Below, piece after piece: positions 1 through 55,231 of a stretch of 55,231 nucleotides of DNA (position 1 is the first letter of the stretch; each line of letters opens with the position of its first letter). A program made the position numbers and the translations under genes. The notes beneath the pieces were generated by a model. It did not search any database and was not told where the DNA came from. It worked only from the letters and a program-made list of their open reading frames with translations. The stretch is from positions 1-55,231 of the forward strand of contig SHXV01000004.1 in assembly GCA_009693105.1 (NCBI GenBank). Direction: 5' to 3'. The stretch comes from Dehalococcoidia bacterium (GTDB lineage Bacteria > Chloroflexota > Dehalococcoidia > SHXV01).

Positions 1-415
<415 letters not shown>

Positions 416-489
416 GCTTGAAAGCGGCTCCGGACAGAACGCTCGTTAGTAATCTTCTCTTCTTTGCAGCGGTGAACGTTGCGGTGTAT

Positions 490-564
<75 letters not shown>

Positions 565-613
565 AGTTGGTTTCGGTTCGGTCTTCCGGGCCGTCGTTAC
601 ATGTGTGCCTGCG

Positions 614-731
614 ACCTGGTCGCTAGAGCGAAGTGGACCCACCCGTTCTCATCTCGAACACGGCAGTGAAACGCTTCAGCGCCGACGATACTTGAGGGGC
701 AACTTTCCGGGAAAATAGGCCGCCGCCAGGT
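614..731 (+). rRNA. rrf: 5S ribosomal RNA
   Basis: This is a 118-base 5S gene. The terminal helix is ACCTGG (614-619) paired with CCAGGT (726-731). The internal ACCCGTTCTCATCTCGAACA segment is the conserved loop B/helix III region. It lies 49 bases after the tRNA and 11 bases before a strong hairpin. Confidence 0.95.
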
Positions 732-742
732 CATAGGAAAAT

Positions 743-772
743 GAAAGCCCGTACGGAAACGTACGGGCTTTC
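743..772 (+). terminator. rRNA operon terminator
   Basis: A perfect 13-bp stem, GAAAGCCCGTACG/CGTACGGGCTTTC, with a GAAA tetraloop lies directly behind 5S. It has no long T run after it, but the 3' arm ends in CTTTC. It separates the rRNA operon from ribD. Confidence 0.85.
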
Positions 773-834
773 ACCTTAGTGGGATGCTTGCATAGCGGAA
801 CCTGCGGGGCGGTGAGCCTCACCCCTTGCTGCTG

Positions 835-862
835 CGGACAGGCTGGCCTGAAGGCCTGTCCC
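835..862. repeat. imperfect palindrome between rRNA operon and ribD
   Basis: GGACAGGC and GCCTGTCC arms surround a 10-base loop in the spacer before ribD. It could fold as a hairpin. No conserved RFN (FMN riboswitch) boxes are seen around it, so no regulatory role is claimed. Confidence 0.4.
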
Positions 863-887
863 TACGGTTCTGGGGTAGCGCCGGTGT

Positions 888-893
888 TAGAAT
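888..893 (+). promoter_or_regulatory. -10 element of the rib operon (leaderless start)
   Basis: TAGAAT ends 8 bases before the ribD ATG (902). Transcription would therefore begin at or next to the start codon. No Shine-Dalgarno sequence precedes the ATG, which agrees with a leaderless mRNA. No good -35 box is visible. Confidence 0.55.
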
Positions 894-901
894 CGATTGC
901 G

Positions 902-2008
902 ATGAATGAAGCGAGCGTGGAATACATGGCGCGGGCGATCGCTCTGGGCGATGCGGTGCTGGGGACGACCAGCCCCAATCCGTCGGTGGGCGCCGTTATC
1001 GTGAAGGACGGGCGCATCGTGGGTGAGGGGGCTACGCTTCCGCCCGGCGGTGCCCACGCGGAGCGGGTGGCGCTGGCGATGGCCGGCGAGGCGGCGCGGG
1101 GGGCTGCGCTGTGGTGCACGCTTGAGCCCTGCCCGCACACCGGCCGGACGGGGCCCTGTACGGAGGCGATCATCGCGGCGGGAATCCGGGAGGTTCATTA
1201 TGCGCTGGATGACCCGGATGCGCTGGTGAATGGGGGCGGCCGGGCGGCGCTGGAGGGGGCGGGCATCGCGGTGTACGCGGGTGAGGGGGCGGAGGGGGCG
1301 CGGCGGTTGCACGAGGGGTTTTTGCATCAGCGCCGGACAGGGAGGCCGCTGGTAATCGCGAAGTTTGCGGCGAGTTTGGACGGGAAGATCGCGGCGACGG
1401 GTGGGGATTCGCGCTGGGTGAGCGGGCCGGAGACGCGGGCGTGGGCGCATCGGATGCGACCGACGTTGGACGCGATCATCGTTGGGGTGGAGACGGTGTT
1501 GATCGATAATCCGCTGTTGACAGCGCGCCCTGAGGGTATGACGGGGGCCGTGCATCAGCCGTTGCGGGTGGTGGTGGACTCCCGGGGGAGGACGCCGCTG
1601 GAGGCGAAGGTGCTTTCCCCCGGCGCTTCGACGCTTGTGGCGACGACGGCGCAGGCGGGCGGAGAGTGGCGGCGGGGGGTGACGGCCCGCGGTGCGGAGG
1701 TGGTGGAGTTGCCGCAGCGGGAAGGCCGGGTGAACCTGGCGGCGCTGGTCGATGAGCTGGGGAGACGGGGGGCGCTGCAGGTGTTGGTGGAGGGCGGCGG
1801 CGTGCTGCTGGGTGGGTTCTTCGACCTGGGGCTGGTTGATAAGGTGACGGCGGTGATCGCACCGCTGATCATCGGCGGAGAGTCGGCGGCGGTGGGCGGC
1901 CGGGGTGCGACTCGGATGGCGGACGCGCTGCGGTTGCGCGGTGTGGAGGTAACGCGGCTGGGGGATGACATCCTGGTGACGGGCTATACTCGGGGGGAGG
2001 GGGAGTAG
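902..2008 (+). CDS. ribD: bifunctional deaminase/reductase of riboflavin synthesis (RibD)
   Basis: RibD catalyses two early steps of riboflavin synthesis: deamination of the 2,5-diaminopyrimidine and NADPH reduction of its ribosyl chain. The 368-residue product has an N-terminal zinc deaminase domain with HAE (H52, E54) and PCxxxxxxxxC (C77, C86). The C-terminal reductase domain shows SLDGKIA, GVETVLIDNPLL and VEGGG motifs. The start at 902 follows a -10 box rather than an SD. An upstream in-frame ATG at 779 would add 41 residues that do not resemble the family. First gene of the rib operon; ribE starts 2 bases after its stop. Confidence 0.96.
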   Translation: MNEASVEYMARAIALGDAVLGTTSPNPSVGAVIVKDGRIVGEGATLPPGGAHAERVALAMAGEAARGAALWCTLEPCPHTGRTGPCTEAIIAAGIREVHYALDDPDALVNGGGRAALEGAGIAVYAGEGAEGARRLHEGFLHQRRTGRPLVIAKFAASLDGKIAATGGDSRWVSGPETRAWAHRMRPTLDAIIVGVETVLIDNPLLTARPEGMTGAVHQPLRVVVDSRGRTPLEAKVLSPGASTLVATTAQAGGEWRRGVTARGAEVVELPQREGRVNLAALVDELGRRGALQVLVEGGGVLLGGFFDLGLVDKVTAVIAPLIIGGESAAVGGRGATRMADALRLRGVEVTRLGDDILVTGYTRGEGE

Positions 2009-2010
2009 CG

Positions 2011-2595
2011 ATGTTCACGGGGATCATCGAAGAGGTTGGCACGGTGCGGGCAGCCGGGGAGGGGACGCTGGCCATCGACGCGGCGCTGACGCTGGGGGGG
2101 ACGAAGCCGGGCGATAGCATTTCCGTGAACGGGGTCGACCTGACGGTGGCGCAGCTGGACGAACGGGGGTTCGCCTTCAACGTGATGCCGGAGACATACC
2201 GCCGGAGCAGCCTGGGTGGGCTGAATGCGGGGGATGGGGTGAACCTGGAGCGGGCGATCGCGGCGGGGGATCGGTTCAGCGGGCACGTGGTGCGCGGGGT
2301 GGTGGAGGCGCGGGGAGCGCTGCTTGCGCTGACAGGGGAGGGCGACGCGATCCTGGCGCGCTACTCGACGCCCGCGGAGATCCTGCGGTATGTGATAATC
2401 AAGGGGCCGATCGCGGTGGACGGGGTAAGCCTGACCGTGGTGGCGAAGGATGAGGCGAGTTTCACCGTTTCGCTTGTGCGCTATACGCAGGAGCACACGA
2501 ACCTGACGCGACGTAAGCCCGGAGACGCCGTAAACTTGGAGACGGATATCCTGGCTCGCTATGTTGAGCAGCTGCTCCGCGAGATGCGGGGGTAA
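2011..2595 (+). CDS. ribE: riboflavin synthase, alpha chain
   Basis: The enzyme dismutates two 6,7-dimethyl-8-ribityllumazine molecules to riboflavin. The 194-residue protein begins with the signature MFTGIIEEVGTV. It has the two tandem lumazine-binding barrels expected: the first half to about residue 95, and the second beginning at FSGHVVRGVVEARG. It starts 2 bases after ribD, and its stop overlaps the Shine-Dalgarno sequence of ribBA. Length and order are typical of a rib operon. Confidence 0.96.
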   Translation: MFTGIIEEVGTVRAAGEGTLAIDAALTLGGTKPGDSISVNGVDLTVAQLDERGFAFNVMPETYRRSSLGGLNAGDGVNLERAIAAGDRFSGHVVRGVVEARGALLALTGEGDAILARYSTPAEILRYVIIKGPIAVDGVSLTVVAKDEASFTVSLVRYTQEHTNLTRRKPGDAVNLETDILARYVEQLLREMRG

Positions 2596-2608
2596 AGGAG
2601 AAGCGGGC

Positions 2609-3892
2609 GTGAGCAGAACGAACCACGGTCTGGCCACGATTGAGGAAGCGATAGCCGATTACCAGGCCGGGCGGTTGGTCATTATTGTTGATGATGAGGA
2701 CCGTGAGAACGAGGGCGACCTGACGATTCCCGCCCAGTTCGTCACGGCGGAGCACATCAACTTCATGACCCGCTATGGCCGCGGGCTTGTCTGTATTCCG
2801 ATGACGGGCGCGCGGCTGGATGAGCTGAAGATCCCGATGATGGTGAGCCGCTCCGAGCTGCACTTCGGGACGCCGTTCACGGTATCGGTGGAGGCAGCGG
2901 CGGGGATTTCCACGGGGGTATCGGCGGCGGACCGGGCCTACACCTGCCGGGTGCTCATCGATCCGTCCACCTGTCCTGAGGACCTGATCATGCCAGGGCA
3001 CATGTTTCCCCTGCGCGCGCGCGATGGCGGGGTGTTGGTGCGGGCGGGGCAAACGGAAGCGAGCGTCGACCTGTGCAAGCTGGCCGGGATATATCCGGCG
3101 GCGGTGCTGTGTGAGGTTATGCGCCCGAACGGGGAGATGGCGCGGTTGCCGCATCTGCGCACCCTGGCGCGGCGACACGGGATCAAGATCGTTTCCGTGG
3201 CCGACCTGATCGCCTACCGGCACCGGCAGGAGAAGCTGGTGGAACGGGTGACGGAGACGGTCATCCCCACGCGCTACGGGGAGTTCCTTGCCGTGGCCTA
3301 CAAGAGCATGACGGACCCGGATGAGCACCTGGCGCTGGTGCGGGGCGATATTAGCGGCGATGAGCCGGTGCTGGTGCGGGTACACAGCCAGTGCGTGACA
3401 GGGGATGTGTTCCATAGCTACCGCTGCGACTGTGGGGAGCAGGTGGAGCTGGCGCTGCAGCGCATCGCGGAGGCGGACCGGGGCGTGTTTGTCTATATGC
3501 GGCAGGAGGGGCGGGGAATAGGGCTGCACAACAAGCTGCGGGCGTATGCGCTGCAAGACACGGGCTTGGACACGGTGGAGGCGAACGAGGCACTGGGGTT
3601 CCCGGCCGATCGCCGGGATTACGGCATTGGCATGCAGATATTGGCGGACCTCGGGGTGCAGCGCATCCGGCTGTTGACGAACAACCCGGCCAAGCGCGCC
3701 GGCCTTTCCGGCTTTGGGCTGGACGTGGTGGAGCGCATTCCGCTGCAGACGGTGCCCAATCAGCATAACGTGCGCTACCTGGACACGAAGCGGACCAAGC
3801 TGGGCCACCTGCTCAAGTCGTCGCCGCCGCCGGGGGGAGCGCGCCGGCCGAAGCCGGGCGCCCCCGCACCGACCGGGGATGTCGTTGGGTAA
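2609..3892 (+). CDS. ribBA: bifunctional DHBP synthase / GTP cyclohydrolase II
   Basis: This fusion supplies both precursors of riboflavin: 3,4-dihydroxybutanone 4-phosphate from ribulose 5-phosphate, and the pyrimidine from GTP. The 427-residue product has the RibB acidic motif DDEDRENEGDL (28-38). The RibA half carries the zinc cysteines C262, C273 and C275 (HSQC...RCDCG) and the RQEGRGIGL motif. I chose the GTG start at 2609 because AAGGAG lies 8 bases upstream; the ATG at 2561 would sit inside ribE. The C-terminal tail is Pro/Gly/Ala rich and overlaps ribH by 14 bases. Confidence 0.95.
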   Translation: MSRTNHGLATIEEAIADYQAGRLVIIVDDEDRENEGDLTIPAQFVTAEHINFMTRYGRGLVCIPMTGARLDELKIPMMVSRSELHFGTPFTVSVEAAAGISTGVSAADRAYTCRVLIDPSTCPEDLIMPGHMFPLRARDGGVLVRAGQTEASVDLCKLAGIYPAAVLCEVMRPNGEMARLPHLRTLARRHGIKIVSVADLIAYRHRQEKLVERVTETVIPTRYGEFLAVAYKSMTDPDEHLALVRGDISGDEPVLVRVHSQCVTGDVFHSYRCDCGEQVELALQRIAEADRGVFVYMRQEGRGIGLHNKLRAYALQDTGLDTVEANEALGFPADRRDYGIGMQILADLGVQRIRLLTNNPAKRAGLSGFGLDVVERIPLQTVPNQHNVRYLDTKRTKLGHLLKSSPPPGGARRPKPGAPAPTGDVVG

Positions 3893-4355
3893 GGTGTTCG
3901 AGGGGTCCGGCGAGGGCGCGGGCCTGCGCATCGCCGTGGTCACGGCTCGGTTCAACGCGGAGATCACGGAGCGGATGCGCGCGGGGGCGCGGGAGGCGCT
4001 GCGGGCCGGCGGCGTAAGCGATGAGGACGTGGATGAGGCGTATGTGCCCGGCTCGTTCGAGTTGCCGCTGGCGGCCAAACGGCTGGCCGAGGCGGGGCGC
4101 TACGACGCCGTTATCTGTATCGGCGCGGTGATCCGGGGCGAGACGAGCCATGACACATACGTCGCAGGGCAGGCGGCGGCGGGTATCCAGCGGGCGGCGC
4201 TAGATACGGGGGTGCCGATCATCTTCGGCGTCATCACGACGCACACGCGCGAGCAGGCGCTGGACCGCGCCGGCGGGCGGACGAACAAGGGCGCGGACGC
4301 GGCGGCGACGGCGATCGCGATGGCGACACTGCTCAGGGCGATGGGAGCGGACTAG
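3879..4355 (+). CDS. ribH: 6,7-dimethyl-8-ribityllumazine synthase
   Basis: RibH condenses the pyrimidine and the dihydroxybutanone phosphate to make the substrate of RibE. The 158-residue protein has the expected blocks: VVTARFN near the N-terminus, GSFELPLAAK, GAVIRGETSHDTYV (with the catalytic histidine) and the late GVITTHTREQALDRAG. The start ATG at 3879 lies inside the end of ribBA (14-base overlap), which suggests translational coupling. It closes the riboflavin operon. Confidence 0.95.
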   Translation: MSLGKVFEGSGEGAGLRIAVVTARFNAEITERMRAGAREALRAGGVSDEDVDEAYVPGSFELPLAAKRLAEAGRYDAVICIGAVIRGETSHDTYVAGQAAAGIQRAALDTGVPIIFGVITTHTREQALDRAGGRTNKGADAAATAIAMATLLRAMGAD

Positions 4356-4448
4356 GTCCGGAGGTCGGGTCCTTCTACGCGCGGGCGGATAACCTGGATC
4401 CAGGGGCCGCCCGGTCCCCACGAACCGATGGGAACGGGAGGCTGGTAC

Positions 4449-4814
4449 ATGGGGCTTCTCATCCGCTGGGCGATCAACGCCATTGGCCTGCTGATCGCGG
4501 CGGGGATGGTGAGCGGGATCGAGCTGGAGGGGTGGGAATCGACGCTGCTGACGGCGGCGTTATTCGGACTGGTGAACGCGTTTATCCGCCCCTTTGTCAT
4601 GCTGATGAGCTGCCTCCTGCAGGTGCTGACGCTAGGACTGTTCACCCTGATCGTGAACACGGGGATGCTGGGGCTGACGGCGTGGGCGGCGGGGCAGGTG
4701 GGGCTGGCCTTCCGGGTGGACGGGGTGAGGGCGGCGTTCTTGGGGGCGCTGGTGATCTCCCTGGTCAGCTTTACCCTGACACGGTTCTCTCCTTCCCCCC
4801 GGCGCGGACGCTGA
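4449..4814 (+). CDS. small four-helix membrane protein, phage holin 4 / YvlD family
   Basis: The 121-residue product is almost entirely hydrophobic with about four membrane segments. The sequence GLVNAFIRPF followed by LTLGLFTLIVNTGML is the recognisable core of the phage_holin_4_2 (PF04020) family. Members are common chromosomal membrane proteins of unknown role and do not indicate a prophage. I prefer the ATG at 4449, with GGGAGG 7 bases upstream, to the ATG at 4428. The gene follows ribH by 93 bases in the same direction. Confidence 0.8.
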   Translation: MGLLIRWAINAIGLLIAAGMVSGIELEGWESTLLTAALFGLVNAFIRPFVMLMSCLLQVLTLGLFTLIVNTGMLGLTAWAAGQVGLAFRVDGVRAAFLGALVISLVSFTLTRFSPSPRRGR

Positions 4815-4863
4815 CGTTGCGGTCCGGGCGGACCAGCCCTCCTTTCCCACTCATCTGTGAACG

Positions 4864-4892
4864 TTGACACGAAGACATCCCCCTCGTAGAAT
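4864..4892 (+). promoter_or_regulatory. sigma-70-type promoter for the MerR-like regulator
   Basis: TTGACA (4864-4869) and TAGAAT (4887-4892) are separated by exactly 17 bases. The start codon is at 4935, giving a leader of about 35 bases with an SD-like AGGGAG. Confidence 0.8.
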
Positions 4893-4934
4893 TCTCACGA
4901 AACGGTCGGTCTCCTGGAGAAATAGGGAGATTTA

Positions 4935-5606
4935 GTGACATTTCGCTCCGCATCTCCCCCTGCCCTGCCTTCCGAGTCCACACGATGGGCCTCCCTCGGG
5001 CGCGCCTGCCGCATGCTGGGGGTGAACGAGTCCACGCTGCGCCGCTGGGCGGATGAAGGGCAGGTGCGGTCCTATCGCACGCCGGGGGGGCACCGCCGGT
5101 TCGCGGAGAGCGACCTACTGACGCTGGTGAACTCCGGCGGGCGAACGGATGGGCAGCCCTATCGCCGGCTGGGCAACGTGGCGCTGGCGCGCATCCGGCG
5201 TGACCTGAGCCGGGAACGGGGCCACAGCGCCTCCTGGTACGAAGGGACAGCGAGCGAGGAGTCCCGAGACCGGTTGCGGCTGCTGGGTCGGCGGCTGGTC
5301 GACCTGGTGCCCGATTACCTGGCCCGGCGGGGACGCGGCCAGATCGAGACGGAGGCGGGGGAGATCGGCCACGAGTACGGACGGGAGCTGAGCCGCATCG
5401 GCCTGTCTTCACGGGAGGCGGTGCAGGCGTTCACGTTCTTCCGCAACGGGCTGACGGAGGCGGCGAAGCAGTTCGCCGGCCGGGACGGGCTGGCCGCGGA
5501 GGACGCGGAGCGAGCACGGGAACAGATCATCGCGCTGGCGGACGTGGTACTGCTGGCACTGCTGGAATCGTACGAGCCGGGGGCGGCGCCCCCATCGACA
5601 TCCTGA
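4935..5606 (+). CDS. MerR/excisionase-like HTH regulator with C-terminal helical sensor domain
   Basis: The N-terminal ~70 residues form a MerR-type winged helix (LGRACRMLGVNESTLRRWAD, then the wing RSYRTPGGHRRFAESDL). The remaining ~150 residues are helical, with blocks such as GHEYGRELSRIGLSSREAV and AFTFFRNGLTEA. They look like the RsbR-N/globin-like all-helical sensor domains attached to such regulators, although I cannot name the family with certainty. GTG start at 4935 with AGGGAG nearby. It precedes an aldo/keto reductase by 19 bases, so it may regulate that gene and its own promoter. Ligand unknown. Confidence 0.75.
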   Translation: MTFRSASPPALPSESTRWASLGRACRMLGVNESTLRRWADEGQVRSYRTPGGHRRFAESDLLTLVNSGGRTDGQPYRRLGNVALARIRRDLSRERGHSASWYEGTASEESRDRLRLLGRRLVDLVPDYLARRGRGQIETEAGEIGHEYGRELSRIGLSSREAVQAFTFFRNGLTEAAKQFAGRDGLAAEDAERAREQIIALADVVLLALLESYEPGAAPPSTS

Positions 5607-5625
5607 GACAGGACGAGGTGGAATA

Positions 5626-6636
5626 ATGCGATACCGTGAACTGGGGAGCACGGGCATCCAGCTCTCCGAGCTGGGTTTCGGCGTGTGGACGCTGAGCACG
5701 GGGTGGTGGGGGACGTACAGCGATGACGAGGCGGTGGCGCTGCTCCGGGCCGCCTACGAGCGGGGGGTGACCTTCTTCGACGCCGCCGACTCCTACGGGA
5801 ACGGGCGGTCGGAGGAGCTGCTGGCGAAGGCGTTCGGCGGGCAGCGGGACCGGATCGTGATCGGCACCAAGTTCGGGTACGACTTCTATACGAACGGCGG
5901 CGAGCGCAACGGGCAGCGGGAGCTTCCGCAGGACTGGTCGCCGGCCTTTGTGCGCAACGCGCTGGAACAGAGCCTGCGCCGGCTGGGGACGAACTACGTG
6001 GACGTGTACCAGCTGCACAACCCGAAGATGGACGCGATGGACAACGATGCCCTGTGGGCCACGCTGGAGGACCTGCGACGGGAGGGGACGATCCGCTCTT
6101 TCGGTCCGGCACTGGGCCCGGCGATCGGCTGGCAGAAGGAGGGCGAGAAGGCGCTGCTCAGCCGCGATTGCGACGTGCTGCACCAGATCTACAACGTGTT
6201 GGAGCAGGACCCGGGACAGGCGCTGGCGCACCTGGCGCGGGAGCGGGGCGCGGGCGTGATCGCGCGGGTAACGCACGCCTCCGGGCTGCTGGAGGGCAAG
6301 TACACGGAAGATACGACGTTCGACGAGAACGACCACCGGCGCCACCGGCCCAGGGGCTGGCTGACCACGGGTCTGAAGATGGTGGACACGCTGCAGTTCC
6401 TGGTCCGCCCGGACCGCACGATCGGGCAGGCGGCGCTGCGCTGGCTGCTGGCGGACCCGAATATGGCCTCCGTGCTGCCCAACATCTACAAGATGGAGCA
6501 GCTTGTGGAGTTCGCCGGGGCGGCAGACTCACCGGACCTGACGGAGGATGAGATGGCGCGGGTGGCGGACCTATACGCGCACCGCTTCTACCTGGAGCCG
6601 GAGGAGTACGCGCCGCTGGGCGCGGTCAAGGGGTAG
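5626..6636 (+). CDS. aldo/keto reductase
   Basis: NADPH-dependent oxidoreductase of the AKR superfamily. The 336-residue protein begins MRYRELGSTGIQLSELGFG and shows the catalytic tetrad D52, Y57 (in DSYGNGRSEE), K82 (GTKFGYD) and H131 (YQLHNP). GAGGTGG precedes the ATG. It starts 19 bases after the MerR-like gene and ends 3 bases before the HemQ-like gene, so the three are probably one transcript. Substrate is unknown; the neighbours do not define it. Confidence 0.88.
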   Translation: MRYRELGSTGIQLSELGFGVWTLSTGWWGTYSDDEAVALLRAAYERGVTFFDAADSYGNGRSEELLAKAFGGQRDRIVIGTKFGYDFYTNGGERNGQRELPQDWSPAFVRNALEQSLRRLGTNYVDVYQLHNPKMDAMDNDALWATLEDLRREGTIRSFGPALGPAIGWQKEGEKALLSRDCDVLHQIYNVLEQDPGQALAHLARERGAGVIARVTHASGLLEGKYTEDTTFDENDHRRHRPRGWLTTGLKMVDTLQFLVRPDRTIGQAALRWLLADPNMASVLPNIYKMEQLVEFAGAADSPDLTEDEMARVADLYAHRFYLEPEEYAPLGAVKG

Positions 6637-6639
6637 GCG

Positions 6640-7353
6640 ATGACGAACGAAGCAACGCCGGCGGCGGCGCCGCGGCAGTACATCAAGTTCACCTTCTTCA
6701 AGGTGCGGCCGGAGTGGCGGCTGCTGCCGGAAGGGGAGCGCCGGGAGTCCCGAGAGACGTTCGCCGATGTGCTGGAGCAATCGGCGGAGACGGTGTTCAC
6801 GCGGACGTACAGCACGGTGGGCATGCGGGGCGACTGCGATTTCCTGGTGTGGCAGGCGGCGATGAGCCTGGAGGCGATCCAGGAGGTGACGACGCGGCTG
6901 TTGAGCACAAAGCTGGGTGCTTACCTCGGCACGGCCCACTCCTACCTGGCGATGACGAAACGATCGGTGTACATCGACAACCACAGCCATGAGGGGCAGG
7001 ACGGCCGGCGCACGCGCATCCGACCGGCGGACCGACGCTACTTCTTTGTCTACCCGTTCGTAAAGACGCGGGAGTGGTACCAGCTTCCCTTTGAACAGCG
7101 GCAGGAGATCATGGACTCGCACATTAAGCTGGGGACGAAGTACTCCCGGGTGAAGTTGAACACGACCTATTCGTTCGGGATCGACGACCAGGAGTTCGTG
7201 GTGGCGTTTGAGACGGACCACCCGGAGGATTTCCTGGACCTGGTGATGGAGCTGCGGGAGACGAAGTCGAGCCTGTTCACGCTGCGGGACACCCCGATTT
7301 TCACCTGCATCGCCGGGGATGCGGCAGCGGTGCTGGACACGCTGGGGGGCTGA
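6640..7353 (+). CDS. hemQ: chlorite-dismutase-family heme protein (HemQ / coproheme decarboxylase candidate)
   Basis: The 237-residue protein has the family core YPFVKTREWYQL followed by EIMDSHIKLGTKY and YSFGIDDQEFVVAFETD. H161 aligns with the proximal heme ligand. Y138 of YPF aligns with the tyrosine that HemQ enzymes use to decarboxylate coproheme III. The distal arginine needed for chlorite breakdown is not seen; a tyrosine sits in that block, so a true chlorite dismutase is unlikely. It starts 3 bases after the aldo/keto reductase and lies directly upstream of siroheme/heme genes. This supports, but does not prove, a role in the coproporphyrin-dependent heme route. Confidence 0.8.
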   Translation: MTNEATPAAAPRQYIKFTFFKVRPEWRLLPEGERRESRETFADVLEQSAETVFTRTYSTVGMRGDCDFLVWQAAMSLEAIQEVTTRLLSTKLGAYLGTAHSYLAMTKRSVYIDNHSHEGQDGRRTRIRPADRRYFFVYPFVKTREWYQLPFEQRQEIMDSHIKLGTKYSRVKLNTTYSFGIDDQEFVVAFETDHPEDFLDLVMELRETKSSLFTLRDTPIFTCIAGDAAAVLDTLGG

Positions 7354-7356
7354 CCA

Positions 7357-7394
7357 AGCTGAGCCTAGACCCGCCAGCCTGAGCCTGGACCCGC
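7357..7394. repeat. tandem pair of a short intergenic repeat
   Basis: Two 20-base units sharing GAGCCTnGACCCGC stand head to tail (7358-7373 and 7377-7393) after hemQ. A third degenerate copy (GGCTGAGCCTGCACCCG) follows hemB at 13024. Function unknown. Confidence 0.5.
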
Positions 7395-7454
7395 ATTTGG
7401 CTGCCGCGCCGATGAAGAAACGGCAGAGCGCAAGGCGACAGGAAAGCGAGAATC

Positions 7455-8090
7455 ATGGGGTACTACCCGGTGTTCCTGGACCTGACCGGTCGCCGCTGCC
7501 TTGTGGTGGGCGGGGGAACGGTGGGCGCGCGCAAGGTGGAGGGCCTGTTGACCGCGGGCGGGGCGGTGACGGTGATCAGCCCGGCGCTGTCTCCGGCACT
7601 GCGGGTGCTGGAGGAGGCGGGTCGGATCACGACAGTGGGGCGGGAATATCGCAGGGGCGACGCCGCCGGGTACGACCTGTGCATGATCGCGACGGACGAC
7701 GGGGTAGCGAACGCGGAGGTGGCGCGAGACTGCCGGAAGCAACGGGTGCTGGTGAATGCGGCGGATGATCCGCCGAACTGCGACTTCATCCTGCCCTCCG
7801 TCCTGAGGCGGGGCGACCTTCAGATTGCCGTGTCCACGGGGGGGCGGAGCCCGGCGCTGTCCCGCAAGGTACGGGAGGAGCTGGAGCCGTTGTTCGGCGA
7901 GGAGTACGCGGAGCTGGCGGCTCTGAGCGGGGAGGTGCGGGACGCGCTAAAGCGCGAAGGACGCACGTTCCCCTCATCGGCGTGGCTGCGAGCGCTGACG
8001 CCGGAGCTGCGGGAGCTGCTGCGGCAGAACCGGCGGGCCGAGGCACGGGCGCAGCTTATCGAAGGATTACGGGCGGGCGTGGCCCGCTAA
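7455..8090 (+). CDS. precorrin-2 dehydrogenase / sirohydrochlorin ferrochelatase-type (siroheme synthase N-terminal domain)
   Basis: NAD-dependent oxidation of precorrin-2 to sirohydrochlorin, with possible iron insertion to siroheme (Met8/CysG-N family). The 211-residue protein begins YYPVFLDLTGRRCLVVGGG, a Rossmann fold with GGGTVGARK. It continues with the family blocks VNAADDPPNCDFILPS and STGGRSPALSRKVREELE. It contains no methyltransferase domain; that activity is in the cobA-hemD fusion two genes downstream. Together they replace a CysG. The ATG at 7455 is preceded by AGGAAAG. Confidence 0.92.
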   Translation: MGYYPVFLDLTGRRCLVVGGGTVGARKVEGLLTAGGAVTVISPALSPALRVLEEAGRITTVGREYRRGDAAGYDLCMIATDDGVANAEVARDCRKQRVLVNAADDPPNCDFILPSVLRRGDLQIAVSTGGRSPALSRKVREELEPLFGEEYAELAALSGEVRDALKREGRTFPSSAWLRALTPELRELLRQNRRAEARAQLIEGLRAGVAR

Positions 8091-8102
8091 CGAGGACGGG
8101 AT

Positions 8103-9398
8103 ATGGCGATTATATCCATCGGCTTGAGCCACCGAACGGCCCCCGTCGCGTTACGGGAGCGGCTGGCGTTTACTCCGGAGGAAATGCCGGGGGCGCTGAC
8201 AGCACTGCGGGAACGGTTTGGCGGCGGGGTAATCCTGTCCACCTGTAACCGGATGGAAGCCTACGTGTCGGCGGCGGGAGGGGAATCCCAGGACGATCTG
8301 GCGGGCGCGATCCTGCGGCTGAAGGGCTTCCCCGCCGACGAGGCGCAGCCGGGCTTCGGGCGGCTGACGGGGATGCACGCGGTGCGCCACCTCTACCGGG
8401 TGGCGGCAGGAATCGACTCGATGGTGATCGGGGAGTCGCAGATCGCCGGGCAGGTGCGGGACGCCATGCTGGCGGCGGAGGAGCAGGGAGCGCTGGACCC
8501 GACGCTGCGGCGGCTGTTCCACAGCGCCGTGGGGGTGGGGCGGCGCGCCCGTCATGAGACGGCGATCGGGCGGGAGACGGTGTCCGTCAGTTCGACGGCA
8601 GTGCAACTGGTGCGGCGGCTACTGGGCGATCTTTCGACGCTGACGGTGCTGCTGGTGAGCGCGGGCGAGGCGGGGAAGCTGGCGGCACGGCACATCCAGG
8701 AGTTCGGGGCGAATCGGCTGCTGGTGACGAACCGGAGCCCGGAGCGGGCGCAGGAGCTGGTGGCGAATCTGGGCGGGCGGGCGATTCCCTTCGCGGAGTT
8801 GGGGGACGCCCTGTCCGAGGCGGATGTGGTGCTGAGCTCGAGCGCGGCCGAGCACTACCTGATCGACCGGGCGGTGGTGGAGGCGGCGCTGCACCGCCGG
8901 GGGGAGCGGCCGCTGCTGTTCATCGACATCGCCGTGCCGCGGGACGTGGACCCGGCGGTGGCGGAGTTGCCGGGCGTGCACCTGTACGACATCGACGCCA
9001 TCCAGGCGATCGCGGAGGAGAACCTGAAGACGCGCTCCGGCGAGGTGGACAAGGTGGAGCGCATCGTCGAAGAAGAGACGACCCGCTTCGCCGAGTGGTG
9101 GCGGGCGCGGGAGGTCATTCCCACGATAGCGGCGCTGCGCACCCGGGCGGAGGAGATCCGGGAGGCGGAGCTGGCGCGGACGCTGGCGCGGCTGCCCGGC
9201 CTGGGGGAGGAAGATCGCCGCCGGATCGAGGCGATGAGCGCGGCGATGATGAAGCGGCTGCTGCACGATCCGATCGCGACCCTGCGCCGCCGCAAGGGCT
9301 CCCGCTACGTGGAGGCGCTCCAGGAGCTGTTCAACCTGCCCGGTAACGCGGCGCGCGAAGCGGACGCGGACCCGGGCGGCCCCCCCGAACCACAATGA
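8103..9398 (+). CDS. hemA: glutamyl-tRNA reductase
   Basis: First committed enzyme of C5-pathway tetrapyrrole synthesis: it reduces glutamyl-tRNA to glutamate-1-semialdehyde. The 431-residue protein shows GLSHRTAPV, the catalytic cysteine C48 in LSTCNRMEAY, and GESQIAGQV in the catalytic domain. A Rossmann domain and a C-terminal dimerisation helix follow. It starts 12 bases after the precorrin-2 dehydrogenase and overlaps hemC by 4 bases (ATGA). A GSA aminotransferase (HemL) is not in this window. Confidence 0.96.
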   Translation: MAIISIGLSHRTAPVALRERLAFTPEEMPGALTALRERFGGGVILSTCNRMEAYVSAAGGESQDDLAGAILRLKGFPADEAQPGFGRLTGMHAVRHLYRVAAGIDSMVIGESQIAGQVRDAMLAAEEQGALDPTLRRLFHSAVGVGRRARHETAIGRETVSVSSTAVQLVRRLLGDLSTLTVLLVSAGEAGKLAARHIQEFGANRLLVTNRSPERAQELVANLGGRAIPFAELGDALSEADVVLSSSAAEHYLIDRAVVEAALHRRGERPLLFIDIAVPRDVDPAVAELPGVHLYDIDAIQAIAEENLKTRSGEVDKVERIVEEETTRFAEWWRAREVIPTIAALRTRAEEIREAELARTLARLPGLGEEDRRRIEAMSAAMMKRLLHDPIATLRRRKGSRYVEALQELFNLPGNAAREADADPGGPPEPQ

Positions 9399-10324
9399 CA
9401 CGCACCTTTCGCATCGGCACGCGGGGAAGCGCGCTGGCGCGGGCGCAGGCGGAAACGACGCTTGCGGCGCTCCAACGTGCGCACCCGGAAGGCGCATTCA
9501 CGATCGTGGAAGTGAGCACCCAGGGCGACCGCGACCGAACGACCTCGCTGTCTCGCATCGGCGGGGCGGGCATCTTCGTGCGGGAGATCGAGAGCGCCCT
9601 GCTGGAGGAGCGGATCGATATCGCGGTGCATTCCCTGAAGGACATGCCGACGGAGACGCGGGCGGGGCTGATCATCGCCGCCGTGCCAGAGCGGGAGGAC
9701 GTGCGGGACGCCCTCGTCTCTCGCAGCGGGGCGACGCTGGAGGGGCTGCCGCCAGGGGCGCGCGTAGGCACCGGCTCCGCGCGACGGATGGCGCAACTGC
9801 GGGCGCTGCGAGCCGATCTGGCGGTGACCGACATCCGTGGGAACGTAGACACGCGGCTGCGCAAGGTCACGGAGGGGGAATACGACGCGGCGGTGCTGGC
9901 CGTGGCGGGCCTCTCCCGCCTGGGGCGGCTGGAGGAGGCGACACAGGTTCTTTCCCTCGAGGCCATGCTGCCCGCACCCGGGCAGGGGGCGCTGGCGGTG
10001 CAGGTGCGCGTCGGGGACGCGGAGGCGCTGGCGCTGGTGGGCGTTTTGGACGACGGCGCGGTGCATTTCGCCGTGGACGGGGAGCGGGCGGTGCTGGCGG
10101 CCCTGGGCGGCGGCTGCCTGCTGCCCGTGGCCGCTCACGGGATCATAGAGGGCCAGCGGCTGTCCTTGCGGGCGCTGGTGGCCCACCCGAGCGGTAGCCC
10201 GGTGCTGCGAGGGCGGGCGGAAGGTCCGGCGGCGGAGGCGGAAGCGCTGGGCGCTGCCGTGGCGGAGGGGCTGCTGCGCGCGGGGGCACGGGCGCTGATC
10301 GAGGCGACGGAGGCGACGCGGTGA
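9395..10324 (+). CDS. hemC: porphobilinogen deaminase (hydroxymethylbilane synthase)
   Basis: Polymerises four porphobilinogens to hydroxymethylbilane. The 309-residue product has the RIGTRGSALARAQA start, AVHSLKDMPT, and the cofactor-attachment cysteine C241 in LGGGCLLPVAA, which binds the dipyrromethane. It overlaps hemA by ATGA and its stop overlaps the GTG of the next gene, so translation is coupled through three genes. Confidence 0.96.
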   Translation: MTRTFRIGTRGSALARAQAETTLAALQRAHPEGAFTIVEVSTQGDRDRTTSLSRIGGAGIFVREIESALLEERIDIAVHSLKDMPTETRAGLIIAAVPEREDVRDALVSRSGATLEGLPPGARVGTGSARRMAQLRALRADLAVTDIRGNVDTRLRKVTEGEYDAAVLAVAGLSRLGRLEEATQVLSLEAMLPAPGQGALAVQVRVGDAEALALVGVLDDGAVHFAVDGERAVLAALGGGCLLPVAAHGIIEGQRLSLRALVAHPSGSPVLRGRAEGPAAEAEALGAAVAEGLLRAGARALIEATEATR

Positions 10325-11886
10325 GCGGCGACGGCAAGCGGGGCTTCGTCTGGCTGGTGGGCGCGGGACCGGGCGACCCGGGGTTGATCACGGTGGCGGG
10401 CTCGGCGCGCATCGCCGAGGCGGACGTGCTGGTGTACGACCGGCTGGCGAACCCGCGGCTGCTGGCCGGGGCGCCGCCGGAGACGGAACGCATTTACGTT
10501 GGTAAGACGCTGGACCACCACACGCTGACACAGGACGAGATCAACGCGTTGCTGGTGGAGCGCGGGCGGGCGGGGCAGACCGTGGTGCGGCTGAAGGGCG
10601 GCGATCCGTTCGTGTTCGGGCGGGGGGGCGAGGAGGCGGAGGCGCTGCGCCGGGCGGGGGTAGCGTTCGCGGTGGTGCCAGGGGTGACATCGGCGATCGC
10701 GGCGGCGGCGTACGCGGGCATCCCGGTGACGCAGCGCGGGCTGGCGTCATCGTTCGCGGTGATCACGGGGCACGAAGACCCAACGAAAGAGGAGACGTCC
10801 ATCGACTGGGCAAAGATCGCCGGAGGGGCGGACACGCTGGTGTTCCTGATGGGGATCGGCAACCTGGAGCTGATCGCGCGGCAGCTCATCGCCCACGGAC
10901 GGCGGGACTCGACGCCGGCGGCGGTGGTGGCGTCAGGGACGCTGCCGGGGCAGCGGGTGGTCACGGGGACACTGGCGGACATCGCGCAGCGGGCGGCGGA
11001 AGCGGACATACAGCCGCCGGCGGTGACGATCGTAGGCGAGGTGGCGCGGCTGCGGGAAGAGCTGCGCTGGTTCGATAACCGGCCGCTGTTCGGCAAGCGG
11101 GTGCTGGTGACGCGGGCGCGGGAGCAAGCGAGCGCGCTCTCGGCGCGGCTGGAGGCGGAGGGGGCGGCGGTGGTGGAGATGCCGACAATCGCCATCCGGG
11201 GGATCGCGGAGCCGGAGACAGCGCGCGCTGCTATCGCCACGCTGGCCGACGGTGAGTACGCCTGGGCGATTTTCACGAGCGCGAACGCGGTCGATATCCT
11301 GCTGCGCCGGGTGGCGGAAGCGGGACGGGACGCGCGCGTCTTCGCCTGCCGCATCGGCGCGATCGGGCCGGAGACGGCGGCGGCGCTGGCGGCGCACGGG
11401 CTGCGGGCGGACATAGTGCCGGCGCCGGAGCGCTCCGTGGCGGAAGGGCTGCTGGAGGCGCTGGCGGGGGAGGACCTGACGCGGAAGCGCGTGCTGTTGC
11501 CACGGGCAGCGGTGGCGCGGGACGCGTTGCCGGAGGGGCTGCGCCGGCGGGGCGCGGCGGTGGACGTGCTGGAGTTGTACCGAATAGAGTCGCCGGCGGC
11601 GGACCCGGCGGTGCTGGAGGCGCTGGCGGCGGGGGAGATCGACATCGTCACGTTCGCCAGCTCATCGACGGTGCGCAACCTGGCGGGAATGCTTGGGGGG
11701 ACGCTGGCGCCGCTGCGGGGGAGGCTTATCGCGAGCATCGGGCCGATCACGTCGGAGGCGGTGCGAGAGTACGGGCTGGGGGTGGACGTGGAGGCGGGGG
11801 AGCACACGATAGCGGGGCTGGTCTCCGCCCTGCGGGAGCATTTTAGCGCGAGCCCGAGCTCTCATCGCCAGGTGAGCCCTAGATAA
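10321..11886 (+). CDS. cobA-hemD: uroporphyrinogen-III C-methyltransferase / uroporphyrinogen-III synthase fusion
   Basis: One 521-residue chain carries two successive activities. Residues ~1-250 are SUMT (CobA): VGAGPGDPGLIT, LKGGDPFVFGRGGEEAEAL and VVPGVTSAIAAAAYAGIPVT mark the SAM-dependent methylation of uroporphyrinogen III to precorrin-2. Residues ~258-515 are HemD (LVTRAREQASALSARLEAEG..., FTSANAV), which cyclises hydroxymethylbilane. The fusion would channel uroporphyrinogen III towards siroheme/cobamide while also serving heme. GTG start at 10321 overlaps the hemC stop (GTGA). Confidence 0.93.
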   Translation: MSGDGKRGFVWLVGAGPGDPGLITVAGSARIAEADVLVYDRLANPRLLAGAPPETERIYVGKTLDHHTLTQDEINALLVERGRAGQTVVRLKGGDPFVFGRGGEEAEALRRAGVAFAVVPGVTSAIAAAAYAGIPVTQRGLASSFAVITGHEDPTKEETSIDWAKIAGGADTLVFLMGIGNLELIARQLIAHGRRDSTPAAVVASGTLPGQRVVTGTLADIAQRAAEADIQPPAVTIVGEVARLREELRWFDNRPLFGKRVLVTRAREQASALSARLEAEGAAVVEMPTIAIRGIAEPETARAAIATLADGEYAWAIFTSANAVDILLRRVAEAGRDARVFACRIGAIGPETAAALAAHGLRADIVPAPERSVAEGLLEALAGEDLTRKRVLLPRAAVARDALPEGLRRRGAAVDVLELYRIESPAADPAVLEALAAGEIDIVTFASSSTVRNLAGMLGGTLAPLRGRLIASIGPITSEAVREYGLGVDVEAGEHTIAGLVSALREHFSASPSSHRQVSPR

Positions 11887-11900
11887 CAACCTCAGGGGGT

Positions 11901-11938
11901 GAGATTGCCATGGGGCTTCGCCCCTCGCAATGACAGGG
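11901..11938 (+). repeat. REP-like intergenic repeat, copy 1
   Basis: GAGATTGC...CTTCGCCCCTCGCAATGACAGG, a short palindromic extragenic element. A second copy faces it 26 bases away, and a third lies at 34371-34408. Confidence 0.65.
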
Positions 11939-11963
11939 GGTTGGGAACCAACATATCGATCAG

Positions 11964-11996
11964 TCTTGCGATCCCGGAGGGCGAAGCAATCTCGCC
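11964..11996 (-). repeat. REP-like intergenic repeat, copy 2 (inverted)
   Basis: Read on the minus strand this is GGCGAGATTGCTTCGCCCT followed by CCGGGATCGCAAG, the same family as copy 1 in opposite orientation. The pair can form a large stem-loop between cobA-hemD and hemB, possibly limiting read-through. Confidence 0.6.
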
Positions 11997-12036
11997 TAGA
12001 GCCACAGTCTAGTCAGGTACGGACAGGAGACGTGAA

Positions 12037-13029
12037 ATGGTGATCGAACGCGAGTTGTTGCTGCCGTCCTTCCGGCGGTTCCGGCGGCTGCGGCGGACGG
12101 AGACGCTCCGGGCGTTGGTGCGAGAGACGCGGCTGGAGCCGACGGACTTCATCTACCCGCTGTTCGTCACGCACGGGAAGGGGCTACGGGAGCCGATCGG
12201 GTCGATGCCGGGGCAGTTCCGGCTGTCGCCAGATCAGCTGATGGCGGAGGCGCACGAGCTGCGGTCGCTGGGGGTGCGGGCGGTGTTGCTGTTCGGGCTG
12301 CCGGCGGCGAAGGACGAGGTGGGGTCGGAGGCGTACGCGGACGACGGCATCGTCCAGCAGGCGATCACGGCGTTCAAGGACGCGGCGCCGGATATCGCGG
12401 TGTTCACGGACGTGTGCCTGTGCGAGTACACGAGCCACGGCCACTGCGGGGTGGTCCACGGCGGCGAGGTGGACAACGACGCATCGCTGGAGCTGCTAGC
12501 GCGGACGGCGGTCTCGCACGCGCGGGCGGGGGCGGACGTGGTGGCGCCGAGCGACATGATGGACGGCCGGGTGGCGGCGATCCGGGCGGCGCTGGACGCC
12601 GAGGGGTTGGCGACGACGCCGATCCTGGCCTATGCAGCGAAGTTCGCATCGGCGTTCTACGGGCCGTTTCGGGAGGCGGTCGATTCGGCGCCCCAGTTCG
12701 GCGACCGGCGGGGGTACCAGATGGACCCGGCGAACGGTCGGGAGGCGCTGGCGGAACTGATGGAGGACGCGCTGGAGGGGGCGGACATGCTGATGGTGAA
12801 GCCGGCGCTGCCCTATTTGGACCTCCTAGCGGCGGCACGGGAGATGGCGGACCGGCCGCTGGCGGCGTACCAGGTGAGCGGGGAGTACGCGATGCTGAAG
12901 GCGGCGGCGGCGAACGGGTGGCTGGACGAGCGTGCGGCGGCGCTGGAAGCGCTGACGTCGATCAAGCGGGCGGGGGCGGACCTGATCATCACGTACTACG
13001 CGAAGGAAGCGGCGCGCTGGGCAGGCTGA
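12037..13029 (+). CDS. hemB: delta-aminolevulinic acid dehydratase (porphobilinogen synthase)
   Basis: Condenses two 5-aminolevulinates to porphobilinogen. The 330-residue protein has both active-site lysines: K202 ([17 protein letters not shown]) and the Schiff-base lysine K255 ([11 protein letters not shown]). Cysteines C127, C129 and C137 ([13 protein letters not shown]) mark the zinc-dependent class. GGAG precedes the ATG. It is separated from the hem operon by 150 bases holding two facing REP-like repeats, so it may have lower or separate expression. Confidence 0.96.
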
Positions 13030-13243
13030 GCCTGCACCCGAATTGCTGCAGCCCGGTCCAGACCGCTGATACGGTACGAACTGCGGTGGGGCTGGGTACG
13101 GGAGCCACGGTGGATGGCCGCCCCGCCTCTACCCCATCGTTCTTACGTACGTGGCGAGACGGCCGACGGTCTGATCCCCCCACCCTGCCAAGCATCCGGC
13201 GCGAAGATCGTCGACCTGGGTGCTCCCCGCGATTCCCAGCCGA

Positions 13244-13249
13244 TACAAT
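13244..13249 (+). promoter_or_regulatory. -10 element for the HAD gene (leaderless start)
   Basis: TACAAT ends 7 bases before the ATG at 13257, and no SD is present. This is the same spacing as seen before ribD and the CorC-type gene. Confidence 0.5.
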
Positions 13250-13256
13250 ACAGGCG

Positions 13257-13961
13257 ATGACTTCACCAATTCGCGCCCTGATCTACGACTGTGGCAACAC
13301 ACTGCTGCGCACGCGCGGCTCCTTTGTGGAGTTGTGCGAGATGGTGGCCTCCCGGCACGGGCACCGGCTGGACCCGGTGGCGTTGGAGCGGGCACTCCCC
13401 CACACGGCGACCATCTGGTATCGCAACACGGAGATGTACACGGCGGACCATTCGGCGCGGGCGGGATGGTCGGAGCACTACGCCGATGCGCTGGCGCCGC
13501 TGCTGGCGCTGCCGCGCGAGGAGGCGGTGGATCTGGGCGGGGCGATCTACGACTGGTACACCAGAGCGGAGCAGTGGGAACCCTACCCGGAGGTGGAGGC
13601 GGCGCTGGCGGAGGGCAAGCGGCGGGGGCTGATCCAAGGGGTGCTGTCCGACTGGGGGAGCGACTTGCTGCCGATCCTGAGCGCGCATGGGCTGACGCGC
13701 TACCTGGACTTCGTCGTCGTGTCCGCGGTGATCGGGCTGGCCAAGCCGGGGGCGGAGATCTTCGCGGAGGCGCTGCAGCGGGCGGGGGTGAGCGCGGCGG
13801 AGGCGCTGTACGTGGGCGATACGTATGTCGCCGACATCCTGGGGGCGCGGGCAGCGGGCATCCGCGGGGTGCTGCTGGACCGGGAGGGGATGGCGCCCCT
13901 GGTGGACTGTCCCGTGATCGCGCGGCTGGGCGATGTGTTCGCGCTGGTGGAGGGGCGCTAG
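13257..13961 (+). CDS. HAD-superfamily hydrolase
   Basis: A 234-residue HAD-like phosphatase/dehalogenase. Motif I is YDCGNTLL, with the nucleophile Asp and the Thr, but the second Asp of the usual DxD is replaced by Gly. Motif II Ser lies in VLSDWGSD, motif III Lys in AKPGAEIF, and motif IV in YVGDTYVADILGA. A helical cap (~residues 20-110) lies between motifs I and II. Substrate unknown; the Asp-to-Gly change may mean weak phosphatase activity or another reaction. The stop codon overlaps that of the convergent protease by 4 bases. Confidence 0.82.
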   Translation: MTSPIRALIYDCGNTLLRTRGSFVELCEMVASRHGHRLDPVALERALPHTATIWYRNTEMYTADHSARAGWSEHYADALAPLLALPREEAVDLGGAIYDWYTRAEQWEPYPEVEAALAEGKRRGLIQGVLSDWGSDLLPILSAHGLTRYLDFVVVSAVIGLAKPGAEIFAEALQRAGVSAAEALYVGDTYVADILGARAAGIRGVLLDREGMAPLVDCPVIARLGDVFALVEGR

Positions 13962-15229
13962 CTCCTGAGGGCGCGCTCGAAGCGGGTCGTGCTACGGTAG
14001 GGCCCCACGATGGCGAGGTGGTACTCCTCCGGGCGCAGCAGCGTCCGGGCGACGCGGTGGACGGCCGCGGCGTCGACAGCATCGACCTCGGCGACAACGT
14101 CATCGACGGTGCGAATGCGGGAGAGCAGCATTTCCTGAGCGCCGAACCAGCCGGAGACGCCGCGGGTGTCCTCCATGCGCAGGAGGAGGCGGCCCTTCAT
14201 CAGCTCTCGCGCCTTGATCAGCTCTCGCTGCTCAATCCCCTTCTCCCGCACGAGCGCGAGTTGCTCCGTGACCGCGCCCAGCGCTTCATCGACGCGCTTG
14301 GGGTCGACGCCGGCGTAGACGGTGAAGGCGCCGGCATCGCGGAAGTGGCTGACGTAGGCGTGGACGTCGTAGGCAAGGCCGCGGCGCTCCCGCACTTCCA
14401 TGAACAGGCGGGAGCTCATCCCTTCGCCGAGGACGGTGGAGAGGACCGCCAGCGCCTGTCTATCGGGGTGCTCCGAGTGCAGGCCGGGGACGGCGAGCTC
14501 CAGGTGGGCCTGCTCCGATCGGCGGGAGACGAGGCCGACGTGAGGGGCATGGCTGTTCTCTAGCCGGGCGGGAGACCATGTGCCCGCCTTGCCGCCGGTC
14601 CAATCGCCGAGGGCGACGGTGATGGCGGCCACCACTTCGCTGTGGTCGACGGCGCCGGCGACGCTGACCACGACGTTGGCGGGGACGTACTGCTGGGCGA
14701 CGTAGGCGCAGAGACGCTCCCGGGGGAGGGCGCGCACGCTCTCCGGAGTGCCGGCGACGTCCCAGCCCAGGGGTTGGTCCGGCCACATGAGCTGATCGAG
14801 CAGGACTTCCGCTTGCTGTGCGGGGGAATCGGCGACGGTGGCGAGTTCCTCCAGGATGACGCCGCGCTCCCGCTCCATCTCCGCGGCATCGAAGATGGGG
14901 GAGCGGAGCAGATCGGCGAGGACATCGACGGCAAGGAGGAAGTGGGGTCGGGCGACCTTGATGTAGTAAACGGTGAGTTCGCGATCGGTGGCGGCGTTGA
15001 GGATGCCGCCGACGCCATCGATGGCCTCCGAGATGGCGTCGGGGGTGGGGCGCTTGGCGGTGCCTTTGAAGCACATGTGCTCCACGAAGTGGGAGACGCC
15101 GGCCTCCGGGGCGGACTCGTAACGGGAGCCGGCGCCGACGTAGATGTTGACGGTGACGGAGCGGGTATGGGGCATGGACGACGTGATGACACGGAGCCCG
15201 TTGGGGAGGACGGAACGTTCGTAATCCAT
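13958..15229 (-). CDS. M16 family zinc peptidase (processing-peptidase-like)
   Basis: A 423-residue single-chain pitrilysin-family protease. The inverted zinc motif HFVEH (H47, E50, H51) is intact, preceded by LPNGLRVITSSMPHTRSV. The acidic third-ligand region EELATVADSPAQQ lies about 75 residues downstream. The C-terminal half has the usual inactive homologous domain (SSRLFMEVRERRGLAYDVHAY). Such proteins degrade or process peptides; no secretion signal is seen. It is transcribed from its own TTGACC-17-TAGAAT promoter, divergent from the chromate transporter. Confidence 0.9.
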   Translation of the reverse strand: MDYERSVLPNGLRVITSSMPHTRSVTVNIYVGAGSRYESAPEAGVSHFVEHMCFKGTAKRPTPDAISEAIDGVGGILNAATDRELTVYYIKVARPHFLLAVDVLADLLRSPIFDAAEMERERGVILEELATVADSPAQQAEVLLDQLMWPDQPLGWDVAGTPESVRALPRERLCAYVAQQYVPANVVVSVAGAVDHSEVVAAITVALGDWTGGKAGTWSPARLENSHAPHVGLVSRRSEQAHLELAVPGLHSEHPDRQALAVLSTVLGEGMSSRLFMEVRERRGLAYDVHAYVSHFRDAGAFTVYAGVDPKRVDEALGAVTEQLALVREKGIEQRELIKARELMKGRLLLRMEDTRGVSGWFGAQEMLLSRIRTVDDVVAEVDAVDAAAVHRVARTLLRPEEYHLAIVGPYRSTTRFERALRS

Positions 15230-15281
15230 GGAGCCTCACGCGACGAAGCGCCCGCGAGGGCGGACGCCTGAGCTGGGGTTC

Positions 15282-15310
15282 ATTCTAGAGGGACGGGACC
15301 GGCGGGTCAA
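15282..15310 (-). promoter_or_regulatory. promoter of the M16 peptidase gene
   Basis: On the minus strand, TTGACC (15310-15305) and TAGAAT (15287-15282) are 17 bases apart. The start codon is at 15229, so the leader is about 45 bases. Confidence 0.75.
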
Positions 15311-15369
15311 CGGCGGTGCCGTGGGGGTGCACTTCTGCTAGGATTGGCGGAGCTTTCTGGGGGTAGCTC

Positions 15370-16527
15370 ATGGCAGATCATCCCGCGGGTGAACAGCAAC
15401 CGTCGCCTTCTTTCACTGATTTCCTGCGCTATTTCTTGCAACTGGGCACCTTCGGATTCGGCGGGCCGATCGCCACCGTGGGCTACATGCAGCGCGACCT
15501 GGTGAACGAGCGGCGGTGGCTGACCGAGGAGGAGTTGCTGGACGGGATAGCGCTGGGCCAGACGATGCCAGGGCCGCTGGCCGCCCAGGTGGTGATGTGG
15601 GTGGGGTTCCTGCGCGCTCGCGCCCTGGGCGCCCTGGCGACGGCGACGGCGTTCATTCTGCCGTCGTTCCTGGTGGTGCTAGCCGTGGCCTATTTCTACG
15701 TGGGCTACCAGGGTCTGAGCTGGGTGCAGGCGTTGTTCTACGGTATCGCGCCGGGGGTGATGGCGATCATCGCGCTGGCGGCCTATCGCCTAGCCCGGAC
15801 GACGAACAAGGGCGATCGACTGCTGTGGGCGGTCTCGCTCGTCATGTTTGTGGTGACGGCGGCGACGGCGAGCGAGATCGCGGTGCTGTTCGTGGCGGCG
15901 GGGCTGTTGGTGATGGCGGTGGAGGCGCCGCCGAGGTTCCTGCGGGGCAAGAGCGCAGGCTTCGCCCTGGCGATCACGGTACCGGGCTTCATCCTCTCCG
16001 CCGCCAGCCCGGGGACGATGGTGGCGCTGTTCCTGTTCTTCCTCAAGGCGGGAGCGTTCATCTTCGGCAGCGGGCTGGCGATCGTGCCGTTCCTGCGTTC
16101 AGGCGTGGTGGAGCAGCACCAGTGGCTGACGGAGCAGCAGTTCCTGGACGCGGTGGCGATGGGGCTGATCACGCCGGGGCCGGTGGTAATCACGGCGACG
16201 TTCATCGGCTACCTGGTGGGCGGCTTCGTGGGAGCGCTGGTGGCGACGGTGGGCATATTCCTGCCGATCTACCTGGGGGTGGTCATCCCCGGTCCCTGGT
16301 TCGTCCGTCACCGCAACAACGCCCAGATTCACGCCTTCGTGCGCGGGGCGACGGCGGCGGCGGCAGGGGCGATCGCGGGGGTGACGGTGGTCCTGGCGCG
16401 GCAGTCGATCGATGACGTGCCGCGGGGGCTGATCGCCGCCGGGGCATTCGTCCTGATCTGGCGGTTCAAGGTGAAGGAGCCGTATATCGTCGGGCTGGCC
16501 GCCGTCGCCGGACTCGTTCTGTTCTAG
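15370..16527 (+). CDS. chrA: chromate transporter (ChrA/CHR family, two-domain)
   Basis: A 385-residue membrane protein with two homologous CHR halves. The first has FGFGGPIATVGYMQRDLV and LGQTMPGPLAAQ; the second has IFGSGLAIVPFL and LITPGPVVITATFIGYL. About 10-12 membrane segments are visible. ChrA members export chromate driven by the proton motive force; many chromosomal CHR proteins may move other oxyanions. GGGGGTAG precedes the ATG. It is followed by menA in 26 bases, probably by chance. Confidence 0.9.
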   Translation: MADHPAGEQQPSPSFTDFLRYFLQLGTFGFGGPIATVGYMQRDLVNERRWLTEEELLDGIALGQTMPGPLAAQVVMWVGFLRARALGALATATAFILPSFLVVLAVAYFYVGYQGLSWVQALFYGIAPGVMAIIALAAYRLARTTNKGDRLLWAVSLVMFVVTAATASEIAVLFVAAGLLVMAVEAPPRFLRGKSAGFALAITVPGFILSAASPGTMVALFLFFLKAGAFIFGSGLAIVPFLRSGVVEQHQWLTEQQFLDAVAMGLITPGPVVITATFIGYLVGGFVGALVATVGIFLPIYLGVVIPGPWFVRHRNNAQIHAFVRGATAAAAGAIAGVTVVLARQSIDDVPRGLIAAGAFVLIWRFKVKEPYIVGLAAVAGLVLF

Positions 16528-16553
16528 TTCGGTAAGCCACAAGGGAGGGTGCG

Positions 16554-17459
16554 TTGGAGCAGGGAGTGAGAGCGCAGCTGCGGCTGTGGTGGGCGCTGGC
16601 GCGACCGTTCACGCTGACGGCGGCGGTGGTACCGGTACTGGTGGGGACGGCGCTGGCGGCGGAGGACGGCGAGTTCCGCTGGCTCCCCTTCCTGGCGATG
16701 CTGGTGGCATCGGCGCTGATCCAGGTGGGGACGAACATGTTCAACGAGTACTTCGACTATCGACGAGGGATCGACCACGTGAGCTCGGTGGGGATCGCGG
16801 GGGCGATCGTGACGGGGGCGATGGCGCAGGGGGTGGTGCTGGCGGGGGCGCTGGCGACGTTCGCGGTAGCGCTGTGCTGCGGCGTCTACCTGATCACGGT
16901 GGCAGGGCTGCCGATGCTGATCGGCGGCGTAGCCAGCGCGCTGGCGGCGTTCGTGTACAGCGGGGGACCGAAGGCGGTGTCATCGACACCGTTCGGTGAG
17001 GTGGAGGTGTTCGTATTCATGGGGCCGGTGATCGTGGGGCTGGCCTACTTCGCGCAGGCGGAGCGGCTGCCGTGGGACGTGGTGGTGGCTTCGCTGCCGG
17101 TGTCCTGCCTAGTGGCGGCGATCCTCCTGGCGAACAACATCCGGGACATAGAGGGGGACGCGGGAGCGGGGCGGCGGACGCTGCCGATCGCGCTGGGACG
17201 GGAGCGGGGGCTGCGGGCCTACGCGGTGCTGCTGTATGGGGCTTACGCGCTGTTGCTGGCGGCAGTGGCGCTGGGGGCCGCGCCGCCGACGGCGCTGGCG
17301 GCGGTAGTCACGCTGCCCCTGGCGCGGCGACCGCTGGGGCTGTTCCGCCGGTTCAGGAATGCGCCACAGCTGCACCCGGCGGTGAAGGCGACGGCGCTGC
17401 TGCACGCGCGCTTCGGGCTAGTGTACGCGCTGGGCATCCTGCTGGCGGGGGCTTTCTGA
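16554..17459 (+). CDS. menA: UbiA-family prenyltransferase, probably 1,4-dihydroxy-2-naphthoate polyprenyltransferase
   Basis: Attaches the polyprenyl tail to the naphthoquinone head group in menaquinone synthesis, in the membrane. The 301-residue product has about eight membrane segments and both aspartate motifs: NMFNEYFDYRRGID (~residues 62-75) and NNIRDIEGDAGAGRRT (~196-211). RPFTLTAAVVPVLVGTALA at the start is typical of MenA rather than UbiA. The TTG start at 16554 has GGGAGGG 4 bases upstream. No other men genes are in the window, so quinone type is inferred. Confidence 0.85.
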   Translation: MEQGVRAQLRLWWALARPFTLTAAVVPVLVGTALAAEDGEFRWLPFLAMLVASALIQVGTNMFNEYFDYRRGIDHVSSVGIAGAIVTGAMAQGVVLAGALATFAVALCCGVYLITVAGLPMLIGGVASALAAFVYSGGPKAVSSTPFGEVEVFVFMGPVIVGLAYFAQAERLPWDVVVASLPVSCLVAAILLANNIRDIEGDAGAGRRTLPIALGRERGLRAYAVLLYGAYALLLAAVALGAAPPTALAAVVTLPLARRPLGLFRRFRNAPQLHPAVKATALLHARFGLVYALGILLAGAF

Positions 17460-17468
17460 CAATAAGTC

Positions 17469-17508
17469 TTGACTAATATTGAACCAGCGTACAACCTTAT
17501 GACATACT
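17469..17508 (+). promoter_or_regulatory. probable promoter region of the cupredoxin gene
   Basis: Two overlapping candidates are visible: TTGACT-15-TACAAC and TTGAAC-18-CATACT. The patch is AT rich relative to its surroundings. A GGGGC/GCCCC hairpin follows in the leader. Confidence 0.45.
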
Positions 17509-17586
17509 ACCGCGGGGCAGGACCGCCCCGACATAGCACCGCCGGAGCGGGTACGCTTCGCTGAACAAACGGAGAGAGAGATTCCG

Positions 17587-18012
17587 ATGCATTCAAAGAA
17601 GTTGGCGGTGTGCCTGTTACTGACAGCGGCGTTGGCGACGACGGTGTTCGCTACCGCCTGCGGCGAAGACGCCGGCGGCGGCAAGACGGTGAGCGTGGTG
17701 TTGAGCGAGTACAAGGTCGCGCCGAGCGTGACCAGCGCGGCGGCAGGGAAGGTCACGTTCAAGGTGAGCAACAAGGGAGCCGTCGCCCACGAGCTCATCG
17801 TAATCAAGACGGATACCGCGGCGGATAACCTTCCGGTCAGCGGCTTGAAAGTGGCCGAGGACAAGGCGGGAAAGGTCATAGGCGAGATCGAGGTTGCGAA
17901 GGGCAAGAGCGAGTCGGACACGTGGGAACTGACTGCGGGCAAGTACGTGTTCATCTGCAACATCGAAGGGCATTACAAAGAAGGCATGCACGCGGCGTTC
18001 ACGGTGCAGTAG
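17587..18012 (+). CDS. exported cupredoxin (type 1 copper protein), possible lipoprotein
   Basis: A 141-residue extracytoplasmic blue-copper protein. The N-terminus MHSKKLAVCLLLTAAL is a signal peptide, and C25 in FATACGED may be a lipid anchor, although the lipobox is imperfect. The mature part is a plastocyanin-like domain with all four type 1 ligands: H68 (VAHELIV), C124, H129 and M134 (FICNIEGHYKEGMHA). It is likely an electron carrier at the outer face of the membrane. A GGAGAG SD lies before the ATG. Redox partner not identifiable here. Confidence 0.88.
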   Translation: MHSKKLAVCLLLTAALATTVFATACGEDAGGGKTVSVVLSEYKVAPSVTSAAAGKVTFKVSNKGAVAHELIVIKTDTAADNLPVSGLKVAEDKAGKVIGEIEVAKGKSESDTWELTAGKYVFICNIEGHYKEGMHAAFTVQ

Positions 18013-18089
18013 GCGGGAGCCGAGTCAGGACGCGAAGAGGTAGGTACCGTTGGGGCGACGGTGCCCCTTGTTGTGCCGAGGTTGGGGGG

Positions 18090-18308
18090 TCAACCCCCGA
18101 AGATGGGGCCGCCGCGATCGATGACGGTGCCATCGATGGCGATCACGGAGGGGCGCTCCTCACAGTAGCCGCCGTGCTCGCACTTATCGAAGACGAAGGC
18201 GCGGCGCTCCTTGTCGTACTGCACGGCCCAGGTACCGAGGGCAAGGTTATCGCCCGCCAGTTGCTCCTGCAGCACGCGCGCCAGCGCTTCCAGTTCCGCT
18301 CGCCCCAT
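18090..18308 (-). CDS. small conserved-looking hypothetical protein (72 aa)
   Basis: Family not recognised. The product MGRAELEALARVLQEQL... is a helix followed by a beta-rich half, with DKCEHGGYCEERPSV. The C-x5-C with a histidine might bind metal. I chose the ATG at 18308 because AAAGAGG lies 7 bases upstream; a GTG at 18329 would add seven residues. It is transcribed against the cupredoxin gene. A GGGGGT/ACCCCC hairpin overlaps its stop codon. Confidence 0.55.
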   Translation of the reverse strand: MGRAELEALARVLQEQLAGDNLALGTWAVQYDKERRAFVFDKCEHGGYCEERPSVIAIDGTVIDRGGPIFGG

Positions 18309-18392
18309 GATGGCACCTCTTTCGATCACTTTCCGTCATTGTAGGGGATCGGGCCGTGAGCAGCGGGCCGTGATCCTGAGGCGGACGCCTGT

Positions 18393-18398
18393 TATACT
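18393..18398 (+). promoter_or_regulatory. -10 element for the exported protein at 18429
   Basis: TATACT lies 30 bases upstream of the GTG start. No clear -35 box is seen. GGGAGG serves as SD between them. Confidence 0.5.
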
Positions 18399-18428
18399 GG
18401 GCCACAGCCTACGCCGGGAGGACGTTCC

Positions 18429-18974
18429 GTGAACCGCATCGCCTTGATCGCTTTCGTCATCGCTACGTTCTTCACTGCGACCGCGGCCTTCGCGGACGAG
18501 GTTCGCACCGCGGGACCGTACCAGGTGAGCCTGGGGTTCCGGAGCACGCCCATTTATTCCGAGGAGACGAACGGGGTGCGGGTGACGGTGGTGGACGGTC
18601 AGGGACGACCGGTGGAGGGCATCGCCGGGTCGCTCAAGGTCCTGATCGGGACGTACGGGCGGGGCCAAACGCTGGACTTCCTGCCGATGACGGATCGGCC
18701 GGGGGGGTACGAGGCGGTGTTCATCGCGCCGTCCACGGGCCCCTACACGCTGGACCTGCGGGGCGACATCCGGGGGACGGCGGTGAACGAGCACTTCGAC
18801 GCGACCTCCGGGATGCCGGGGGTGATCACCCACGGCGGGTACGATTACGGTTCCTCGGGCGCGTTCATCGCCTACGCCATCCTCATCGCCTATCTGATCG
18901 GGATCGCGGGCATCGCGGTGGTGATGTTGCGTCGCCGCCGGGCCAATCGCCAGGGAGCGGCGACCGCGCATTGA
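18429..18974 (+). CDS. exported single-pass membrane protein with FixH/YtkA-like beta domain
   Basis: A 181-residue protein with a clear signal peptide (MNRIALIAFVIATFFTATAA, cleaved near AFADE). It has an extracytoplasmic beta domain (~25-125; VRVTVVDGQGRPVEGI, GGYEAVFIAPSTGPYTLDL) and a C-terminal membrane helix (AYAILIAYLIGIAGIAVVML) ending in RRRRANR. Ig-like domains of this kind are seen in FixH/YtkA proteins linked to copper and oxidase biogenesis; the link here is tentative. GTG start with GGGAGG 7 bases upstream. The next gene starts 32 bases downstream in the same direction. Confidence 0.65.
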   Translation: MNRIALIAFVIATFFTATAAFADEVRTAGPYQVSLGFRSTPIYSEETNGVRVTVVDGQGRPVEGIAGSLKVLIGTYGRGQTLDFLPMTDRPGGYEAVFIAPSTGPYTLDLRGDIRGTAVNEHFDATSGMPGVITHGGYDYGSSGAFIAYAILIAYLIGIAGIAVVMLRRRRANRQGAATAH

Positions 18975-19006
18975 CCTGAGGCGGGCCCCGGTTCAGCATT
19001 GGGGCC

Positions 19007-20189
19007 ATGATTCACCGAACGGCCCTGTTTTCCATCGCGGCATGGGTGGGCTTCGCCGGGTTGCTCCGGCTGACGGTGCTGCCCCCTGAGGACTGCCCCC
19101 CCGTTCGACGCCGACGCGGCACGCCAATCGGGCGAGGCGGCGGCGACCTGGATCGTGCGGGCGCAGCGCGACGACGGCGCTTACGTGTACGAGTACGACA
19201 GCCGGACGAAGACGGAATCCCCCCTGTACAACGAGGTTCGGCACGCCGGGGTGACGCTGACGCTGTTCCAGGCGGCGGGACGGCTGGATGCGGACGTCCC
19301 GGCCCTGGCGGCGGGCGACCACGGGCTGGACTGGATGATCGCTCACCTGCTGCGCCGGGACGGGCGGGCCGCCCTGCTTAACCCCGCCGGCGAGCAGGCT
19401 TCGCTGGGGGCATCGGCGCTAATGACGGTGGGGCTGGCGGAGCGCCGGCTGGCCACGGGGGACCGGCGGCACGACTCGCTGATGCGGGAGTTGGGGGCGT
19501 TCATGGTGGGGCTACAGCGTCCCGACGGCCGGTTTTATGTCGCGTACGACCCATCGGCCGGGCAGCCAGTGGAGGGCACGTCCCGCTATTATCCGGGCGA
19601 GGCGCTCTGGGCGCTGACGCTGCTCTACCGCGCCTTTCCGGGTGAGGGGTGGGATCGCTCCGCGCGGGCCGCCGCCGATTCCCTGGCGACGCGTCGGGAT
19701 GAGATAGAGGATGTCCCCTTCCCTCCCCTGGCGGACCAGTGGACGGCGTACGGATTCGCGGAAATGGCGGCGGCGGGGCTGACGCTGACGGACGCGGAGG
19801 CGCTATACGCTCGGCGGCTGGCGCGGAGGTTCGGTTTCCTGGTGCGGAGCGAGTCCGGCCGCGGCGATAATCGGTTGGGGGACGCGATCCGGGGACCGGC
19901 GCCGCGCGGCGCGGGCTTGGGCACATGGATCGAGGCGCTGGCGGGATTGTGGCGGCTGGCGGAGACGGATGAGCGGCTGGCGGACCTGCGTGGCCCGATC
20001 TATGAGCGGCTGGCATGCGGAGCGGGGATCCTGGCCAGTCACCAAACGCTCGACGCCGGTGCGACGGCGCTGGAGTTCGGGGCGTGGTACCGGGATGGGG
20101 TGACGCGCATGCATGACCAGCAGCACGCGTTCTCTGCCATGCTGTACACGGCGGATGCGCTGGAGGGGCGGACGAAGCGGGAGCCGTGA
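19007..20189 (+). pseudogene. exported alpha/alpha-toroid (six-hairpin glycosidase-like) protein, frameshifted in a C7 run
   Basis: Two reading frames together make one protein. The N-terminal piece from ATG 19007 (MIHRTALFSIAAWVGFAGLL) is a signal or anchor helix. It runs to EDCPP at the seven-C tract 19096-19102. Removing one C continues as FDADAARQSGEAAATW and into the long frame to 20189. The main body (~340 residues) repeats helical hairpins with WIVRAQRDDGAYVYEYD, RYYPGEALWALTLLYRAF and DQQHAFSAMLYTADAL, typical of alpha/alpha-barrel carbohydrate-active or cyclase-like folds. This is either a sequencing slip, a pseudogene or a slippery switch. Enzymatic function not assignable. Confidence 0.7.
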
Positions 20190-20202
20190 GGGGGAGCGGG
20201 CG

Positions 20203-20754
20203 ATGCGTGATCTGATCCCGGCGTTCCTGACTTTGCTGGCGGCGGTGAGCCTTCCGAACGCGCTGGCGCGCCGGAACGCTCAGGCATCCCCGGGCAGGGC
20301 GCTGGCGGGGTGCGCCGTGGCGTTCGGGCTGCTGGCGTCAGCGATGGCGCTGCGAGGGGCGGTGATGGAGGGACTGGACGTATCGCCGGAGAGCTTCCGC
20401 ATCGCGGCGGGGGCGATCATGGGGCCGGCGGCGCTGCGGTCGTTGTGGCGTGGCGCGCGGCCGGGGCGGGGGGAGCCGCCGGGCGGGCGCTGGGCGGAGA
20501 CGCTCGTGGCGCTGGCGCTGGTCAGCCCGGCCAGTGTGGCGGCAGCGATGTCAGGGGCGGACCGCTGGGGTATGACGACGATGGCGGGCGCGGGCGCCGT
20601 GCTGGCGGTGGTGTGCGCGGCGGCGCTGACGCTGCTGCGGACGGGACCAAGCGGCCGCGGGGAGGCGATCATCGATGCGCTGGCCCGCGCGAACGGGGCG
20701 GTGCTGGCGGTAGCGGCGGTGGGGATGGTGGTGAGCGGGGTGGAGAGCGTGTGA
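20203..20754 (+). CDS. MarC-family-like integral membrane protein
   Basis: A 183-residue hydrophobic protein with six likely membrane segments. The first block FLTLLAAVSLPNAL corresponds to the MarC opening. LDVSPESFRIAAGAIMGPAAL matches the family's central FRIAGGILL segment, and the end ARANGAVLAVAAVGMVVSGV matches the last helix. The loop residues are more Gly/Pro rich than in typical MarC, so it is a divergent member. Function of MarC proteins is unknown. GGGGAG precedes the ATG. A bidirectional hairpin follows. Confidence 0.65.
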   Translation: MRDLIPAFLTLLAAVSLPNALARRNAQASPGRALAGCAVAFGLLASAMALRGAVMEGLDVSPESFRIAAGAIMGPAALRSLWRGARPGRGEPPGGRWAETLVALALVSPASVAAAMSGADRWGMTTMAGAGAVLAVVCAAALTLLRTGPSGRGEAIIDALARANGAVLAVAAVGMVVSGVESV

Positions 20755-20760
20755 CGCAGG

Positions 20761-20787
20761 AAGGCCGGACCATGATGGTCCGGCCTT
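20761..20787. terminator. bidirectional terminator between MarC-like and citrate synthase genes
   Basis: Perfect 11-bp stem AAGGCCGGACC/GGTCCGGCCTT with a 5-base loop, followed by CGTTTG. It lies between convergent genes and can serve both. Confidence 0.85.
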
Positions 20788-20810
20788 CGTTTGATCGGGA
20801 CTGACGCGGT

Positions 20811-21950
20811 TTATCGCTTCTCGATGGGGGTGACGGTGCGGGGAGCGCTGCCAGTGTATTCGGCGCGGGGGCGAATGAGCCGGTTGTGCTCGTACTGCTC
20901 CAGCATGTGAGCGGTCCAGCCGGTGATGCGGCTGACGGCGAAGACGGGGGTGAACAGCTCCGTGGCGATGTTGAGGGTGTGGTAGACCGAGGCGGTGTAG
21001 AAATCGACGTTAGGGTAGAGGCCGCGCTCCTTGAGCACCGCCTTTTCGATCTCGCGCGAGATATCGTAGGGGGCGGTGCGGCCGGTGCGTTCCCCCAGCT
21101 GCTTTGCCAGGGGGCGCAGCACGGTGGCGCGCGGGTCCTCCACCTTGTACACGCGGTGGCCGAAGCCCATGAGGCGCTCATGGCGGCCGATAGCGTCCTT
21201 GACGTACTGCTCGGCGTGGGAAGGCTCCCCGATGGACTGGAGCATGCGCATGACCTGTTCGTTGGCGCCGCCGTGGAGGGGGCCCTTGAGGGCGCCGATG
21301 GCGGAGGTGGCGCCGGAGTACATGTCGGAGAGGGTGGCCACGGTGACACGGGCAGCGAAGGTGGAGGCGTTGAATTCGTGCTCCGCCTGCATAGTAAGGG
21401 CGACATCGAGCGCGTGGGTTTCATCGGCATCGGGACGGGCGCCGCGCAGCATGTAGAGGAAGTTACCGGCGATGGTGAGGTCGTTGGCCGCCTGCACCGG
21501 CTCCAGCCCTTGGGAGATGCGGGCCCAGTTGGCGACGAGGCCGCCCATGCGGACGGTGAGGCGAATGGCGTGCTCGATGCCGGCGTCGTGGGAGCGGTCG
21601 TTGGCCGTCGGATCGTAGAGGGCGAGGGCGGAGACGGTGGAGCGCAGCACGCTCATGGGCTCGGCGTCACGGGGGAACAGTTTCATCATGGCGAAGATTT
21701 CGGCGGGGATGGCGCATTCCGTCCGGAGGCGCTGTTCCAGTTCAGCGAGCTGGGCACGGTTGGGGAGTTCGCCGTACCAGAGGAGGTAGGCTACTTCTTC
21801 AAAGGAGACGTTCCTCCCGATATCAGCGATATCATAGCCGCGATACGACAGGGTGCCCTTGTGACCATCGATAGTGCAGATGGACGACGTTGAAACGACG
21901 ACATCTTCAAGGCCCATATCGACCGGGGAAGGGGAGCTTCCACTCGACAC
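20811..21950 (-). CDS. gltA: citrate synthase (type II-like)
   Basis: Condenses oxaloacetate and acetyl-CoA at the entry of the TCA cycle. The 379-residue product has GPLHGGANEQVMRML, the catalytic histidine in GFGHRVYKVEDPRA, and the catalytic aspartate in LYPNVDFYTASVYHTL. CTIDGHKGTLSYRGYDI is typical of the N-terminal region. I chose the GTG at 21950, which has AAAGGA 8 bases upstream; an alternative ATG lies at 21917. A longer frame reaches 22049, but that overlaps the promoter. Confidence 0.94.
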   Translation of the reverse strand: MSSGSSPSPVDMGLEDVVVSTSSICTIDGHKGTLSYRGYDIADIGRNVSFEEVAYLLWYGELPNRAQLAELEQRLRTECAIPAEIFAMMKLFPRDAEPMSVLRSTVSALALYDPTANDRSHDAGIEHAIRLTVRMGGLVANWARISQGLEPVQAANDLTIAGNFLYMLRGARPDADETHALDVALTMQAEHEFNASTFAARVTVATLSDMYSGATSAIGALKGPLHGGANEQVMRMLQSIGEPSHAEQYVKDAIGRHERLMGFGHRVYKVEDPRATVLRPLAKQLGERTGRTAPYDISREIEKAVLKERGLYPNVDFYTASVYHTLNIATELFTPVFAVSRITGWTAHMLEQYEHNRLIRPRAEYTGSAPRTVTPIEKR

Positions 21951-22019
21951 GATGGCATCCTTTCCGTACGTGGCGGGAATCTCCGGGGCGCGCTGCGCAA
22001 CCGGGGCTGTACTGCCAGA

Positions 22020-22049
22020 ACTATGCCCTACCTGACCGAAAGCGGTCAA
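22020..22049 (-). promoter_or_regulatory. promoter of citrate synthase
   Basis: On the minus strand, TTGACC (22049-22044) and CATAGT (22025-22020) are 18 bases apart. A second, perfect -10 hexamer TATAAT lies further upstream at 22105-22100 without a good -35. TGACCG/CGGTCA arms form a small hairpin over the -35 region. Confidence 0.55.
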
Positions 22050-22160
22050 GCTCTAACAGGATTATCGAGCCGTACATACCCGACATGAGACCGTCGCCTA
22101 TTATACGTTGCCGGGCCACTGCGGGAAGGCTTCCGCGGGGACAGGAGGGGAATTTCCTGC

Positions 22161-22166
22161 TACTAT
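22161..22166 (+). promoter_or_regulatory. probable -10 element of transketolase
   Basis: TACTAT lies 42 bases upstream of the GTG start. The -35 region (GGGACA at 22138-22143, 17-base spacing) is weak. Confidence 0.4.
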
Positions 22167-22208
22167 AGCGGGCGTTCCCAATCAAACTACGTTCCTGGAG
22201 AGCACCGC

Positions 22209-24212
22209 GTGACTTCAGCGACATCCGAGCGCACTGAGCAGCTGGCGATCAACACGATCCGGATGCTGTCCGTGGACGCGGTGCAGCGGGCGAACTCCGG
22301 GCACCCCGGCGCGCCGATGGGCGCGGCAGCAATGGCGCACGCGCTGTGGACGCGGCACCTGCGGCACAACCCGGCGGATCCGGCGTGGCCGGATCGCGAT
22401 CGGTTCGTGCTTTCGGCGGGACACGCCTCCATGCTGCTGTACAGCCTGCTCTACCTCACCGGGTACGGGCTGACGCTGGACGACCTGAAGCAGTTTCGCC
22501 AGCTCAACAGTCGCACGCCGGGGCACCCGGAACGCGGGCTGACGCCGGGCGTGGAGACGACAACGGGCCCGCTGGGGCAGGGGCTGGGCAACGCGGTGGG
22601 GATGGCGATGGCGGAGCGGTGGCTGGGGGAGCGGTACAATCGCCCCGGCCACGCGATCATCGACCACCACACCTACGTGCTGGCGAGCGACGGCGACATG
22701 ATGGAGGGGGTAGCCTCGGAGGTGGCATCGCTGGCGGGACGGCTGGGGCTGGGCAAATTGATCGTCCTTTACGACGACAACGGGGTCACGATCGACGGCC
22801 CGACGGAGATCGCGTTCAGCGAGGACGTAGCGAAGCGGTACGAGGCCTACGGCTGGGGGACGAGCCGGGTAACGCACGGGAACGATGTGGAGGCGGTAAC
22901 GGCGGCGATCGCGGCGGCGCGGGCGGATGGGGAACGGCCATCGCTCATCTTGGTGCGCACGCACATCGGCTACGGCAGCCCGCACAAGCAGGACAGTTCG
23001 GAAGCACACGGAGCGGCGCTGGGGCCGGAGGAAGTGGCGCTGACCAAGGAGGCGCTGGGCTGGCCGGCGGAGCCGCCGTTTTACGTGCCGGAGGAGGCGC
23101 TGGCGTTCTATCGGGGGGCGCTGGAGAATGGGTTAGCGGCCCAGCGGACGTGGGAGCAGCGGCTGGCGGTGTATCGGACGGCGTTCCCCACGGAGGGGGC
23201 GGACCTAGAGCGGGCGCTACGGGGGGAGCTTCCGGCGGGGTGGGACGCCGATCTGCCGGTATACGAGAAGAGCGAGGGAGGCCTGGCGACCCGCGTGGCC
23301 TCCGGGCAGGCGCTGAACGCGCTGGCGGGGCGGGTGCCGGAGCTGGTGGGCGGCTCCGCGGACCTGGCCGCATCGACGAACACGGACCTCGCCGGGATGG
23401 GTGAATTCGGCATCGATACGGCGGGGCGCAACGTCCGGTTCGGGGTGCGGGAGCACGGGATGGCGGCCATCGCCAACGGGATGGCGGCGCATGGCGGCGT
23501 GCGGCCGTACATCTCCACGTTCCTGGTATTCTCCGATTACATGCGTCCCTCCGTCCGGCTGGCGGCGCTGATGGAGTTGCCGGTCATCTACCTCTACACG
23601 CATGACAGCGTCGGCCTGGGGGAAGACGGCCCGACGCACCAGCCGGAGGCGCACCTGGCGGCGTTGCGGGCGATCCCGAACCTGACGGTGCTGCGGCCGG
23701 CGGACGCGAACGAGACGGCGGAGGCGTGGCGCATCGCCCTGGGGACGCGGGGGCCGGTGGCGCTGGTGCTGACGCGACAGGCGCTGCCGACGCTGGACCG
23801 GGCAACGCTGGGGCCGGCGTCGGGCGTGGCGATGGGCGGCTATGTCCTGTCCGATGACAACGCACCGGAGGTCATCCTCATCGCCACGGGGTCGGAGGTG
23901 GCGCTGGCGCTGGCGGCGGCGACGCTGCTGCGCGGCGAGGGACGGCGGGTGCGGGTGGTGAACATGGCGAGCTGGGAGCTGTTCCAAGCGCAGCCACGGG
24001 AGTACCGGGAGAGCGTCCTGACCCCGGGCCTGCGGGCGCGGGTGAGCGTGGAGGCGGCGGTGACGTTCGGCTGGAGCCGGTACACGGGCGATGGCGGAGC
24101 TAGCATCGGCGTCGATCGGTTCGGCAAGTCGGCGCCGGGGGCGGACGTGATGCGCGATTTCGGGTTTACGCCGGAGCACGTGGCGGATGTCGCGCGCGGG
24201 CTGCTGGGCTGA
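22209..24212 (+). CDS. tkt: transketolase
   Basis: TPP-dependent transfer of two-carbon units in the pentose phosphate pathway. The 667-residue length is normal. Domains in order: PP domain ([42 protein letters not shown]/Mg motif [18 protein letters not shown]...[10 protein letters not shown]), Pyr domain ([35 protein letters not shown]) and C-terminal domain. GTG start at 22209 with GGAGAG upstream. It is followed within 14 bases by rpiB, a pathway partner. Confidence 0.96.
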
Positions 24213-24226
24213 GGCGGGACGAAACG

Positions 24227-24676
24227 ATGCGTATCGCGATTGGCGGCGACCACCACGGGCTGGCGTTCAAGCAGATGTTGGCGGAGTTGCTCCGGGATCG
24301 GGGGCACGAGGTCGCGGACCTCGGTTCTCACACGACGGACCCGGTGGATTACCCCGATTACGCGGCGGCGGTGGGGCGGGCCGTGAGCAAGGGGGAGGTC
24401 GACCGCGGCATCATCATTTGCGGCAGCGGGGTGGGGGCGAGCATCGCGGCGAACAAGCTGCGCGGTGTGCGGGCGGCGATCTGTCACGATACCTATTCCG
24501 CCGGCCAGGGGGTGGAGCACGACGATATGAACGTGCTCTGCCTGGGGTCCCGCGTGGTGGGGCCGGAGGTGGCGAAAGAGCTGGCGCTGGCGTTTGTGGG
24601 GGCGAGCTTCGATCCGACGGAGCGCTACGTGCGCCGACTGCGCAAGGTGGAGGCGCTGGAGGAATCCGGCGGTTAG
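24227..24676 (+). CDS. rpiB: ribose-5-phosphate isomerase B
   Basis: Interconverts ribose 5-phosphate and ribulose 5-phosphate, feeding transketolase upstream and supplying ribulose 5-phosphate for RibB. The 149-residue protein starts MRIAIGGDHHGLAFK and has the catalytic-site block GIIICGSGVGASIAANK. ARAAICHDTYSA-type (here VRAAICHDTYSA) and HDDMNVLCLGSRVVG follow. Same operon as tkt (14-base gap). Its stop overlaps the convergent VIT1-type gene by 4 bases. Confidence 0.95.
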   Translation: MRIAIGGDHHGLAFKQMLAELLRDRGHEVADLGSHTTDPVDYPDYAAAVGRAVSKGEVDRGIIICGSGVGASIAANKLRGVRAAICHDTYSAGQGVEHDDMNVLCLGSRVVGPEVAKELALAFVGASFDPTERYVRRLRKVEALEESGG

Positions 24677-25818
24677 GTCAGGCCGATTCCCGCCCCGACG
24701 ATGCTGCCGATCACGAACGTGACGGCGGCGGCCCCGAGCCCGATGATGGCCTGACGGCTTCCGGAGAAGAGGACGCCGCGCCCGGTAAACAGAGTGATGC
24801 CCGCCCCCAGCAGGAACAGGGCGATGGCACTTACGACGCCGCTGACGACGACAGCGGTAGTTCCCGCGCCGAAGATGAACGGAATAACCGGGATCAGGGC
24901 CGCTCCGGCGAAGACGGTAAACGAGGTGGAGGCGGCGGTCCAGGGGGAGCCGATCTCCCGCTCATCGATGCCGAGTTCTTCCCTGCCCAGTGTTTCCAGC
25001 GCGACGGAGCGATCTTCGATGATACGGGCGGCCATGGCGTGGGCGTGCTCGTGGTCGATCCCCTTGGATTCGTAGATGAGAGCGAGTTCCTCCCGTTCCT
25101 CGGCAGGGACGGTATCCAGCTCGTCCGCTTCGATCTGGAGCTGGCGCTCGTAGAGTTCGCGCGTGCTCTGGACGGAAACCCACTCGCCGAGGGCCATGGA
25201 GAAGGAGCCGGCGAGGACGCCGCTTATGCCAGCGAGGAGGACGACGTTGCGGCCGGGGTCGGCGCCGGACACGCCCATGATCAGGCTGAGGCTGGAGACG
25301 AGGCCATCGTTGGCGCCGAGGACGGCGGCGCGCAGCATGTTGCCGCTGGCGAAGCGGTGGCGGCCCTCGATGCGGGCGATGCGTTCGGAATCGGGCTGGG
25401 CGTTGATGGACATTTCGTTGAAGACGCGGGCGTGGGAGCGCTCATCGCTATCCAGCCCGGCGGCTTCGGCGTCGGTCTGGCCTTCGTAGACGTTGGCGGC
25501 GGTGAGCTCCATGGAGCGGACGGCAGGGAGGACCATGCGGGCACCGAAGCGGCGGGCCAGCCAGCTGAGCAGGCGGACGCGGGGGCCGGGGGCGAGGCTG
25601 GGTTCGGGGGCGCCGATCTCGCGGAGACGGCGGCGCCAGAAATCGACGTGGCGCGTTTCGACGCGGGCCATGCGGCGGTAGAGGGTCGCCAGGTTCTCGT
25701 TGCGTTCGGATTCGGCGAGGGCGCGGTAGAGCGCCGCTCCTTCCGCTTCCGCCTTCAGGTTGCGCCGGTAGCGTTTGATGTCGGTCTTACGCGGTGTCGG
25801 GTCGGTGCTCGTGGTCAA
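24673..25818 (-). CDS. ferritin-like domain fused to VIT1/CCC1 metal transporter
   Basis: A 381-residue two-part protein. Residues ~10-150 are a rubrerythrin/ferritin-like four-helix domain (EAEGAALYRALAESERNENLATLYRRMARVETRHVDFW, with E...ExxRH iron-binding pattern). Residues ~160-381 are a VIT1/CCC1 transporter: LRAAVLGANDGLVSSLSLIMGV, GEWVSVQSTRELYERQ, and three C-terminal membrane helices. Proteins of this build export or sequester Fe2+/Mn2+. I chose the TTG start at 25818 because GGAGG lies 6 bases upstream; the ATG-like frame up to 25986 runs through the promoter. Confidence 0.88.
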   Translation of the reverse strand: MTTSTDPTPRKTDIKRYRRNLKAEAEGAALYRALAESERNENLATLYRRMARVETRHVDFWRRRLREIGAPEPSLAPGPRVRLLSWLARRFGARMVLPAVRSMELTAANVYEGQTDAEAAGLDSDERSHARVFNEMSINAQPDSERIARIEGRHRFASGNMLRAAVLGANDGLVSSLSLIMGVSGADPGRNVVLLAGISGVLAGSFSMALGEWVSVQSTRELYERQLQIEADELDTVPAEEREELALIYESKGIDHEHAHAMAARIIEDRSVALETLGREELGIDEREIGSPWTAASTSFTVFAGAALIPVIPFIFGAGTTAVVVSGVVSAIALFLLGAGITLFTGRGVLFSGSRQAIIGLGAAAVTFVIGSIVGAGIGLT

Positions 25819-25839
25819 TGCTGTCCTCCGGCTAGAAAA

Positions 25840-25845
25840 ATAGTA
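25840..25845 (-). promoter_or_regulatory. -10 element of the ferritin-VIT1 gene
   Basis: TACTAT on the minus strand, about 20 bases before the TTG start. No clear -35 box. Confidence 0.45.
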
Positions 25846-25877
25846 CCACAGCGATCCAAGGGCTAGACGTAATGCGA

Positions 25878-25906
25878 TTGACACTAGCTGGACCGTCACG
25901 TAGCGT
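25878..25906 (+). promoter_or_regulatory. promoter of the riboswitch-glycosyltransferase transcript
   Basis: TTGACA (25878-25883) and TAGCGT (25901-25906) are 17 bases apart. The predicted start site near 25913 is just ahead of the riboswitch. Confidence 0.65.
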
Positions 25907-25922
25907 AGAGGCATCGGGAATT

Positions 25923-26045
25923 GAATAGTCGCCGAACTCCGCGACAGCGGGGACGGGGGAACCAGTTTTCTGGGGTTAATTCCCACTCGCGTGGGAAAGG
26001 GTCAGCCTTCGATCCTAACCCGTCAGCTAACCCCGTAGGCGTCGT
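25923..26045 (+). promoter_or_regulatory. cyclic di-AMP riboswitch (ydaO/yuaA class)
   Basis: The leader carries the conserved blocks of this aptamer in order. These are TCGCCGAACTCCGC near the 5' end, GGGGACGGGGGAACCA (25958-25973), a variable hairpin CCCACTCGCGTGGG followed by AAAGGGT, then GATCCTAACCCGTCAGCTAA and CCCCGTAGGCGTCG. The terminal GCC...GGC helix pairs the two ends. The terminator begins directly after it, which fits an OFF switch that ends transcription when c-di-AMP binds. Recognition is from memory of the consensus, not from a covariance search. Downstream gene: membrane glycosyltransferase. Confidence 0.88.
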
Positions 26046-26047
26046 GA

Positions 26048-26079
26048 GGGCTCATCAGGGTGTCCTGAGGGCCTTTTTT
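26048..26079 (+). terminator. riboswitch-controlled intrinsic terminator
   Basis: GGGCTC(A)TCAGG pairs with CCTGAGGGCC across a GTGT loop, with one bulged A, and is followed by six T. It lies immediately behind the c-di-AMP aptamer and 87 bases before the glycosyltransferase start, so it is the likely expression platform. Confidence 0.85.
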
Positions 26080-26165
26080 CTTGTCTGGCGGGGCCCTCCA
26101 GCACGCAACTCCTGAAGGAGGATGCCGGTCTGGATCCATTACCCGAAGCCCGCAGCGACCTGGCA

Positions 26166-27932
26166 ATGTACAATAAACTTACAGCACCCGTTGCGGACTA
26201 CCCTGCTGAGTCCGTGACGTGGGCCCCCGATTCCTACCTCGGCGCCCCCTACCCAATGTACCGTGACATGCCACTGCAACGCGCAGCGCAGGCCCGCTTC
26301 ACGGACGACGCGGTGGCGCTTGTGGGCGGCTGGGTGCGTCCGTCGCCGGCGGCTGAGGTGGCGGAGCCCGGGGCGATGGCCCGCGGCAAGACGGCGGCGC
26401 GGGAGTGGGTCGTCAGGCGGGGGTTCGACTTTGTGCCAGCGGGGCTGGCGCTGCTCCTGATCTCGTCCATGGTGTGGGGGCCATTCCTGATCCCGGTGCC
26501 GCTGGCGCTGGGGATGCTGGCGTTCCACGTGTACTGGCTGCACCGATCGCTCAAGGTGGGGATTTTCGCCATCGTGGGCTATTTCAAGATGCGGCGCGCC
26601 CTGGTGACGGACTGGCGGGTGGAGTACGACGCGTTCGTGGCGGCGGCTCCGGAAGGGGCGGATGTGCTGGCATGGGATGATGTGCGGCACGTGATCATCA
26701 TCCCGAGCTACCTGGAGACGGTGGAGAAGCTCCGCCCGACGATCCAGGGACTGGCGAACCAGCACGAGCCGAAGAAGCTGTACGTGGTACTGGCGATGGA
26801 GGAGAAGGACAAGGACGCGGCGAAGAAGGCGGCGATCCTGTGCGAGGAGTTTCGGGGGCGATTCGCCGATTTCTACGCGACGTTCCACCCGGCGGACATC
26901 GCCGGGGAGGTCCGGGGCAAGTCCTCCAACGAGGCGTGGGCGAGCGTGGTCTCCAAGCGGCTGCTGGTGGACGAGCGCGGGCTGAACATCGACCAGATGA
27001 CGGTGACGAGCTGCGATGCGGACTGCATTTTTCCTCAGGCATACTTCAACTGCCTCACCTACAAATTCGCCATCAACGGGCAGCGCTACCGGCGATTCTG
27101 GCAATCGCCGATCTTCCTCTACAACAACATCTGGGACGTGCCGGCGCCGCTGCGGGTGCCGACGGCGCTGGGTGGGCTGAACCACCTTTCCAAGCTCTGT
27201 CAACCGCTGGCCCCGGTGTTCCCCCAGTCCTGCTATAGCCTGAGCTTCCGGCTCGCTGACGATGTGGGGCACTGGGACGTGGATATCGTGCCGGAGGATT
27301 GGCACATGTTCCTCAAGTGCTTCTTCCTGACGGAGGGCGAGACGAAGGTGGAGCCGATGTTCCTGCCGGTGCGGAACGACGGCGTACGCTCCCGCAGTTA
27401 CTTCCGCACGTTCCCGAACCACTACGACCAGGCCCGCCGCCACGCCTGGGGCTGCTCCGATATCCCCTACGCGCTGCGGCAGGCGCTTGTGCACCGGGAG
27501 ATCCCACTGCACAAGCGGATCGTGCGGGTGGGGGTGCTGATGCAGAACCACATTTTGTGGTCGGCGCAGTGGTTCTTGGTGACGGTGCCGGGCATCCTCT
27601 TTGTGGGGGTGCTGCTGAAGGTGCCGGGGCTCGCTCCATCGCTCCGATTCGGTGGATGGATGGCCACATCGTTTCCGGACTGGTTCGCGCCGCTGTCTCG
27701 CGCAGCGCTGACGCCGTGCATCCTCTGCCTGGTGGTGCTGGTGACGCTGGACATGGTACTGCGGCCACGGCGGCCGGCCAGCTACCCCTGGTACTTGATG
27801 CCGGTCCAGTTCGTCCAGTGGTTCCTGATGGCGCCAATCACTCTGCTGTTCACGGCGCTGCCGGCGATGGAATCGCAGATCCGGCTGGCCCTGGGCAAGC
27901 GGCTGGAGTACCGGGTAACGGAGAAGGCCTGA
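26166..27932 (+). CDS. membrane glycosyltransferase, GT2 family (processive type)
   Basis: A 588-residue protein, probably polymerising or exporting a surface polysaccharide. An N-terminal pair of membrane segments (~97-130) precedes a cytosolic GT2 domain. VIIIPSYLETVEKL opens the fold, the DAD metal site lies near residue 284, VPEDWHMFLKC (~375) supplies the catalytic acidic pair, and QARRHAWG (~423) resembles QxxRW. Four or more C-terminal membrane helices follow. The ATG at 26166 lacks an SD. A CTG at 26130 has AAGGAGG 8 bases upstream and would add 12 residues. Preceded by a c-di-AMP riboswitch. Confidence 0.85.
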   Translation: MYNKLTAPVADYPAESVTWAPDSYLGAPYPMYRDMPLQRAAQARFTDDAVALVGGWVRPSPAAEVAEPGAMARGKTAAREWVVRRGFDFVPAGLALLLISSMVWGPFLIPVPLALGMLAFHVYWLHRSLKVGIFAIVGYFKMRRALVTDWRVEYDAFVAAAPEGADVLAWDDVRHVIIIPSYLETVEKLRPTIQGLANQHEPKKLYVVLAMEEKDKDAAKKAAILCEEFRGRFADFYATFHPADIAGEVRGKSSNEAWASVVSKRLLVDERGLNIDQMTVTSCDADCIFPQAYFNCLTYKFAINGQRYRRFWQSPIFLYNNIWDVPAPLRVPTALGGLNHLSKLCQPLAPVFPQSCYSLSFRLADDVGHWDVDIVPEDWHMFLKCFFLTEGETKVEPMFLPVRNDGVRSRSYFRTFPNHYDQARRHAWGCSDIPYALRQALVHREIPLHKRIVRVGVLMQNHILWSAQWFLVTVPGILFVGVLLKVPGLAPSLRFGGWMATSFPDWFAPLSRAALTPCILCLVVLVTLDMVLRPRRPASYPWYLMPVQFVQWFLMAPITLLFTALPAMESQIRLALGKRLEYRVTEKA

Positions 27933-27961
27933 CCGTTCTTCACGGCTCCTGACACGAATGA

Positions 27962-27986
27962 GGGGGCAGCGCTGAGCGCTGCCCCC
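27962..27986. terminator. hairpin after the glycosyltransferase gene
   Basis: Perfect 11-bp stem GGGGGCAGCGC/GCGCTGCCCCC with a TGA loop, without a T run. Probably terminates the glycosyltransferase mRNA; the next -10 box follows 6 bases later. Confidence 0.65.
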
Positions 27987-27992
27987 TGGCTG

Positions 27993-27998
27993 TATGAT
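27993..27998 (+). promoter_or_regulatory. -10 element of the thiamine pyrophosphokinase gene
   Basis: TATGAT, 19 bases before the ATG at 28018. Any -35 box would lie within the preceding hairpin. Confidence 0.45.
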
Positions 27999-28017
27999 GG
28001 CGGCGGAGGGCTCGCCC

Positions 28018-28659
28018 ATGCGCGCCGTTGTTGTGGCGGGAGCGCCGTTTGAGGTCACGGAGCTGGTGCTGGCCACCATTCGCTCCGCCGATCTGTTGAT
28101 CGCGGCGGATTCCGGCGCGCTCCCACTGCTGGCGATGGAGATTCACCCCCACCTCGTCATCGGCGACCTGGACTCGATCGGCGAGGATGCGTTGCGGCGG
28201 CTCCGGGCGGAGGGGGTGGAAGTACAGGAGCATCCAGCGGAAAAGGACTGGACGGACACGCACCTGGCGTTGCTGGAAGCGCTGCGACGGGGGGCGGACG
28301 ATGTGGCCCTGATCGGGGCGATGGGGGGAAACCGGCCGGACCACGGCATCGCCAATCTGCTCTTGATGGCGAACGACGCGTTCGCGGGCGTCCGGCTGCG
28401 GCTGGTGGAGGGATGGAGCGTGGTGCACGTGGTGCGGAGGGCGCTGGAGCTGGAGGGGCAGCCAGGGAGCTACGTTTCCCTTATTCCGCTCACGGGCGCG
28501 GTGACGGCGATCGAGACGGAGGGGCTGCGCTACCCGCTGGGGGGAAGCACGCTTCGGCCGGGGGACTCCCGCGGCGTCAGTAATGAGTTGATCGCGCCGC
28601 GGGCGCGGGTGGCGGTGGGTTCCGGGGTGCTGCTGGTGGTGCAGGATTACGGAAAATAA
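28018..28659 (+). CDS. thiN: thiamine pyrophosphokinase
   Basis: Transfers pyrophosphate from ATP to thiamine to make TPP, the cofactor used by transketolase in this window. The 213-residue protein has AADSGA (29-34), IGDLDSI (48-54), EKDWTDTHLAL (75-85; the KDxTD signature) and GAMGGNRPDHGIANLLL. A C-terminal thiamine-binding beta domain contains SLIPLTGAVTAIETEGLRYPL. ATG at 28018 with GGAGGG 7 bases upstream. An upstream ATG at 27994 lies inside the -10 box. Monocistronic: hairpins on both sides. Confidence 0.92.
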   Translation: MRAVVVAGAPFEVTELVLATIRSADLLIAADSGALPLLAMEIHPHLVIGDLDSIGEDALRRLRAEGVEVQEHPAEKDWTDTHLALLEALRRGADDVALIGAMGGNRPDHGIANLLLMANDAFAGVRLRLVEGWSVVHVVRRALELEGQPGSYVSLIPLTGAVTAIETEGLRYPLGGSTLRPGDSRGVSNELIAPRARVAVGSGVLLVVQDYGK

Positions 28660-28697
28660 GAAGAGGCCCCGCGCTGCGGGGCCTCTTCTTATTTTCC
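28651..28697. terminator. long bidirectional terminator (22-bp stem)
   Basis: A perfect 22-bp inverted repeat runs from GGAAAATAAGAAG to CTTCTTATTTTCC with a GCT loop. The AT-rich outer arms give a U-rich end on both strands. It overlaps the thiN stop codon and serves the convergent IscA-type gene as well. Confidence 0.92.
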
Positions 28698-28727
28698 GTC
28701 CAGCGGGCGTTCAGGCAATGGGAGCGG

Positions 28728-29105
28728 TTAGCAGCAGCTCTTGGCCTGGCCGGAGCCGTCCTCTGTCTGGAAGCTGGAGCCACAGGCGCAGGACTTGACG
28801 GCGTTGGGGTTGTAGATGCTGAACCCAGATTTCATGACGTCATCGACGTAGTCGACCTCGGCGCCCTGGAGCATCGGCGCGCTATCGGCGTCGATGAGGA
28901 AGCGGACACCGGAGTACTCAAGGATGGTGTCGCCCTCTTCCGGCTCGTTGGCGAGCGCCATGCCGTAGGAGTAGCCGGAGCAGCCGCCGCTGACGACGAA
29001 GACGCGCAGGGCGCCATCGCCGAGGCCCCGCTCCTGCATGAGATTCTTTGCTTTTTCCGCCGCGCGGTCGGTAACGGTGAAGATGGTTGCGTTTTCCGTG
29101 ACCAT
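28728..29105 (-). CDS. A-type Fe-S carrier (IscA/ErpA/HesB family)
   Basis: A 125-residue Fe-S cluster carrier that receives clusters from the scaffold and passes them to target enzymes. The three family cysteines are C42 (SGGCSGYSYG), C106 and C108 (SCACGSSF). Unusually, the tail ends in two further cysteines (KSCC, 124-125). I chose the ATG at 29105 because GGAGGAG lies upstream; a GTG at 29120 would add five residues. It stands alone, away from the suf operon, under a TTGACA-17-TACACT promoter with an overlapping palindrome. Confidence 0.9.
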   Translation of the reverse strand: MVTENATIFTVTDRAAEKAKNLMQERGLGDGALRVFVVSGGCSGYSYGMALANEPEEGDTILEYSGVRFLIDADSAPMLQGAEVDYVDDVMKSGFSIYNPNAVKSCACGSSFQTEDGSGQAKSCC

Positions 29106-29151
29106 AGCTGTCTCCTCCACTGCGCCGATGGGCGCCTGTATCGATCCAATT

Positions 29152-29164
29152 TAGGTAATACCTA
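29152..29164. promoter_or_regulatory. palindromic operator candidate at the iscA-type promoter
   Basis: TAGGTAATACCTA, a perfect 6+1+6 palindrome, abuts the -10 box on its downstream side and therefore covers the transcription start. Position and symmetry suggest a dimeric repressor site. The regulator is unknown. Confidence 0.6.
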
Positions 29165-29192
29165 GTGTAGAATCGGCAGGTCCGCTTGTCAA
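29164..29192 (-). promoter_or_regulatory. promoter of the iscA-type gene
   Basis: Minus strand TTGACA (29192-29187) and TACACT (29169-29164) with 17-base spacing. Confidence 0.82.
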
Positions 29193-29216
29193 TCCACCCC
29201 CGGAGACAGATTACAC

Positions 29217-29245
29217 TTGAGGGTAGCGGCGGGATGCGCTATGGT
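29217..29245 (+). promoter_or_regulatory. promoter of the 75-aa gene
   Basis: TTGAGG (29217-29222) and TATGGT (29240-29245) are 17 bases apart. This implies a leader of about 180 bases to the ATG at 29431. The leader is moderately AT rich; I see no known riboswitch or clear terminator in it. Confidence 0.55.
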
Positions 29246-29430
29246 AGATATCGGTAACGATTATTAGTCTATGCCCCTATACCAAAGTAATTTTGGGCAG
29301 ACGGGCTATCCTGACTGTGGAGAATGGGATCGTCGCCGATACTGTTGACGAAGGTGGGATATCACCAGCGGGAAGGCGGGACGGGACGCAAACGGTCTGT
29401 TTCGGTCTTCATAGCGATTCGAGGTGAACC

Positions 29431-29658
29431 ATGGATGCGCTAAACGAAGCCAGTGAGAACCTGATCATGGAGATGGACGTGAGCATCATCGCCAACAAGA
29501 TGCTGGACGCCTTCAATCGTTATCGGGAAACCGGGGATGTGGCGGATATGGAAAACGCCCGCAAGTTCGCGGCGTTCCTGAAGGTCGATTCCCACGCGTT
29601 CCCGGCGTTGTTCAAGCCAGCACGCCGGGCAACGGTGACCGCCGACGCGGAGGCGTAG
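29431..29658 (+). CDS. small hypothetical protein (75 aa)
   Basis: Family not recognised. The product MDALNEASENLIMEMD... appears all-helical and soluble, with paired helices VSIIANKMLDAFNRYRETGD and VADMENARKFAAFLKV and a disordered tail. AGGTG precedes the ATG. It lies 37 bases before the pterin dehydratase gene in the same direction, so the two may share a transcript. No metal-binding or catalytic motif visible. Confidence 0.6.
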   Translation: MDALNEASENLIMEMDVSIIANKMLDAFNRYRETGDVADMENARKFAAFLKVDSHAFPALFKPARRATVTADAEA

Positions 29659-29695
29659 CACCGGCGAGACGATCGCCGGGGACGCTTGAGAGCGT

Positions 29696-29974
29696 ATGAC
29701 GCTGCTTTCTGAGGCCGACCTTGCCGGCGCGCTGGCGCGGGTGCCGGGCTGGCGCCGCGAGGGTGGGACGATCCAGCGGGAGTTCCGTTTCCGCGACTTC
29801 ATCGAGACGATGGGGTTTGTGAACCGGGTGGCGTTGCTGGCGGAGAAGGCAAACCACCATCCGGACCTCTCGATTCGCTACAGCCGGGTGCTGGTGGAGC
29901 TGTCCACCCACGATGAGGGCGGGCTGACGGAGCGCGATGTTGCGCTGGCGGAGCGGATCGACCGGCTCACCTGA
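29696..29974 (+). CDS. phhB: pterin-4a-carbinolamine dehydratase
   Basis: Dehydrates 4a-hydroxytetrahydropterin; in bacteria the family also acts in pterin or folate recycling. The 92-residue protein is full length. It has the signature KANHHPDLSIRYSRVLVEL followed by STHDEGGLTERD, with active-site H54, H55 and H72. PGWRREGGTIQREF is the typical N-terminal block. No aromatic amino acid hydroxylase is in the window, so the physiological role is open. Confidence 0.93.
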   Translation: MTLLSEADLAGALARVPGWRREGGTIQREFRFRDFIETMGFVNRVALLAEKANHHPDLSIRYSRVLVELSTHDEGGLTERDVALAERIDRLT

Positions 29975-30143
29975 ATCCTGCCCCCTGGACCAATATGTAT
30001 GAGCTCGAGAAGCAGTCAAACCTCTGCTCACGTTGCTACTTCGTTGCTACTTCTCCGGCTTATAGGGCGACTCTTCTTTAAATTTTAATACGGTAAGGAC
30101 GATTCCTCTATCTCTGCATAGACTTAATAAATGCAAAGATGGA
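29975..30143. other. AT-rich intergenic stretch with an 11-bp tandem repeat
   Basis: This ~170-base gap between phhB and the terminator at 30144 is visibly poorer in GC than its surroundings (TTTAAATTTTAATACGG near 30077). It holds two direct copies of GTTGCTACTTC at about 30034-30055. No ORF with an SD is seen. No function assigned. Confidence 0.4.
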
Positions 30144-30172
30144 AAGGGCACCCCCGCGGGGGGCGCCCTTTT
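30144..30172. terminator. bidirectional terminator before the universal stress protein gene
   Basis: AAGGGCACCCCC pairs with GGGGGCGCCCTT (one A-C mismatch) around a GCG loop and is followed by TT on the plus strand. It sits just behind the stop codon of the minus-strand usp gene. Confidence 0.75.
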
Positions 30173-30193
30173 GTATTGGGGCTGGCCGCGCGG

Positions 30194-30724
30194 TTAGCGT
30201 AGCGAGCCAGGCCGGACAAGCAGGACCGGCGCGACACCGCTGCGCAGGACGGCCGTGGCGACGCTGCCCTGGATCGCCGTGGCGACGGCGCCGCGGCCGT
30301 GGGTGGACATGGCGATGAGGTCCGGGACCAGCTCCTTGGCGGCGGCCAGGATGGCGTTGGCGGGAGAGTCATTGAAACGGACGTGTTGCTGCACGTTGGG
30401 CACGCCCAGGTTGGCGGCGAGCTGGGCCAGGTAGCCCTTGGTCTCATCCTCCAGGCGGGCGATGGCCTGATCGCGACGCTCCACCAGTTCTTCCGACATG
30501 CCGTCACTGAGGCGGGCGACGACGATCATGGAGCCGGCGTCGTTATCGGGAAGCCCGGCCCGCATCGGTTCGCGCGGGGGGACATGCTCCCGCGTTCCGC
30601 TGGGGAGTTCGACGACGCGAAGAAGATGAACTTCGGCGCCGGTGGCCCGGGCGAGATCGGCGGCGATGGGGAGCACGGCTTCGCTCTGCGGCGATCCATC
30701 GAGCGTGATGAGCAGACGTTTCAT
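30194..30724 (-). CDS. universal stress protein (UspA family)
   Basis: A 176-residue single-domain Usp. It starts MKRLLITLDGSPQSEAVLP and ends with the ATP-binding signature STHGRGAVATAIQGSVATAVL, then PVLLVRP. The Gly-x2-Gly-x8/9-Gly-Ser pattern suggests the ATP-binding subclass. A ~25-residue insert in the middle (PPREPMRAGLPDNDAGSMIV) is longer than in the minimal fold. AGGAGG lies 6 bases before the ATG. It is downstream of the two amidohydrolases on the same strand (106-base gap). Confidence 0.9.
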   Translation of the reverse strand: MKRLLITLDGSPQSEAVLPIAADLARATGAEVHLLRVVELPSGTREHVPPREPMRAGLPDNDAGSMIVVARLSDGMSEELVERRDQAIARLEDETKGYLAQLAANLGVPNVQQHVRFNDSPANAILAAAKELVPDLIAMSTHGRGAVATAIQGSVATAVLRSGVAPVLLVRPGSLR

Positions 30725-30830
30725 GGGAGGCCTCCTCTTCACCTTATTGAATTCCCCTGCGGCAAGAGGCGATAAGGCCATATGGACCGATGGGCGGGTG
30801 CCGTTCGGGGGTTTTCTGGTGCGGGGGGGG

Positions 30831-32015
30831 TCAGGGGAATAAGGGCGCTGTTTCGGTGAGGGCGCGGTCCGGGTCCAGATGGAAGTGGCTGAGGGCGTTT
30901 TCCAGGGTGATGCGGCGGCGGAGATCATCGGGCACGCCCTCAAACAGCACTTCCAGCCAGGCCTGGGCGCTGGGCCCGGTCTCATACACGTGGGGGAAGT
31001 CGGAGCCCCAGAGCAGGATCTCGGCAGGGAGGTGTTCCCTGACCCTCAGGGCCATGGGGTCCTGGACGAAGCCGAAGCGGAAATGGGTGCGCAGGTATTC
31101 CGCCGGGGTCATGCGTAGCTGAAGGAAATCGTCCTTGACCCGGTTGTAGTTATCGTCGAAGCGGTAGAGCGCCCAGGGCATCCAGCTGGCGTTGACCTCC
31201 GCCGCGTAGATGCGGAGGGCGGGGAAGCGGTCGAACGTGCCGTCGGTGATCATGCGAGCAATGCTGAAGAGGGGGGCCTGGGTTCGCCGGCTGATCGCGG
31301 TGGCGAGGTCCTGGTCGGCGGCCCGCGCGGGGAGGTTGGGGGGAGTGTAATCGCCGAACATGCCGTGAGGGGAGAGTGCCATTTGGCGGGTGAGGGCGGC
31401 GTCCCAGAATCGGTCGTCCTCCGCCGTGGGCGCGCCACCGCCAGCGGGGAACTGACGGAAGCTGACGGAGCGCAGCCCCAGTTCGTGGCAGCGGTGGAGC
31501 TCCGCCACTGCATCGTCAATGCCGGTCATGGGGACGATGGCGCTGCCGATGAGGCGATCCGGGGCGGCGGAGCAGTATTGGGCGAGGTGGGTGTTGTAGG
31601 CCTGGACGAGGGCAAGGTGAAACTCCGCTTCCCCTGCGGTGACTTCAGCCAGGCGGGCGATGAAGAGCCCGGGGAAGAGCACTTCCGCATCGACGCCATC
31701 GGCGTCCTGCTCCCCCAGGCGCTGGGCGGGAGGGCCGGAGCCGGCGGCGGGCTGACCCTCCGCTGTGTAGAACCGGGCGCGGGGGAAGGCGAGGGCGCCC
31801 TCCGGGCCGGTGGTGGTGCGGAAGAACATAGCGATGCCGGTGCTGCGCCCGTTGACGGGGAGGGCCCGGCCGCTCATGAGCCAGCCTTCGCCGCCTTCCG
31901 GGAGGGGTTGGAGGCGGGGGAGGGAATCGTGGTGGCGGGCGGGGAGGTACTGTTGCCACGCTTCCGGGGGCGTTTCCAGGTGGCTATCGGCGGAGATGAG
32001 CTGGTAGGTATGCAT
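30831..32015 (-). CDS. amidohydrolase family protein (PF04909), paralog A
   Basis: A 394-residue TIM-barrel metal hydrolase of the amidohydrolase-2 / decarboxylase group. Metal ligands are suggested by ADSHLETPPE (D-x-H at the N-terminus), SPHGMFGDY in the middle and WGSDFPH near residue 335. Members hydrolyse or decarboxylate aromatic and cyclic carboxylates. Substrate cannot be told. It resembles paralog B along its full length, so the two arose by tandem duplication. A hairpin at 32098-32127 separates them. Confidence 0.85.
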   Translation of the reverse strand: MHTYQLISADSHLETPPEAWQQYLPARHHDSLPRLQPLPEGGEGWLMSGRALPVNGRSTGIAMFFRTTTGPEGALAFPRARFYTAEGQPAAGSGPPAQRLGEQDADGVDAEVLFPGLFIARLAEVTAGEAEFHLALVQAYNTHLAQYCSAAPDRLIGSAIVPMTGIDDAVAELHRCHELGLRSVSFRQFPAGGGAPTAEDDRFWDAALTRQMALSPHGMFGDYTPPNLPARAADQDLATAISRRTQAPLFSIARMITDGTFDRFPALRIYAAEVNASWMPWALYRFDDNYNRVKDDFLQLRMTPAEYLRTHFRFGFVQDPMALRVREHLPAEILLWGSDFPHVYETGPSAQAWLEVLFEGVPDDLRRRITLENALSHFHLDPDRALTETAPLFP

Positions 32016-32097
32016 GGGGCCTTCTGTTCCCCGGACCCTGCCGGCGTCGATGCGGTCATTATCGAGCCGGTTTCCGTCCTGTCAAGGCGGGAACAGG

Positions 32098-32127
32098 AAG
32101 GGGGCGTGGCCGTGGCCACGCCCCCTT
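32098..32127. terminator. terminator between the two amidohydrolase genes
   Basis: Perfect 14-bp stem AAGGGGGCGTGGCC/GGCCACGCCCCCTT. On the minus strand it follows paralog B and precedes paralog A. Confidence 0.75.
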
Positions 32128-32152
32128 GCCGATCCGAATGGGGAGGACGACG

Positions 32153-33367
32153 TTAGCGGGCGAGCGCTTTCTCGACCGATGCCGTCTCCGTGATGGGCTT
32201 GCTGGTGTCCAGGCCGAAGTACTCAGCGGGGACATCGAGAAGCACCTTCTTGCGGATGTCGGCGGGGACGCCCTCAAAAATGACGTCGATCCACTCCTGG
32301 GAGTGGGGGAAGGAGCCGACGGAGTGGGGGAAGTCACTGCCCCACATGAGGTTGTCGACCGGGACGTAGTCCCGCATCTTCATGGCGAGGACATCCCGGA
32401 TGAAGCTGAAGAGGAAATGCTTGCGCACGTACTCCGAGGGGAGCATCTTGAGCTTCTGGTCGAACGCCTGGTTGAACATTTTGTAGCTGTCGTCCAGGGC
32501 GAAGAGGGACCAGGGCATCCAGCTGACGTTGGTTTCGGCGAGGTAGATGCGGAGCTTAGGGAAGCGGTCCAGGGTGCCGTTCACCATGAGGTGGACCATG
32601 CCGTAGACCGGCCCCTGCGCCCGCTGCATGATGGCCTGGGGGAACTGAATGCCACCGGTGCCGGCAGCGACCGGGGGTGCGCCGGCGGCGCCGAAGTTGC
32701 CGCCGAAGCCGCCGTGGGGGGAGAGGGCCATGTTCCACTCCAACGCCTTGTCCCAGAACATGTCGTCTTCCCTGGGGTTGGCCATGGGGGTGCCGTTGGG
32801 GAACTGATGGAAGCTGACGGACTTGATGCCCAGCTCCTTGCAGCGCTTCATCTCCGCGATGGCATCGCCGATGCCGGTGACGGGGATGATGCCGTTGCCG
32901 ATGAGGCGGTCCGGGGCGTAGGAGCAGAAGTCCTGGCCCAGGAAGGTGTTGTAGGCCTGCACCATGGAGAGATAGGCCTGCTTGTCGTTGATGCCCTCAA
33001 TGAAGCGGGTGGCGAAGACGGGGGGGAAGAGAACTTCCGCATCGATGCCGTCCTGGTCCTGCTCACGCAGCCGCTGGGCGGCGTTGCCGGCGCCGGGGGC
33101 GGCGGTGCCGTCCTTGTTAAAGTAGGAATCGTTGCGCAGGAGCATGGGGGCGGTAGTGGCGTTGGGGGCCAGTGTTTTGGCGCCGGTGATGTTCTGGCCG
33201 TTGTGGAGGAGCGGCTGCCCCTCAACGATCCAGCCTTCGCCGCCTTCGGAGAGCTTGATCAGCCGGGGGGCGCGGTCCTGGTACTTCGTGGGGACGTACT
33301 TGACCCAGGATTCCGGCGGGGTTTCAACGTGCCCGTCCCCGGAGATGACCTTGTAATAGCGTGCCAT
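32153..33367 (-). CDS. amidohydrolase family protein (PF04909), paralog B
   Basis: A 404-residue relative of paralog A. Shared landmarks include GDGHVETPPESW (matching ADSHLETPPEAW), EGGEGW, SVSFHQFPNG, LSPHGGFGG and WGSDFPHSVGS. A Gly/Ala-rich insert (AAGAPPVAAGTGG) lies in the middle. Expected to be a metal-dependent hydrolase or decarboxylase; substrate unknown. It has a TTGACA-16-TACACT promoter with an inverted repeat in the leader, divergent from the PF06181-like gene. Confidence 0.85.
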   Translation of the reverse strand: MARYYKVISGDGHVETPPESWVKYVPTKYQDRAPRLIKLSEGGEGWIVEGQPLLHNGQNITGAKTLAPNATTAPMLLRNDSYFNKDGTAAPGAGNAAQRLREQDQDGIDAEVLFPPVFATRFIEGINDKQAYLSMVQAYNTFLGQDFCSYAPDRLIGNGIIPVTGIGDAIAEMKRCKELGIKSVSFHQFPNGTPMANPREDDMFWDKALEWNMALSPHGGFGGNFGAAGAPPVAAGTGGIQFPQAIMQRAQGPVYGMVHLMVNGTLDRFPKLRIYLAETNVSWMPWSLFALDDSYKMFNQAFDQKLKMLPSEYVRKHFLFSFIRDVLAMKMRDYVPVDNLMWGSDFPHSVGSFPHSQEWIDVIFEGVPADIRKKVLLDVPAEYFGLDTSKPITETASVEKALAR

Positions 33368-33384
33368 GGGATTCCTTTCTGCGC

Positions 33385-33407
33385 TTACGCAACTGTTGTG
33401 AGCGTAA
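33385..33407. promoter_or_regulatory. inverted repeat in the paralog B leader (operator candidate)
   Basis: TTACGC and GCGTAA arms separated by 11 bases, between the transcription start and the ATG of the amidohydrolase. The geometry is compatible with a TetR/GntR-type dimer. The regulator is unknown. Confidence 0.4.
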
Positions 33408-33423
33408 ACTCACCATTGCGGAC

Positions 33424-33451
33424 AGTGTACCTCTACCCGTTATGGTGTCAA
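33424..33451 (-). promoter_or_regulatory. promoter of amidohydrolase paralog B
   Basis: Minus strand TTGACA (33451-33446) and TACACT (33429-33424) with 16-base spacing. Confidence 0.75.
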
Positions 33452-33472
33452 GGCGATAAACGGCTCATGCGT

Positions 33473-33501
33473 TTGACAGTGCTGGCTGCCGGTGCTAGCA
33501 T
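33473..33501 (+). promoter_or_regulatory. promoter of the PF06181-like membrane protein
   Basis: TTGACA (33473-33478) and TAGCAT (33496-33501) with 17-base spacing. Divergent from the amidohydrolase promoter 22 bases away; leader about 100 bases. Confidence 0.72.
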
Positions 33502-33605
33502 CCGCTCGTATCTAGGCTTCGCCGCGATCCTCAGGGCAGGGTGCTGAACGATCTCCGGGGGTCACGCGGGCCGCACGGGTCTTGTTTTTCAGCAGAGGAG
33601 CGAAC

Positions 33606-34136
33606 ATGTACGACGAATGGCTGGCCGTTCTTCGGTTCTTGCATATCATTGCGGGGATTACGTGGATCGGGTTGCTGTATTACTTCAACCTGGTGCAGGG
33701 GCAGGCCTTCGGTAAGATGGAGGCGCCGGCGCGGATGAACGCGGTGCAGCACCTGGCATCGCGGGCGCTGTTCTTCTTCCGCTGGGCGGCGCTGGCGACG
33801 GTGGTATTCGGGATCCTCTGGATCGTTGTGCGGGAAGCCCAGTTGCAGAACGACTTCGACACGAGCTACTACGATACGGACGCGTTCAAGTCGATCGCGG
33901 TGGGCGGCGGCATCGGCATCATCATGCTGCTGAACGTGTGGGGAGTCATCTGGCCAAACCAGAAGAAGATCATCGCCGCGACGACAGCGACGGCAACGCA
34001 GGGGGCGGCGGCGCCGCCGGACCAGGCGAAGTGGGCGCGCATGGCGTTCCTGGCCTCCCGGACCAACGTCATGCTCTCTATCCCCATGCTGTTCTTCATG
34101 GTGGCCTCCGGGCACCTGAGCAGCATCTGGTCCTGA
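33606..34136 (+). CDS. integral membrane protein similar to the urate oxidase N-terminal (PuuD-like, PF06181) domain
   Basis: A 176-residue protein with four membrane helices. RFLHIIAGITWIGLLYYFNLVQGQAFGKMEAPARMNAV is the hallmark of the urate_oxidase_N membrane domain (LHI..GITWIG with conserved histidine). It lacks the C-terminal cytochrome c domain of full PuuD. A histidine-rich heme-binding role is possible but not shown. GAGGAG precedes the ATG at 33606. No other purine-degradation gene is nearby, so urate as substrate is doubtful. Followed 25 bases later by a tiny membrane peptide. Confidence 0.72.
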   Translation: MYDEWLAVLRFLHIIAGITWIGLLYYFNLVQGQAFGKMEAPARMNAVQHLASRALFFFRWAALATVVFGILWIVVREAQLQNDFDTSYYDTDAFKSIAVGGGIGIIMLLNVWGVIWPNQKKIIAATTATATQGAAAPPDQAKWARMAFLASRTNVMLSIPMLFFMVASGHLSSIWS

Positions 34137-34161
34137 GCGGCACTGAAGAGGAGAGATAACG

Positions 34162-34263
34162 ATGAAGATGAAGATGAATCCGCTTGACACCCTGAGGGGC
34201 ACGATCATTGCTGGGGTGGTTCTGTTGGTCGTTTTGCTCGTCATCATCAACGCGATGGCGTAG
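34162..34263 (+). CDS. 33-residue single-helix membrane peptide
   Basis: An ORF below common size cut-offs: MKMKMNPLDTLRGTI then IAGVVLLVVLLVIINAMA. It is a positively charged N-terminus followed by one ~18-residue hydrophobic helix. GAGGAG lies 8 bases before the ATG, and a strong terminator follows 25 bases after the stop. So it is the last gene of the PF06181-like transcript. It could be a small subunit or assembly partner of that membrane protein. Family unknown. Confidence 0.7.
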   Translation: MKMKMNPLDTLRGTIIAGVVLLVVLLVIINAMA

Positions 34264-34288
34264 CGTTTTCACCGACAGGGCATGACTG

Positions 34289-34319
34289 AGGGGGAGTGGC
34301 ACGCGCCACTCCCCCTTTG
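34289..34319 (+). terminator. terminator after the membrane peptide
   Basis: Perfect 12-bp stem AGGGGGAGTGGC/GCCACTCCCCCT with an ACGC loop, followed by TT. Confidence 0.85.
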
Positions 34320-34370
34320 CGTCTAGCGGCACTCCACGGTCGATCCGAGTCAGGGCAATGTGGCTCCAGA

Positions 34371-34408
34371 GGCGAGATCGCTTCGGGCTGCGCCCTCGCA
34401 ATGACAGG
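34371..34408 (+). repeat. REP-like intergenic repeat, copy 3
   Basis: GGCGAGATCGCTTCGGGCTG then CGCCCTCGCAATGACAGG, matching copies 1 and 2. It ends directly at the stop codon of the kinase pseudogene. Confidence 0.62.
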
Positions 34409-35023
34409 CTAACCGGTGCCGTGCGAATCCAGCAGCACTATCTCACTGGAGGGGTCGTACGAAATCCGAGGCGCCCCCGAAACAACAAGATTTGCCCGTA
34501 CTATCGGGCCCTCTGACGCAATCCATGCGTCCTCTTCTTTCATCCATTTACGGCACTGCGACTCCATGGCGATTCCATCGCGCTCCAGGCCCCGGGCAAG
34601 CCTAACTTCGGCGGGTGCTTCCACCCAGATGCGAAACGCGAGATAGGGGTCGAAGGCTAATCGGCTAGAGCTGACGCCCTCTAAATCGACAAACTCTGGA
34701 GAGCCTTCAATCTCCAGCGTTTCGCCGCGGTCACGGGTGTTCCAGTCGAAGCGCCGGTAGACCACGCGTCTTCATTCGAAGAGCGGGCGTAAGACCCGCT
34801 CAGTGAGCTGAGGCCACCAGTCGAACGGATTCTCCCAGCTTGCGAAGTCATCGGTGTGGACGATGGGTGCGTCACCTCGCGCAGACGCTATTCGTTCCGC
34901 GAGTGTGCTCTTTCCGGCGCCGCTTCGTCCGTCGATCGCGACGATCTTCGTTCGCATCGCGGGAGGTAAGCGGGACTGCGTGATTGCCCGTACCAGCGCG
35001 GAAATCGATAGGATCGTCTCCAA
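34409..35023 (-). pseudogene. uridine-kinase-like P-loop NTPase interrupted by one in-frame TGA
   Basis: Both pieces are in the same frame and read as one protein of ~204 residues: TKIVAIDGRSGAGKSTLAER (Walker A), VHTDDFASWENPFDWW, VLRPLFE-stop-RRVVYRRFDW, FVDLEGVSSSRLAF, IWVEAPAEVRLARGLERDG, ANLVVSGAP. This is the pattern of uridine kinase-type nucleoside kinases. The stop (minus strand, 34774-34772) stands where relatives have glycine, so a single GGA to TGA change would explain it. Codon use is less GC rich than in neighbours. A downstream GTG at 34765 could start a truncated product, but it would lack the P-loop. Confidence 0.75.
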
Positions 35024-35053
35024 AGGCCACCTTCCGGAACTGGCCGGCCGAAC

Positions 35054-35707
35054 TCAGAGGGAGGCCCGGCCGCCCTCCTCCCAGGCAGCGTAGGCGTAGG
35101 GGACGGCGGCCTTGACCAGCGCTTCCACCTGGCGCGCCTCCTGCTGTATTTCCAGTAGGGCGGCGGGGGCGGTGCGCAGGCTGAGGAAGTTGGTGACGGA
35201 GCGGAAGTTCACCGTCCAGACGAACTCGGTCATGGTGCCGAGCGGGAGGACGTCGCGGGCGAGCTCCTTGGCGACGCCCATGTCCAGCAGTTCTTTGTAG
35301 GCTCCGTAGGCGCGGTCATAGGCGGCGCGCATGGCCTCCCGGGCGGTCGCGCTTTCGGCGGCGTCCATGGGCTCGAAGCTGTAGGCGCCGGGCTTGCCCA
35401 CCTGGCGGCGGAAGTTCTCCAACGGGGGAAGGAAGAAGTCATCGCTGAACTCGACGTAGCGGGTGCTGATCTCGTTGAAGGAGCCGATGCGGTGGCGGAA
35501 CCACTCCCGGGAGACGGCGATGGAGGTGCGGACGCGGAAGCTGAAGACGACGTGCTCAAAGGGGGTGCCGTGGCGCTCCCGGGCGAGGAAGCGGATCAGG
35601 CCGATATCGCGCTCGCTGATCTGTTCGACGGTTTTGCCGTAGGAGACGCGGGCGGCGTTGACGATGGCGAGATCATCGCCGAGCTGGCCGACGAGCTCGA
35701 CGGTCAT
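35054..35707 (-). CDS. thyX: flavin-dependent thymidylate synthase
   Basis: Methylates dUMP to dTMP using methylenetetrahydrofolate, FAD and NADPH. The 217-residue protein carries the ThyX signature RHRIGSFNEISTRY (RHRx7S at 71-81). ARVSYGKTVEQISERDIGLIR and HGTPFEHVVFSFRV are the usual FAD/dUMP-site blocks, and FRSVTNFLSLRTA is in the C-terminal part. It overlaps the MazG-like gene by ATGA, and dcd lies upstream on the same strand. FAD depends on the riboflavin genes at the window start. Confidence 0.95.
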   Translation of the reverse strand: MTVELVGQLGDDLAIVNAARVSYGKTVEQISERDIGLIRFLARERHGTPFEHVVFSFRVRTSIAVSREWFRHRIGSFNEISTRYVEFSDDFFLPPLENFRRQVGKPGAYSFEPMDAAESATAREAMRAAYDRAYGAYKELLDMGVAKELARDVLPLGTMTEFVWTVNFRSVTNFLSLRTAPAALLEIQQEARQVEALVKAAVPYAYAAWEEGGRASL

Positions 35708-36093
35708 GCTTTTCTGCCTCCGTGGCGGTAGGGGCGGGTGCGGTTGTAGGCGTTCTTCTCCAGCAGGAGCGCTTCCATATCGATGCCGAGGTGTTCGCAG
35801 AGGTCGAGGATGCGGATGATGGCGTCAGCCAGCTCGACACCGAAGCCTTCGATCTTGCCGGACTCGTCCCGGTAGACCCTAGTGAGGGGACCATCGAGCT
35901 TCCGGTAGTCCTCCACGGCCTCCGACAGTTCGGCGTGGATGAGGACGATCGCTTCCAGGACGGGACGCTCGACGTCCCACCAGCCGTGCTCGACGGCGGT
36001 GCGGTGGACATCGCGCTGGTAATCGGCGAGGCGGAGCGCGGGGTCATCGCGGGTGGGGGGGCCGTTGTCGGTGGCGGGGTTGGGCGCTTCCAT
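35704..36093 (-). CDS. MazG-like all-alpha NTP pyrophosphohydrolase (dUTPase candidate)
   Basis: A 129-residue helical protein with the MazG/dUTPase metal-binding pattern: AIVLIHAELSEAVEDYRK (ExxE-type) and GFGVELADAIIRILDLCEHLG (ExxD). It probably cleaves a (d)NTP to the monophosphate and pyrophosphate. It lies between dcd, which makes dUTP, and thyX, which needs dUMP, and it overlaps thyX by 4 bases. This suggests dUTP as the substrate, though that is inference. ATG at 36093 with GGAGG 4 bases upstream; a start at 36183 would add 30 poorly supported residues. Confidence 0.82.
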   Translation of the reverse strand: MEAPNPATDNGPPTRDDPALRLADYQRDVHRTAVEHGWWDVERPVLEAIVLIHAELSEAVEDYRKLDGPLTRVYRDESGKIEGFGVELADAIIRILDLCEHLGIDMEALLLEKNAYNRTRPYRHGGRKA

Positions 36094-36204
36094 GCTGCCT
36101 CCGGGAGCGGGCGTATCGGGGCACGCGTTATGGGGAAGGTACCGCGCCGGGCCACGATGGGAAAAGCGTTTTATGACGACCACGGCGCGAAAGTGGCGGG
36201 CGAG

Positions 36205-36774
36205 TCAGGCTTCACCGCCGGAGGGGGGACGGGCAAGGGTGGGGCCGACCTGGCCCTGGTAGCGGGAGACGCCGCGAGAGAGATCGGCGGGGCTGCTCAG
36301 CTCGTGAAAGACCACCTGGCAGACGGCTTCGCCGGGGTAGAGGGCGACGGGGATCTCGCCCAGGTTGCTCACCTCCAGAGTGAGGGTGCCGTCCCAGCCG
36401 GGATCGACCTTGCCGGCGGTGTGGGGGAGGACGCCGAGGCGGGCGAGGCTGCTGCGGCCGTGCAGCTCGGCGCAGAGATCGGCGGGGACGCGCAGGCGCT
36501 CCACGGTGGAGCAGATAACGACACGGCCGGGGTGGAGGATGAGGGGCTCGCCATCGGTGAGGTCGACGAAATCGGTGATGGAGAGCAGGTAGCTGGGGTC
36601 GTTATGGACGCGGGCGAAATCGATAAAGGTGACGCGGGAGGGGTTGATCACGCGGATGTTGCGGGAGAGGGTGAGATCGACGGAAGCGCCGCCGTAGGCG
36701 GAGTCCGGCGGGGGCGGGTCGATCCCGATCTCTCCCGCGGTGATGCGCCGGCGAATATCGACGTTTGAGAGCAT
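36205..36774 (-). CDS. dcd: dCTP deaminase
   Basis: Deaminates dCTP to dUTP. The 189-residue protein has the family core HGRSSLARLGVLPHTAGKVD and PGWDGTLTLEVSNLG, including catalytic E134 and the RSSxxRxG phosphate-binding stretch (107-114). MLSNVDIRRRITAGEIGIDP is typical of the start. The bifunctional dCTP deaminase/dUTPase form cannot be excluded by eye, but the adjacent MazG-like protein makes that less necessary. First gene of dcd-mazG-thyX, with a 111-base gap to the next. Confidence 0.93.
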   Translation of the reverse strand: MLSNVDIRRRITAGEIGIDPPPPDSAYGGASVDLTLSRNIRVINPSRVTFIDFARVHNDPSYLLSITDFVDLTDGEPLILHPGRVVICSTVERLRVPADLCAELHGRSSLARLGVLPHTAGKVDPGWDGTLTLEVSNLGEIPVALYPGEAVCQVVFHELSSPADLSRGVSRYQGQVGPTLARPPSGGEA

Positions 36775-36802
36775 GGTTCTCCCCCGTTCCGATCCTGGTG
36801 AA

Positions 36803-36808
36803 ACGATA
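36803..36808 (-). promoter_or_regulatory. probable -10 element of dcd
   Basis: TATCGT on the minus strand, about 30 bases before the ATG. TTGCCC lies 18 bases further upstream as a possible -35. Confidence 0.42.
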
Positions 36809-36836
36809 GCGCCTGCCGGTGGTTCGGGGCAAGGCG

Positions 36837-37259
36837 TTAGCGATGAGTCGCTGGTTTCGCCCCGAGGTCCTGAAAGAAGCGCAGGAGATAGCCGTCCGGA
36901 TCCTGCACCACGAACTGCCGGTTACCCATGAGCTCGGCGTCGCGGCGATACCACTTGTCTTCCAAGGGGAGGTTGATTAGCGAAGCGGCTGCCTGGACGA
37001 TGGCGTAAAGCGACACAACGTCGCTGACCTCGATCTGGAGGTTGATGCCGCGGCCGAAAGGATGGACGAACTCGGCGGCGAGCAACGTTCGTTCGGTCGG
37101 CTGCTCAATCATGATCTGGGCGCCTTCGCGCTCCAGAAAGGCGAACCGTTCCTCTGGCCGCGCGTATACGACGACGAAGCCCAAGGTGCCGACATAGAAG
37201 GCCAGGCTCTGTTCGATCTCGGAGCAGTAGAGTTCCGGCACGAGTTTTGCGAATTCCAT
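36837..37259 (-). CDS. VOC-superfamily (glyoxalase/bleomycin-resistance-like) protein
   Basis: A 140-residue protein of one VOC module. MEFAKLVPELYCSEIEQSLAFYVGTLGF opens the fold, FAFLEREGAQIMIEQP follows, and it closes with NRQFVVQDPDGYLLRFFQDLG. This arrangement fits bleomycin-resistance-type binding proteins or small dioxygenase-like enzymes. No metal triad is obvious. The ATG at 37259 fits the family start best; an ATG at 37286 would add nine residues. Ligand unknown; it does not appear linked to its neighbours. Confidence 0.82.
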   Translation of the reverse strand: MEFAKLVPELYCSEIEQSLAFYVGTLGFVVVYARPEERFAFLEREGAQIMIEQPTERTLLAAEFVHPFGRGINLQIEVSDVVSLYAIVQAAASLINLPLEDKWYRRDAELMGNRQFVVQDPDGYLLRFFQDLGAKPATHR

Positions 37260-37397
37260 GAATGCCGCATACGCCGCGTAGGGCATTCGTCCAGCAGACT
37301 AGCGGTACGCTTGTCGCCGGTGGCGGGGCGAGCTACGCTGGACGGCGATAGCGGCGGGAGCCGGGGGGCCAGTTGCCGGCGCGAAAGGGGCCAGGGC

Positions 37398-39068
37398 ATG
37401 ATCTTCGAGCTTTCAACACGCCAGAAGGCCCTGATCATGGCGGGCGTCATGCTGGGCCTTCTCCTGGCGGCGCTGGACCAGACGATCGTGGCGACGGCGA
37501 TGCCGCGGATCATCGCATCGCTGGGGGGTCTGGAGTACTACAGCTGGGTGGTGACGGCCTACCTGCTGGCCTCCACCGTCTCCGTGCCGGTGTTCGGCAA
37601 GCTTTCCGATATTTACGGGCGGAAGCCGTTCCAGGTGGGCGGAATCATCCTGTTCCTTGTCGCATCGGTGCTGGCGGGGCTGTCCCAATCGATGCTGCAA
37701 CTGGTGGTCTTCCGGGGGATCCAGGGGCTGGGCGGCGGCGTGCTGATGGCGAACGCCTTCTCGGTCATCGGCGACGTATTCCCGCCGGCGGAACGGGGGA
37801 AGTGGCAGGGGATCATCGGCGGCACGTTCGGGATCGCCTCCGTCTCCGGTCCTCTGCTGGGGGGGTTCCTGACGGAGCAGGTCTCCTGGCGCATGGTATT
37901 TTATGTCAACATCCCCGTGGGGTTGGCGGCACTGGCGATGATCGTCGCCTACCTGCCGTGGACGCGGGCGACGGGGGTGAAGCGATCGATCGATTACCTG
38001 GGGGTGGCGGCCCTGCTGTGCTGGACGGTGCCGCTGCTGCTGACGTTTGTGTGGGTGGGAGATCGTTACGACTGGTGGTCGCTGCGGATGAACCTGCAGC
38101 TGGCGCTCTCAGCGGCGATGCTGGCGCTGTTCCTGCTGGTGGAGCGGCGGGCGGCGGAGCCGATCGTGCCGCTGGCGCTGTTTAAGAACTCCGTCTACAC
38201 GGTCTCGATCGTGGTGGCGCTGGTTTCCAGCGTGGCGATGTTCGGGGCGGCGGTGTACCTGCCGCTGTTCCTGCAGGCGGTGGAGGGGCTTTCGCCGACG
38301 CGGGCGGGCCTGGCGATGATCCCGATGAGCGCCGGGATGATCTCCGGCGGGACGCTGTCCGGGCAGCTCGTCTCCCGCACGGGGCGGTACAAGGCGATAG
38401 CGGTGGCCGGGGCGGCGGCGGTGCCGGTGGCGCTGTGGCTGCTGGTGGGGATCGACGCGAGCACGACGATACCGGCGCTGATGTGGCGCATGACGCTGGT
38501 CGGGCTAGGCATCGGCGTGGGCATGCCGATCTACCTGGTGGCGACGCAGAACGTGCTGCCCTACCGCTACCTTGGTGTGGCCACTTCGTCGATCCAGTTC
38601 TTCCGCTCGGTGGGCTCGACGGTGGGGGTGGCGATTATGGGCAGCGTGCTGACGACGCGGTTGGCACTGGCCGTGCCGCAACACTTGAGCGACGAGGTAC
38701 GCGCCAACACGCCGCCGACGATCCTCACCCGAATCAGCGATCCGGAGGTGCTGCTGAGCCCGCTGGGGATACAGCGCGTACGCGAGGCCTATGAGGGGCT
38801 GGGCAGCGGCGGTATCGAGACGTTCCAGATGGCGCTGAGCGGGCTGCGGGTGGCGATGGCGGAATCGATCGCCGGGCTGTTCGGGCTGGCGGCGGCGATC
38901 TCGGTGCTGGCGTTCATCGCCGCCTGCTTCCTGAAGGAAGTGCCGCTGCGCAAGACCCACCTAGGTGAGGAGGAGCGGCAGCCGGGTGAGAGCGGCGGGG
39001 CGGCAGCGACGCAAGAGCCGTCGGTCGCGTCCGCTTCGCAGTTGGCGGCGGGGCAGGAGGAACGATGA
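37398..39068 (+). CDS. MFS drug-efflux-type transporter, DHA2 (14-TM) family
   Basis: A 556-residue proton-driven exporter with about 14 membrane segments. Motif D1 is LLAALDQTIVATAMPRI (~residues 21-37), motif A is GKLSDIYGRKPF, and motif C is GGTFGIASVSGPLLGG. The C-terminal ~30 residues are polar. AAAGGGG precedes the ATG at 37398. Its stop overlaps the cobO start (ATGA), so it is translationally coupled to cobamide genes. It may move a corrinoid precursor, or the link may be incidental. Confidence 0.9.
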   Translation: MIFELSTRQKALIMAGVMLGLLLAALDQTIVATAMPRIIASLGGLEYYSWVVTAYLLASTVSVPVFGKLSDIYGRKPFQVGGIILFLVASVLAGLSQSMLQLVVFRGIQGLGGGVLMANAFSVIGDVFPPAERGKWQGIIGGTFGIASVSGPLLGGFLTEQVSWRMVFYVNIPVGLAALAMIVAYLPWTRATGVKRSIDYLGVAALLCWTVPLLLTFVWVGDRYDWWSLRMNLQLALSAAMLALFLLVERRAAEPIVPLALFKNSVYTVSIVVALVSSVAMFGAAVYLPLFLQAVEGLSPTRAGLAMIPMSAGMISGGTLSGQLVSRTGRYKAIAVAGAAAVPVALWLLVGIDASTTIPALMWRMTLVGLGIGVGMPIYLVATQNVLPYRYLGVATSSIQFFRSVGSTVGVAIMGSVLTTRLALAVPQHLSDEVRANTPPTILTRISDPEVLLSPLGIQRVREAYEGLGSGGIETFQMALSGLRVAMAESIAGLFGLAAAISVLAFIAACFLKEVPLRKTHLGEEERQPGESGGAAATQEPSVASASQLAAGQEER

Positions 39069-39604
39069 CGGAGGAACGGAGCAAACGGCACGGGCTGGTC
39101 ATCGTCAACACCGGCCAGGGTAAGGGGAAGACGACGGCGGCGCTGGGGCTGATGACGCGGGCCTGGGGGCGAGGCTGGAATATGTGCGTGCTCCAGTTCA
39201 TCAAGGCGAGCACGGGAAATTACGGGGAGAACCGGGCGGCGAAGAAGATGGGCATCGAGTTGACGCCGCTGGGCGACGGGTTCACCTGGCTGTCCAAGGA
39301 CATCGAAAAGGACAAGGCGCTGGCGCGGGAGTGCTGGGAGCTATGCAAGGAGAAGATCGCCAGTGACGAGTACGACCTGGTGATCATGGATGAGCTGACC
39401 TATCCACTGGTTTACGGGTGGCTGCCCATCGCCGAGGTGATCGAGACGTTGAAGAACCGGCCGGCGGGGCTGCACGTGGTGATCACGGGCCGGGACGCGC
39501 CGCAGGAGCTGATCGATTTCGCCGACCTGGTGACGGAGATGCGCGAGATCAAGCATCCCTTCCGCACGGAGGGGCTGCGCGCCCAGCCGGGCATCGAGTT
39601 TTGA
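39065..39604 (+). CDS. cobO: cob(I)alamin / cobinamide adenosyltransferase, CobO type
   Basis: Adds the adenosyl group of ATP to the corrinoid cobalt. The 179-residue protein has the CobO/BtuR P-loop VNTGQGKGKTTAALGL (residues 14-29), CVLQFIKAS, and YDLVIMDELTYPLVYGWL. It ends in EIKHPFRTEGLRAQPGIEF, which is nearly diagnostic for the family. It overlaps the MFS gene by 4 bases and the next gene by 1 base. Confidence 0.95.
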   Translation: MTEERSKRHGLVIVNTGQGKGKTTAALGLMTRAWGRGWNMCVLQFIKASTGNYGENRAAKKMGIELTPLGDGFTWLSKDIEKDKALARECWELCKEKIASDEYDLVIMDELTYPLVYGWLPIAEVIETLKNRPAGLHVVITGRDAPQELIDFADLVTEMREIKHPFRTEGLRAQPGIEF

Positions 39605-40233
39605 TGGCGGCAGAAGCAGGGCCGGAGCAGGGGGAGGTCCCGCTCTCCTTCCCGGGGGCGCGGCTGCTGATCGTGCCGGGGCATCTGCTGCTGGAGGCAG
39701 GCGCGGCGCTGGCGGTGGTGTCGTCGGCGCCTTACGGGGGCGGCTCCGTGCGGGCGCGGCGGTTTTTCTGCGTGGAGCCAGACCGGGAAGCGGGTCGGGA
39801 CCTGCTCGCCTTCATCGAACAGCGGGCGGCGACGCAGGGCGTGTTGCAGCCGTTTGTGGGGATGCTGGCCCACGGCGGCGTGGGGGTCGTGCGGGTGGTG
39901 GAGGAGGAGCGGGACGGGATCGCCGTGCTGGCCGTCGCCCTTCCGTGGGCGGAGCCGGGAAGGCCGGTGCTGATCGTGCTGGTGGACGCGCAGCTCCTTC
40001 CTGGGGCGCTGATAGATGCGCTGGTTTCAGCGGCGGAGGGCCGCGCCGAGGCGATGGGGCCGCACGATGCGGCGGCGGGCGTATCATCGGGCCTGGCCGT
40101 GGGGGTGACGATGCGGGGGCCGCTGCGGGCGTATGCGGAAAAGGCGAGCACGCTGGCGTCCCTGATCCGGGGCTGCGCCCGGGAGGCGACCGCCAAGCTG
40201 CTTGCCGGGGCCGGGACAGCGCTGGCGGAGTGA
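39604..40233 (+). CDS. cbiZ: adenosylcobinamide amidohydrolase-like protein (CbiZ)
   Basis: A 209-residue protein with the CbiZ-type block LAVVSSAPYGGGSVRARRFF near the start. A C-terminal part GPHDAAAGVSSGLAVGVT and PLRAYAEKASTLASLIRGC follows. CbiZ removes the aminopropanol tail of adenosylcobinamide to give cobyric acid, so that foreign corrinoids can be remodelled. The call rests on this motif and on the position between cobO and cbiB. The family is divergent, so certainty is moderate. The ATG overlaps the cobO stop by 1 base (TGATG). Confidence 0.72.
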   Translation: MAAEAGPEQGEVPLSFPGARLLIVPGHLLLEAGAALAVVSSAPYGGGSVRARRFFCVEPDREAGRDLLAFIEQRAATQGVLQPFVGMLAHGGVGVVRVVEEERDGIAVLAVALPWAEPGRPVLIVLVDAQLLPGALIDALVSAAEGRAEAMGPHDAAAGVSSGLAVGVTMRGPLRAYAEKASTLASLIRGCAREATAKLLAGAGTALAE

Positions 40234-40244
40234 GCGCGGCGGCC

Positions 40245-40275
40245 GTGGTCGCCGTATACTGACGGCCGCGACCAC
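40245..40275 (+). promoter_or_regulatory. -10 box inside an inverted repeat upstream of cbiB
   Basis: GTGGTCGC (40245-40252) and GCGACCAC (40268-40275) form a perfect 8-bp inverted repeat with 15 bases between. TATACT (40255-40260) lies inside the spacer. This looks like an internal promoter under an operator. Alternatively it is a hairpin in the read-through mRNA. Confidence 0.5.
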
Positions 40276-40297
40276 ATCCGAGCAGGAGGCGCATCCG

Positions 40298-41338
40298 ATG
40301 GTCCAGGTGGCGCAACGGGCACGCCGACTGATCCGTGTTCCCGGCAGGGACGGGAGCGCGCCGTCCCTGCCCGGAGTGCGCCTGGGGGCGACGGCGTCCT
40401 CCCCGCGCGAGTTCCTGACGGCGCTCATGTTCGAGCTGGGCGGGGAAGCGCCGAACGCGATCCATCCGGTGAACTGGATGGGCCGGACGATCTGGCTGCT
40501 GGAACGGCTGGCACCGCGTAGCGGGAAGAAGCGACAACTGGCGTATGGCATCGGCGTGGCGGCGGCCGTCCCCACGTTGTACACGTGGCTAGCGATGAAA
40601 GCGCAGCGCAGGGCGTACGGTCAGGGGCAGGCAGAAGGCACGGCCGTGAGCGGCGCCCTGCTGAAAACGACCTTTGCCGTACGGGCGCTGGACGGCGCGG
40701 CATCCCGGGTGAAGCACGCACTCCAGGATGAGGATATGGACGGGGCGCGCGAGGCCGTGCGTGGCCTGGTGTCCCGCCCGACGGAAGGCCTGACCCCTGG
40801 ACAGATCGCCTCCGCGGCGATCGAGTCGCTGGCGGAGAACACGACCGATTCGTTCCTGGCTCCGTGGTTTTATTACGCCATCGGCGGGATGCCGGCGGCG
40901 TTCTTCTACCGCGCCGTGAACACGCTGGACTCCCGCCTTGGCTATCGGGATGAGCGACGCCGCTATGTGGGCTGGGCTTCGGCGCGGCTGGATGACCTGC
41001 TCAACTTCGTCCCGGCACGCATCGGCGGGGGGCTGATAGTGTTGGCTGCCATGCTCTGCCGCCAGAACGCGGGAGAAGCGCTCCGCACAATGGGGGAGCA
41101 GCACGGACGCACGGCGAGCCCGAACGCGGGGTGGACGATGAGCGCGATGTCCGGCGCGCTGGGGACGCGCCTTAAGAAGCCGGGCGCGTACGAGCTTGGC
41201 CAACCCTCCTGGCGGCAGCCCACGACGAAAGACATCGGCGCAGCGACGTGGATGATGTACGCCGTCGCGGCGATGGCGGCGGGCGCGATGTACGGTGTGC
41301 TCACGCTTCGTTCCCGCTTCACTTCACCCCGCCGATGA
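40298..41338 (+). CDS. cbiB: adenosylcobinamide-phosphate synthase (CbiB/CobD)
   Basis: Membrane enzyme attaching aminopropanol (phosphate) to adenosylcobyric acid, the step after CbiZ in salvage. The 346-residue protein has HPVNWMGRTIWLLERLAP and the core ESLAENTTDSFLAPWFYYAI, then FYRAVNTLDSRLGYRDERR, ARLDDLLNFVPARIGG, and late GRTASPNAGWTMSAMSGALG. It has an N-terminal extension of roughly 40 residues rich in Arg and Gly before the normal start region. AGGAGG lies 8 bases before the ATG. Downstream steps (CobU/S/T) are not in the window. Confidence 0.93.
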   Translation: MVQVAQRARRLIRVPGRDGSAPSLPGVRLGATASSPREFLTALMFELGGEAPNAIHPVNWMGRTIWLLERLAPRSGKKRQLAYGIGVAAAVPTLYTWLAMKAQRRAYGQGQAEGTAVSGALLKTTFAVRALDGAASRVKHALQDEDMDGAREAVRGLVSRPTEGLTPGQIASAAIESLAENTTDSFLAPWFYYAIGGMPAAFFYRAVNTLDSRLGYRDERRRYVGWASARLDDLLNFVPARIGGGLIVLAAMLCRQNAGEALRTMGEQHGRTASPNAGWTMSAMSGALGTRLKKPGAYELGQPSWRQPTTKDIGAATWMMYAVAAMAAGAMYGVLTLRSRFTSPRR

Positions 41339-41379
41339 CCGCGCTCCCTGATCCGGCCACGCCTCTCGTCATGCACGGG

Positions 41380-41683
41380 GGCCTGCAACTACGGCGTGAC
41401 TGAGATGGTCAACAACGTGATTGACCATTCGGAGGCTGAGCGCATGACGATCATCATCACTCGCGATGCCGCGAAGGTGGCTATTCTAGTTTACGACGAC
41501 GGGATCGGCATTTTTAACAAAATCCAGCGCGACTTCGATCTTCTAGACCCGCGACACGCCCTGTTGGAGTTTTCAAAGGGAAAGCTTGAGACAGTCAATA
41601 CCACGCCGGAGGTTGATTATACGATTAAGTCCGTAGAAAGCGATGCCGCGCAACTTGATCTGTTCGGCGATGTTGCTAACTAA
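41380..41683 (+). pseudogene. fragment of a histidine-kinase-type ATPase (DUF4325-linked type)
   Basis: Readable residues: NYGVTEMVNNVIDHSEA (N box), VAILVYDDGIGIFNKI (G1 box), then RHALLEFSKGKLETVNTTPE. Intact relatives have a few hundred residues before this and continue through a HTGEGIFFTSR-like G2 motif. Here the N-terminal part is absent and the sequence diverges after KGKL, ending with AQLDLFGDVAN. From the GTG at 41396 the product would be 95 residues without a complete ATP site. Base composition is distinctly less GC rich than cbiB and the CorC gene on either side, suggesting a foreign remnant. Confidence 0.65.
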
Positions 41684-41740
41684 CGCTTGTCCACTACCCC
41701 CTAGCCGCCTTCGGCGCGTAAAGGCAGTGCGTAACGGCAC

Positions 41741-43126
41741 CTAGCCCTCCGCCGCCTTCGCTTCGCCGACCACGGCAGGCCCGGGCAGGGGGACGAGGCG
41801 GATGCGGTCGATGCGGAGGCCATCGAGGGCGACGACGATGGCGAGGTAGCCGCCCACCGGCACCTCATCGCCCACCTCCGGCTTGCGGCCGATGAGCCCG
41901 AAGACGTAGCCGCCGATGGTGTCGTACTCCTCCTCCGAGAGATCGAGGTCGAAGTGGGCATTGATATCGGAGATGAGGGCGAGGCCGGAGAGGAGGGCGG
42001 AGCCATTGGGCAGGGTCTGGATGGCGGGCAGGCCGTACTCCATCGTGATTTCGCCGAAGACGCGCTCCATCAGGTCGAACATGGTGACGATGCCGGAGGT
42101 GCCGCCATACTCATCGATGAGGATGGCCATCTCGGTACGGCGCAGCCGCATCTGCTCCAGCATGTCATCGAGGGGGACGGTCTCCGGGGCGATGAGGGCG
42201 GGCCGGATGAAGTGGCGCGCCTCCCGGCCGGCGCCGGTCCCGCGCACGCTGGCGCTGAGGATTTCCGTGACGTGGAGAACGCCGATGATGTTGTCCAGGG
42301 AATCGATATAGACGGGGTAGCGGGCGTGGCCCTGCACGACGACGAAGGCGGCGAGCTGGTCGAACGGCATGTCGGCGGGGACGGCGACGACTTCGGTGCG
42401 GGGGACCATGGCCTGGTGGGCTGCGTAGCGGCTGAAATCGAGCGCCCGGCCGACGATGCGGTGCTCCAGGACATCGAGCGCGCCGGCGGCGCCGCTTTCC
42501 TGCACGAGCATGCGCAGCTCCTGCACGGAGTGGACAAGCTCGGCTTCGGTAGCGGGGCGGAGGCCGAGGAAGCTCACGGCCAGACGGCCACCGCCGTTGA
42601 GGAGCCAGATGGCGGGGCGGAAGACGGCGGAGAACCACTCCAACGGCCGGGCGACGGCGAGGACGGTTGATTCGGTGCGCTGGAGGGCGAGCGTCTTGGG
42701 GCCAAGCTCACCGAAAACGATATGGAGGGCGGTGATGATGCCGAAGGCGATGACGAAGGCGACGCCGTGCGAGGTGATGCCGATCGTTTCCTCGGGCAGG
42801 ATACCGTGGAGGGCCGGCTCGATCAGTTGGGCGAGAGCGGGCTCCCCGATCCAGCCGAGGGCGAGGGAGGCCATGGTGATGCCGAGCTGAGTGGCGGCGA
42901 TGGAATGATCGAGATTGGCGATGGCCCGTTGAACGGCGCCGGCACCGCTGCGGCCCTCTTCCACAAGTGTTTCCACGCGGGTGCGGCGCAGGGAGACGAG
43001 AGCAAATTCGGCGGCGACGAAGAAACCGTTGAGGAGCACCAGCGCCAGTACGGCGAGCAAACGGGCGGGCGTAACGATAAGTGCGTCGTTCATCAGGTGA
43101 GGGGGTCGCCACGAGGCGAGCCACAC
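41741..43126 (-). CDS. CorC/HlyC-family membrane protein (CNNM + CBS pair + CorC_HlyC domain)
   Basis: A 461-residue protein of the CNNM/CorB-CorC group, thought to mediate divalent cation (Mg2+, Co2+) transport. Residues ~20-200 are the CNNM membrane domain (LALVLLNGFFVAAEFALVSLRRTRVE, TMASLALGWIGEPALA, HIVFGELGPKTLAL). Two CBS motifs follow (MVPRTEVVAVPADMPFDQ; MRLRRTEMAILIDEYGGTSGIVT), and a C-terminal CorC_HlyC domain contains TIGGYVFGLIGRKPEVGD. The GTG at 43126 stands 7 bases after a TACACT box, so a leaderless start is likely; the ATG at 43093 is the alternative. Confidence 0.9.
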   Translation of the reverse strand: MWLASWRPPHLMNDALIVTPARLLAVLALVLLNGFFVAAEFALVSLRRTRVETLVEEGRSGAGAVQRAIANLDHSIAATQLGITMASLALGWIGEPALAQLIEPALHGILPEETIGITSHGVAFVIAFGIITALHIVFGELGPKTLALQRTESTVLAVARPLEWFSAVFRPAIWLLNGGGRLAVSFLGLRPATEAELVHSVQELRMLVQESGAAGALDVLEHRIVGRALDFSRYAAHQAMVPRTEVVAVPADMPFDQLAAFVVVQGHARYPVYIDSLDNIIGVLHVTEILSASVRGTGAGREARHFIRPALIAPETVPLDDMLEQMRLRRTEMAILIDEYGGTSGIVTMFDLMERVFGEITMEYGLPAIQTLPNGSALLSGLALISDINAHFDLDLSEEEYDTIGGYVFGLIGRKPEVGDEVPVGGYLAIVVALDGLRIDRIRLVPLPGPAVVGEAKAAEG

Positions 43127-43133
43127 GCGGTGA

Positions 43134-43139
43134 AGTGTA
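43134..43139 (-). promoter_or_regulatory. -10 element of the CorC/HlyC-type gene (leaderless)
   Basis: Minus strand TACACT ends 7 bases before GTG 43126. The -35 region is weak. It is divergent from the sufR promoter about 50 bases away. Confidence 0.5.
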
Positions 43140-43185
43140 GCACAACGGGGCCTGGCGACTTTACACGCATAACTGTGATAAAAGT

Positions 43186-43214
43186 TTGACGGGTCCCCTG
43201 GACCGGACTATGAT
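43186..43214 (+). promoter_or_regulatory. suf operon promoter with inverted repeat in the spacer
   Basis: TTGACG (43186-43191) and TATGAT (43209-43214) are 17 bases apart. Within the spacer, GGTCC-CCT-GGACC (43192-43204) is a perfect inverted repeat, a natural place for autorepression by SufR. The sufR ATG is 9 bases behind the -10 box, so the mRNA is essentially leaderless. Confidence 0.78.
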
Positions 43215-43223
43215 GAATGCACT

Positions 43224-43907
43224 ATGGAACAGGAAAGCACGCGGGTACAGGCGCTAAACTTCATCGTGGAACGCGGCCGGGTAACGGTTGCGGAGCTTGC
43301 GGCGGAGCTACGGCTGACGCCAGGGGGGCTGCGCCGCCACCTCGATCGGCTGCGGGAGGACGGGCTGGTGCGGGTTGAACTGCTGCACCAGGAGATGGGT
43401 CGCCCGCTGCACGTGTACCTGCCGACGGAGGAAGCGGAAACTCGGCGGGCGCGCTATGAGCGGCTGACGGAGCGGTTCGTCCGGGAGGTCGCCGCCGTCC
43501 CCACGGAGCGGATCGGCATGGGGGGGGAGACGCTGCTGGGAGCGGTGCTGCACGGGGTGGGGCAACGGATCGTGGAAGAGCACCGCAGCCAGGTGACGGG
43601 GGGAGACCTAGACCGGCGGGTGGAAGAATTGACCACGGTGCTGCGTGAGGAAGGCATCCTCAGCGGCTGGGCGCGGACGGAGGGGGGCTACGTACTGACG
43701 AACGCAACCTGCCCGTACCGCAAGGTGGCCGCCGTCTCCGGGCACGCGACCTGCAGCATGGACCGCGAGATCATCGAATCGCTGCTGGGGGTGCCGGTGG
43801 AGCAGGTGGGGCGGCTGGTGGACGGGAAAGTGCGCTGTGAATACGTGGTCCGCCCGGAAGCCGCGAGCGCGGGGAGCGGGCCGAAGATGGGGGTCGGGAT
43901 AAACTGA
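43224..43907 (+). CDS. sufR: SufR-type Fe-S transcriptional repressor of the suf operon
   Basis: A 227-residue DeoR/ArsR-like winged-helix regulator ([28 protein letters not shown]) with a C-terminal cluster-binding region. Cysteines C163, C177 and C205 are placed almost exactly as the [4Fe-4S] ligands of the cyanobacterial SufR. With the cluster bound, SufR represses suf; loss of the cluster relieves this. It is the first gene of the operon and overlaps sufC by 1 base (TGATG). The inverted repeat in its own promoter is a plausible target. Confidence 0.88.
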
Positions 43908-44680
43908 TGGCAACGCCAGAACCGGTCTTCGTGATCGAGGACTTGCACGCCAGCGTTGGGGGGCAGGAGATCCTGAAAGGGGTGGACCTGCGCATCAACG
44001 ACGGCGAGATTCACGCCATGATGGGACCGAACGGCTCCGGCAAGACAACGCTGGCCAACACGTTGATGGGCCACCCCAGCTACACGGTAACGCGGGGGCG
44101 GGTGCTGTACCGGGGCAAGGACATTACGCACCTGCCGCCGGACGAGCGGGCGCGCCGGGGGATTTTCCTGGCGTTCCAGTACCCGACGGCGATCCCGGGG
44201 GTGACGATGGTGAACTTCCTGCGCACGGCGTTGAACGCGGTGAGCGAGCAGGAGGTGCCGGTACGGGATTTTCGGGTGCGGCTGAAGGAAGCGATGGAGC
44301 TGCTCAAGGTGGACGAATCGTTCGCACGACGGTACGTGAACGACGGCTTTTCCGGGGGCGAGAAGAAGCGGGCAGAGGTTCTGCAGATGGCGATCCTGCG
44401 GCCCCACTTCGCTATCATGGACGAGACGGACTCCGGGCTGGACATCGACGCGCTGCGGACGGTAGCGGAGGGCGTCAACGCCCTGATGGTGGCGCCGGAC
44501 CGGGCGGCGCTGGTGATCACGCACTACCAGCGGTTGCTGGACTACATCCTGCCCCAGTTCGTGCACGTGCTGTACCAGGGGCGCATCGTGCGGACGGGCG
44601 GGCCGGAGCTGATGAAAGAGCTGGAGAAGACGGGGTACGACCCCCTTATCAGCGAGCTACAGGTGGCGGAGCCGGCCTGA
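43907..44680 (+). CDS. sufC: Fe-S assembly ATPase SufC
   Basis: ABC-type ATPase energising the SufBCD scaffold in the cytosol. The 257-residue protein has Walker [10 protein letters not shown] (40-48), the Q-loop [13 protein letters not shown], signature [13 protein letters not shown], and Walker [18 protein letters not shown]. This is the normal SufC pattern (E/D-SGLD). It has no membrane partner, as expected. Start overlaps sufR; sufB follows after 28 bases. Confidence 0.97.
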
Positions 44681-44708
44681 CCGGCGACCCCACGGAAGGA
44701 CAACGACG

Positions 44709-46139
44709 ATGACGACGGAACGCAAGCCGGGCGCGAAGGCGCAGGAACTGGCGATCCCGGAGAACTACAAGTGGGGCTTCCACGACGACGAGAAGGCGTT
44801 CTTCAAGTCGGAGAAGGGCCTGAGCAAGCGCGGCGTAGAGCAGATCTCCGCGATGAAGAACGAGCCGGAGTGGATGCGGGAGTACCGGCTGCGGGCGCTC
44901 AAGATCTTCGAATCGAAGTCGATGCCGCTGTGGGCTGCGGGGCAGCTGGACGGCATCGACTTCGACAACATCTACTACTACGTGCGGGCGGCGGAACGCC
45001 AGGGCGACACCTGGGAAGACATTCCGGAGTACATCAAGGATACGTTCGAGAAGCTGGGCATCCCTGAGGCGGAGCGGAGGTCGCTGCTGGCCGGGGTGGG
45101 GGCGCAGTACGATTCCGAGGTCGTGTACCACAACATCAGGGAAGACCTGCAGAAGCAGGGTGTGATCTTCACGGATATGGACTCCGCGCTGCGGGAATAC
45201 CCGGACATCGTGAAGCAGTACTTCGGCACGATCATCCCATCGGCGGACAACAAGTTCGCGGCGCTGAACAGCGCGGTGTGGAGCGGCGGCAGCTTCGTCT
45301 ACGTACCGGAGGGCGTACGGGTGGACATCCCGCTGCAGGCCTACTTCCGGATCAACTCGGAGAACATGGGGCAGTTTGAGCGGACGCTGATCATCGCGGA
45401 GAAGGGGAGCTTCGTCCACTACGTGGAGGGCTGCACCGCTCCGACGTACAGCACGGACTCGCTGCACAGCGCGGTGGTAGAGATAATCGTGAAGGAAGGG
45501 GCACGGGTCCGCTACACGACGATCCAGAACTGGTCCAACAACGTGTACAACCTGGTGACCAAGCGCGCCGCCGCCTACAAGAACGCGACGATGGAATGGG
45601 TGGACGGCAACCTGGGCAGCAAGCTGACGATGAAGTACCCGAGCGTGTACCTGATGGAGCCGGGCGCTCACGGCGAGATCCTCTCGATCGCGTGGGCGGG
45701 CAATGGTCAGCACCAGGACGCGGGGGGCAAGGTGGTGCACGCGGCATCGAACACGACCTCGCTGATCACATCGAAATCGATCAGCAAGGGGAACGGGCGG
45801 ACGACCTATCGCGGGCTGGTGAAGGTATACCCGGGCGCGGAGAACGTGAAGTCTAGCGTGCGCTGTGACGCGCTGCTGCTGGACGATGAGTGCCGCTCCG
45901 ACACCTACCCCGTCATGGAGATCGCCGAAGAAAACGTACGCATCGAGCACGAGGCGACGGTAAGCAAGGTGGGCGAGGATCAGCTGTTCTACCTGCGCAG
46001 CCGTGGCCTGACCGAAGATGCGGCGGTGAAGATGATCGTGAACGGCTTTATCGAGCCGATCGCGAAGGAGTTGCCGATGGAGTACGCGGTGGAGCTGAAC
46101 CGCCTGATCGAGCTCCAGCTGGAAGGCTCCATCGGGTAG
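44709..46139 (+). CDS. sufB: Fe-S scaffold protein SufB
   Basis: Main scaffold subunit on which clusters are built with SufC and SufD. The 476-residue length is standard. Recognisable blocks: [40 protein letters not shown], the core [19 protein letters not shown], and C-terminal [20 protein letters not shown] with conserved cysteines, then [21 protein letters not shown] hairpin lies between it and sufD. Clusters made here would supply gltB/gltD and SufR itself. Confidence 0.97.
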
Positions 46140-46164
46140 GCCAGCTAAGCGACGCAAACCACGG

Positions 46165-46183
46165 AGGGCGCCGCGGGCGCCCT
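46165..46183 (+). promoter_or_regulatory. hairpin in the sufB-sufD gap
   Basis: AGGGCGCC/GGCGCCCT stem (8 bp) with a GCG loop, followed by TCCTTTC. It may be a weak attenuator or mRNA-stabilising element between operon genes. Confidence 0.5.
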
Positions 46184-46213
46184 TCCTTTCGGGGGCATAG
46201 GGACGAGACGACG

Positions 46214-47551
46214 ATGAATGTGACCGCCGGCGTACCGGTATCGCGATTGAGCGAGCAGGACGTGCTGGAGCTGGTGAGCCGCAACAACGAGCCGGGCTGG
46301 CTGCGGGAGCGCCGGCTGCTGGCCTGGCGCGCCTGGGAGCGCCTGCCGCTGCCGGACCGCGAGACGCAATTGGAGTGGCGACGCACCGATCCGACGGGCA
46401 TCCGCCTGGAGGAGGTGGCGCTGCCGGGCGAAAGCGGCATCGCGCCCGCGAAAGGGCGTCTGGCACCGCTGGCGGAAGACGTCGCGCTGGGCGCGGCACT
46501 GCGGCTGGTGGACGGGCGGGTGACGGCGCAGATGGTCTGCGCGGAGGCGGAGGCTCAGGGGGTGCAGGTGCTTCCCTTTACCGAGGCGCTCCGGCAGATT
46601 CCCGGTGTGCTGGAGCGGGGCTACATGACGGAAGCGGTGCCGGCGAAGGGAAACAAGTTCGCTGCGCTGCACGCCGCCTTCGGCGATGGCGGCGTGGTGG
46701 TGTACGTGCCGCGCGGGGCCGACGTGGCCCGGCCCGTCTACATCAGCCAGGAGCTGACCAGCGGCGGCGTGGTGGCGTTCCCCCACGTGCTGGTGTACGC
46801 GGAGGAGGGGAGCCGCGTCACGGTCATCGCTGAATCGTATTCAGAGGACACGGGCTACGCGCTTGTCGTGCCGATCATCGAGGTGCTGGCGCGCGACGGG
46901 GCGGAGGTCCGCTTCGTGGACCTGCAGCGCTGGGGGCGCGACCTGTTCGTGCTGCCGCAGATTCGCTCGGTTTCGGGGCGGGACGCGCGGGCGACGTTGG
47001 CGGTGATCGGGCTGGGGGGCGGCACGGTCAAGGGGAGCGTCGGCTGCGACCTGGCGGCCTCGGGCGGACAGGGCGAGCTGTTGGGACTGCTGTTTCCGGA
47101 CGAGGACCAGCACTACGAGCTGGATACGCTACAGTTGCACCGGGCGCCGCACACGACGAGCACGCTGCTGTTCAAGACGGCGCTGGAGGACCGGGGCGTG
47201 TCCATCTCCAACGGGATGGTGCGCATTGAGCCGCAGGCGCAGAAGAGCGACGCCTTCCAGGAGAATCGCAACTTGCTGCTGTCCAAAGGGACGACCGCCG
47301 ACCCGGTCCCGGCGCTGGAGATCCTGGCGAACGACGTGCGTTGCAGCCACGGCACGACCATCGGCCCCATCGATCAGGACCAGGCGTTCTATCTCCAGTG
47401 TCGGGGGCTGCCGCGGGCGGAAGCGGAGCGGCTGATCGTACACGGGTTCGTGCAGCAGGTGCTGGACCGGATGCCGGCCATCGTGGAGCCGCGGGTGATG
47501 GAAGAGATCGAACGAAAGATCCACCTCATCGGCAGGGGAGGCGCGGCATGA
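46214..47551 (+). CDS. sufD: Fe-S assembly protein SufD
   Basis: Paralog of SufB forming the SufBC2D complex; needed for iron acquisition. The 445-residue protein starts MNVTAGVPVSRLSEQDVLEL, continues with WLRERRLLAWRAWERLP, KGNKFAALHAAFGDGGVVVYVP, YTEE-like LVYAEEGSRVTVI, and ends with DVRCSHGTTIGPIDQDQAFYLQCRGLPRAEAERLI. The ATG at 46214 has only a weak GGGACGAG SD; longer in-frame starts would overlap sufB. Overlaps the Rieske gene by ATGA. Confidence 0.95.
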   Translation: MNVTAGVPVSRLSEQDVLELVSRNNEPGWLRERRLLAWRAWERLPLPDRETQLEWRRTDPTGIRLEEVALPGESGIAPAKGRLAPLAEDVALGAALRLVDGRVTAQMVCAEAEAQGVQVLPFTEALRQIPGVLERGYMTEAVPAKGNKFAALHAAFGDGGVVVYVPRGADVARPVYISQELTSGGVVAFPHVLVYAEEGSRVTVIAESYSEDTGYALVVPIIEVLARDGAEVRFVDLQRWGRDLFVLPQIRSVSGRDARATLAVIGLGGGTVKGSVGCDLAASGGQGELLGLLFPDEDQHYELDTLQLHRAPHTTSTLLFKTALEDRGVSISNGMVRIEPQAQKSDAFQENRNLLLSKGTTADPVPALEILANDVRCSHGTTIGPIDQDQAFYLQCRGLPRAEAERLIVHGFVQQVLDRMPAIVEPRVMEEIERKIHLIGRGGAA

Positions 47552-47859
47552 GCCCGTACGTGACCGTCGCGGCGACGGAAGAGCTGGCGGAGGGCAAGGT
47601 GATGGTGGTGCGGCCGGAGGGCCATCGCATCGCCCTGTGCAACGTGGGCGGCGCCTTCTACGCCATCGACGACGTGTGCACGCACGACGGGGGGGCGCTG
47701 GACCAGGGCGAGCTGGACGGCACCGCCATCGAGTGTCCGCGCCACGGCGGCCGCTTCGACGTGACAACGGGGCAGGTGCTGGCGCTGCCGCCGGTGCGGC
47801 CGGTGCGGACATACGCGGTGCGGGTAGAGAACGGTGCCATCGCCGTGGAGATCGGGTAA
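47548..47859 (+). CDS. Rieske-type [2Fe-2S] ferredoxin
   Basis: A 103-residue soluble single-domain Rieske protein. C44-x-H46 (DVCTHDGG) and C63-x2-H66 (IECPRHGGRFD) bind the cluster. The inserted position between sufD and sufS in several bacterial suf operons suggests an electron-transfer or reductant role in assembly, or a housekeeping client. It has no membrane anchor, so it is not the cytochrome bc type. Starts 4 bases inside sufD; sufS follows after 4 bases. Confidence 0.93.
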   Translation: MSPYVTVAATEELAEGKVMVVRPEGHRIALCNVGGAFYAIDDVCTHDGGALDQGELDGTAIECPRHGGRFDVTTGQVLALPPVRPVRTYAVRVENGAIAVEIG

Positions 47860-47863
47860 GGGC

Positions 47864-49111
47864 ATGTTGGACGTAGGACGGATTCGCCAGGACTTCCCCA
47901 TCTTGTCGCGGCAGGTGCACGGCAAGCCGCTGATCTACCTGGACAACGCGGCGACGACGCAAAAGCCGAACCAGGTGATCGACGCGCTGACGCACTATTA
48001 CCGGCACTTCAACGCGAACATCCACCGGGGCATTCACCAGCTGAGCGAAGAGGGGACGGAGGCGTACGAGAACACGCGCGCGCGCGTGGCCCGCTTCATC
48101 AACGCGTACGGGACGGAAGAGATCATCTTCACGCGCAACACGACGGAATCGATCAATCTGCTGGCGTACACGCTGGGCCGGCAGCGGGTGGAGCGCGGCG
48201 ACGAGATCGTGCTAACCCAGATGGAGCACCACTCCAACCTGGTGCCGTGGCAGATCCTGGCGCAGGAGAAGGGCGCCACCCTGAAGTTCATCCGGGTGGA
48301 CGATGAGGGTGAGCTTGTGCGGGAAGACTTCGACCTGATCGGGCCGCGGACGAAGATCGTCTCCATCGTCCACATGTCGAACGTGCTGGGCACGATCAAC
48401 CCGGTGACGGAGCTGGCGCAACGGGCGCACGCCGCCGGGGCGGTAATGATCGTGGACGGGGCGCAGAGCGCGCCGCACATGCCGATCGACGTGCGGGCGC
48501 TGGACTGCGATTTCTTCGCCTTCTCCGCCCACAAGATGCTGGGCCCCACCGGCGTCGGCGTGCTGTGGGGGCGGCGAGCGATGCTGGAGTCGATGCCGCC
48601 GTTCATGGGCGGCGGAGAGATGATCTCGCTGGTGGGAGAGCAAACGTCCACCTGGAAAGAGCTGCCCTGGAAGTTTGAGGCAGGCACGCCCAACATCGCC
48701 GACGTGATCGCGTTCGATGCGGCGCTGGATTACCTGGAGGGGATGGGGATGGGGGCGGTGCGTGAGCACGAGATCGCGATGGCGCAGGCGGCGATGGAGC
48801 GGCTGGGCGCGCTGGATGGCCTTGTCATCTACGGGCCCAAGGACCCGCAGCGCCGGGGGGCGGCGATCGCCTTCAACTACGGCGAGCTACATCCGCACGA
48901 CGTGGGGACGGTGCTGGACCGCCACGGCATCGCAGTGCGGGCGGGGCACCACTGCGCGCAGCCGCTGATGCGACGTCTGGGCCAGGTGGCGACGGTGCGG
49001 GCCAGCTTCTACATTTACAACACACTGGAAGAGATCGACGCGCTGGTAGAGGGGTTGCGGGAGACGGAGCGGTTCTTCTCCGCGGAGGCGGCGGGGGCAC
49101 GGACGAAGTGA
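47864..49111 (+). CDS. sufS: cysteine desulfurase SufS
   Basis: PLP enzyme that takes sulfur from cysteine for cluster assembly. The 415-residue protein has the PLP lysine K224 (FSAHKMLGPTGVGVLWG) and the persulfide cysteine C364 (RAGHHCAQPLM). LIYLDNAATTQKPNQVIDAL and HRGIHQLSEEGTEAYE are class II (SufS) signatures. ATG at 47864 after the Rieske gene. Overlaps sufU by GTGA. Confidence 0.97.
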   Translation: MLDVGRIRQDFPILSRQVHGKPLIYLDNAATTQKPNQVIDALTHYYRHFNANIHRGIHQLSEEGTEAYENTRARVARFINAYGTEEIIFTRNTTESINLLAYTLGRQRVERGDEIVLTQMEHHSNLVPWQILAQEKGATLKFIRVDDEGELVREDFDLIGPRTKIVSIVHMSNVLGTINPVTELAQRAHAAGAVMIVDGAQSAPHMPIDVRALDCDFFAFSAHKMLGPTGVGVLWGRRAMLESMPPFMGGGEMISLVGEQTSTWKELPWKFEAGTPNIADVIAFDAALDYLEGMGMGAVREHEIAMAQAAMERLGALDGLVIYGPKDPQRRGAAIAFNYGELHPHDVGTVLDRHGIAVRAGHHCAQPLMRRLGQVATVRASFYIYNTLEEIDALVEGLRETERFFSAEAAGARTK

Positions 49112-49584
49112 GCACGCAGGATGTTGAACTGGATGACCTCTACCGGGAGATCATCCTGGACCACTACCGGAAGCCGCGAAACAAGGGACGGCTTGAGCAC
49201 GCGGAGATGTCCGCGGAGGGGCTGAACCCGGTTTGCGGGGACGAGATTCGGCTGGAGCTGCGGCTGGGGCTGGACGGCCGGATCGCGGAGATCGCGTTCG
49301 GGGGACGGGGCTGCTCCATCAGCCAGGCTTCGGCGTCGATGCTGACGGAGGACGTGAAGGGGAAGACGTTCGCGGAGGCGCGAGGACGCATCGATCAGTT
49401 CCGGGCGATGATGACGGAGGGGAGCGCCCCCCCGCAGGATGACAGCGGCGACATCGAGTCGTTACAGGGGGTGGCGAAGTTCCCCGCCCGGGTGAAGTGC
49501 GCCATGCTCTCCTGGAACGTGCTGCAGCAGGCGATGAGCGAAGGGGCGGCGAGCGCCCCAGGAAAGGACGACGGCAATGAGTGA
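49108..49584 (+). CDS. sufU: sulfur-transfer protein SufU
   Basis: Zinc-containing partner that accepts persulfide sulfur from SufS, as in Gram-positive bacteria. The 158-residue protein has LYREIILDHYRKPRNKG, C43 and D45 (NPVCGDEI), C69 (GGRGCSISQASASML) and C131 (RVKCAMLSWNVL). The insert between C69 and C131 is typical of SufU rather than IscU. GTG start overlapping the sufS stop. sufT begins 8 bases before its end. Confidence 0.96.
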   Translation: MSTQDVELDDLYREIILDHYRKPRNKGRLEHAEMSAEGLNPVCGDEIRLELRLGLDGRIAEIAFGGRGCSISQASASMLTEDVKGKTFAEARGRIDQFRAMMTEGSAPPQDDSGDIESLQGVAKFPARVKCAMLSWNVLQQAMSEGAASAPGKDDGNE

Positions 49585-49900
49585 GACGAAGACGATGCCG
49601 ACGCGGGAAGAGATGATGGAGCGGCTGACCGGGGTGATGGACCCGGAACTGCACATGAGCATCGTTGAGCTGGGGCTGGTGTACGACGTGAAGGCGGATG
49701 AGGACGGGACGGTGAAGGTGGTGATGACGCTGACCAGCCCGGCCTGCCCGCTGGGGCCGGTCATCGGCGGGCAGACGTACGCCGCCCTGATCGACCTGCC
49801 TGGCGTGGAGGAGGTGGACGTGCAGATCACGTTCAGCCCGCCATGGGATCCGCGGACGATGGCGAGCGACGACGTGAAGATGCAGCTGGGCATCTGGTAG
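49577..49900 (+). CDS. sufT: SufT (MIP18/DUF59 family) Fe-S maturation factor
   Basis: A 107-residue DUF59 domain: EEMMERLTGVMDPELHMSIVELGLVYDV then MTLTSPACPLGPVI with the conserved cysteine. Members help deliver Fe-S clusters to client proteins. It is the final gene of the suf operon and overlaps sufU by 8 bases. Ends with WDPRTMASDDVKMQLGIW, the usual C-terminal block. Confidence 0.94.
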   Translation: MSETKTMPTREEMMERLTGVMDPELHMSIVELGLVYDVKADEDGTVKVVMTLTSPACPLGPVIGGQTYAALIDLPGVEEVDVQITFSPPWDPRTMASDDVKMQLGIW

Positions 49901-49934
49901 GGGCGTGCGTTTTGGGCGTTCGCCCGGGGACGGG

Positions 49935-49962
49935 TAGACGAGGGCGATAGATATGCTATTAT
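49935..49962 (+). promoter_or_regulatory. probable promoter of gltBD
   Basis: TAGACG and TATTAT with 16-base spacing. The start site would be near 49969, leaving a leader of about 100 bases. Confidence 0.5.
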
Positions 49963-49978
49963 GGTGACTTCCTAGGGG

Positions 49979-50025
49979 ATTGACGTAGCCTATCGGTGTC
50001 AATGGATCGCCGTCGTTGGCGATCC
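49979..50025 (+). promoter_or_regulatory. two adjacent stem-loops in the gltB leader
   Basis: ATTGAC/GTCAAT (13-base loop, 49979-50003) is directly followed by GGATCGCC/GGCGATCC (6-base loop, 50004-50025), then TTCCG and a T-rich tract. The second could be a weak terminator or attenuator. The first could instead be a protein-binding site. No known riboswitch is recognised. Confidence 0.5.
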
Positions 50026-50068
50026 TTCCGTTTCTCATCTTTTATTTGTTATTTGTCCCGGTGAGCGT

Positions 50069-53000
50069 ATGAGCGAGCAACCCGGTCCCTTTGGCCTTTA
50101 CAGCCCCCAGCACGAGCACGATAGCTGCGGTGTCGGCTTCATCGTGCAGCTCAAAGGCAAGAAGTCGCACCAGATCATCCAGGACGGGCTCCAGGCGCTG
50201 GAAAACCTGAACCATCGGGGCGCCTGCGGCTGCGAGGTGAACACGGGCGACGGGGCCGGGCTGCTGATCCAGATCCCGGACGACTTCTTCCGCTCTGAGT
50301 GCGCGCGCCTGGAGATCAATCTGCCGGAGGCGGGGCACTACGGGGTAGGGCTGCTGTTCGCATCCCCGGACGAGGAGTCGCGCCGGGAGGCGATGCAGCG
50401 GTTCGCTACGATCGTGGAGGAGGAGGGGCAGCACCTGCTGGGATGGCGGGACGTGCCGACGGACGGGGAGGGCGCGGACGTGGGGCCATCGGCGCGGGCG
50501 GTGGAGCCGCGGATGGCGCACGTGTTCATCGGCCAGGGCGCGGGCATTGCGGACGACGATGACTTCGAGCGGACGCTGTACGTTATTCGCAAGCGGTTCG
50601 AGAAGGCGATCGATCGCTCCCGGATGGCGGACGCGAGCTACTTCTACTTCCCCAGCCTGTCCTGCCGCACCCTGATCTACAAGGGGATGCTGACGGCGAC
50701 GCAGCTCCGGGCCTACTTTCCGGACCTGAGTGACCCGCGCATGGTAAGCGCGCTGGCGATGTTCCATTCCCGCTTTAGCACGAACACGTTCCCGAGCTGG
50801 AAGCTAGCGCACCCCTACCGGATGATTTCCCACAACGGGGAGATCAATACGCTGCGGGGCAACCTGAATTGGATGGCGGCGCGAGAGGCGCTGTTCGATT
50901 CGCCGCTGTTCGACGAAGTGAGCAAGATCACGCCGGTCATCGACGAGCGGGGCAGCGACACGGCCTGCCTGGACAACGCGCTGGAGCTGTTGGTGCGTTC
51001 CGGCCGTCCGATCGCCCACGCCATGATGATGCTGATCCCGGAGGCCTGGAGCGGACACGAATCGATGGCGGCGGAGAAGCAGGCGTTTTACGAGTACCAC
51101 AGCACGGTGGTGGAGCCGTGGGACGGCCCGGCATCGGTGGCGTTTACGGATGGCAAGACGATCGGCGCGGTCCTCGATCGCAACGGCCTGCGCCCGTCCC
51201 GTTTCTACGTGACGAAGGATGACCTGGTGATCATGGCCTCCGAAGTGGGGGTGCTGCCCATCGCGCCGGAGCGGGTGCTGATCAAGGGCCGCCTGCAGCC
51301 GGGCAAGATGTTCCTGGTGAACCTGGAAGAGGGCCGGATCATCGACGACACGGAGCTAAAGATGAGCCTGGCGGGGGAGCAGCCCTACGCGGAGTGGCTG
51401 AAGACGCACCTTCACCCGCTGACGGAGATGGCACCGGCGAAGGCGGAGCGTTCTCCCACGGGCGATGCGCTGCTGGCGCAGCAGATGGCGTTCGGGTACA
51501 CGATCGAGGACCTGAAGTACATCATCGGGCCGATGGTGAACAGCGGGGAAGAATCGGTCGGGTCGATGGGAACGGACACACCGGTGGCCGTGCTCTCTAA
51601 TCGGGCGCAGCCGCTGTACAACTACTTCCAACAGCTCTTCGCGCAGGTGACCAATCCCCCCCTGGACGCGATCCGGGAAGAGCTGGTGACCAGCGTGGCT
51701 ACGGTGATCGGCCCAGAGGGGAACCTGCTGGACCCGGCCCTCTCCGATATTCACCTGGTGAAGCTGGATTCGCCGGTGATCGATAACGAGCAGCTGGCGC
51801 AGATCAAGGCGCTGAAGGACGACCCCCATTTCCGCACGGCGGTGCTGCCGATCCTGTTCCCCGCGGAGGAGGGTACCGGCGGGCTGGAACGGGCGATGGA
51901 TGCGCTCTTCCAGGCGGCGGACGACGCCATCGACGCGGGGACGAAGGTGCTGGTCCTGTCCGACCGGGGCGTGGACGGAAAGCGAGCGCCCATCCCGGCC
52001 CTGCTGGCGGTGGCGGGGCTGCACAATCACCTGCTCCGAGAGAAGAAGCGGACGCAGGTGGGGCTGGTGCTGGAGACGGGCGAGCCGCGAGAGGTGCACC
52101 ACGTCGCCCTGCTCATCGGCTATGGGGCGGGTGCAGTCAACCCGTACCTGGCGCTCGACACGCTGCCTCGCTTGAAGGAAGAAGGCTTCGTCGATGCCGA
52201 GATGGACGAGCACACCGCGCACAAGAACTACCTGAAGGCGATCAAGAAGGGCGTGGTGAAGGTGATGTCCAAGATGGGCATCTCCACCGTGCAGTCCTAC
52301 CGCGGGGCCCAGATCTTCGAGGCGATCGGGCTGGGGCAGGAGTTCGTGGACCGCTACTTCACGAGGACGGTGTCGCGCATCGGCGGGGTGGGGCTGAACG
52401 AGATCGCGATCGAATCGCTGACCAACCACCGACGGGCGTATCCGGATCGGACGGGCGGAGCGCACGAGCTGGAGTGGGGCGGCCAGTATCAGTGGCGGCG
52501 CGATGGGGAATATCACCTGTTCAACCCGGAGACGGTGTTCCGCCTCCAGCACGCGACGCGCACGGGCAGGTTCGACATATTCCGCGAGTACACGGGAATG
52601 GTGAACGAGCAGAGCAAGAACCTGGCGACGCTGCGGGGGCTGTTTACGCTGAAGCCGGCGGGCCCGCCCGTCCCGATCGAAGAGGTGGAGTCGGCGGAGA
52701 GCCTGTTCAGGCGGTTCAAGACGGGCGCCATGTCCTACGGTTCGATCAGCGCGGAGGCACATGAGACGCTGGCGATCGCGATGAACCGGATCGGCGGGCG
52801 GAGCAACACGGGCGAGGGGGGCGAGGACCGCCGCCGCTACACGCCGGACGCCAACGGCGATTCGCGGCGGAGCGCGATCAAGCAGGTGGCGTCCGGACGC
52901 TTCGGCGTAACGAGCGAGTACCTGGTGAACGCGGATGAGCTGCAGATCAAGATGGCGCAGGGCGCGAAACCGGGCGAGGGCGGCCAGCTTCCCGGCACCA

Positions 53001-54628
53001 AGGTGTGGCCGTGGATCGCCGAGGTGCGCAACGCCATACCGGGGGTCGGGCTGATCAGCCCGCCGCCGCATCACGACATCTATTCGATCGAGGACCTGGC
53101 GCAGCTGATCCACGACCTGAAGAACGCGAATTCGCGGGCTCGCATCAGCGTGAAGCTCGTGGCGGAGGTGGGCGTGGGCACGGTGGCGGCAGGTGTGGCC
53201 AAGGCGAAGTCCGATGTGGTGCTGATCAGCGGGCACGATGGCGGCACGGGCGCGAGCCCGCTGACATCGCTCAAACACGCGGGCATCCCCTGGGAGCTGG
53301 GGCTGGCGGAAACGCAGCAGACTCTGGTGATGAACAAGCTGCGCGACCGGATCACGGTGGAGGTGGACGGCCAGCTCAAGACGGGGCGGGACGTGATCAT
53401 CGGCGCGCTGCTGGGGGCGGAGGAGTTCGGCTTCGCCACGGCGCCGCTGGTCGTAATGGGCTGCGTCATGATGCGGGTCTGCCACCTGGATACCTGCCCG
53501 GTGGGCATCGCCACACAGAACCCGAAGCTGCGGGAGCAGTTCAGCGGGCAGGCGGAGCACGTGGTCAACTTCTTCCGCTTCATCGCGGAGGAGGTGCGTG
53601 AGCAGATGGCCCAGATGGGCTTCCGCACCTTCGAGGAGATGGTGGGCCGGGTCGACTGCCTGGATACGCGGGAAGCGGTAAACCACTGGAAGGCGCAGGG
53701 GCTGGACCTTGCCCCCATCCTGGCGCGGCCGGAGGCGGGGCCCGGCGTGGCGACGCATTGCGTCACGACGCAGGACCACGGGCTGGAGGGCGCGCTGGAC
53801 CAGCGGTTGATTCCGCTGGCGGCGGCGGCGCTGGAGCGCGGCGAGCGCGTACGCATCGATATGGCGATCCGGAACGTGAACCGGACGGTGGGGACGATGC
53901 TGGGCAGCGAGGTAACGAGACGCTATGCGCAGAACGGGCTGCCGGAGGACACGATCGACATCCGGTTCCACGGATCGGCGGGGCTGAGCTTTGGCGCCTT
54001 CATTCCGTCCGGCATCACGCTACGCCTTGAGGGCGACACGAACGATTACGTGGGCAAGGGGTTGTCCGGGGGCAAGATCATCGTCTATCCGCCGAAGGCG
54101 GCGACGTTCGTCCCGGAGGAGAACATCGTCATCGGCAACGTGGCGCTGTATGGGGCGACGAGCGGATCGGCGTTCTTCCGTGGGCTGGGCGGGGAGCGGT
54201 TCGCCGTGCGCAACAGCGGCGCTTTAGCCGTTGTGGAGGGCACAGGGGACCACGGCTGTGAGTACATGACGGGGGGGCGCATCGTTATCATCGGCCCGAC
54301 GGGGCGCAACTTCGGCGCCGGCATGAGCGGCGGCATGGCCTACGTGTGGGACGTGGACGGGCAGTTCAAGAGCCGCTGTAACTTGGAGATGATCGATCTG
54401 GAGGCGCTGGACGAGCCGGAGGACCTGGACCTGGTCAAGGGGCTGCTGGGCCGCCACCTGGAATACACGGAGAGCACGGTGGCGCGGGAGCTGCTGAAGG
54501 ACTGGCCGGCGGCGGCGAAGCGGTTTCTCAAGGTGATGCCGAGGGAATACCGGCGGGTGCTGCGGGAGCGCGCGCGCGAGGGCGGGCAGGACGAGCGGCA
54601 GCCGCTGGTGGCGGCGGGCAATGGCTAA
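50069..54628 (+). CDS. gltB: glutamate synthase, large subunit
   Basis: Transfers the amide of glutamine to 2-oxoglutarate. The 1519-residue chain has all four regions. The class II glutaminase has nucleophile C20 ([11 protein letters not shown]), so residues 1-19 are a propeptide to be cleaved. A central domain follows, then the FMN barrel ([51 protein letters not shown]) with 3Fe-4S cysteines in [18 protein letters not shown] near residues 1132-1142. The C-terminal GXGXG helix domain ([17 protein letters not shown]) closes it. Overlaps gltD by 8 bases. Confidence 0.97.
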
Positions 54629-55231
54629 GCCAACCGGTTTCATGGAGTTTGGCCGGGAGACCCCCACACGAAGGCCGATCGGGGAGCGGGTGCACGATTG
54701 GCTGGAAGTGTATGAGGATTTCCCAACCAGGAAGCTGAACCAGCAGGCGGCCCGCTGCATGGACTGCGGCATTCCCTTCTGCCACCAGGGGTGCCCGCTG
54801 GGCAACATCATCCCGGACTGGAACGACCTGGTGTACCACGACAAGTGGCGCGAGGCGATCGAGCGGCTGCACGCGACGAACAACTTCCCGGAGTTCACGG
54901 GGCGGCTGTGCCCCGCTCCCTGCGAGGCGGCCTGCGTGCTGGGGATCAACAGCGACGCGGTGACGATCAAGCAGGTGGAGCTGACCATCATCGAGCAGGC
55001 GTTCCGTGAGGGCTGGATCACGCCGGAGCCGGCCGCCGTGAAAACGGGGAGGCGGGTGGCCGTGGTGGGGTCGGGACCGGCGGGACTGGCGGGGGCGCAG
55101 CAATTGGCGCGGGCGGGGCATGCGGTGACGGTGTACGAGCGCGCCGATCGGATCGGGGGGCTGCTGCGCTACGGCATTCCCGATTTCAAGATGGAGAAGC
55201 GGTTCCTCGACCGGCGGCTGGCGCAGATGGA
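54621..55231 (+). CDS. gltD: glutamate synthase, small subunit (partial, runs off the window)
   Basis: The first 203 residues are present, open at the window edge. [19 protein letters not shown] is followed by the Fe-S cysteines C46, C49, C54, C58 ([17 protein letters not shown]) and C97, C101, C105 (CPAPCEAAC). An FAD Rossmann motif [15 protein letters not shown] (~147-161) and [16 protein letters not shown] come next. It feeds NADPH electrons to GltB. Start overlaps gltB by 8 bases. Confidence 0.96.

Follow-up and report, generated by a model that had tools for sequence, protein, structure and literature searches.

A class-wide c-di-AMP riboswitch predicted to activate a membrane glycosyltransferase gene in Dehalococcoidia-type Chloroflexota

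A riboswitch, a terminator and a membrane glycosyltransferase

Dehalococcoidia-type Chloroflexota are soil and sediment bacteria. The stretch of DNA analysed here as a whole, called the window, covers 55,231 nucleotides of contig SHXV01000004.1, from a genome of 1.23 Mb in 55 contigs that is 84% complete. On its forward strand, a putative promoter (25878-25906) precedes an aptamer of the c-di-AMP (ydaO/yuaA) class (25920-26055), an intrinsic terminator (26046-26079) and the gene of a 588-aa membrane GT2 glycosyltransferase (26166-27932, PF13632). The aptamer aligns to the full RF00379 model (positions 1-134 of 134) at 93.8 bits (E 7e-21), against a gathering cut-off of 38 bits, and is the sole such match in the genome. 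Together with the terminator region, it folds 2.9 standard deviations better than shuffled sequences, none of which (0/200) equalled it. The terminator consists of a hairpin (26046-26076) and a run of six T (26074-26079), it begins 4 nt past the P1 helix (3' strand at 26038-26041), and its position is kept in relatives. Thus, a sequence-only reading that had proposed a ydaO/yuaA-class leader, a six-T terminator directly behind it and a 588-residue membrane glycosyltransferase downstream was right on each count, and the Rfam search that it had suggested leaves a wide distance to the cut-off.

The promoter named by the same reading fared less evenly. Its -35 element (TTGACA, 25878-25883) is perfect and is followed by a 17-nt spacer, but the -10 element (TAGCGT, 25901-25906) is weak; the assignment comes from direct reading, and a generic promoter scan listed no promoter at this position. 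However, most glycosyltransferase-linked aptamers are preceded, at a similar distance, by TTGACA-N16-18 and a -10-like hexamer (mean 8.9 of 12 matches, versus 6.8 in shuffles), which supports the promoter in the window.

Elsewhere in the window, the divergent neighbour (24673-25821, minus strand) encodes a fusion of a rubrerythrin-like and a VIT1 domain; the protein resembles MbfA-type iron exporters, at a score far below that model's cut-off. At the contig start (1-731), a tRNA (490-561) lies between the end of a 23S rRNA (1-417) and a 5S rRNA (615-731). Spacer tRNAs more commonly separate the 16S from the 23S gene. An open reading frame of 1519 aa occupies 50069-54628 on the plus strand.

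A source of the ligand is also present. The genome encodes one diadenylate cyclase domain (PF02457), in a CdaA-like membrane protein, which answers the search for disA or cdaA that had been proposed for this genome. The open reading frame that follows it in L002 is presumably YbbR/CdaR-like, given its own sequence and position. In fact, diadenylate cyclase and penicillin-binding transpeptidases occur together in all 13 of the glycosyltransferase-bearing class genomes that were tested, and two class members devoid of both glycosyltransferase and riboswitch are also devoid of diadenylate cyclase and of penicillin-binding transpeptidases. The aptamer is predicted to bind c-di-AMP. That it has drifted to another ligand is most improbable: both the full-length match and the presence of the cyclase in every glycosyltransferase-bearing genome tested speak against it.

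Linkage and fold of the glycosyltransferase

To follow this pairing in relatives, a survey already suggested by the sequence-only reading, we searched 393 genomes of the class with a profile of 23 glycosyltransferases and scanned the DNA upstream of each match with RF00379. This gave 66 strong homologues, six of which were left out because of a contig edge, a fragment or a missing sequence. Among the 60 evaluable homologues the aptamer lies directly upstream in 56 and, in three more (G054, G073, G088:C72), 2-4 kb upstream at the head of the operon; the single exception is a paralogue (G088:C259, the same as L170). Named contigs carrying close homologues tell the same story (of 17 evaluable, 12 have the aptamer directly upstream, three at the operon head and two not at all), although several of them come from the same genomes and the two counts are not independent. 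These named relatives are metagenome bins labelled Chloroflexi or Dehalococcoidia, labels that make a Dehalococcoidia-like class almost certain. Outside the class, 20 homologues from further Chloroflexota classes all lacked an aptamer within about 1.4 kb, and RF00379 had no match anywhere in 14 of the 20 genomes. In the genomes surveyed, therefore, the link is specific to the Dehalococcoidia-type class and nearly fixed in it. In three contigs (L011, L017, L018) a PMT_2-like (GT-C) membrane gene stands between riboswitch and GT2 gene in one operon. The neighbours of the glycosyltransferase are otherwise not conserved; only the riboswitch is. We dropped the idea that a nearby thiamine pyrophosphokinase gene might be the true target, as these neighbours vary while the riboswitch stays. 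One homologue without riboswitch (L015:2819-4630) sits on a contig binned as Spirochaetia, by transfer or misbinning.

Searching the PDB with the single glycosyltransferase sequence returned only spurious ion-channel matches, and a profile search of the PDB returned none, so we turned to fold comparison. The AlphaFold model (23 sequences, pLDDT 82.6, pTM 0.82) shows a GT-A domain flanked by N- and C-terminal membrane helices. Model confidence is low over residues 1-74, which also lack conservation, and the exact start codon is therefore uncertain. The best PDB matches found by Foldseek are the bacterial cellulose synthase BcsA (E 2e-11) and hyaluronan synthases (HAS, E 2e-10), followed more weakly by chitin synthases and PcManGT, with TarP also among the structural matches; the glycosyltransferase is 10-15% identical to these enzymes of solved structure, with TM-scores of 0.3-0.5. 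Invariant in the family are DAD (284-286), ED (377-378), Q422, R425 and W428. The QxxRW motif is thus altered: Q422-x-x-R425 is kept, with the tryptophan at 428 rather than 426 (QARRHAW).

In its modelled fold, then, the enzyme resembles processive polysaccharide synthases, and this fold makes a surface polysaccharide the likely product. It might instead transfer single sugars to a lipid carrier or protein under riboswitch control, perhaps with the PMT_2-like protein of the three contigs, where both genes share the riboswitch. In favour of this, no export or polymerase partners accompany the gene, the matches include the single-transfer enzymes PcManGT and TarP, and the tryptophan of Q(Q/R)xRW is displaced. 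We nevertheless hold single transfer to be rather unlikely, because BcsA, HAS and chitin synthase head the structural matches and membrane helices lie on both sides of the catalytic domain. Thus, of the proposal that c-di-AMP controls an envelope polymer, the predicted control of a membrane GT2 enzyme is now strongly supported by class-wide linkage and by modelled resemblance to processive synthases; the polysaccharide itself is read from the fold.

Pseudoknot, terminator and the sign of the switch

Does c-di-AMP turn this gene on or off? On this point the sequence-only reading had cited the usual turn-off role of the class and said nothing firm. The layout of the leader itself argues for ON. 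In the window, the hairpin loop (AGCCUUC, 26004-26010) pairs over 7 bp with the tail GAGGGCU (26046-26052), and all 7 nt of this pseudoknot 3' strand double as the left arm of the terminator hairpin. A U-tract terminator was detectable in 17 glycosyltransferase-linked leaders, and in 16 of them the pseudoknot strand lies within the terminator left arm, with an overlap of at least 4 nt; the overlap is only marginal in L010, and the U-tract of L004 is poor. Since one strand serves both structures, pseudoknot and terminator should be mutually exclusive.

The two strands change together. L003 pairs loop ACCUUC with tail GAAGGU (hairpin GAAGGUCG...CGACCUUUUUU), and L005 pairs ACUUUCC with GGAAAGU. 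Loop and tail pair over at least 6 bp in 60 of 65 distinct class leaders, and swapping tails between leaders lowers the pairing: none of 5000 permutations reached the observed mean. For the glycosyltransferase-linked leaders alone, the same test gave 0/5000 with Watson-Crick pairs and 9/5000 when G-U pairs were allowed. This swap test replaced a pair count based on a MAFFT alignment, in which loop registers shift by one column. Judged from the sequences, the complementarity follows each individual leader across the glycosyltransferase-linked set, which is a covarying set. The crystallised T. tengcongensis aptamer shows the same complementarity (loop CUCCUUCG, tail CGAAGGAG; sequence from PMC5393176), and its pseudoknot has been called stable (PMC5393176).

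To explain this arrangement, we propose that the leader RNA transcribed from the promoter at 25878-25906 would fold the aptamer and that, with c-di-AMP bound, the organised aptamer would capture the tail through its loop. The terminator would then be blocked, and RNA polymerase would continue into the GT2 gene; with no c-di-AMP, the terminator would form and transcription would stop. More c-di-AMP, a signal of high K+ or turgor, would then mean more envelope glycan synthesis. If the ligand made no difference to pseudoknot formation, the switch would be unresponsive. Ligand-promoted docking of the expression platform has been described for this aptamer class in a review (PMC10907184). In the fluoride riboswitch, where a pseudoknot strand is also a terminator arm, ligand binding prevents termination and the switch is ON (PMC11077080); by the same reasoning the glycosyltransferase leaders should be ON, as the overlap suggests. 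Two leader families, f2 and f34, carry a start-codon hairpin in place of the terminator, its left arm overlapping the pseudoknot region; they would be translational ON switches, a less confident reading given the short, weak pseudoknot of f34. We put the joint reading, a c-di-AMP aptamer acting as an ON switch ahead of a GT2 enzyme that likely makes or extends a cell-surface glycan, at a little under 60%.

A conventional OFF switch, in which c-di-AMP would promote the terminator and repress the GT2 gene as it does at kimA, kdp and ablA, has precedent on its side: among the c-di-AMP riboswitches of tested sign that we found, all are OFF (PMC6488665, PMC9960051, PMC9337991). In the window, moreover, P1 ends 4 nt before the terminator, and the two could coexist. 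In known OFF leaders, however, the terminator is separate, about 20-35 nt past P1, and pseudoknot/P1 nucleotides form the antiterminator, as in the Dehalobacter switch (PMC9337991). In the glycosyltransferase leader the terminator takes its left arm from the pseudoknot strand itself, and folds of this leader offered no alternative antiterminator partner, which makes the OFF reading improbable.

It is less credible still that the terminator is a ligand-independent attenuator or insulator, with the aptamer translational or vestigial. A translational c-di-AMP switch without terminator exists at C. glutamicum nlpC (PMC9960051), and the leader hairpin of f2 and f34 is adjacent to the start codon. 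Yet the homologues examined retain the aptamer along with the overlapping hairpin, and loop/tail complementarity tracks individual sequences.

The ON reading of the glycosyltransferase leaders gains from comparison with leaders at other targets. None of eight Bacillota leaders of kimA/ablA type (kimA-like APC permeases of Priestia and Anoxybacillus plasmids, Peptoclostridium ablA and two unannotated) shows the overlap; their compact terminator starts about 20-35 nt past P1. The kimA-like comparators were found with the published T. tengcongensis sequence, a plasmid search with the window aptamer having returned only fragments. When viral contigs were scanned with patterns of the aptamer core, one scan found no match and another found four contigs. 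A Niallia taxi megaplasmid leader (L129) carries two tandem c-di-AMP aptamers with a terminator between them.

Within the class itself, both layouts occur. Leaders of the trehalose-6-phosphate synthase gene otsA (G007, G040), of MscS and of BrkB have a separate terminator, those of LuxR-type response regulators and of an Mrp-like antiporter overlap like the glycosyltransferase leaders, and two otsAB leaders (G016, G042) fit neither layout cleanly. The further targets in relatives, which comprise trehalose synthesis, mechanosensitive and antiporter genes, amount on the evidence of these gene assignments to an osmotic regulon. Trehalose-6-phosphate synthase genes lie behind RF00379 in several class members (L068, L069, L072, L076, L080, L105), and we found no link of trehalose to a c-di-AMP riboswitch in the open-access literature. 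LuxR-type response regulators behind RF00379 and a pseudoknot-overlapping terminator (L102, L087, L112) are possible further c-di-AMP-activated genes.

One class may thus have wired the same aptamer in opposite ways, OFF at trehalose and MscS genes with separate terminators and ON at a conserved envelope glycan synthase with overlapping ones, a proposal to which we give even odds. If the glycosyltransferase leaders are ON, a terminator shift of a few nucleotides would be enough to wire one aptamer to either output. Plausibly, high c-di-AMP in K+-replete cells at high turgor would turn osmolyte synthesis off and envelope glycan synthesis on. The known roles of c-di-AMP concern K+, osmolytes and wall hydrolases. 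In the open-access literature, which omits the key original papers of this class, we found neither a report of a c-di-AMP ON switch nor a paper pairing an RF00379 riboswitch with a GT2 enzyme or with Chloroflexota. If true, this would be the first c-di-AMP riboswitch to activate its own gene and the first dedicated to glycan synthesis, and its near-obligatory, class-wide link to one glycan synthase would mean that a large group, most of it uncultured, adjusts envelope polymer synthesis to a turgor signal.

Comparison with known systems

The leader shares its core, its loop/tail pseudoknot and its leader terminator with known ydaO/yuaA switches (B. subtilis kimA, B. thuringiensis kdp, Dehalobacter ablA). 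In those, the terminator is separate and downstream, and binding terminates transcription; here, the pseudoknot 3' strand is the terminator left arm. The window leader, with its 7-nt overlap, therefore departs from the classical OFF-type layout, in which the terminator stands clear of the pseudoknot strand. The targets also differ: a transporter, an osmolyte enzyme or a wall hydrolase in known systems, a GT2 synthase here. The C. glutamicum nlpC switch belongs to the same aptamer class and heads a seven-gene operon that includes a glycosyltransferase, with the riboswitch ahead of nlpC. Unlike the glycosyltransferase leader, it is translational, OFF and without terminator; a segment of its aptamer has been suggested to pair with the GGAG of the ribosome-binding site, thereby blocking translation (PMC9960051). 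The fluoride riboswitch (crcB, RF01734) has the same pseudoknot/terminator overlap, but its aptamer and ligand are unrelated; the two operate in a similar way without being relatives.

As for the enzyme, BcsA, hyaluronan synthase and chitin synthase, its best Foldseek matches, share with it the GT-A domain between membrane helices and the DxD and ED motifs, whereas low identity, modest TM-scores and the displaced tryptophan set it apart. No PilZ domain or Bcs partners were seen, and the enzyme forms a separate Chloroflexota family.
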